This document shows, piece by piece, positions 1-32,818 of a DNA stretch of 32,818 bases. A model generated the notes under the pieces. The model was not told where the DNA came from. It worked only from the letters and a program-made list of their open reading frames with translations, and ran no database searches. The stretch comes from Burkholderiales bacterium (GTDB lineage Bacteria > Pseudomonadota > Gammaproteobacteria > Burkholderiales > Burkholderiaceae_C), in NCBI GenBank assembly GCA_026400155.1, contig JAPLPO010000018.1:1-32818 (forward strand), in the 5' to 3' direction. How positions within the stretch are numbered: the stretch's first letter is position 1; each line of letters opens with the position of its first letter. The translations under genes were made by a program, and so were the position numbers.

Positions 1-401
1 CTGCCAAAACCCAACACGCGGCCGCAAATGGCCTTCTCTTGCAAACTGGCGGTCAGAGACATGATGCCCCCCTGCGAAAATCCGACCAACGCAGTAGCCT
101 CATGGGTCACGCCAGAGCGCTGTTGCCACTGGCGAATGAGGTCTACGAAACTTGGCAGTGCTTCTCTCACTCGATGGGGTCTGTTTTCTTCGGTCACACC
201 TTGCAAGGGAAACCATTGCCAGCCAAACCCCGCTTCAGCGGGCTCTGGTGCCTGTACGCAAACCACACAAGCATTGGGAAATTCTTGGGCAAACCGCCTG
301 GCCAAGGGCTGCATGTCTTGCGCGTCTGCGCCATAGCCATGAAACAGCAAGAAAAGTTGCGCGGCTTGGGCGGGCGCTTGAAGGACGATGTCTTGAGTCA
401 T
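1..401 (-). CDS. ypfH: YpfH-like carboxylesterase/phospholipase-type serine esterase, 3' end cut by window
   Basis: The frame is open from an ATG at 401 down to base 1, so about 133 N-terminal residues are visible and the C-terminus lies outside the window. It is an alpha/beta-hydrolase of the phospholipase/carboxylesterase family. The oxyanion-loop stretch FLLFHGYGAD lies near residues 17-26, and the nucleophile elbow GFSQGG places the catalytic Ser at residue 109. The segment WFPLQGVTEENR and the elbow spacing closely resemble what I recall of E. coli YpfH, a cytosolic esterase acting on short acyl esters; its physiological substrate is not established. The catalytic Asp and His would lie beyond the window edge. 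It follows cysA on the same strand, but a terminator separates them, so it is probably its own transcript or read-through only. The family call is firm and the specific name is moderately sure. Confidence 0.82.
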   Translation of the reverse strand, partial: MTQDIVLQAPAQAAQLFLLFHGYGADAQDMQPLARRFAQEFPNACVVCVQAPEPAEAGFGWQWFPLQGVTEENRPHRVREALPSFVDLIRQWQQRSGVTHEATALVGFSQGGIMSLTASLQEKAICGRVLGFG

Positions 402-424
402 GCTGATATTTTGCCTTGGCAAAG

Positions 425-462
425 CAAAAAAAAGCCAGCACTTTTGAAATTCAGTGCCGGCT
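425..462 (-). terminator. Rho-independent terminator of the sulfate transport operon
   Basis: On the minus strand a 10-bp stem (AGCCGGCACT with AGTGCTGGCT, one G-T wobble, arms at 453-462 and 433-442) encloses a 10-nt loop. It is followed directly by a run of eight T residues. It sits about 22 bases after the cysA stop codon and before the esterase start, which is the expected place for the end of the cys operon. Confidence 0.85.
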
Positions 463-484
463 TGGCGGGCAGTGTTGACCGCGC

Positions 485-1570
485 TTAGCTCTCCACAAAG
501 ATGCGTGCTTTGCGAGGCGTGAGCACCAAGGTCTCGCCTTCTTTGTACTGCTGCTCGGCAAACAAAAGAGCTGACAGTTGCGCTTCGATCACGGTGTCTT
601 TGGCAAAGTCATGGTGATCGACGGGCTCAAACTCCAAGCGGGCAATAGGGCCTACCACAATGGCCCGCGTGAGCTTGGCTTTGATGCCCGCATCGCCAGG
701 GCTGTAGCGCTTCACTTCAATGTCATGAGGCCGCACATAGGCAAAGGCTTTGCTGTCTTGCACATGTTGATGCTCGGGACTGTTCAAGCTGACTGCGTTG
801 TCGCCACCAATGAGCATTTCACCTTCATGAGCACGGCCATGGAACAAATTGACATCGCCCAAAAAGCCATACACAAAGGGGCTGGCAGGGTGATCCCACA
901 CTTGTTGAGGTGAGCCAATTTGCTCCACACGACCGCTGTTCATGAGCACCACACGATCGGCCACTTCCAAGGCTTCTTCTTGATCGTGCGTGACAAAAAT
1001 ACTGGTGACATGCAAATCATCGTGCAAGCGGCGCAACCAACGGCGCAACTCTTTGCGCACTGTGGCATCGAGGGCTCCAAAGGGTTCATCGAGCAGCAGA
1101 ACTTTGGGCTCTACCGCCAAAGCACGGGCCAATGCAATACGCTGACGCTGCCCGCCAGAGAGTTGCGATGGGTAACGATCGGCCAGCCAATCGAGTTGTA
1201 CCAAGTTCAACAGGTCGTGAACCTTTTGTTTGATCACACTTTCTGAGGGGCGAATGTTGCGCGGCTTCATGCGCAGACCAAAGGCCACGTTTTCGAACAC
1301 GGTCATGTGGCGGAACAAGGCGTAGTGCTGAAACACAAAGCCCACTTGACGCTCGCGCACGTGCACGTGGGTGGTGTCTTCTCCGCTGAATGAAATGCTA
1401 CCGGCATCGGCAGTTTCCAAGCCTGCAATGATGCGAAGCAAAGTGGTTTTGCCGCAGCCCGAAGGACCCAGCAAGGCCACTAACTCGCCAGAATCAATAT
1501 CGAGGCTGACATCACGCAGTGCGTGGAAGTCGCCAAACTGTTTGTGGATGTTTCTAATTTCGATGCTCAT
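485..1570 (-). CDS. cysA: Sulfate/thiosulfate ABC transporter ATP-binding protein CysA
   Basis: This is the ATPase subunit that powers sulfate/thiosulfate import through the CysT-CysW channel at the inner membrane. At 361 aa it has the family length. Visible motifs are Walker [10 protein letters not shown] at residues 35-43, Q-loop QHYALF near 81, ABC signature LSGGQ at 137-141, Walker B with DE at 161-162 and the switch His in VTHDQEE near 195. The C-terminal roughly 120 residues form the regulatory TOBE-like extension typical of CysA. It is the last gene of the operon. Its ATG overlaps the cysW stop as ATGA, indicating translational coupling, and a terminator follows. MetNPQ-type or other CUT1-family ATPases would share the motifs, but the two permeases and the sulfate-binding protein upstream settle the assignment. 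Confidence 0.95.
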
Positions 1571-2484
1571 GATGCTGCTTTCAATGACAGATCCAAAGGC
1601 GTTGTCTTGATATTTTCGGGAGACAAAGCGCCAATGGCTTTCATCTCACGTTCGTGGCGCCACTCGGCCGCAGACTTGATGACCAGGGTGACCAGCGCCA
1701 GCAAAGCCAACAAAGATGCCACCGCAAAGGCGGCCACCGATTGATACTCGTTGTACAAAATTTCAACGTGCAAAGGCATGGTGTTGGTCTGCCCACGAAT
1801 ATGACCTGACACCACAGACACCGCACCAAACTCACCCATGGCACGTGCGTTGCACAAAATAACGCCGTAGATCAACCCCCACTTGATGTTGGGCAGCGTG
1901 ACATACCAAAATGTTTGCCAGCCTGTAGCACCCAACACAATAGCGGCCTGCTCTTCTTCGTTGCCCTGCGCTTGCATGAGTGGAATGAGCTCACGTGCAA
2001 TGAAGGGGAATGTGACAAACACCGTGGCCAACACAATGCCAGGCACAGCAAAGATTATTTTGATGTCGTGTTCTTGCAGCCAAGGACCGAACCAGCCCTG
2101 TGCGCCAAACATCAGCACATAAACCAAACCAGCCACCACGGGCGACACCGAGAAAGGCAAGTCCACCAAAGTGGTCAGTACCGATTTACCTCTAAATTCA
2201 TATTTGGCAATACACCAAGCTGCCGAAACTCCGAAAACCAAATTGAGTGGCACTGCAATAAGGGCTGTGATGAGCGTCAGGCGAATAGCAGACCAAGCAT
2301 CGGGTTCTTTGAGTGCTTCCCAATAGGCATCAAACCCTTTGCGCAATGCTTCTGCAAAAACTGCGGCCAGAGGCAACACCAAAAACAAAAACAAAAAGAT
2401 GAGCGTGATGCCAATGAGGGTGTAGCGTACCCAAGCGGCTTCTGTGGTGCCCGCTTCTGCACGGCGAATCATTTGAGAGCTCAT
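1567..2484 (-). CDS. cysW: Sulfate ABC transporter permease CysW
   Basis: This is one of the two inner-membrane permeases of the sulfate/thiosulfate importer. The 305-aa protein has about six hydrophobic segments, beginning with the one at residues 22-48. It carries the cytoplasmic EAA-type coupling loop [20 protein letters not shown] near residues 175-195, which contacts CysA. The segment [20 protein letters not shown] is the usual CysW conserved region after the coupling loop. The gene overlaps cysT upstream by four bases (ATGA) and cysA downstream by four bases, so the three genes are almost certainly co-transcribed and translationally coupled. Family and role are secure from order and motifs. 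Confidence 0.95.
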
Positions 2485-3347
2485 ACAGGCGCTCCCGAGT
2501 GACGGCGCTGCCAGGCTTGCAAGCCATTGATGATCAAGAGCAAGATAAACGAGGCGACTAGCATGACAGTGGCCACCGCTGTGGCGCCCGCATAGTCGTA
2601 TTGCTCTAACTTGCCAATGATGATGAGAGGTGTGATTTCAGAAATCATGGGCATGTTGCCAGCAATGAAAATGACCGAGCCATACTCGCCCACACCACGC
2701 GCGAAGGCCATGGCAAAACCTGTGAGCAAGGCAGGCGCAATCGATGGGAATATGACCTTACTAAACGTTTGCCAACGCGAGGCACCCAAGCAAGTTGCGG
2801 CCTCTTCCAATTCTTTTTCAGCATCTTCAAGCACCGGCTGGACTGTGCGCACCACGAAGGGCAAGCCGATGAAGATGAGGGCAATCACAATGCCGTTGGG
2901 ATTGAAGGCCAGTTGAATGCCGAGAGGCTCAAGGTATTGGCCTACCCAGCCATTGCCTGCCAGCAACGCAGTGAGAGAAATGCCCGCCACTGCGGTGGGC
3001 AATGCAAATGGCAAGTCGACCAATGCATCGACCACCTTCTTGCCAAAGAACTGATAGCGCACCAACACCCAAGCTACCAACAATCCAAACACCACGTTGA
3101 CCAATGCAGCAATCAGGGACGCACCAAAAGTGAGGCGATAAGACGCCATCACGCGGGGGCCTGTGACAGCTGACCAAAACTGATCCCACGTGAGCGTGAA
3201 CGTTTTGAACACCAGTGCTGACAATGGTATGAGCACAATCAGGCTGAGGTACATCAAGGTGTACCCCAAGGTGATGTTGAAACCGGGTAAAACCCGGGCG
3301 GGCGCTCTGCGTTTGGCAGGCGCCGCCGCAGCGGAACTAGACAGCAT
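2481..3347 (-). CDS. cysT: Sulfate ABC transporter permease CysT (CysU)
   Basis: This is the second permease of the sulfate/thiosulfate importer, 288 aa. It has a first membrane segment near residues 27-50 and a coupling loop [20 protein letters not shown] near residues 180-200. The stretch [19 protein letters not shown] is typical of CysT. The N-terminus carries an Ala/Arg-rich extension of about 20 residues before the first helix, which is common in this order of bacteria. It starts only three bases after the stop of the binding-protein gene and overlaps cysW by ATGA, so the four genes form one operon. CysT works as a heterodimer with CysW. Confidence 0.95.
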
Positions 3348-3350
3348 GGA

Positions 3351-4343
3351 TTACTTCACGGTGTACAGCTTGTCGAAATTGCCACCATCGTTGAAGTGCA
3401 CTTTTTGTGCTTCAGCGAAAGAGCCAAATACCTCGTTCACGGTAAACAGCTGCAAAGGCTTGAAGGTCTTGCTGTATTTTTTCAAGATGGCTGGATTGCT
3501 AGGGCGCAAGGCGTGCTTTGCTGCAATCTCTTGCGCTTCATCGGAGTAGAGATAATTCAAATACGCCTTGGCCAAATCGCCAGTGCCTTTTTTGGCCACT
3601 GTGCGTTCAACAACTGCTACAGGGTTTTCGGCCACGATACTGATAGAAGGGTGAATGGCATCGACCTTGCCGGCACCAAATTCGCTGTCGACAGAAATCA
3701 CCTCGGACTCAAACGTGACCAGCACATCGCCAATGTTACGTTGCAAGAAGATGGTGGTGGCATCGCGGCCACCCTTGGCCAACACAGGCACGTTTTTGTA
3801 GAGCTTGGCTACGAAGGCTGCCGCATCGGCTTCGCTGCCACCCTTTTTCCGGACATAGCCCCATGCGGCCAAATAGGCCATGCGACCATTGCCACCGGTT
3901 TTGGGGTTGACCACAATCACTTGAATACCTGGCTTGATCAGGTCGTCCCAGTCTTTGATGTTTTTGGGGTTGCCATTGCGCGTTAAAAATAGCATGGTGG
4001 AGCTGGTGGGCGATGCGCTGTGTGGAAAACGTTTGCTCCAATCGGCTGCCACAATGCCTTTGCTGGCTAAAAAGTCGATGTCGGTGGTGGTGTTCATGGT
4101 GACCACGTCGGCATCCAAGCCGTCGTTCACGGCTCGCGCTTGTGCGCTAGAACCGCCATGGGCCTGGTCAATCTTGATGTCTTTGCCAGTGGTCTTTTTG
4201 TAGTTGGCTGCAAAGGCGGCGTTGTATTCTTTGTAAAACTCGCGGGCCACGTCGTAAGAGGCATTGAGCAAGGTTTGGGCTGATACGTTGAGGCCAGATA
4301 CGGCCAGCAAGGTGGCTGCAGCGATTGATTTGATTTTGTTCAT
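3351..4343 (-). CDS. sbp: Sulfate ABC transporter periplasmic binding protein (Sbp/CysP family)
   Basis: This periplasmic receptor delivers sulfate or thiosulfate to CysTW. I place the start at the ATG at 4343 (330 aa), because the peptide then opens MNKIKSIAAATLLAVSGLNV with a normal signal peptide cut after SAQ. The upstream in-frame extension is not signal-like. Conserved family stretches include LLNASYDVAREFYKEYN, a QAHGGSSAQ region, GNPKNIKDWDDLIKPG and NPKTGGNGRMAYLAAWGY. The phosphate-loop-like sulfate-binding segment reads KTGGNGR where Sbp/CysP proteins usually have K-S/T-S-G-x-A-R, so a serine ligand position is glycine here. It is the first gene of the operon, with a candidate promoter 75-100 bases upstream. 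Sequence features are mixed between Sbp and CysP, so the symbol is approximate. Confidence 0.9.
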   Translation of the reverse strand: MNKIKSIAAATLLAVSGLNVSAQTLLNASYDVAREFYKEYNAAFAANYKKTTGKDIKIDQAHGGSSAQARAVNDGLDADVVTMNTTTDIDFLASKGIVAADWSKRFPHSASPTSSTMLFLTRNGNPKNIKDWDDLIKPGIQVIVVNPKTGGNGRMAYLAAWGYVRKKGGSEADAAAFVAKLYKNVPVLAKGGRDATTIFLQRNIGDVLVTFESEVISVDSEFGAGKVDAIHPSISIVAENPVAVVERTVAKKGTGDLAKAYLNYLYSDEAQEIAAKHALRPSNPAILKKYSKTFKPLQLFTVNEVFGSFAEAQKVHFNDGGNFDKLYTVK

Positions 4344-4417
4344 GATGCGTCTCAAAAGAGTAAGGACGCGATTGTCGGACCCCCTCTTCAAAACTCAAAC
4401 GAATCATTTGTTGTTTG

Positions 4418-4445
4418 TTTATACGAATAATGCATATAAATTCAA
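4418..4445 (-). promoter_or_regulatory. Candidate sigma70-type promoter of the sulfate operon
   Basis: Reading the minus strand, TTGAAT (4445-4440) and TATAAA (4423-4418) are separated by exactly 16 bases. They lie in an AT-rich stretch upstream of the binding-protein gene. Transcription would begin near 4410, giving a leader of about 65-70 bases. Sulfate operons in proteobacteria are usually activated by the LysR-type regulator CysB; no CysB gene is in the window and its loose binding site cannot be called by eye. Confidence 0.5.
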
Positions 4446-4489
4446 AAGGCTAAGCCAATGTATGCCTCATCTCCAATAAAGCGACATAT

Positions 4490-4512
4490 GATGCATACCA
4501 TTGGTATGTATC
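4490..4512 (+). promoter_or_regulatory. Inverted repeat, likely VapBC autoregulatory operator
   Basis: The arms GATGCATACC (4490-4499) and GGTATGTATC (4503-4512) form an inverted repeat with a 3-base centre and one mismatch, ending 25 bases before the vapB ATG. AbrB-type VapB antitoxins, with VapC as co-repressor, typically bind such palindromes over their own promoter. A clear Shine-Dalgarno GGAG follows at 4529-4532. Confidence 0.55.
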
Positions 4513-4537
4513 AAATTAACACTGAATTGGAGTCAAC

Positions 4538-4771
4538 ATGGACAGAGCCAAAATATTTCAAACGGGTCGCAGTCAGGCTGTTCGCCTCCCAAAGGAATAC
4601 CGATTCAACGCCAAAGAAGTCGTGATCAAACGTGTGGGTGAAGGTGTTTTGTTGATGCCGATCGAAGATCCCTGGGTCACGATTGAAGCAGCACTGAACG
4701 CTTTCGAATCAGGCTTCAAAATTGAGCGACAACAGCCCGAACATCAAATTCGCCCTGAGGTTTCATTGTGA
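4538..4771 (+). CDS. vapB: Type II antitoxin VapB (AbrB/SpoVT family)
   Basis: This 77-aa antitoxin neutralises the VapC ribonuclease and represses the operon. Residues 4-45 (AKIFQTGRSQAVRLPKEYRF and the following VVIKRVGEGVLLMP) match the swapped-hairpin AbrB/SpoVT DNA-binding fold. The C-terminal 30 residues should wrap the toxin. It has a good GGAG ribosome site five bases before the ATG and a palindromic operator just upstream. Its stop overlaps the GTG start of vapC (GTGA), the usual coupling that keeps antitoxin in excess. The pair sits between the divergently read sulfate operon and the convergent modBC genes, a small insertion-like unit between two anion transporter loci. Confidence 0.92.
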   Translation: MDRAKIFQTGRSQAVRLPKEYRFNAKEVVIKRVGEGVLLMPIEDPWVTIEAALNAFESGFKIERQQPEHQIRPEVSL

Positions 4772-5169
4772 TTTTGCTAGACACAAACACGTGTATCTAC
4801 ATCATCAACAATCGACCCCCTAACGTGCTCGAAAGATTTCGCAAGTACAAAGCCGGCGAAGTCGGTATTAGCAGCATTGCCGCTTCCGAATTAGCTTATG
4901 GCGTCGCCAAATCCGGGTCTGTCAAGAATCGAAAAGCTCTAGACATGTTTTTGGCGCCAATGCAGATACTTCCATTCGATAGCCAGTGCCTCTGGTTTTA
5001 CGCAGATCTAAGGGCTTCATTAGAAAAACAAGGCCTGTCAATTGGCCCAATGGACACCTTGATTGCAGCGCAAGCACTCAGCATTGACGGCACACTGGTA
5101 ACCAACAACATCAATGAATTTGTGCGCGTGCCAAAACTCAAACTCGAAAACTGGTTTGAGTCACTGTAA
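4768..5169 (+). CDS. vapC: Type II toxin VapC, PIN-domain ribonuclease
   Basis: This 133-aa PIN-domain endoribonuclease acts in the cytoplasm; VapC enzymes of this type usually cleave tRNAs or rRNA. The acidic metal-binding residues are visible: D5 in LLDTN, E41 in SELAYG, D96 in GPMDTLIAAQA, and the N113/E117 region in TNNINEF. Length and motif spacing are those of an intact enzyme, so the toxin is probably active. It starts with GTG overlapping the vapB stop codon. Its stop is only nine bases from the stop of the convergent modC gene, leaving no room for a terminator. The RNA target cannot be read from the sequence. Confidence 0.93.
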   Translation: MILLDTNTCIYIINNRPPNVLERFRKYKAGEVGISSIAASELAYGVAKSGSVKNRKALDMFLAPMQILPFDSQCLWFYADLRASLEKQGLSIGPMDTLIAAQALSIDGTLVTNNINEFVRVPKLKLENWFESL

Positions 5170-5178
5170 TCAGCCTGC

Positions 5179-6276
5179 TCAAGCCACTAAGGCCACAGAC
5201 TGCACTTGCGCCCACACCGGTTGGCCAATCTGCAGGGCTAGTTCCTCCGCCGCCCGCTTTGTGATGCGGGCTAACACCTCTTCATCGCCGCACTTCAAAA
5301 CGACCATGACTTGAGAAGGATGTGCATCGGGCGTGATGCTTTGAATGCTGCCGCGCAGTTGGTTTTGAATGCTGGTGTTTTGCGGCTCAGACGTGGCCAA
5401 ACTCACGTCACGCGCCAAGATGCGAATGCGCACAGCTTTGCCAACAGGCAACCCAGTATCGCGCATCCAAATGCTACCGCCTACAAAGTCTACGCGTGAC
5501 AAATGCCACCGACCATCAATTTCGCCGATGCGGCCTTCGATCAAAGCACCTGCATCTTCACCCACCACCACAGGATTGACCACTTGCGTGAGGACGGCGC
5601 TCACAGGCCCTTGCGCTTTGACTTGCCCTTGGTCTAACACCACCAAGTGATCTGCCAAGCGAGTGACCTCTTCTGCAGAATGCGTGACATACAGCATGGG
5701 CATTTTGAGTTCGTCCCGCAACTTGGACAGCCAGGGGAAAATTTCTTGTCTCCGCGCTGCATCGAGTGATGCCAAGGGCTCATCCATCAACAGTAATTGC
5801 GGTTGCATGGCAATGGCCCTGGCTATGGCCACGCGTTGGCGTTCACCACCTGACAGTTCGGTGGGCATTCGTTGCAGCAAGCTGCCAATACCCAAGAGCT
5901 CAATGGAAGCTTGCAATGCTTTGGCGGCATCTGACTGCGCGCTGCCAGCCGACTTCAATGCCCGCTTCAAACCATAATTCAGGTTATTCGTCACGCTGAG
6001 ATGCGGCAACAAGCTTGATTCTTGAAACACATAACCCAGAGGTCGCTGCCACGTAGGCAGATAAACACCTTGCTGGGTGTCTTGCCAAATGTGCTCGCCA
6101 ATTTGAATGCGCCCTTGTTGGTTTTTTTCTAAACCAGCCACCGCGCGCAGCAATGTTGTTTTGCCCGATCCAGAGGGGCCAAAAATAGCGGTAATGCCTT
6201 GCCCGGGCAATTGCAGATCCAGATTCAACTTGAAGGCTGAACGGTGAATCTTGACCTGCAAATGAATGGCTCTCAT
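5179..6276 (-). CDS. modC: Molybdate ABC transporter ATP-binding protein ModC
   Basis: This is the ATPase subunit of the molybdate (possibly tungstate) importer. The 365-aa protein has Walker [10 protein letters not shown] at residues 33-41, signature LSGGERQ, Walker [13 protein letters not shown] and the switch region YVTHSAEEV. Its C-terminal part, from about residue 290, is the mop/TOBE oxyanion-binding domain that marks ModC. The ATG overlaps the modB stop by four bases. No modA is present beside it, although modA-modB-modC is the usual order. Molybdate uptake fits the molybdenum hydroxylase encoded about 10 kb to the right and the general need for molybdopterin cofactor. Confidence 0.93.
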
Positions 6277-6953
6277 GCCACATGCCTTTGCCGACGGTTC
6301 ATCAAGGCCAAGGCCAATAGCACTACAAAAGAAAAGACCAACATACCTGCCGCCAAAACATGCGCTTGAGCATATTCCATGGCTTCAACATGGCCATAAA
6401 TTTCAGTGGACACCACACTTGTCTTGCCAGGAATATTGCCACCGATCATGAGCACCACCCCAAACTCGCCCACAGTATGAGCAAAGGTCAAAATGGCCGC
6501 CGTCACCATGCCAGGCTTGGCCAAAGGCAATGCCACAGAAAAGAAGGCATCCAGTGGGCTGGCTCGCAACGTAGCCGCCACTTCCATGGGCCTTGGACCC
6601 ATGGCATCGAAAGCGTGCTGCAAGGGCTGGACTGCAAAGGGCAAGGAAAACAAAATGGAGCCAATCAACAAGCCGGTGAATGTGAAAGACAACACCCCCC
6701 ATCCCATGGCTTGCGTGAATTGACCCAGCGGACCTTGCGGCCCCATCACAACCAGCAAATAGAAACCTAAAACCGAAGGTGGCAACACCAAAGGCAAGGT
6801 CACCAACGCATGGATGGGTGCGCGCCACGCAGACTGCGTTTGCGACAACCACCAGGCCAATGGCGTGGCCAAGATCAACAAGATCAGGGTGGTTGAAGTG
6901 GCCAAAGCCACGGTCAATTGAATGGCTTGCCAAGAATCAGGCGTCAAAATCAT
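6273..6953 (-). CDS. modB: Molybdate ABC transporter permease ModB
   Basis: This is the inner-membrane permease of the molybdate importer, 226 aa from the chosen ATG at 6953 ([15 protein letters not shown]), which is the usual ModB beginning. The frame stays open further upstream from a GTG, but that extension is not family-like. It has about five hydrophobic segments, the first at residues 11-35. The coupling loop [20 protein letters not shown] is followed by [20 protein letters not shown], both diagnostic. It overlaps modC by ATGA. The 108-base gap to the divergent kynB gene must hold its promoter. No modA or modE lies nearby, so the binding protein must be encoded elsewhere. Confidence 0.92.
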
Positions 6954-7040
6954 GATTGCAAGTTTACGACGAACGCCTTTTGGCGTCTGAAGTGAGAAAT
7001 TTGTGTAACTGTTGGATATTACCGACACCACACTTTCGTC

Positions 7041-7050
7041 ATAGCGCTAT
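7041..7050. promoter_or_regulatory. Perfect 10-bp palindrome ahead of kynB
   Basis: ATAGCGCTAT is a perfect palindrome 11 bases before the kynB ATG, in the 108-base divergent gap between modB and kynB. It may be an operator, or may affect the leader of kynB, which has no clear Shine-Dalgarno sequence. It does not resemble the ModE consensus as I know it. Short palindromes occur by chance, so this is tentative. Confidence 0.25.
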
Positions 7051-7061
7051 CTTTGCGCCTC

Positions 7062-7688
7062 ATGAAAAAAATTTGGGACATTTCCCCACCCATTGACGCC
7101 AGCAGCCCCGTTTTTCCGGGCGATACGGCTTTCCAATTGAATTGGTCAGCGCAAATTTCCGAACAATGCCCCGTCAATGTGAGCGCCATCACCCTGTCGC
7201 CTCACGTAGGCTCGCACGCCGATGCGCCTTTGCACTACGACCCTGCGGGCATGGCTATCGGTCACGTTGATTTACAAACTTTCATTGGCCCTTGTCGAGT
7301 GATTCATGCCATTGGCGTTGGTCACCTCATCACCATGCAGCATTTGGCGCATCAATTGCAAAACTTGCCAGAGCGGATTTTGGTGAGAACGTATGAATCC
7401 ATCCCATTAGATAAATTCGACACCGAACTCACTGCCTTTGCACCCGAAACTCTAATAGCCCTAGCAGACCTTGGCGTGAAGCTGATCGGTATCGACAGCG
7501 CCAGTATCGATCCAGCCGATAGCAAAACCTTAGACAGCCATCAGGTCATCCGTCAACGCAATATGCGCGTGCTAGAAAACCTGCAACTTGATCACATCCA
7601 TGAAGGCGATTACGAGCTGATCGCCCTGCCCCTCAAACTCATGAGCGCGGACGCCAGTCCTGTGCGCGCCATTCTCCGAGAACTTTGA
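7062..7688 (+). CDS. kynB: Kynurenine formamidase KynB (arylformamidase)
   Basis: KynB hydrolyses N-formyl-L-kynurenine to L-kynurenine and formate, the second step of tryptophan degradation. The 208-aa protein starts at ATG 7062 (MKKIWDISPPID); a TTG nine bases upstream is possible but less likely. The metal-binding motif SPHVGSHADAPLHY places the zinc/manganese ligands at H48, H52 and D54, with a further acidic/His set in the C-terminal half. LLRTY-like and GVKLIGIDSASIDPADSKT segments match the bacterial cyclase-fold formamidase family over its full length. It is the first gene of the kyn operon. Its stop overlaps the region just before kynU, with the kynU ATG only two bases downstream. 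Confidence 0.95.
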   Translation: MKKIWDISPPIDASSPVFPGDTAFQLNWSAQISEQCPVNVSAITLSPHVGSHADAPLHYDPAGMAIGHVDLQTFIGPCRVIHAIGVGHLITMQHLAHQLQNLPERILVRTYESIPLDKFDTELTAFAPETLIALADLGVKLIGIDSASIDPADSKTLDSHQVIRQRNMRVLENLQLDHIHEGDYELIALPLKLMSADASPVRAILREL

Positions 7689-7690
7689 AC

Positions 7691-8971
7691 ATGACACCCA
7701 AAACCCTTTCAGACTGCCAAGTGCTTGACCAACAAGACCCCTTGCGCTCCCTGCGCGATTTATTTCAATTGCCAGAAGGTGTGATTTATCTGGATGGCAA
7801 TTCTTTGGGTGTGTTGCCTAAGGCAACACCTTATCGCGTTGCACAAGCAGTGGCCCAAGAATGGGGCAAAGACTTGATCAAAAGCTGGAACACAGCAGGA
7901 TGGTTTCAAATGCCCCTCAAAGTTGGCAACAAAATTGCTCGACTCATTGGCGCCAAGGACAACGAAGTCGTGGCAGCCGACAGCACGTCCATCAACTTGT
8001 TCAAAGTGCTCAGCGCAGCATTATCGATAGCCAAGGCAGATCATCCTGAGAAAAACATCATTTTGAGTGAGCGCACCAACTTCCCGACAGACCTCTACAT
8101 TGCAGAGGCTTTGTGCAAAGAGCGTGGCTATCAACTCAAATTGGTAGAAGCTGAAGAACTTCTAACTGCCCTTCAAAAAGATGTGGCCGTGTTGATGCTG
8201 ACGCATGTGAACTACCGAACGGGCGCCATGCTGAACATGAAAGACATGACTGCCGCAGCCCATGCAGTAGGCGCGTTGACCATCTGGGATTTGGCACACA
8301 GCGCAGGCGCGGTACCGCTTGACTTGAATGGCGCCAGTGCAGACTTCGCTGTAGGTTGCGGCTACAAATACCTCAACGGTGGCCCTGGCGCACCCGCATT
8401 TGTTTGGGTCAACCCCAAACACACCGATCGCTTTTGGCAACCGCTCACAGGCTGGTGGGGCCATGCGGCGCCATTTGAATTCACACCCGATTACCAACCC
8501 GCAACAGGCATTACCCGCTACCAATGCGGCACTCAACCGATCCTCAGCTTGACGGCTCTAGACTCTGGCTTAGATGCATTTTTGGAAGCCGAAAAGCTGG
8601 GCGGCATGACAGCTTTGCGACAAAAATCGCTGGCGCTGACAAGCCTCTTTATGCAACTGGTCAAAACCCAATTGGCAGGGCATGGCTTTGGCATAGCCAC
8701 CCCAGAACAGGAAGAATTACGTGGCTCGCAAGTAAGCCTCACCAGAACCGAAGGCGCTTACGCCATAGTTCAAGCCCTCATAGCCCGCGGCGTGATTGGC
8801 GACTTTAGAGCGGGCGATGGCAAGCAACATCCCGACATTTTGCGATTTGGCCTCACACCTTTGTACTTGGGTTATGCCGATGTGTGGCATGCCGTGCGTC
8901 ATCTGAAAGAAGTGATGGACAGCCAAGAATGGCAGCAAGCGCGCTTTTCGCAAAAGCAAGCAGTGACCTGA
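7691..8971 (+). CDS. kynU: Kynureninase KynU
   Basis: This PLP enzyme cleaves L-kynurenine to anthranilate and L-alanine. The protein is 426 aa from ATG 7691 (MTPKTLSDC); an in-frame TTG overlapping the kynB stop is less convincing. Diagnostic stretches are YLDGNSLGVLPK near the N-terminus, the aspartate in TIWDLAHSAGAVPLDL near residue 200, and FAVGCGYKYLNGGPGAP with the probable Schiff-base lysine K226. A C-terminal RFGLTPLYLGYADVWHAV segment completes the fold-type I architecture. It lies in a three-gene operon between kynB and kynA. Because no anthranilate dioxygenase or CoA ligase is in view, the fate of anthranilate (catabolism or recycling to tryptophan) is open. Confidence 0.96.
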   Translation: MTPKTLSDCQVLDQQDPLRSLRDLFQLPEGVIYLDGNSLGVLPKATPYRVAQAVAQEWGKDLIKSWNTAGWFQMPLKVGNKIARLIGAKDNEVVAADSTSINLFKVLSAALSIAKADHPEKNIILSERTNFPTDLYIAEALCKERGYQLKLVEAEELLTALQKDVAVLMLTHVNYRTGAMLNMKDMTAAAHAVGALTIWDLAHSAGAVPLDLNGASADFAVGCGYKYLNGGPGAPAFVWVNPKHTDRFWQPLTGWWGHAAPFEFTPDYQPATGITRYQCGTQPILSLTALDSGLDAFLEAEKLGGMTALRQKSLALTSLFMQLVKTQLAGHGFGIATPEQEELRGSQVSLTRTEGAYAIVQALIARGVIGDFRAGDGKQHPDILRFGLTPLYLGYADVWHAVRHLKEVMDSQEWQQARFSQKQAVT

Positions 8972-8989
8972 ACGCAGAAAGAAGCAAAT

Positions 8990-9892
8990 ATGTCTGGATG
9001 TCCCTTTAACTCTGGCATGTCAACGCCCGTCCCAAATACAGAAACATCTGAGGACATGAGTACCTCACACATAGTGCAAGACGAAAAAGATCAACTGGAT
9101 TTCAGCCAATCCATGAGCTACGGCGACTACCTGCAACTTGACGCCATCTTGAATGCTCAAAAGCCCTTGTCGCCCGATCACAATGAAATGCTTTTCATCG
9201 TGCAGCACCAAACCAGTGAGCTGTGGATGAAGCTCATGTTGCATGAACTCAAGGCGGCCATACAGCACATTGAGCAAGACGACCTGCCAGACGCCTTCAA
9301 AATGCTAGCGCGTGTGTCTCAAATCATGGCGCAACTGGTGCATGCTTGGGATGTCTTGGCCACCATGACGCCGCCTGAGTACAGCGCCATTCGCCCTTAT
9401 TTGGCGCAATCCAGTGGCTTTCAAAGCTGGCAATACCGCTGCATCGAGTTTTCGATGGGTAACAAAAATGCAAATATGCTGATGCCTCATTCGCACCGAC
9501 CCGACTTGCATGCTGTTGTTGAGAAGGCTTACTGCGCTCCCTCCTTGTATGACGTGAGTTTGAAACTGTTGGCGCGTCGTGGCTTGGCTGTTCCTAGCAC
9601 CTACCTAGAACGCGATTGGCGACAAGCCTATGCGGCCAATGCACAGGTGGAAGAAGCCTGGTTGGTGATTTATAGAAATCACAAACAACACTGGGATCTG
9701 TATCAATTGGGTGAAGAACTGGCCGATATAGAGGACGCATTCAGGCTCTGGCGTTTCAGACACCTCACCACTGTGGAACGTGTGATCGGTTTCAAGCGAG
9801 GTACCGGCGGCACGGGAGGAGTGAGTTATTTGCGAAAGATGTTGGATGTTGTGCTTTTTCCTGAAATATGGTCCCTCAGAACCAGCCTTTAA
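8990..9892 (+). CDS. kynA: Tryptophan 2,3-dioxygenase KynA
   Basis: This heme enzyme opens the indole ring of L-tryptophan to N-formylkynurenine, the first step of the pathway, although it is the last gene of the operon. The 300-aa protein has the substrate-side motif [15 protein letters not shown] (H73), the [10 protein letters not shown] segment near 141-150, and the distal region [20 protein letters not shown] with probable proximal heme ligand H258. The first ATG is preferred because a purine-rich AGAAAGAAG stretch precedes it. The roughly 30-residue N-terminal extension before the conserved core is polar and probably disordered. The 61-base gap to the next gene holds no clear terminator. 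Confidence 0.96.
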
Positions 9893-9953
9893 ATTCTTCG
9901 CCAATACATTTTCATGATGTAATTCGAGTACTTTTTTCCTAGTCGGAGTTCTC

Positions 9954-11108
9954 ATGTTGCGTTCCCCTCGTTTGGGTCCTTATTCCTTCTCGCTGTCTTT
10001 GATTGCTTGCCTGTGCATTGGCAGTGCTTTGGTCGCTTGTAAAAAGCCCGAGGCTGACGCTGGCAAAACGACTGAAACTGTGGCCTTGATTTTGGGCAAT
10101 GAAGACATCGTCCTATTGGGCACGTCTGAACACGGAACCGGTCCGGTTATTTCAGGTTCTTTGCAGCCAGAAATTCGTGCCGACTTGCGCGCCGAAATCA
10201 GTGCCACAGTGGTCAAGGTTCACAAAGAAAATGGCGAGCCTGTGCGCAAAGGCGATTTGCTTGTCAGCTTAGACAGCAGTGTGTTGCGCGACAACCTCAA
10301 CTCCTCAGAGGAATCGATGCGGGCTGCTGCACAATCTTTGGACGGTGCAGAGCGCCAATTTCAACGCATGAAATCACTGCAAGCCCAAGGCATGGTATCC
10401 ATGCAGGGCTTGGAAGAGTCTGAAATCAAACGCAATGCAGCGCAAAGCGAGCATGTGGCCAGCAAGGCACGTGTGGCTGCAGCCAAGCAGCAGCTCGAGC
10501 GCTCTGAAGTCCGTGCGCCCTTCAATGGTGTGGTCAGTGCTCGCAAAGCTTCTGCAGGCGACACCGCACAAATTGGCAAAGAGTTGATTCAAGTCATTGA
10601 TCCCAGCAGCATTCGCTTTGAAGGTCAAGTTGCTGCCGATCAAATGGGTGTGGTGAAGATCGGTCAACGCGTCAACTTCCGAATCAATGGAGTGGGACAA
10701 AACAGCGACCAACTGAGCAGCCAAGGCACCGTCAAAAGGATCGATGGTGCTGCCAACCCCGTGACCCGACAAGTGTCAGTCATTGTGGCCATCAACGCGA
10801 AAGACAGACCGCCAGTGGTAGGCTTGTTTGCGGAGGGTGTGATTGAAGCACGCACCAAGCCTGCAGTCATGATCGCTGAAAGCAGCTTGCGCCGAGAAGG
10901 TGACAAAGTTTTTGCGTGGGTGCTAGATAGCAACAAAATCGTTAAGCGAAGTATTCAATTAGGCGATCGCGATACCCGCTTGGGTGATTGGGTGGTAAGC
11001 AGCGGACTCAGTGCAGGCGAAAAGGTTCTGCGTACAGTCAACAGCAATTTGAAAGATGGACAACAATTTACCTTGCGCGCAGACACATCGACCAAGGCGG
11101 GTCAATAA
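9954..11108 (+). CDS. RND efflux periplasmic adaptor (membrane fusion) lipoprotein
   Basis: This 384-aa membrane-fusion protein of the HlyD/AcrA type bridges an RND pump to an outer-membrane channel. A signal segment ends in the lipobox ALVAC with C29, so it is predicted to be lipid-anchored in the periplasm. The order is a lipoyl half (GDLLVSL), an alpha-helical hairpin near 95-165 rich in Gln/Ala/Glu (SLQAQGMVSMQGLEESE), the second lipoyl half (RAPFNGVVSARKASAGDTAQ), then the beta-barrel and membrane-proximal domains. A CGGAG ribosome site precedes the ATG. The pump gene follows after three bases. No outer-membrane factor gene is present, so a shared TolC-like channel is expected. Substrate unknown. 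Confidence 0.9.
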   Translation: MLRSPRLGPYSFSLSLIACLCIGSALVACKKPEADAGKTTETVALILGNEDIVLLGTSEHGTGPVISGSLQPEIRADLRAEISATVVKVHKENGEPVRKGDLLVSLDSSVLRDNLNSSEESMRAAAQSLDGAERQFQRMKSLQAQGMVSMQGLEESEIKRNAAQSEHVASKARVAAAKQQLERSEVRAPFNGVVSARKASAGDTAQIGKELIQVIDPSSIRFEGQVAADQMGVVKIGQRVNFRINGVGQNSDQLSSQGTVKRIDGAANPVTRQVSVIVAINAKDRPPVVGLFAEGVIEARTKPAVMIAESSLRREGDKVFAWVLDSNKIVKRSIQLGDRDTRLGDWVVSSGLSAGEKVLRTVNSNLKDGQQFTLRADTSTKAGQ

Positions 11109-11111
11109 GCC

Positions 11112-14100
11112 ATGTTTTTGTCCAATTTCAGCGTTAAGAAACCGGTTGTCACGATCGTTATTTTGATGATGTTCATGGCCGTGGGGCTGTTGGCATTGAC
11201 CAAGCTCAAAGTCAATCAGATTCCAGATGTCGAAATGCCTTTGCTGGTCATTGACATCACCTATCCTGGCGCCTCACCCGATACCGTAGAGCGAGAAGTT
11301 CTCAATCGAGTGGAAAAGGCGCTTCAATCGGTCAATGGCATTAAAGATTTGCGCGGCACAGCCAGCGAAGGCAATGCCAACATCTTGGTTTTCTTTGAAT
11401 TCAAAAAGAACATGGTGGAGGCCACTGACGAAGTGCGCAATGCCATTGGCAGAGTTCGCTACAAATTACCCACCGAAATTCGCGAACCTGTTATTTTGCG
11501 CATCAATCCAACAGCGCAACCCATCATGCAGTTGGCACTTTCGTCTCGCAGCCAAAGCCATGCTGAAATTTCCCGAATTGCGGAAGATCAAATTGCCGAC
11601 AAGTTCAGGGGCATTCAAGGAGTTGCGCAGGTCAATGTCAATGGCGCACTGAAACGCGAACTCAGTGTTTTATTGCACGCGCAAAAACTGCGCGAAGTCA
11701 ATTTGTCCGTCACAGAGGTAGTGAATGCTCTGCGGACGCAAAATGCCGCAGCGCCTGTGGGCAAAATTCGCGGCTCACTTGAAGATCAAAGCATTCGCTT
11801 GCTTGGGCGCATTGAAACGCCTGCTGAATTCAATCAAATTGTCATCAAGCGAAGCGGCAACGACCTCATCCGGCTCGGGCAAGTAGCCACTGTGACGGAT
11901 GGCTTTGCCGATCTCACTTCCCTCAGCGTCCGAAACGGTCAACCCAATGTGGGATTGGCCATCACACGCTCTCGCGATGCATCGACTGTGGGTGTGGCCA
12001 CACAAATTCGGGCATTGGTGGCAGACATCAATAAATCCTTGCCAGAGGGCACCCAAATTGACATCACGCAAGATGGCGGCGTTGAAGCGCAAAATAGTTT
12101 GAACAATGTGGTTCACGCTCTGGTTTTTGGCGCTGGCCTCACCATTTTTGTGGTGTATGTGTTCTTAAACTCGTGGCGCTCTACGCTTATCACCGCGCTG
12201 TCGCTGCCAACCTCGGTCATTGCTTCTTTCATTGCGGTGTGGTTGTGCGGATTCACCCTGAACTTCATGAGTTTGCTGGGACTGTCTTTGGCCATTGGGG
12301 TGCTCATTGACGATGCCATTGTGGTTCGAGAAAACATTGTTCGGCACATGGAGCGAGGTTTTGACAGGCGCACAGCAGCTTTAAATGGCACTGCCGAAAT
12401 TGGCTTGGCTGTGGCCGCCACCACCTTCTCCATTGTGGCTGTGTTCATTCCTGTGGGATTTATGCCTGGCGTATCGGGCGAATGGTTTCGCCCCTTTGGA
12501 CTGACGGTGGTTGCCTCTGTTTTGGTGAGTCTGTTGATCTCGTTCACGCTGGACCCCATGTTGTCCGCGTATTGGGGAGACCCACCCGATCATCACCTGC
12601 AACCCAAAACAGGTTTAAGCCTCAAACTCAAACAATTCAACGATTGGTTTGATCACCAAGCTGATCGGTATGGCAACGTGATTGCTTGGGCCCTGCACCA
12701 CAGACGATGGATGATTGCATTTGCAATTGTCAGTTTTTTTGCGGCTATCTTTTTGCAATTCAAGTTTGGTGGCTCCAGCTTCTTACCCAAAGCAGATGGC
12801 AAAACTCTGGCCATTGATGTGCGCTCTCCAGCAAGCAGCAATCTGGAGTATTCCAGACTGAAGCTTGAAGCGGCTGCAGTCATGGCACGCAGTTTGCCCG
12901 AAACCAAAGCCACCAACAGCTATGTGAACCCCACGGGCGGGCGCATCTACGTTGACATCGGAAACAGCACAGAGCGCCGACGCTCAGCACAAGACATTGC
13001 CATTGAATTGCGCCAACGAACCTCCCAATTGGTAGGTGCTGAATACAATGTTTTAGACGATTTATCAAATGGTGCATCCAAGCCTGTACAAATCCGTTTC
13101 AGTGGCACCGATTCGCGCAAGCTTTTGGCCATTACCAGCGACTTCATGGCGCAATTGAGGCAAGTGCCAGGTGCAGTGGATGTTGGTTTGTCTCAACAAG
13201 ATCCGCAAAACGAATTGCAAATTGAATTGGACCGCGGTTTGGCCAATTCACTGGGCATCTCCGTCACCGACACAGCCAATGCACTGCGCGTGGCATTTGC
13301 TGGTATTGAAGTGGGTGACTGGGTCGACCCCACTGGGGAAGCGCGTGATGTGGCCATTCGTTTGGCCCCTGAAGACCGCATGAATGTGTCGCACATTGAG
13401 CGTCTGCCCATCACTGTAAGCGGCATGAACACCGTGGTGCCTTTGTCTCAAATTGCCAAAGTATCAATGGGCAAAGCCCCCTCCAAAATTGAACACTTTG
13501 ACGGCAAAAGAACCATCGGGGTCTCGGCCAATGTGCAGGGCCGATCTTCAGGCGAGGTTACTGCAGACGCTCAGAAATTGGCCAAGAGCATCAATTTTCC
13601 AGAGGGCTATGGCATTGAGTTGGATGGCGCTTCCAAAGACCAAAAAGAAGTGTTCACCGAAATGGGCATTGCGCTTGTCTCAGGCATTGGTCTGATGTAC
13701 TTTATTTTGGTGATGCAATTTAGCTCCTTCACTGCGCCCTTGGCAGTGATGTTCTCCTTGCCCTTGTCGCTCATTGGTGTGGTGCTGGCCTTGCTCTTAA
13801 CGGGCAGCACCTTGAACCTGATGAGCCTGATTGGCGTGATCATGCTGATGGGCTTGGTGGCCAAAAACGCCATTCTGCTGTTGGATGCTGCGCGCAGCTT
13901 AGAAGCGCAAGGCATAGACCGAGAAGAAGCGCTCATGACTGCAGGCCGCAAACGCTTGCGCCCCATCATCATGACAACCTTCGCCATGATTGCGGGCATG
14001 TTGCCTGTGGCCATTGGCGTGGGTGAAGGCGGTGAGTTTTACAGGCCCATGGCCGTAGCCATTATCGGTGGCACCATCACCTCCACCATTTTGACGCTGC

Positions 14101-14192
14101 TGGTCATACCTAGCTTTTACGACAGCATTGAGTTAACTCGCGAAGCATGGGGTCGTCGATTTCAAGCTCTTGGCAAACGCCTGAACTTCTAA
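11112..14192 (+). CDS. RND efflux pump inner-membrane transporter (HAE1-type)
   Basis: This 1026-aa proton-driven pump of the AcrB/MexB-like RND superfamily expels hydrophobic compounds from periplasm or membrane. It opens with NFSVKKPVVTIVILMM, the usual cytoplasmic start and first helix. It has the porter-domain entry DVEMPLLVIDITYPGASPDT and the TM4 proton-relay pair in GVLIDDAIVVRENIVRHME (DD near residue 400). The C-terminal half repeats the fold, with GLVAKNAILLLDAARS and RPIIMTTFAMIAGMLP. The length is complete and all twelve helices look intact. It is co-transcribed with the adaptor. Heavy-metal CusA-type pumps are less likely given the helix sequences, but the drug spectrum cannot be inferred. 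Confidence 0.93.
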   Translation: MFLSNFSVKKPVVTIVILMMFMAVGLLALTKLKVNQIPDVEMPLLVIDITYPGASPDTVEREVLNRVEKALQSVNGIKDLRGTASEGNANILVFFEFKKNMVEATDEVRNAIGRVRYKLPTEIREPVILRINPTAQPIMQLALSSRSQSHAEISRIAEDQIADKFRGIQGVAQVNVNGALKRELSVLLHAQKLREVNLSVTEVVNALRTQNAAAPVGKIRGSLEDQSIRLLGRIETPAEFNQIVIKRSGNDLIRLGQVATVTDGFADLTSLSVRNGQPNVGLAITRSRDASTVGVATQIRALVADINKSLPEGTQIDITQDGGVEAQNSLNNVVHALVFGAGLTIFVVYVFLNSWRSTLITALSLPTSVIASFIAVWLCGFTLNFMSLLGLSLAIGVLIDDAIVVRENIVRHMERGFDRRTAALNGTAEIGLAVAATTFSIVAVFIPVGFMPGVSGEWFRPFGLTVVASVLVSLLISFTLDPMLSAYWGDPPDHHLQPKTGLSLKLKQFNDWFDHQADRYGNVIAWALHHRRWMIAFAIVSFFAAIFLQFKFGGSSFLPKADGKTLAIDVRSPASSNLEYSRLKLEAAAVMARSLPETKATNSYVNPTGGRIYVDIGNSTERRRSAQDIAIELRQRTSQLVGAEYNVLDDLSNGASKPVQIRFSGTDSRKLLAITSDFMAQLRQVPGAVDVGLSQQDPQNELQIELDRGLANSLGISVTDTANALRVAFAGIEVGDWVDPTGEARDVAIRLAPEDRMNVSHIERLPITVSGMNTVVPLSQIAKVSMGKAPSKIEHFDGKRTIGVSANVQGRSSGEVTADAQKLAKSINFPEGYGIELDGASKDQKEVFTEMGIALVSGIGLMYFILVMQFSSFTAPLAVMFSLPLSLIGVVLALLLTGSTLNLMSLIGVIMLMGLVAKNAILLLDAARSLEAQGIDREEALMTAGRKRLRPIIMTTFAMIAGMLPVAIGVGEGGEFYRPMAVAIIGGTITSTILTLLVIPSFYDSIELTREAWGRRFQALGKRLNF

Positions 14193-14244
14193 TCGAATTT
14201 AGTCAGACTTTGCTCTGAGCGATAATCTGCGCTTGCAGCTACGT

Positions 14245-14271
14245 CCTAAATGGGCGCCAACCCCACTTAGG
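14245..14271 (+). promoter_or_regulatory. Hairpin overlapping the ribosome site of the DUF6172-like gene
   Basis: CCTAAATGGG (14245-14254) and CCCACTTAGG (14262-14271) pair with one mismatch around a 7-base loop. The right arm contains the start of AGGA (14269-14272), the only Shine-Dalgarno candidate for the ATG at 14280. It could limit translation or act as a weak terminator for the RND operon, but there is no T run after it. Structure is visible; function is inference. Confidence 0.4.
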
Positions 14272-14279
14272 ATTTCTCA

Positions 14280-14639
14280 ATGAAAAAAAACTTTCCCCTG
14301 CAAATTGAAGGCAAAAACCCAGATCGCGTGTTGGAGGCCGTCAAGCACGAGATCCGAAAATACTTCAAGCGCGAACGCAATCGAGCATTGCCCAAAGAGG
14401 TCGATTTTTGGGACTTTGATTGCAAAGTAGGCCTCAGCGCCGAATCTGCAGAAGTGGTCAAAGTCAGCGCCGTGGTTGAAAGCCTAGGCGCTCTGGCCAA
14501 AGAAGGGGCTGCCTCAGTTTATGTAGAAGTTTTGAGCAAGCATGGCATCCGCGTGATTCGCCCAGAAAACGATCCCGTGATCATTGAGCGGGTTGACGAC
14601 GCTGGTTTTGCCAGCCCACAAACAGCCCCGCGCAGATAA
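14280..14639 (+). CDS. DUF6172-like small conserved protein of unknown function
   Basis: This small basic 119-aa protein has no signal peptide or membrane segment. The core reads KKNFPLQIEGKNPDRVLEAV, then KHEIRKYFKRERNR and EVDFWDFDCKVG, followed by an alpha/beta-looking stretch ending PENDPVIIERVDD. I recall this pattern from the DUF6172 family of beta- and gammaproteobacteria, whose function is not known; the assignment is from memory and moderate. The tail AGFASPQTAPRR after RVDD is probably lineage-specific, as it is encoded within the 59-base tail-to-tail overlap with the convergent EamA gene. The start is supported by AGGA seven bases upstream, itself within a hairpin. Confidence 0.75.
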   Translation: MKKNFPLQIEGKNPDRVLEAVKHEIRKYFKRERNRALPKEVDFWDFDCKVGLSAESAEVVKVSAVVESLGALAKEGAASVYVEVLSKHGIRVIRPENDPVIIERVDDAGFASPQTAPRR

Positions 14640-15474
14640 CCACCGCGCAGCCCAGTAGCATGGGCGCATCTAGCTTTTCATCAAATGCAATAACGCCAAT
14701 TGAAATGCCAAACAGAAGCCGCGTGTATCTGTAAGGCGTGACTGCTGCAATGGAGCCAGTGCGCATGGCGCTCATGAGGGCTGTGTAGGCAAAGACACCT
14801 GCGGCCAAGGCAGCGCTGATCATCACCATCTGAATTGATTCAAGCGCCACAAAGGCTTTGCCGTCCCAAATTGCATAGCACGCGCCCGCAATCACCATGG
14901 TGCTAAAGCCATAAAAGCCCAACACTTCTTTGGTTAAAGCAGGCGGCGCTACGCGGGTCAATAAATCACGGCCCACAAAACCCAAGGTCCCAATGACTGC
15001 CAGCAGTGAAAGTACCGAAAAGTCGTCTGCAGAAGGACGCAGAATAATGAGCACGCCCAACAGGCCCACCCAGATTGCCAACCATGTTTTGCCATCTATC
15101 TTTTCGTGCAAGAAAACGCGGGCACCCAAGGCGACAAACAAGGGTGCAGCCTGCAAAATGGCAGTTGCCGACGACATTGGGGTGAGCGCAATGGCCAAGA
15201 TATAAAACAAACGGCCAAAAAACTCAAACACAGCTCTGATCAACATGTTTCGCGTGAAAACCTGAGGCTGAAAAAGCGGGGCTTTGATGCGTCTTGCCAT
15301 GAATGCGAAGATGCACAAACCGCCAAGACCAAACATCATGAGCACTTGGCCAACCGGAACCTGTTTGGTGACTGTTTTGAGAAAGGCATCTTCAATAGAA
15401 AAGGCCGCCATGGATGCAATCATCCAGGCAATTCCCAATAAATTTTCTTGTCGCCTGGACTCTAAGTGAAGCAT
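14581..15474 (-). CDS. EamA/DMT-family inner-membrane permease
   Basis: This 297-aa drug/metabolite transporter has ten hydrophobic segments arranged as two EamA repeats: residues about 14-145 starting GIAWMIASMAAFSIEDAFLK, and 160-290. Typical loop signatures are PMSSATAILQAAPLFVALGA at the end of the first repeat and GSIAAVTPYRYTRLLFGISI in the second. Such permeases export amino acids, nucleobases or small metabolites, or import others; the substrate is not readable. It is the last of a minus-strand run (Mo hydroxylase, apaG, eamA), 49 bases after apaG. Its last 59 bases overlap the oppositely read DUF6172-like gene. Confidence 0.88.
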   Translation of the reverse strand: MLHLESRRQENLLGIAWMIASMAAFSIEDAFLKTVTKQVPVGQVLMMFGLGGLCIFAFMARRIKAPLFQPQVFTRNMLIRAVFEFFGRLFYILAIALTPMSSATAILQAAPLFVALGARVFLHEKIDGKTWLAIWVGLLGVLIILRPSADDFSVLSLLAVIGTLGFVGRDLLTRVAPPALTKEVLGFYGFSTMVIAGACYAIWDGKAFVALESIQMVMISAALAAGVFAYTALMSAMRTGSIAAVTPYRYTRLLFGISIGVIAFDEKLDAPMLLGCAVVICAGLFVGWQNQRRQPAQ

Positions 15475-15523
15475 GTCTGACTAAGTGATGGCCCCATTCA
15501 CAAGGAACCAGTTTGTGGAAAGG

Positions 15524-15916
15524 CTAATGTAAATTGCGCTTGCCTGACTCACTGCTGAGCGCGTCCAGAATAAACATGGGAATGTCGACATCAAATTTTT
15601 CACCATCTTCAGCCACGCAAAAGTAGCTGCCATGCATGGTGCCCGTTGGCGTTCTAAGCCGCGTACCGCTGGTGTATTGAAATTTTTCACCGGGTTGCAA
15701 CAAGGGCTGGTAGCCCACCACACCCAAACCTTTAACCTTTTCATGCAAGCCATTGGCGTCGTTCACGCTCCAATATCTAGAAATAACCTGGGCAGCAATA
15801 TTGCCCTTGTTGGTGATGGTGATGCTGTAGGCAAATGTGTAGAGGTCGCTGGCAGGATCTGACTGTTCAGGCAGATATTGAGGAACGACGTCAACTTGGA
15901 GTTTGTAATTTGGCAT
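15524..15916 (-). CDS. apaG: ApaG domain protein
   Basis: This cytosolic 130-aa protein starts at ATG 15916 (MPNYKLQVDVVPQYL); an upstream TTG would add ten non-conserved residues. It is a single fibronectin-III-like beta-sandwich. Visible family marks are YTFAYSITITNKG, LISRYW-like VISRYWSVNDANG, KGLGVVGYQPLLQPGEKFQYTSG, and PTGTMHGSYFCVAEDGE. ApaG is linked to Ap4A/Co2+/Mg2+ phenotypes and is the same domain found in some F-box proteins; its molecular role remains uncertain. It often neighbours ksgA/apaH in gammaproteobacteria but not here. It lies 44 bases after the Mo-hydroxylase large subunit, likely by read-through. Confidence 0.93.
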   Translation of the reverse strand: MPNYKLQVDVVPQYLPEQSDPASDLYTFAYSITITNKGNIAAQVISRYWSVNDANGLHEKVKGLGVVGYQPLLQPGEKFQYTSGTRLRTPTGTMHGSYFCVAEDGEKFDVDIPMFILDALSSESGKRNLH

Positions 15917-15960
15917 ATCGTGATTTTGATTGAATTTCAAATTCAAGCAAGGCTAAGGGT

Positions 15961-18228
15961 TTATGCCTTCAGCGGCAATGACCGCACTCGCTGACCCGTG
16001 AGTTTGAACATGGCGTTGGCCACTGCAGGCGCCAAGGGCGGTACAGCGGGCTCGCCCACGCCCTCTGGCAACTGCGTACTGGGCAAAATCCAAGTTTCAA
16101 CCACTGGCGACTGCGCCAAATTCACCAAGGGGTAGTTGGTGAAGTTGGTTTGTTGAACCACACCTTCTTGAATGTCAATTTTGCCAAACAAGGCTGCACT
16201 TAAGGCAAAGCTCACAGAGCTTTCAACTTGCTGGGCAACTGTATCGGGGTTGACCACCGTACCGCAATCGATGGCGCACACCACTCGATGTACCCGAAGC
16301 ACACCCTCTTTCATGGAAACCTCAGCCACTTGCGCCACGATAGAACCAAAAGACTTGTGCAAAGCCACGCCATGCGCGTGGCCTGAAGGCAAGGCTGCGC
16401 CCCACTTGGCTTTTTCTGCGGCCAACTTTAAAACCGCTGCATAGCGTGGTGCCTGCGTTAACAAAGACAAACGAAAAGCGACAGGATCTTGTTTGGTCTC
16501 AAAAGCCAATTCATCGATGAAGCTTTCAGAGAAGAAGGCATTGTGCGAATGGCCCACCGAGCGCCAAAAACCAATGGGCACACCCATGCGCGTGGAAACA
16601 TGTGCCATGTACTGGTTAGCAAAACCGTAGGGCAAATCAAACAAACCTTCAGCCGTTGTTTTGTCGGGCGCGTCAATGGGCCCAGACAGCGCAGGCAAAA
16701 CCCGCGACATCCACCGCGGCGAAATAGCATCGCCTGCCGACTTGATGCGCAAACTTTCCACCTCACCTTTGGCATTGATGGCGGCGTGCAACTGCGCCAC
16801 ATGCATGGGACGATAAAAATCATTCGCCATGTCCTCTTCACGCGTCCAAACCAGTTGAACCGGCGCACCATCGACTGCCATGGCAATTTGGGTGGCTTGC
16901 GCCACCACATCGACTTCCAAGCGACGGCCAAAACCGCCTCCCAAAAGTGTGACATTCAACTTCACTCTGTCTTCAGACACATCGGCCACCTTGGCAGCTG
17001 CAGCACGCGCCAATCCTGGCACTTGAGTGGGCGCCCAAATTTCAAGCAGACCGCCTTTGAACTGCGCTGTGCAATTCATGGGCTCCATGGTGGCATGAGC
17101 CAAATAAGGCGCTTTGTATTGCGCTTGAATGGTGCGGGCCGCGCTGCTTTCAGCCTTATCAGCATCCCCTTTTTCGTAAAACGCAAAACCCTTTTCTGTT
17201 TTGAGTTTTTCGATGAGTTGAGCCTCTATGCGTTGGGTATCAATAGCGCCTTCTGCACGCTGCGCCCATTGCGCTTTCACTTTGTCTGCCGCCTGCTTGG
17301 CATGCCAAGTAGACTTGGCAACCACCGCAAAGCCAGGCGCAGAACCTGCCTTGCTGGCCAGCTGAACACACTTCACCACGCCGGGCATGGCCAAAGCTTC
17401 CTTGGCATCCAAGTTGACCAGGGTGCCACCCATTTGAGGCACTTGAACCACAGTGGCAAAAAGCATGTTGGGCAGACGCACATCCATGCCAAAAATTGCT
17501 GCGCCATTGGTTTTTGAGGGTACGTCTGCACGCTGCGATGGCTTCCCAATGAGCGTCCAATCTTTGCGATCTTTGAGAGCCACATTTTGTGGCGTTTGCC
17601 CGGCTGCAGCTTTTGCAAACTCCCCATAGTTTGCTAACTTGCCAGAGGCATGCGTGAGGACGCCCTCTTTGACCTTGATTTCGTTCAATGGCACTTTCCA
17701 TTGGCTTGCAGCGGCAAGCAACAAGCTGGCCTTGGCAGTGGCCGCAGCCAAACGCAAATGCGACCACGCATCTTTCACAGAGGTAGACCCACCAGTGGCA
17801 TTGACGCCCAATTCACGCGCCACTTTGCCAACAATCCACTCGCCAGTGTTAACCACAAAGGGTTTGTCCACACCCTCAGACTGAAGCGGGTGAAACGGCA
17901 AAATACCGACAAACATGGCCACGTTGCCATAGATGCTGTCGTGCCCAGCTTGCTCTAAACGAATTTGACTCAAGGACACATCAAGTTCTTCAGCTACCAA
18001 CATCGAAAGCGCGTTGTGAATGCCCTGCCCCATTTCACTGCGGTGCATGGCCAGAACCACGGCGCCATCTTTGGCAATTTTGATCCAACCATTGAGGGCT
18101 ATTTCCCCTTCGGTGAGCAACATGTTGCTTGGTTTGCCCATGCGCGAGCGTTCAGGCATCACGCCCCAGCCCACCACCAGCGCACCCGTGATACCCAGAC
18201 CACTCAAGATCAGATGGCGGCGCTTCAT
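15961..18228 (-). CDS. Molybdenum hydroxylase large subunit (isoquinoline 1-oxidoreductase beta / aldehyde dehydrogenase type)
   Basis: This is the molybdopterin-cytosine-dinucleotide-binding catalytic subunit of a xanthine-oxidase-family enzyme, 755 aa from ATG 18228. Translation from there begins [20 protein letters not shown], a twin-arginine-like signal, so periplasmic export with its 2Fe-2S partner is likely. Conserved stretches are [27 protein letters not shown]-type [16 protein letters not shown], and [17 protein letters not shown], in which E726 is the probable catalytic glutamate. It overlaps the small subunit by ATGA. Such two-subunit enzymes oxidise aldehydes or N-heterocycles and pass electrons to cytochromes; no cytochrome subunit or XdhC-type maturation gene is present. 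The substrate is unknown, and the isoquinoline name reflects family only. Confidence 0.9.
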
Positions 18229-18677
18229 GCTTGCGCTCCTGCTGCGCGGTGAATGGCAGCACGCACACGTTGGTAAGTACCACATCGGCACAAGTTGGTC
18301 ATGGCTTCTTCGATGTCAGCATCGGTGGGTTTGGGTTTTCTTTCAAGCAGCGCTGCAGCGGCCATGAGCATGCCACTTTGACAATATCCACACTGAGGTA
18401 CTTGCTCGGCTATCCAAGCCAGTTGCAAGGGGTGCGGTTTTTCGGGGGTGCCCAATGATTCGATGGTTTTAATTTTGGCACCAGCTACGCTTGATACCGG
18501 TGTCACGCATGAGCGAACAGGTTGGCCGTCTTTGTGGACTGTGCAGGCTCCACAGGCTGCCACACCGCAACCAAATTTGGTGCCAGTGAGGTTCATTGAG
18601 TCGCGCAGGACCCACAGCAAGGGCATCTGGGGGTCTACGTCTAGGGTGACGTTATTTCCGTTGACTGTGAGTTTCAT
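18225..18677 (-). CDS. 2Fe-2S subunit of molybdenum hydroxylase (IorA/CoxS type)
   Basis: This 150-aa electron-transfer subunit has two [2Fe-2S] clusters. The N-terminal plant-ferredoxin-like domain shows [17 protein letters not shown] plus a later Cys in VRSCVTP. The C-terminal helical domain shows [13 protein letters not shown] and [15 protein letters not shown]. All eight cluster cysteines appear to be present. It is the first gene of the operon, read leftwards, and overlaps the catalytic subunit by four bases. There is no signal peptide, so it would be exported folded with the large subunit's Tat signal. Its start faces repeat copy A and the divergent photolyase gene, so any promoter must be within or beside the repeat. 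Confidence 0.93.
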
Positions 18678-18745
18678 GGGGGGGGTCTAGGTTGGCAGGT
18701 TGCAGTACTTGGAATACTGGGATGCTATCAGGTCATGTGATTGTT

Positions 18746-18875
18746 TTCTTCATAATGGAGCGTTGAGCAGTTAGCCTATTGGGGGCTTCCTCATACTGGG
18801 GTACCAGAAATCGTCAGCCCCCAATAGGCTAACTACTCAACTTTCTAGTGCGGAAAACTTCTGACTACCAACAAC
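18746..18875 (+). repeat. Half copy (A) of the double-hairpin element: hairpin H1 plus truncated linker
   Basis: The left arm 18762-18787 and right arm 18816-18841 form a 26-bp stem with one mismatch around a 28-nt loop (18788-18815). The loop centres on CTGGGGTACCAG and ends AAATCGTC. It is followed by 34 bases resembling the 45-base linker of the full copies (TTCTGACTACCAAC), then the photolyase ATG. There is no second hairpin. Stem positions 11, 14, 15 and 19 differ from the other copies, and all four changes are matched on the opposite arm. A decayed half core (TTCTTCATAATGG, 18746-18758) precedes it, as at the other copies. It fills the gap between the divergent Mo-hydroxylase and photolyase genes. 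Confidence 0.9.
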
Positions 18876-20021
18876 ATGACTTTTTTTACCCCAACTCGCG
18901 AAGAAGCACTGGCAAGAATTGCCTCAGTTAAACCGGCAGAATATGCTCGTACTCGCAATGCACTGAACGGTGCAGTGACTCAGCTTTCACCCTACATCAC
19001 TCACGGCTTTGTGAATTTGCGTGAGGTGTTGGAGGGCGTGCGTTCTCAGCACACAGTGAATTCACAAGACAAATTTTTGTTTGAGCTGGGTTGGCGTGAG
19101 TACTACCGACATGTTTGGCAGCACCGAGGCGATGGCATTTTTGAATCGCTGCATGAAGGCGTGTTGCCAGACAGTGCCTATGCGGATCAAATTCCTGCGG
19201 ATATTCTCCGAGCTTGTACGGGTATTGCTGCTATCGATATGGCTGTAAAAACTTTGTATGGCACTGGTTATTTGCACAACCATGCCCGCATGTGGCTGGC
19301 CAGTTATATGGTGCATCTGCGAAAAGTTCATTGGCGTGTAGGGGCCGATTGGCTTTATGGCCATTTGTTGGATGGCGATTTGGCCAGCAATCATTTGAGT
19401 TGGCAATGGGTGGCTGGTACAGGGAGCAACAAACCCTATTTATTCAACGCAGAAAATGTAGCGCGTTTTGCGCCTGAAGCTTGGCACAGTGCGGGTACAC
19501 CGATTGATACAAGCTATGAGGACCTCGACCAGATTGCAAGGCAAAGCTTGTCTGTTACTGCTTCGGCGAGTTCGCCTAGCAATTTAGTTGAAGAGCCTGC
19601 ATTGATGTCTTCTCCGCCAACATCGCTGAATATTGAAACACCAAATTCAAATGTTGCTAAGGGTCGCGATGTGTGGCTGGTTCATCCTTGGAGTTTGGGA
19701 GATTTACCAGCAGATTTGCCAAAGGACACTTTGGTGATTGGTATTTATGTATCGGAGTTTCATCGCGATTGGCCTTGGGATGAAAGGCGGTGGTTGTTTG
19801 TTCAAAGCAGAATGGCCGAATTGGTCAGTGAGTGTTGGTATGGCGATCGCTTGTCGATTGAGTTGGCGTTGCAAGGTGCTAAGCGTTTAGGTGGAATGCT
19901 TGAAGCGCATATTGCGCCTTGGCTGCCATCTGCTAGGCAATACATTCCTTCGCCTGCGCTGTTTCCAAATGTTGAGCGTCGTTGCGATTCATTTTCTAAG
20001 TGGTGGCAGCTTGTTTCTTAG
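18876..20021 (+). CDS. Photolyase/cryptochrome-like FAD-binding protein with unusual domain order
   Basis: This 381-aa protein begins directly with the helical FAD-binding domain of the photolyase/cryptochrome superfamily. It shows YARTRNALNGAVTQLSPYIT near 24-43, FELGWREYYRHVW near 70-82, then TGYLHNHARMWLASYMVHLR, ADWLYGHLLDGDLASNHLSW and QWVAGTGSNKPY. The usual N-terminal alpha/beta antenna domain is missing. Instead, after a linker of about 50 Ser/Pro-rich residues, the C-terminal 110 residues (VWLVHPWSLGDLPADLP, VIGIYVSEFHRDWPWDERRW) look like a shortened alpha/beta domain, as if permuted. DNA repair or light sensing is therefore inference. No Shine-Dalgarno is visible; the ATG abuts the repeat A linker. 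Repeat copy B begins directly after the stop. Confidence 0.82.
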   Translation: MTFFTPTREEALARIASVKPAEYARTRNALNGAVTQLSPYITHGFVNLREVLEGVRSQHTVNSQDKFLFELGWREYYRHVWQHRGDGIFESLHEGVLPDSAYADQIPADILRACTGIAAIDMAVKTLYGTGYLHNHARMWLASYMVHLRKVHWRVGADWLYGHLLDGDLASNHLSWQWVAGTGSNKPYLFNAENVARFAPEAWHSAGTPIDTSYEDLDQIARQSLSVTASASSPSNLVEEPALMSSPPTSLNIETPNSNVAKGRDVWLVHPWSLGDLPADLPKDTLVIGIYVSEFHRDWPWDERRWLFVQSRMAELVSECWYGDRLSIELALQGAKRLGGMLEAHIAPWLPSARQYIPSPALFPNVERRCDSFSKWWQLVS

Positions 20022-20022
20022 A

Positions 20023-20273
20023 AGTCAGGCTATGGGAAGCTTTCTTGTGCTGGAGCGTTGAGCAGTCAGGGTATAAGGGGCTTCCTCATACTGGAGTACC
20101 AGAAATCGTCAGCCCCCTATACCCTGACTACTCAACTTTGGGCGCGTGTGAAGTTTCCAACGGCCAATACTACTGTTCGCAGCTGGGTGAGGGTGTGGTG
20201 GGTGGGTGACGATTTCTGGTACTCCAGTATGAGAAACCCACCCACCACACCCTCACCGAGCGAGCTCAGCAAA
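20023..20273 (+). repeat. Full copy (B) of the 205-bp double-hairpin element with decayed 5' duplication
   Basis: H1 has arms 20057-20082 and 20111-20136 around loop 20083-20110. The linker is 20137-20181. H2 has arms 20182-20207 and 20236-20261 around loop 20208-20235. H1 and H2 loops are reverse complements of each other, apart from a single base in this copy. H1 has two mismatches and H2 one. Bases 20023-20056 align without gaps to the H1 left arm plus half core at about 26 of 34 positions, so they look like an older duplicated fragment. A 12-base tail GAGCTCAGCAAA (20262-20273) is shared exactly with copies C and D. It fills most of the first half of the 423-base gene-free stretch after the photolyase. 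Confidence 0.92.
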
Positions 20274-20444
20274 CAAAGCACACTAAAGCCAAATATGCAA
20301 GCTGAGCTAACTCATCAATGCCCGATTCAAAGACAATTCAACTTCCAGCAGAAGGTATAAATACAGTCAGTAACTGTCTAAGCACAATCGCCTTCACCCT
20401 ACAGCATCCGCCAGAATGAACACACTTCACAGACACTGCACACC
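20274..20444. other. Gene-free leader region of the sugar-binding-protein gene
   Basis: This is the remainder of the 423-base intergenic stretch after repeat copy B. It presumably holds the promoter of the solute-binding-protein gene. A TATAAAT-like stretch (20356-20362) and a small inverted repeat ACAGT-N5-ACTGT (20363-20377) are visible, but no convincing -35 box. Nothing coding is supported here. Confidence 0.5.
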
Positions 20445-21722
20445 ATGATTTGGGCTTCAAAAATAACAAACTCACTTGCCATCGCTTGGGCCTTCCTCAT
20501 GGTTTCCATGTCATCACATGCAGCGGTGTTGACAGTGGCTTGCGGCCCCAGCGGCACCGACGTGAGTTATTGCTTTAAGTATGCCCAAGAATGGGCCAAG
20601 CAGACAGGCAACACCGTTCGCAATTTTTCGCCACCTTCCAGTGTTCCCGATAAATTAGCACTTTACCGACAATTGTTCGCCGCCAAATCGACAGACATCG
20701 ACGTATTGCAAATCGACCTGGTGTGGCCAGGATTACTCAAAGACCATTTGTTAGATCTTTCTCCTTTTACGCGGGGAGAAGAACGCAAGCATTTCCAAAC
20801 TCTGGTCGATGGCAATACCGTGAATGGCCGACTGGTGGCAATGCCCTGGTACACAGATGCGGGCGTGTTTTACTACCGCAAGGATTTGTTGACGCACTAC
20901 CAACAAGCCGTACCCAGCACCTGGAAAGAATTCAGCGACATCGCCAAACGCATACAAACAGCCGAACGGGCTCGGGGCAATCCTGACTTTCATGGCTTCA
21001 TGTTCCAGGGGAAAGCCGATGAAGGCCTCACATGTCATGCGCTTGAATGGATTGCTGGCAGCGGCGGCGGGCAAGTCTTGAGCGACTCAGGGGAGATCAC
21101 GGTTCGAAACAAAGCCGCTGCGGCGGCGCTTGACATGGCCGCCAGTTGGATAGGCCATATTTCACCCTTAGGAGTACTCAACCATGAACCAGAAGACTCC
21201 CGAGGCGTGTTTCAAAGTGGCAACGCCCTCTTCATGCGCAACTGGCCTTACGCATGGGCTTTGATGCAAAAAGATGACAGCCCCGTCAAGGACAAAGTAG
21301 GCATTGCACCGATGCCGGGCCTTCAAGCTGCAGGGGGTCGCTCAGCCGTGGGCGGCTGGCAATTGGGCGTCTCGCGTTACTCTAAACATCCTGAGCTGGC
21401 GGCTGATCTGGTGTTGTACATGACCAGTGCTGCGGTGCAACGTGAGCGTGCCATCGCGGGGGCATTCAACCCGACTCGACCCACGCTTTATGAAGACAAA
21501 GAAGTGATTGCAGCCAATCCACACATGCCCGCACTAAGCGCCATCATTGCCAAAGGAGTGATCCGGCCTTCTACCGTTACAGGGCTCAAATACCCCCAGG
21601 TGAGCCAAAGTGTTTGGTATGCCGCACACGATGTTTTGTCGGGACGCATGAATGGTGAGGAAGCTGTGACTCGACTGGAAAAACGCCTTGAACGCATACG
21701 CAGAAAAGCTTGGACTCACTAG
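20445..21722 (+). CDS. ABC sugar transporter extracellular solute-binding protein (family 1)
   Basis: This 425-aa periplasmic receptor is of the maltose/trehalose-type family-1 class. A signal peptide spans about residues 1-27 with a likely cut in SSHA-AVL. Family features include VDVLQIDLVWPGLL-like text (DIDVLQIDLVWPGLLKDH), GRLVAMPWYTDAGVFYYRKDLL, FMFQGKADEGLTCHALEWI, and GGRSAVGGWQLGVSRYSKHP, most like ThuE-type trehalose/maltose binders from memory. No permease or ATPase genes follow, so it is an orphan receptor or it serves a transporter elsewhere. Its TAG stop shares the palindrome CTAG with the stop of the convergent AraC gene. The neighbouring GH92 mannosidase suggests a mannose-containing oligosaccharide or glycoside ligand; that is inference. 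Confidence 0.88.
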   Translation: MIWASKITNSLAIAWAFLMVSMSSHAAVLTVACGPSGTDVSYCFKYAQEWAKQTGNTVRNFSPPSSVPDKLALYRQLFAAKSTDIDVLQIDLVWPGLLKDHLLDLSPFTRGEERKHFQTLVDGNTVNGRLVAMPWYTDAGVFYYRKDLLTHYQQAVPSTWKEFSDIAKRIQTAERARGNPDFHGFMFQGKADEGLTCHALEWIAGSGGGQVLSDSGEITVRNKAAAAALDMAASWIGHISPLGVLNHEPEDSRGVFQSGNALFMRNWPYAWALMQKDDSPVKDKVGIAPMPGLQAAGGRSAVGGWQLGVSRYSKHPELAADLVLYMTSAAVQRERAIAGAFNPTRPTLYEDKEVIAANPHMPALSAIIAKGVIRPSTVTGLKYPQVSQSVWYAAHDVLSGRMNGEEAVTRLEKRLERIRRKAWTH

Positions 21723-22570
21723 CTTGCCTTTCGGTATTGTCTAGGTGTTTGACCATGGCGCAATAAAAATTGTCGGTTGAAGTGGGACAGCGTGGTAAAG
21801 CCACAATCCTCAGCAACTGTGGCAATGGGCTTATCTGTCTTTCGCAACTGTATGGCGGCCTCTGTGCAGCGCAGATCGTTCACATACTCAGTGAATGTTT
21901 TACCAAGGCTGCGCCTGAAAAATCGACTGAATGCAGCAGGGCTGACATGAACTTTGGCGGCAGCATCTTCAATACTCAGGTTTTGCGAAAGGTGCTCGTG
22001 AATCCAACGCACAACTCTGTCAATTCGACGATCGGTTTGATCACTGTCGCGACCATTTGCCGAAAGTCCACCTGCTGATGACAAGGTCTGCAGTGCCTGT
22101 GGATGCTCAATCAATAAGCCCAAAATTTCAATTAGAAACGCCAGTCGTTTTAGCCCTTGCTCAGCCTGCATGCGCACCATCAAGCCCTGAACTTGATGGC
22201 GGAGAGGCTCATGAATGACCAAGCCCATAGCGGCTTTGCGCATCAATTCGCCGACAGCACTCCATTCTGGAACAGCAACAGACTGAAGCAAGTCAACCGG
22301 AAACTGAACCACACTGAATTCATGCACTTTGCCCAGATCCCCAGGATGACTGATCCAGACGTGGGGAATGTCAGGCCCCACCAACACCAAGTCACCGGCT
22401 TCAAAGGGTGCAGCACTGCCTCCCACAAAGCGCAAACCTGCGCCCTGCGCCACCCAAGTTAACTCCGCTTGCGAATGCCGATGGCGCTCGCCATTGAGAC
22501 AATCGAGCTTCATGTGCATGAATCGAAAAGACTCATGCGGATGCACAACTCGCTCTTTAAATACCTTCAT
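21719..22570 (-). CDS. AraC-family transcriptional regulator with N-terminal cupin
   Basis: This 283-aa regulator has an N-terminal sugar-sensing cupin half with HRHSQAELTWVAQGAGLRFV near residues 30-49 and GDLVLVGPDIPHVW near 62-75. The C-terminal double helix-turn-helix occupies residues 185-283, with IEDAAAKVHVSPAAFSRFFR, GKTFTEYVNDLR and VAEDCGFTTLSHFNRQFLLR, ending TPRQYRKAS. It is transcribed away from the phyH-adh-esterase-GH92 genes, with a 124-base divergent gap, and tail-to-tail with the solute-binding-protein gene. This layout makes it the likely ligand-responsive activator of both. The probable inducer is the sugar or glycoside handled by this locus. Confidence 0.9.
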   Translation of the reverse strand: MKVFKERVVHPHESFRFMHMKLDCLNGERHRHSQAELTWVAQGAGLRFVGGSAAPFEAGDLVLVGPDIPHVWISHPGDLGKVHEFSVVQFPVDLLQSVAVPEWSAVGELMRKAAMGLVIHEPLRHQVQGLMVRMQAEQGLKRLAFLIEILGLLIEHPQALQTLSSAGGLSANGRDSDQTDRRIDRVVRWIHEHLSQNLSIEDAAAKVHVSPAAFSRFFRRSLGKTFTEYVNDLRCTEAAIQLRKTDKPIATVAEDCGFTTLSHFNRQFLLRHGQTPRQYRKAS

Positions 22571-22585
22571 GCTTGATTATTTATT

Positions 22586-22612
22586 CAATTTGCGTCAATT
22601 TAGAGTTAATTT
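22586..22612. promoter_or_regulatory. Helically phased (C/T)AATTT direct repeats, candidate AraC-family operator
   Basis: CAATTT at 22586-22591, CAATTT at 22596-22601 and TAATTT at 22607-22612 are spaced 10 and 11 bases apart, one DNA turn each. They lie in the divergent gap between the AraC gene and phyH. Phased direct half-sites suit AraC-family dimers, and phased A/T tracts also bend DNA. The assignment is tentative. Confidence 0.3.
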
Positions 22613-22694
22613 TGGTCGATGGCGGCTCACAACACAAGTAGGAATTTCACGATACTTTTCACCATACAAGCCAACTAACCCAGGCATTCATTCT

Positions 22695-23495
22695 ATGAAC
22701 CTCAACTCTGCATATCACCTGACACAGGCACAGATCGATCAGTTTCGGCACGATGGCTACATCAAACTCAAAGATGTCTTGGATGCACAGACCCTTGCTT
22801 ATTACGGCTCAGAGATCACTCGGCTGACCATTGAGCTCAACACACAACACAAGCCCCTTGCCGAGCGCAGTACTTATGACAAGGCATTTTTGCAAGTGAT
22901 GAACTTGTGGGAGCACTCACCCAGGGTCAATGAATTTGTGAACGGCAAACGTTTGGCGCGCATAGCGGCAGAGTTGCTAGAAATCGAGGGCGTTCGCTTG
23001 TACCACGATCAATCACTTTACAAAGAGCCGGGCGGCGGCATCACGCCTGCGCACGCAGATCAGTATTACTGGCCCTTAAGCAGCGATCGCACCATCACTG
23101 CATGGATCCCCCTTCAGGCTGTGCCCAATGACATGGGGCCCCTCGGTTTTTATGCGCGAAGTCAGTCCGTAGAGTTTGGACGCGAATTGGGTATTTCGGA
23201 TGAAAGCGAAGACAAAATCACTGCCAACATGGCACGTCATGGTTTGAGTTTTGTGTCCACCCCTTTTGAACTGGGCGAAGTGAGTTTTCATTTAGGCTGG
23301 ACATTTCACAAAGCAGGGGGCAATGTATCGACACAGCCACGCTCGGTCATGACCATCATTTACATGGACAGCCAAATGAAACTGCAACCCGCCCTTAGCC
23401 CTATTCAAGCCAACGATGCCGCCCAATGGTGTCCCGGTATTCTTCCAGGCAACTCAGCGAACAGTGCAAAGAATCCCCTTCTTTACTCACGCTAA
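22695..23495 (+). CDS. Phytanoyl-CoA dioxygenase (PhyH) family Fe(II)/2-oxoglutarate oxygenase
   Basis: This 266-aa protein starts at ATG 22695 (MNLNSAYHLTQAQIDQFRHD); a much longer upstream frame overlaps the AraC gene and is not protein-like. It has a double-stranded beta-helix oxygenase fold. Iron ligands are visible as H120-x-D122 in ITPAHADQYYWPL and the distal H205 in HLGWTFHKAGGN. The 2-oxoglutarate-binding Arg lies in TQPRSVMTIIYMD. Members hydroxylate diverse small molecules using O2 and 2-oxoglutarate, so the substrate is open; a glycoside aglycone or a quaternary amine are both possible. It is the first gene of a plus-strand set with adh, esterase and GH92, 45 bases before adh. No strong ribosome site is visible. 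Confidence 0.88.
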   Translation: MNLNSAYHLTQAQIDQFRHDGYIKLKDVLDAQTLAYYGSEITRLTIELNTQHKPLAERSTYDKAFLQVMNLWEHSPRVNEFVNGKRLARIAAELLEIEGVRLYHDQSLYKEPGGGITPAHADQYYWPLSSDRTITAWIPLQAVPNDMGPLGFYARSQSVEFGRELGISDESEDKITANMARHGLSFVSTPFELGEVSFHLGWTFHKAGGNVSTQPRSVMTIIYMDSQMKLQPALSPIQANDAAQWCPGILPGNSANSAKNPLLYSR

Positions 23496-23540
23496 ATTGA
23501 CCTATTGATACCCCAGCGCTTCACACCTCAACTTCACTCC

Positions 23541-24659
23541 ATGATCAATTCAATCTCTTCCCTGGCTGCCATCAGCGATGGCCATGGTGGGTTTGTGATC
23601 GAAAACACCGAAGTGCGAGATCCCGTTGGTTCAGAAGTCAGGGTTCGCATGGCAGCAGCGGGGGTTTGTCATACCGATCATCAATCGTTGGCATGGGAAG
23701 GGCCTCTGGTTTTAGGGCATGAAGGGGCAGGCTGGATCGAGTCGATTGGACCCCAGGTCAGTGGCTTCAACATTGGACAACCCGTACTGCTTAACTGGGC
23801 TATTCCCTGTGGGCACTGCTCGCCTTGTCAGCATACGCAGGGCCACTTGTGCGATCGCACTCAAGGTCTATCGAAAGAATCACCCTCTGTTGATTCACCT
23901 CACACTGTTTGGAACAAGCAAGACATTCGGCGCTCGTTTAATTTAGGCACTTTTTCTGAGTACACCTTGGTACGTGCTGAAGCCCTCTCACCATTGCCGT
24001 CTCCATTGTCAATGACAGAGGCATGCATCTTGGGTTGCGCGGTCATGACAGGCGTCGGCTCCGTCATCAACAGTGCCCATGTTCAAGCAGGTGACAGTGT
24101 GGTGGTACTGGGGTGCGGCGGCGTGGGCCTTTCCGTCGTCCAAGGCGCACGCATTGCGGGCGCCAAAACCATCATCGCGTTAGACAAACGAGCTGAGAGT
24201 CTAGAACGTGCAAGCCACATGGGTGCGACACACACGTGGCAGATTGCGGATGACGATCACAATTTTGAAAATACAGTGAAGCATGTGCGCACCCTGACAA
24301 ATGAGCGGGGTGCAGATCATGCCTTTGAAGCTACCGGGCGACACCATTTGGCATTTGCGCCTTTGAAGTTCATCCGACATGGTGGCAACGCATTGCAATT
24401 GTCTGGCGCGCATGGTGAAGTGAGTGCATCGATGCTCGACTTCTGGTGGGACAAACGGTATTTGACACCCTTGTATGGCGGCTGCCATCCCTCGCGAGAT
24501 TTTCCAAAATTGTTGCGTTGGATTGAAGAAGGACAGCTGGATGTGGCCAGCATTGTCACGCGTCACTACTCACCGCCTCAATTGCAAGACGCATTGAACG
24601 ACATGCTGGCTGGCAACAACATCAAAGGCGTTATCGTCTTCGACAAGGACGCACCATGA
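23541..24659 (+). CDS. Zinc-dependent alcohol dehydrogenase (class III-like MDR family)
   Basis: This 372-aa medium-chain dehydrogenase starts at ATG 23541 (MINSISSLAAIS). Catalytic zinc ligands are C43 (GVCHTDH) and H60-E61 (GHEGAG), with the third Cys in ILGCAVMTG. The structural zinc cluster is complete at C90, C93, C96 and C104 (CGHCSPCQHTQGHLC). The Rossmann stretch VVVLGCGGVGLSVVQGARIAGAK binds NAD, and an acidic residue after it (ALDKR) favours NAD over NADP. The class III look suggests a hydroxymethyl- or formaldehyde-adduct-type substrate, but this is weak. Its TGA overlaps the esterase ATG (ATGA), so the two are translationally coupled and may act on consecutive intermediates. Confidence 0.9.
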   Translation: MINSISSLAAISDGHGGFVIENTEVRDPVGSEVRVRMAAAGVCHTDHQSLAWEGPLVLGHEGAGWIESIGPQVSGFNIGQPVLLNWAIPCGHCSPCQHTQGHLCDRTQGLSKESPSVDSPHTVWNKQDIRRSFNLGTFSEYTLVRAEALSPLPSPLSMTEACILGCAVMTGVGSVINSAHVQAGDSVVVLGCGGVGLSVVQGARIAGAKTIIALDKRAESLERASHMGATHTWQIADDDHNFENTVKHVRTLTNERGADHAFEATGRHHLAFAPLKFIRHGGNALQLSGAHGEVSASMLDFWWDKRYLTPLYGGCHPSRDFPKLLRWIEEGQLDVASIVTRHYSPPQLQDALNDMLAGNNIKGVIVFDKDAP

Positions 24660-25480
24660 AGTTTAGAACCCTTGAGAAATCAGACCCCACCTTGATGCCA
24701 AGCGGTTTGCAATGTGTCACCGTGAAATCATCCGCGTTAAAGCAGCGGGCAGATGTCACGATCTTTCTTCCAGCTGAGTTTGGCCATTTACGCCATCTGC
24801 CCATCGTGACGCTGCTGCACGGTGTTTATGGCTCACACTGGTCTTGGGCGTACCAAGGTGGCGCCCACCTGCTTGCAGCACAACTCATGCAACAAGGCCA
24901 AATCAGCCCCATGGTCTTGGTCATGCCCAGTGATGGCTTGTGGGGTGATGGGTCGGGTTATGTGGCGCATACACACACTCATTTGCAGCAAAATTTTGAA
25001 AAATGGATTGTGGAAGAAGTGCCGGAAATTGCCGCACAAACATGTCCTTCTTGCAGCCAGCAATCCAAGCACTTCATTGCGGGTTTGAGCATGGGCGGAT
25101 TTGCTGCGCTGCGATTGGCAGGCATTTATCCCGATCGCTATCAAGCTGCATCGGGACACTCCGCCTTAACGGAAATTTCGCAACTTGACGCACTGATAGA
25201 GGAGTCGCGTGAAGAATGGTCAAGGGATGCCACCAGCAGTTCGGTATTGGAAGCGTTGAAATCAGCACAAGGAAAATTGCCTGCCTTGCGATTTGATTGT
25301 GGACAGTCTGATATTTTTCTCAAGGATAACCAGCAACTTCACCAATCACTGCTTGAATTGGGCATTGCGCATGAGTACGAAGAATTTGAAGGGGGGCACG
25401 AATGGCCATACTGGCGAACTCACCTGGCTGACTCATTGAGATTTTTTTCACGCACGCTGAAACAAAGCACCTTGAAGTAA
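24656..25480 (+). CDS. Esterase-D/S-formylglutathione-hydrolase-like alpha/beta hydrolase
   Basis: This 274-aa hydrolase has the putative-esterase (esterase D) fold. The oxyanion segment LLHGVYGSHWSWAYQG lies near 57-72. The nucleophile elbow GLSMGG gives S145, the acidic residue is D219 in DCGQSD, and the base is H248 in GGHEWPYW. All three triad members are thus visible. It has no signal peptide. The start overlaps the alcohol dehydrogenase stop by four bases. Coupling to a class III-like dehydrogenase recalls the formaldehyde-detoxification pair FrmA-FrmB, yet the context with GH92 and PhyH also fits deacylation of a sugar ester. Specificity is therefore unresolved. Confidence 0.88.
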   Translation: MKFRTLEKSDPTLMPSGLQCVTVKSSALKQRADVTIFLPAEFGHLRHLPIVTLLHGVYGSHWSWAYQGGAHLLAAQLMQQGQISPMVLVMPSDGLWGDGSGYVAHTHTHLQQNFEKWIVEEVPEIAAQTCPSCSQQSKHFIAGLSMGGFAALRLAGIYPDRYQAASGHSALTEISQLDALIEESREEWSRDATSSSVLEALKSAQGKLPALRFDCGQSDIFLKDNQQLHQSLLELGIAHEYEEFEGGHEWPYWRTHLADSLRFFSRTLKQSTLK

Positions 25481-25503
25481 CGCCTTCAGAAAAATTACGT
25501 CAC

Positions 25504-27756
25504 ATGAAACCATTTTCAAATTTACGCCGTCGTTTGATCATGGGCGTACCCTTCGCTGCCAGCGTGCCGTGGTCAACGCTAGCGGCAAAGTCAAGCCCAG
25601 AGCGATTGACAAGCAAGCAATGGACAACTTACGTCAACCCCTTTGTAGGCACTGATGGCACAGGCCACACTTTTCCCGGCGCAGTCATGCCCTTTGGCAT
25701 GGTGGCACCTAGCCCCGACAACGCCGACAGAGGGTGGGACTACACCAGCGGCTATCAATTTAAAAACCAGCAAATTTTGGGGTTCTCCAACACGCACATC
25801 AGTGGCGCAGGTATTCCAGATCTGGGCGATGTTCTTTTAATGCCAAGACAAGGACAAACTTGGCAAGCCAATACCAACACTTTTGCAGCGCGCAAAGCCA
25901 AGCGAAGCGAAGTGGCAGAGCCCGGTTATTACAGTGTTCGCCTGCCGCAACATCAGGTGCAGGTTGAGCTCACAGCCACCCAGCGTGTGGCCTTGCACCG
26001 CTATACCTTTGAGCGTCCTGGTCGCGTTCAGGTGATGGTTGATTTGCAACACGGTTTGCACTTCAATGAGGCCCATCGCGTTAAGCAAGCGCAATCCAAA
26101 CTGAATCCTGAAAAAAGTGAAATTGCAGGAACAGTTCATGCTGTTGCTTGGGTAGAGCGGCAAGCATCGTTTGTCGTTCAATTTGATCGCCCTGCGTTGC
26201 ATGCCGAACTACTGCCCATGCCAGTGGGGCATGTCGCTCAACGCTATCTGCTCACTTTTGAAGTCGATGTCACACGCCAATTAGAGGCTCGCATTGCGCT
26301 TTCTACCGTAGACGAAGCTGGTGCTCAACACAACTTAGAAGAAGCCAAGCAACTGAAATTTGATGAGGCAAGGCAACTGGCACAGCAAGCTTGGAACGGC
26401 TTGTTAGGGCGCATTGAAATTGAAGCGCCTCTAGCTCAAAAAAGAATTTTTTATACAGCGCTTTATCATGCTTTGATTCACCCTAGCAACATTGCAGACC
26501 GCGATGGACGTGTGCGCGGCCCGCAAGGTAAAGTGATTCAAGCACAAAGCGGACATTACTACAGCACGCTGTCTTTGTGGGATACCTTTCGAGCAGTGCA
26601 TCCTTTGTTAACCCTTATCGTGCCCGAGCGCGTCGACGGCATGGTACAAACTCTTCTTGCGCACCATTCGCAACAAGGCTTTTTACCACTTTGGACGGCT
26701 TGGGGTCGTGAAACTTATTGCATGATTGGCAACCCCGCTTTGCCCGTCATTGCTGATGCCATTGCGAAAGACTTTAAAGGTTTTGATCATGCAACCGCTT
26801 TGCAGGCAATGGTCGAAACATCTAGCAAACCAAGACCGCAAGCACCCGAGTGGGCGCAGCGCAGCTGGAATTTACTCGACACCTACGGCTATTTGCCGTT
26901 CGACTTAGAACCCAACGGTGAAGCTGTGTCTAAAACACTTGAGCATGGCTACGGCGACGATGCTGTCGCAAGAGTTGCGCGCTTGCTTGGACACAATGAA
27001 ACAGCACAACACTTTGCTCAAAGGGCCAAAGGCTATCAAAAATTGTGGGATGCACAAACTGGGGTGATGCGGGGTCGAGACAGCGAAGGTCGTTGGCGGG
27101 AACCATTCAACCCCGACACACCCACTTCACCCTTGAACAATCCTGGCGACTACACAGAAGCCAACGCTTGGCAATACACTCTCACGCCTGCATTGCACGA
27201 TCCCATTGGGCTACGCAAAATGATGGGCGGATCCCTTGGTATGGAACGATGGCTTGATCATTATTTTCAACGACGAAGCCAGGTTAACAAACATTTAGGC
27301 CAAGAAGCATTGATTGGCCAAAACGCTCATGGCAATGAACCGAGTCACCATGCTGCTTGGTTGTATGCTTTCACCGCATCCCCTTGGAAGGGCCATGCTT
27401 TGGTTGATCGCATTGCGCGTAGCTTTTATCGAGACAGCCCCAATGGATTGATCGGCAATGATGACTGCGGTCAGATGAGTGCTTGGTTGGTCTTTGCTAC
27501 TTTGGGCATTTATCCGGTTAACCCTGGACATGGCGAGTACATGACTGGCTTGCCTCTGGTCAAAAAGGCGCAACTTCATTTGCAAACTGGCACGCTCACT
27601 GTTCGCGCTAACTTGCCATCATCTTTTGCACGGGGTCGAGTTCACCGAGTAGATTTGAAGTTGGATGGAATTGCCTTTGATTCGCAAAAGTCAATTGCGC
27701 ATCAGGCTTTGCTAAAAGTTCGGACGCTTGAATTTTTAGTTGCGGGTCAAGCGTAG
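25504..27756 (+). CDS. GH92-family exo-alpha-mannosidase
   Basis: This 750-aa glycoside hydrolase of family 92 comprises calcium-dependent inverting alpha-mannosidases. The N-terminus carries a twin-arginine-like signal (NLRRRLIMGVPFAASVP) and so is probably exported. Diagnostic blocks are YVNPFVGTDGTGHTFPGAVM and PFGMVAPSPD near residues 42-76, GFSNTHISGAG, SLWDTFRAVHPLL, DYTEANAWQYT with E552 as probable acid, GNEPSHHAAWLYAF near 610-623, and GNDDCGQMSAW near 651-661 bearing the probable base Asp. GH92 enzymes trim alpha-1,2/1,3-mannose, typically from N-glycans or yeast mannan. They are abundant in Bacteroidetes and less common in betaproteobacteria. It is last in the set, 23 bases after the esterase. 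Repeat copy C follows within 30 bases. Confidence 0.92.
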   Translation: MKPFSNLRRRLIMGVPFAASVPWSTLAAKSSPERLTSKQWTTYVNPFVGTDGTGHTFPGAVMPFGMVAPSPDNADRGWDYTSGYQFKNQQILGFSNTHISGAGIPDLGDVLLMPRQGQTWQANTNTFAARKAKRSEVAEPGYYSVRLPQHQVQVELTATQRVALHRYTFERPGRVQVMVDLQHGLHFNEAHRVKQAQSKLNPEKSEIAGTVHAVAWVERQASFVVQFDRPALHAELLPMPVGHVAQRYLLTFEVDVTRQLEARIALSTVDEAGAQHNLEEAKQLKFDEARQLAQQAWNGLLGRIEIEAPLAQKRIFYTALYHALIHPSNIADRDGRVRGPQGKVIQAQSGHYYSTLSLWDTFRAVHPLLTLIVPERVDGMVQTLLAHHSQQGFLPLWTAWGRETYCMIGNPALPVIADAIAKDFKGFDHATALQAMVETSSKPRPQAPEWAQRSWNLLDTYGYLPFDLEPNGEAVSKTLEHGYGDDAVARVARLLGHNETAQHFAQRAKGYQKLWDAQTGVMRGRDSEGRWREPFNPDTPTSPLNNPGDYTEANAWQYTLTPALHDPIGLRKMMGGSLGMERWLDHYFQRRSQVNKHLGQEALIGQNAHGNEPSHHAAWLYAFTASPWKGHALVDRIARSFYRDSPNGLIGNDDCGQMSAWLVFATLGIYPVNPGHGEYMTGLPLVKKAQLHLQTGTLTVRANLPSSFARGRVHRVDLKLDGIAFDSQKSIAHQALLKVRTLEFLVAGQA

Positions 27757-27781
27757 AGGTCTATTTTCTGCTGATTGGGGC

Positions 27782-28039
27782 GTTGAGTCGCCAGGGTATA
27801 GGGGGCTTCCTCATACTGGGGCGTTGAGCAGTCAGGGTATAGGGGGCTTCCTCATACTGGGGTACCAGAAATCGTCAGCCCCCTATACCCTGACTACTCA
27901 ACTTTGGGTGTGCGGATAATTTCTGACTGCCAACACTGCTGTTCGCAGCTGGGTGAGGGTGTGGTGGGTGGGTTACGATTTCTGGTACGCCAGTATGAGG
28001 AACCCACCCACCACACCCTCGCCCAGCGAGCTCAGCAAA
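27782..28039 (+). repeat. Full copy (C) of the 205-bp double-hairpin element with clear tandem 5' duplication
   Basis: H1 has arms 27823-27848 and 27877-27902 around loop 27849-27876. The linker is 27903-27947. H2 has arms 27948-27973 and 28002-28027 around loop 27974-28001. The spacing equals that of copies B and D to the base. Immediately upstream, 27782-27822 repeats the H1 left arm and half core (TTCCTCATACTGGGGC) almost unchanged, giving a 41-base tandem duplication that lacks its partner arm. The tail GAGCTCAGCAAA is at 28028-28039. This element accounts for most of the 341-base gene-free stretch between the GH92 and unknown-protein genes. Confidence 0.93.
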
Positions 28040-28097
28040 GCAAACCTAACAACCTCAGCCATAATCCAATCCAACCCCCACCAGTTAAATCCCAAAG

Positions 28098-28613
28098 ATG
28101 AAAAAGAAAGTAGCCCTACCGCTATTGGCCATCGTCTTAGTAGGCGTCATTGGCTCACACATCAGCTTCAAAGCTGCTGACCACAGCTATTTGATGGTGG
28201 TTGACGGCATCGAAATTGATGTTCTTGGAAAAATTCAAAACCAATGGCTTTCGCACGCACAAAATTGCAAAGGTGTGACTGAACCCAAAGAAAGCGAAGC
28301 AAACTTTCAAGCCATTCATAAGGCCATTCAAGCCTACAGTCCACCGCAATCTCAATCTGCGCAAATTGCAGGCATTTGGACGCTTGGAACATGGAGCTTG
28401 GCAGAGGTAGAGTTTGAGACACTTCTGCCTGCTGTTGTCACACTTCAAATGAACAACAGTGATCCGCAAATAGTGCCCCGAGGCATTTGGAGTGGCCACA
28501 CCAAACCTTGGATGGCTGCGCCCTTGATTCGAACTTATCTCAAAACACAAGTTCCCGAAATTCCCAGCCAGTTGATTCATTGTTTTGATTCTCGCTCAAA
28601 ATCTTTCAACTGA
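28098..28613 (+). CDS. Small exported or membrane-anchored protein of unknown function
   Basis: I do not recognise this 171-aa protein. An N-terminal KKK followed by a hydrophobic stretch (residues 5-22, VALPLLAIVLVGVIGSHI) is a signal anchor or an uncleaved signal peptide. The rest is soluble and hydrophilic, with two Cys (one in AQNCKGVTEPKE, one near the end in LIHCFDSRSK) that could form a disulfide in the periplasm. A central segment IAGIWTLGTWSLAEVEFETL looks like beta strands. It begins 70 bases after the H2 hairpin of repeat C and is followed by an Ig-like lipoprotein gene on the same strand. No function is proposed. Confidence 0.7.
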   Translation: MKKKVALPLLAIVLVGVIGSHISFKAADHSYLMVVDGIEIDVLGKIQNQWLSHAQNCKGVTEPKESEANFQAIHKAIQAYSPPQSQSAQIAGIWTLGTWSLAEVEFETLLPAVVTLQMNNSDPQIVPRGIWSGHTKPWMAAPLIRTYLKTQVPEIPSQLIHCFDSRSKSFN

Positions 28614-28733
28614 ATCAACCAGACCTAGATCAACCATTGACTAGCCAATAGGCTTTTGTGCGCCATGGCAATTCACGGAATTGTCACAATTGATCAACAC
28701 CATCAAATTAGTTTTTCATTGAAAAGTGATGCT

Positions 28734-29801
28734 ATGAATTCGATGGGTGTACTTGTCAGACGATTGTTTCTTTTAGGGGGCCTAGGCTTGCTCTCATTGA
28801 TCGTTGCCTGTGGTGGATCAGGCGTAGAAGCGGGGGACGCAACAAGTTCGTCAAATCCGCCTGGAACATCCAATGCACCTAGCACTGGCGTAACCACCCT
28901 GAAGCCGCCCAAACTGTCATTTTCAGACACCGGATTGAGTGTGAGCGATGGCGTCACGCGAAATGGATTGTGGGCCGTAGAGAGTGATTATTCTTGGGAA
29001 TTCTCTTTGGACCAAGGTGTCACCTGGACCATAGGCTCCGGCAGTTCCTTTGAAGTGAAAGGTGATGGCCCCAAAATGATTTGGGTTCGTGCGCGCGACA
29101 ACGCTGGCAATAAATCTGAGATCGTTGTGGTGACATGTGTTCTAGACACCATGGCACCCGCGCCCGTGTCTGTTACGGCAAGCGTTGATGGTTACACGCG
29201 CTCACTTGAGGTGGCGGGACTTGAGGCCAACGCGAAATGGGAGTATTCGCTGGACAACAAGATGAATTGGAATCCGGGTAGTGGCTCGGGTTTGGGTACT
29301 TTAGGCAATGGGCTGAGCATGATTTGGCTTCGCCAAGTTGATGTGGCTGGCAACGCGTCTGAGGCTCAAGTCTTTGATCTTTCAGCGGCAGGCTCTGACA
29401 TGAGCCATGAGGCCTCTACCAATCCGCTGCAACCCAGCACCATGGCCAAAGGCTTGCTTACCATGCTCATTCACGGCGTGGTTGTTCGAGGCGATGCCGA
29501 CTATGTCCGGTGGGACATTCCTAAGAATCACCGGCTGAAGTCTGTCAAATTGGTTCGCTATGTATCAGAGGATGCCATCGCTTTTTATGCAATTCAATCA
29601 AGTAACGTGTTTGATGCAGGCGTAGACGTTAGCCGAATGCTTGTGTATGGTCACATGGGACCTGCAGACTTGAATCGCAATGTCGTTGCCAACATTCCTG
29701 CAGAGAAACTCGGCGAAGGCCCGATGACCATTTGGTTTCAACAGACCGGTGCTTTGCCCACCGAGTACGCTATTGAGATTAGTTTGCAAGCCGTGAATTG
29801 A
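28734..29801 (+). CDS. Lipoprotein with two Ig-like repeats, unknown function
   Basis: The protein is 355 aa from ATG 28734; an in-frame upstream start adds a non-signal-like segment. The signal peptide ends in the lipobox SLIVAC, with C26 as the lipidated residue, followed by a Gly/Ser/Thr/Pro-rich linker. Two tandem units share the pattern W-E-Y/F-S-L-D-x3-x-W-x-x-GSGS then G-x-x-MIW-x-R-x-x-D-x-AGN-x-SE, at about residues 78-125 and 155-205. This matches bacterial Ig-like repeats common in surface proteins. The last 120 residues form a separate unrecognised domain beginning LLTMLIHGVVVRGDADYVRW. Its 3' end overlaps the convergent MBL-fold hydrolase gene by 23 bases. A surface or periplasmic role is inferred only. 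Confidence 0.8.
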   Translation: MNSMGVLVRRLFLLGGLGLLSLIVACGGSGVEAGDATSSSNPPGTSNAPSTGVTTLKPPKLSFSDTGLSVSDGVTRNGLWAVESDYSWEFSLDQGVTWTIGSGSSFEVKGDGPKMIWVRARDNAGNKSEIVVVTCVLDTMAPAPVSVTASVDGYTRSLEVAGLEANAKWEYSLDNKMNWNPGSGSGLGTLGNGLSMIWLRQVDVAGNASEAQVFDLSAAGSDMSHEASTNPLQPSTMAKGLLTMLIHGVVVRGDADYVRWDIPKNHRLKSVKLVRYVSEDAIAFYAIQSSNVFDAGVDVSRMLVYGHMGPADLNRNVVANIPAEKLGEGPMTIWFQQTGALPTEYAIEISLQAVN

Positions 29802-30906
29802 TTTTTTCCAACAACCAACTCTCGCCATGCTTCAGCACAAAGAAGTTCAAAGGTACAGCGGATTCTTTTTTGGCAATCTCTAAGTCCTTCGGCGCTTGGT
29901 CCAAAGGCTCATCACTCATGCCGTCAAAAGTGCCCCAATGAATACCGAGGGCCGCTTTGGCTTTGACATCTCTCATCGCTTGAAGGGCCTCATTTGGATT
30001 GACATGGGAGTCTTTCATAAACCATCGCGGTTCATATGCACCAATTGCAATGGCCGCCAGGTCAAAGCCACCCATTCGCTCTCCGATGTCTTTGGTATCA
30101 CGCGAATAAGCCAAGTCGCCAGAAAACCAGAATCGAAAATCGGGATGCATGAAGGCCCAACTTCCCCAGAGGGTTTCGTAGCGATCGCCAATTGACCGTG
30201 CACTCCAGTGTTGCACTGCCAGAAAATGCAAATCAAGGTTTTTTGTTTTGCCCTTGATGCTGGCGTGTTGATCCCAATCTAGTGCAATGACGTTGCGCGT
30301 GGGGCCTTCCAATACGGTACCTCTGATTTCTTTCTTGAACCAATGCTGGATGCCAAGCGGTACAAAGAAATGAATGCCTGAATGACGATTCATGAGGGCC
30401 TGAAGGGTTTCTTGATCCAAATGATCCCAGTGGTTGTGTGAGATCACCACAGCATCGATTTTTGGAAGTTTGTCGAACGGAATGCCAGGCACCTGATGTC
30501 GTTTGGGGCCTGCAAAACTGAATGGTGAAGCACGTTGACCCCAGTGCGGATCTGTCAACAGGTTTAAGCCATCGATTTGAACAAGCAAGGTTGAATGGCC
30601 AACCCATGTCACTCTGGGCTGCGTGCTGTCGCTGTTGATCAATTCAAGGTTTGGCTCGATACCCATGATGGGCTTGGCTGGCGGTTTGGGCAAGCCATCT
30701 CGCAGGCGTTCCCATTGCCAACGCAGCAAGCCTGGTTTGTCGGACCGTTCTGAGTAGCGGTTAGCAAATCCATCGGGGCGATGGTGTGGTTTGTTAGCGT
30801 CGTAGTCGGGGTTGGCACGAGGCGCCATGCTGACGCAGGCTGCTAGCAGGGCGCAAGCCAATGCGGTGGTTGCAACCATTGCGAAAGCGTTGCGGAATTT
30901 CAACAT
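29779..30906 (-). CDS. Metallo-beta-lactamase-fold lipoprotein hydrolase (NAPE-PLD/RomA-like)
   Basis: This 375-aa exported metallohydrolase has an N-terminal signal ending in lipobox LLAAC, so C24 is lipidated and the enzyme sits in the envelope. A linker (residues 30-95) leads to VTWVGHSTLLVQIDGLNLLTDP, the family entry, and the metal motif SHNHWDHLD with H157, H159, D161 and H162. Further ligands come from FWFSGDLAYSRD and GIHWGTFDG. The insert HWGQRASPFSFAGPKRHQVPG is typical of the N-acyl-phosphatidylethanolamine phospholipase-D-like branch, also annotated RomA or UlaG-like. A phosphodiester or lactone substrate is likely but unproven. Its start lies 78 bases from repeat copy D. Confidence 0.88.
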   Translation of the reverse strand: MLKFRNAFAMVATTALACALLAACVSMAPRANPDYDANKPHHRPDGFANRYSERSDKPGLLRWQWERLRDGLPKPPAKPIMGIEPNLELINSDSTQPRVTWVGHSTLLVQIDGLNLLTDPHWGQRASPFSFAGPKRHQVPGIPFDKLPKIDAVVISHNHWDHLDQETLQALMNRHSGIHFFVPLGIQHWFKKEIRGTVLEGPTRNVIALDWDQHASIKGKTKNLDLHFLAVQHWSARSIGDRYETLWGSWAFMHPDFRFWFSGDLAYSRDTKDIGERMGGFDLAAIAIGAYEPRWFMKDSHVNPNEALQAMRDVKAKAALGIHWGTFDGMSDEPLDQAPKDLEIAKKESAVPLNFFVLKHGESWLLEKINSRLAN

Positions 30907-30949
30907 GGGTTAATTCTAATGAAGAAGTGTTTGATTCAGAGCGTTTTGC

Positions 30950-31200
30950 AGAAAGGCTGAGGGCAGGTTTCTCATACTGGAACGTTGAGTAGTCAGGGTA
31001 TAGGGGGCTTCCTCATACTGGAGTACCAGAAATCGTCAGCCCCCTATACCCTGACTACTCAACTTTGGGCGCGCGAAAAATTTCTGACTGCCAACACTGC
31101 TGTTCGCAGCTGGGTGAGGGTGTGGTGGGTGGGTGACGATTTCTGGTACTCCAGTATGAGGAACCCACCCACCACACCCTCACCCAGCGAGCTCAGCAAA
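30950..31200 (+). repeat. Full copy (D) of the 205-bp double-hairpin element, perfect stems
   Basis: H1 has arms 30984-31009 and 31038-31063 around loop 31010-31037. The linker is 31064-31108. H2 has arms 31109-31134 and 31163-31188 around loop 31135-31162. Both 26-bp stems are perfect, and the two loops are exact reverse complements over 28 bases. This is therefore the least decayed copy. The upstream 30950-30983 is a decayed fragment of arm plus half core (TTTCTCATACTGG kept). The tail GAGCTCAGCAAA is at 31189-31200. It fills most of the 325-base gene-free gap between the MBL-fold gene and the crotonase gene, and marks the point where GC content rises. Confidence 0.94.
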
Positions 31201-31231
31201 AAAACTCCAAGAGTCGTTTAAAACTTCAACC

Positions 31232-31999
31232 CTACTCACCACCCCACACAGGCGTACGACGCTCCGCAAACGCCAGGGCGCCCTCTCGTGCATCCTTTGA
31301 TGCAAGCACCGGCGCTGTGATTGGATCTTGCAGGGCAAACATGCGGTCCAGCGGCCAGTCGCGCTGCTCAACGATGACACGCTTGCTGGCAGCGACAGAC
31401 ATTGGGGCATTGGCAATTACACGCCGCGCAAGCGCGATGGCTTCAGGCAAGGCCTGGCCTGGCTCCACCACGGCATTGAAAAGGCCAAAAGGCGCCAAGC
31501 GTTCAGCAGAATACATTTCACCGGTCAGCGCCATCTCCATGGCAATGCGCTGCGGCACCAGACGTGGTAGGCGCATCAATCCCCCCGCGGCGGCAGCCAG
31601 GCCGCGCTTCACTTCTGGGATTCCGAAAGTGGCATTGCGTGCGGTCACCACAAGGTCACAGGCCAACATGGCCTCGAAGCCCCCAGCCAGGCAGTAGCCT
31701 TCGACGGCAGCAATCAATGGTTTTTTGGGTGGCGTCATGACAATGCCAAAGATGCCGCGCCCTTCCACTCGAGGCGATTCTCCGCGCAGGAAGGCCTTCA
31801 GGTCCATGCCCGAGCAGAAGGTACCGCCCGCGCCAGTCAAGACGGCGGCGTGCAACGCAGGGTTGCGCTCCATCTCGTCGATGGCTTCACACACACCGTA
31901 AGAGACAGCGCGGTTGACTGCATTTTTTTGCTCAGGCCGATTGATGGTGATGATGACCAGGCCGTCTGAGTGTTCAATCAAAACTTCAGGAGTGTTCAT
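31232..31999 (-). CDS. Crotonase/enoyl-CoA hydratase family protein
   Basis: This 255-aa crotonase-fold enzyme acts on CoA thioesters. Visible family marks are ITINRPEQKNAVNRAV near 17-32, the first oxyanion-hole segment AGGTFCSGMDLKAF near 57-70, and the second, PLIAAVEGYCLAGGFEAMLACDLVV, near 93-117. In the second active-site position IPEVKRGLAAAAGG one of the usual hydratase glutamates is present in PEVKRG. The fatty-acid, carnitine-type or aromatic-CoA substrate is not decidable. It lies 18 bases after the CaiB/BaiF CoA-transferase gene on the same strand, so the two likely act in sequence on one CoA ester. Its DNA is visibly more GC-rich than the genes to its left. Confidence 0.9.
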   Translation of the reverse strand: MNTPEVLIEHSDGLVIITINRPEQKNAVNRAVSYGVCEAIDEMERNPALHAAVLTGAGGTFCSGMDLKAFLRGESPRVEGRGIFGIVMTPPKKPLIAAVEGYCLAGGFEAMLACDLVVTARNATFGIPEVKRGLAAAAGGLMRLPRLVPQRIAMEMALTGEMYSAERLAPFGLFNAVVEPGQALPEAIALARRVIANAPMSVAASKRVIVEQRDWPLDRMFALQDPITAPVLASKDAREGALAFAERRTPVWGGE

Positions 32000-32017
32000 G
32001 AGGGTGCCAATGTTGAG

Positions 32018-32818
32018 TCAAGTGGTGCCGTTTTGAGCAAGCGTGGCGATGCGAGCTGCATCGTAACCAAGTGCCGAAAGCACATCACCCGTATGCTGCC
32101 CAAGCGAAGGTGGAGGCGAGTTGATGCTTGCCGGTGTGCCAGAGAACTTCACTGGGAAACCCAGCTGCGGAATGCGGCCCTCGATCGGATGGTCTACATG
32201 CAACAGCATTTGACGCGCACGCATGTGCGGGTCGTCGAATGCCTCCCGCATGGTATTGACCGGTCCACCCGGAATGTCGTTGGCAAAAAACAGGTCAACC
32301 CATTCCTGCCGTGTACGCTGGCGAAAGACATCCTCCATCAGTCGGAACTGGCTCTCGCGGGCATCGCCCTCGGGAAACTGGTCTTGCTTCAGCTGTGGCA
32401 CGCCTGCGAGATCGCAAAAGCGAGCCCAAAAATGATCCTCTAGCGCGCCTAGCGTCACATAGTGACCATCCTTGCAGCGAAAAATGCCATAGCAGGGCGC
32501 GCCGCCGGTATTGCGGTATTCACCCCCCTTGGGCTCCACGCTGCCAAACAACGGCTCCGCCGCATGGTAGGTAAGGAACGCCACGGCGGCGTCCATCATG
32601 GAGACATCGACGAACTGGCCTTCTCCCGTGTTTTGTCGCGCGAGCACGGCTGCCAAGATGCCCCAGGCGCCGATCATCGAAGCACCAATATCTGCGGCAA
32701 GGAGCCCTGGCACCATCGGGCCTTCGCCCGCCTTGCCAAAGAGTGGCAGTGCCCCGATGACACCAAGGTAATTGAGGTCATGCCCCGCAACACGCCGATA
32801 AGGTCCGTCCTGACCATA
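32018..32818 (-). CDS. CaiB/BaiF-type (class III) CoA-transferase, N-terminus cut by window
   Basis: The frame stays open to the last base, so about 266 C-terminal residues are seen. The first visible residues YGQDGPYRRVAGHDLNYLGV are the hallmark of class III CoA-transferases, just before the region carrying the catalytic Asp of this family. Later stretches MVPGLLAADIGASMIGAWGI, DGHYVTLGALEDHFWARFCD and WVDLFFANDIPGGPVNTMRE fit throughout, and the gene ends normally. Such enzymes move CoA between carboxylic acids (formyl-, carnitine-, bile-acid- or racemase-type). It is co-directional with the crotonase gene, forming a small CoA-ester catabolic operon of high GC. An alpha-methylacyl-CoA racemase role cannot be excluded. 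Confidence 0.93.
   Translation of the reverse strand, partial: YGQDGPYRRVAGHDLNYLGVIGALPLFGKAGEGPMVPGLLAADIGASMIGAWGILAAVLARQNTGEGQFVDVSMMDAAVAFLTYHAAEPLFGSVEPKGGEYRNTGGAPCYGIFRCKDGHYVTLGALEDHFWARFCDLAGVPQLKQDQFPEGDARESQFRLMEDVFRQRTRQEWVDLFFANDIPGGPVNTMREAFDDPHMRARQMLLHVDHPIEGRIPQLGFPVKFSGTPASINSPPPSLGQHTGDVLSALGYDAARIATLAQNGTT

Follow-up and report, generated by a model that had tools for sequence, protein, structure and literature searches.

A family of intergenic hairpins with freely varying stems and a conserved inner loop in Limnohabitans and related bacteria

Hairpin copies and gene modules in the window

The window, by which we mean the whole 32,818-nt stretch of DNA that was analysed, is one contig (C110) of a 233-contig draft genome that is 81% complete and probably belongs to the genus Limnohabitans. 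It contains three complete 205-bp double hairpins and one half copy, all in one orientation and all intergenic, and their geometry is as the first-pass annotation described it, with stems of 26 bp, loops of 28 nt, a linker of 45 nt and, after the element, GAGCTCAGCAAA. Here the 28-nt loop is termed M, its complement M' and the 205-bp copy E. Arm complementarity is 92-100% in the listed window stems (five of 26 bp and one of 29 bp), and the two loops within each 205-bp copy are reverse complements of each other, so that a copy is an inverted pair. The half copy, E1 (18762..18841, +), consists of hairpin 1 only, with an M site at 18792-18813 (+) and the second half absent. E2 (20057-20261) is made up of hairpin 1 at 20057..20136 (+; M site 20087-20108 on +, folding strand M' on -), the 45-nt linker at 20137..20181 (+) and hairpin 2 at 20182..20261 (+; M site 20210-20231 on -, folding strand M' on +). 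The hairpins of E3 (27823-28027) lie at 27823..27902 (+; M site 27853-27874 on +) and 27948..28027 (+; M site 27976-27997 on -), and those of E4 (30984-31188) at 30984..31063 (+; M site 31014-31035 on +) and 31109..31188 (+; M site 31137-31158 on -), the homology between copies spanning 30977-31204 at E4. Both E3 and E4 are preceded by an extra half hairpin: the left half of another hairpin at 27780..27819 (+), ending in ...CATACTGG, is fused to the base of E3, and a diverged left half at 30940..30980 (+), ending in CTCATACTGG, is fused to the base of E4.

The 205-bp copies delimit exchangeable gene modules in Limnohabitans. In the window, the E1-E2 module (18876..20021, +) is F05, a DNA-photolyase FAD-domain protein, the E2-E3 module (20445..27756) holds F42-F47, including a solute-binding protein, an AraC-type regulator and a GH92 protein, and the E3-E4 module (28098..30906) comprises F08, F19 and F11 (metallo-beta-lactamase superfamily). 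The complete order is F07, half E, F05, E, F42-F47, E, F08 F19 F11, E and enoyl-CoA hydratase. In one relative (G019) it is F07, E, F05, E, F54 F53, E, F08 F19 F11, E and F52, in a second (G010) simply F07, E and F52, and in a third (G032) the F42-F47 set fills one contig with E sequence at both ends. A tRNA-Ser gene adjoins E in G019 and G010, another tRNA-Ser adjoins an E of G027, and one relative retains only the last part of E at the orthologous place. Of 13 gene ends adjacent to E, 10 have more than one neighbour, whereas this is so for 20 of the 116 remaining ends of these loci (p 2e-5, a guide only, because E copies were the criterion for choosing the loci and the genomes are related to one another). 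We infer homologous recombination between the 205-bp copies to be the main route of module exchange.

An Rfam scan of the window gave nothing at the gathering score and 46 matches below threshold, mostly to microRNA models. A terminator scan, restricted to loops of 3-8, listed 18 sites compared with 14.8 in shuffled sequence; no complete element is among these, and one site (18833-18813) lies inside the half copy E1. Further copies outside the window, whose lack the first-pass annotation had said would count against it, are present in both the draft, with 26 occurrences of the 22-nt loop core (0 for the backwards control), and its relatives.

Stem, inner loop and folded strand

The 205-bp geometry, which had been put forward as the plan of a repeat family, is real in the window but is only one local Limnohabitans version of a wider family. 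In that family the single hairpin is the unit, its inner loop conserved and its stem free, and inverted pairs are the usual arrangement. Among 301 distinct hairpins from fetched loci, for which up to 5 mismatches to the 22-nt core were allowed, the stems are mostly 21-32 bp, the median stem score is 20 as against 4 when the right arm is borrowed from another copy, and the 295 hairpins with a clear stem have 255 distinct left arms. A minority, class B (62/301), have GGGGTCAGA...TCTGACCCC ends; the other 239, including all window copies, are without them, as is class A. The stem sequence varies freely while complementarity is maintained, and covariation is strong: for 40 diverse class A hairpins, taken from 90 with unlike stems out of 210, 97.0% of the cells pair on the M' strand (63.7 in shuffles), the covariation score is 0.853 (0.182 in shuffles) and 349 cells are changed on both sides (94.1 in shuffles); counted by pair rather than by cell, both sides are changed in 23 of 28, little above shuffles (20.1). 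For the same hairpins on the M strand, 91.4% of cells pair and the covariation score is 0.719.

The loop is conserved in a different manner. In the 22-nt core, 20 of 22 columns are at least 96% identical among the 301 hairpins, although these were fetched by that same motif, which in part explains why the 28-nt loop as a whole looks so highly conserved; two columns outside every fetch pattern read CC in 279 of the 301. The 26 model matches that were read, picked mostly for falling outside the first motif pattern, have ATGAGG in 26 and CGATTT in 25 cases with a different tip, and such variable tips still pair (e.g., CGG/CCG, GTGG/CCAC, CTG/CAG). Since model-found copies keep ATGAGG and CGATTT while the tip changes, the most conserved part of the hairpin is an inner loop, CGATTT opposite YATGAGG on M', below a variable paired tip, a pattern that two more distant genomes also fit. 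On M' this inner loop could form, from its letters, the series C-G, G.A, A.G, U.U and U-A, and the letters facing each other just beneath it in 215 hairpins include GA/GA (101), GC/GC (37), AC/GG (20) and AC/GT (16). Complementarity between the two loops in cis is a weak explanation for loop conservation, as paired loops differ at position 8 in 33 of 87 cases and at position 3 in 17 of 87.

The folded strand is M', because the irregularities of the stems are mainly G.U and G.A on that strand and A.C and T.C on the other. In the M orientation class A stems have 346 A.C, 50 G.T and 139 other irregular pairs (87 of them T.C), and class B stems have 33 A.C, 2 G.T and 11 others. The M' fold is also the more stable in 203 of 214 hairpins with RNA parameters and in 182 of 214 with DNA parameters. 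The bias is 121:11 where M is sense to codirectional flanking genes (85 hairpins) and 104:13 where it is antisense (65 hairpins); as the bias is equal in both gene orientations, the folding strand is not set by transcription, which favours single-stranded DNA as the folded molecule, RNA also being possible. Strand-specific mutation could account for part of the G.U bias.

A covariance-model scan of family genomes, of the kind that the first-pass annotation had proposed, found many further copies. The model, built from 40 diverse hairpins including one from the window, gives the folding strand of the 7 window hairpins 80.6-89.4 bits and their opposite strand 24-38 bits, so its weakest matches may be other hairpins. 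In a sample of the bacterial family it matches 76 of 399 genomes, from 42 of 141 genera, at E <= 0.001, a number of genera that falls to 34 at E <= 1e-9, with rough E-values and at most 12 candidates scored per genome. The loop core (<=2 mismatches) is found in 73 of 90 genomes of the genus, with 0 for the backwards control in each, and in 30 of 399 genomes and 15 of 141 genera of the family sample. An order-wide sample of 399 genomes gave five positive genomes, all inside the same family, and no match outside it. At least 118 stretches of named genome contigs were matched, and the hosts among the 80 matches listed are Limnohabitans, Rhodoferax, Polaromonas and other or unclassified beta-proteobacteria, together with one record titled Singulisphaera that is probably mislabelled. 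No match was found in the plasmids, phages and viral contigs searched.

Placement between genes and possible roles

Adjacent hairpins up to 300 nt apart are arranged as M then M' in 87 of 99 pairs, the others being direct (6 and 4) or in the reverse order (2), and all 39 two-hit clusters tallied with the covariance model are M then M'. The loop cores within inverted pairs are 81-270 nt apart, and single hairpins occur alongside the pairs. With gene neighbours called by a gene caller written for this analysis, 126 of 144 class A clusters are placed between two genes (95 codirectional, 18 convergent and 13 divergent); 5 of the 144 extend more than 60 nt into a called gene, and the remainder have no called gene on one side. 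Divergent gaps hold 13 of the 126 placed class A clusters but make up 87 of the 242 gaps of the background (p 7e-8), the rest of the background being 136 codirectional and 19 convergent. For class B, 58 of 64 clusters were placed, and 33 of these lie in convergent gaps. In codirectional gaps the median distance of class A clusters to the stop codon is 41 nt. Such placement behind stop codons is equally expected of an RNA element and counts against a folded-DNA reading.

Hairpins directly behind stop codons include those in the intra-operon gaps BoxB|BoxA, whose genes were identified by NCBIfam equivalogs, and ExaC|DUF779. boxA is present in 77 of 90 genus genomes, and among 30 boxA loci that were fetched (<=7 mismatches), 12 have sites, 12 have none and 6 are at contig ends. 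The stop-to-start gap is 27 nt in two empty box loci by direct reading versus 309 nt in an occupied one (L087), one locus retains the flanks of a lost first hairpin, and in another the second hairpin is partly deleted. The two unoccupied gaps that were read have no clear homology to the element flanks, and comparison of orthologous gaps, suggested in the first-pass annotation as a way to detect a target-site duplication, revealed none. The mobility it had inferred is not directly shown; what bears on it are occupied and unoccupied orthologous gaps, hairpin loss and the joining of different genes via 205-bp copies. ExaC|DUF779 was identified by family search at two loci (L105 and L134), where the ExaC model is the best NCBIfam match and is above cut-off in L134 only. 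DUF779 lies beside a hairpin by coordinates in four further genomes (G202, G225, G226 and G255), which together with L105 and L134 makes six genera, and in two others (G434 and G312) only the gene layout agrees. Of 200 genomes sampled, 67 carry DUF779, and the 30 DUF779 loci that were fetched, none of them from the four genomes named, have no hairpin site.

We propose, with about even confidence, that this is a REP/BIME-like extragenic repeat, maintained for the hairpin into which one particular strand folds, and that genes are shuffled when its copies recombine. Recognition would be inverted relative to REP/BIME, in that the stem would be free as long as it pairs and a conserved inner loop would be read on one strand of folded single-stranded DNA. 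A putative trans-acting protein would read this loop, since the inner loop is kept even in genomes with one or two model-found copies; no reader protein was found, and none of the 51 fetched Y1_Tnp loci contains M. Homologous recombination between 205-bp copies would exchange the Limnohabitans modules, and intercistronic hairpins may additionally affect mRNA ends. A structured RNA element, in which the M' hairpin acts in transcripts (3' end protection, intercistronic processing or as a small RNA) and the pair serves both directions, we hold to be rather unlikely. The tolerance of G.U and tandem G.A on M', the position just after stop codons and the BoxB|BoxA and ExaC|DUF779 sites would all suit it, as would the 80-nt transcript of the BRE-linked bprJ1 in the part of that account available (PMC3110155), if BRE is the same family. 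However, single class A hairpins between codirectional genes have no preference for M' in the sense direction (16 M' versus 25 M, or 8 versus 14 with a model-based search for partners), one hairpin of each pair is always antisense yet has the same bias, and no Rfam family reached the gathering score in the window. Selection on operon mRNA is likewise not supported, as the strand bias ignores gene direction and single hairpins have no M' preference.

The gene modules could also be read as integron-like cassettes with recombination sites used by an unknown recombinase on the folded strand, which we consider improbable. In its favour are the single orientation of E copies within each fetched locus, the joining of one gene end through E to different partners, the F07, E, F52 order of G010 where G019 has three modules between four E copies, and the half hairpins fused at CTGG of the loop tip (7 joints in two lineages). 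Recombination between 205-bp repeats explains the same arrangements, though, intra-operon pairs elsewhere show no such modules, and no integrase is among the genes scanned, which take in a minority of the hotspot genes. Likewise a long shot is an undescribed recombinase that would act on folded single-stranded DNA, recognising the hairpin tip and exchanging strands there, so that in Limnohabitans the 205-bp copies would form an integrase-free cassette system. We give equally little credence to the hairpins being mobile cargo, REPIN-like, of the Y1 transposase of the genus, whose Y1_Tnp genes we take to be RAYT. The 62 class B hairpins share the sequence of their GGGGTCAGA or TCTGACCCC ends with most of the Y1_Tnp loci fetched, the 9-mer being present in 27 of 30 from the genus and 13 of 21 from elsewhere. 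Nevertheless, Y1_Tnp is present in 85 of 90 genus genomes irrespective of M, and the outer element of class B is also found without M. Because, in addition, most hairpins lack these ends, the transposase may have moved some copies, yet the family is not defined by it. As the cognate enzyme of class A it is rejected, since class A is without its ends and M sites occur in 0 of the 51 fetched Y1_Tnp loci (up to ~1.5 kb on each side, a subset of the Y1_Tnp genes found).

These hairpins form a repeat family, present in 34 to 42 of 141 sampled genera, that conserves its structure and a short inner loop but not its stem sequence. The strand bias names the folded strand and hence provides a testable target for finding the reader (M' versus M hairpin), and the modules illustrate how intergenic repeats can serve as joints between gene sets in freshwater bacteria.

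Comparison with known repeats

The palindromes beside Y1_Tnp (RAYT) genes of the genus, typically TTAATTGGGGTCAGATCCCAATTAA, make up the outer ends of class B hairpins but differ from the hairpins themselves in that they have a different sequence, are short and do not occur in class A copies. As in REPINs, class B hairpins, and only these, end like the palindrome next to a Y1 gene, GGGGTCAGA being shared. Integron attC sites are used as a folded single strand, have a poorly conserved sequence and a conserved structure, and have gene modules between direct copies. The hairpin family is similar in its folded strand, in keeping structure over sequence and in the modules between direct copies, but attC sites have conserved ends whereas here the inner loop is conserved and no integrase is among the genes scanned.

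The first-pass annotation had put forward that no named repeat is known to have this geometry, which agrees with the lack of an Rfam match and of a common GTAG/CGTC tag but has to be qualified, as the Betaproteobacterial repeat element (BRE) of 2011 is possibly the same family. BRE is described, in the part of that report available, as 75-91 bp at full length in Bordetella, GC-rich, mostly intergenic, also present in Polaromonas and Rhodoferax and suspected of mobility (PMC3110155). By size, GC content and hosts it is the nearest published candidate, compared by description only. It differs in being described there as partly tandem and sequence-conserved, the same part of the source mentioning tandem arrays but neither hairpins nor an inverted repeat (PMC3110155). 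Among other 45-140-bp repeats in the named loci fetched for M sites there is no high-copy competitor, and for this reason identity with BRE is a live possibility, although, on this comparison by description, our guess leans against it. A literature search with the letters of the motif gave no match titled on bacterial repeats.

REP/BIME elements are described, in the portion of the source available, as having 5-13 bp in the stem, 2-20 in the loop and a GTAG/CGTC tag at the end (PMC3733652). In the hairpin family, the 10 nt next to either foot contain GTAG, CGTC or their complements in 2-4 hairpins each among 231 of class A, the exception being GACG at the 3' foot in 13 of 231. A conserved short stem of the REP/BIME type is absent, given 255 distinct left arms among 295 hairpins, and a cognate Y1 gene flanked by the repeat was seen in 0 of the 51 fetched loci, while inverted dimers between genes are present. 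Hence both are extragenic, palindromic and multi-copy and form inverted dimers with a strand-specific hairpin, but where REP/BIME elements have short tagged stems, the hairpin family has long, free and untagged stems below a conserved inner loop.

Half-hairpins fused to complete hairpins

Among the 21 left half-sites listed, seven are joints where a left half-hairpin is fused directly with the base of an intact one. They were found in the window, where left half-hairpins with loop-tip ends occupy 27780-27819 and 30940-30980, each joined to an intact hairpin at the latter's base, and in the fetched loci L101, L130, L307, and L308. The half-hairpin stops at the CTGG of the loop tip (CTGA in one joint), and the joints span two lineages between which the stems are unrelated. 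A short CTGG-like identity at the hairpin base may explain these fusions.

Contigs of two draft genomes (C37, C101, and C178 of G000; C133 of G032) start or end within or adjoining hairpins of this family, so draft assemblies are apparently interrupted at these repeats.

Variant tips, spacer palindromes and a distinct repeat

In a hairpin subfamily (loci L463, L469, L471, and L472) the tip CTGG-UACN-CCAG is replaced by CTGCTCGCAG, or by CTGCTTGCAG in one member, and genome G255 carries several copies of this subfamily inside a stretch of a few kb.

The spacer separating paired hairpins contains GTAGCGCGCTAC-type palindromes in Polaromonas-titled loci (L136, L172, L183, L205, and L214) and likewise in the Rhodoferax-titled locus L189. 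A distinct repeat, GGACGCGAAGG...CGCGAAGGACGCGAAAG, is present in multiple copies per locus in Polaromonas-titled L160 and L172.

Class-B-type palindromes and palindromes beside Y1 transposase genes

Palindromes of the class B type, which share the outer ends of class B hairpins but lack the M loop, are present in L151, L162, and L207. TTAATTGGGGTCAGATCCCAATTAA-like palindromes flank most of the Y1_Tnp genes in Limnohabitans (loci L255-L282).
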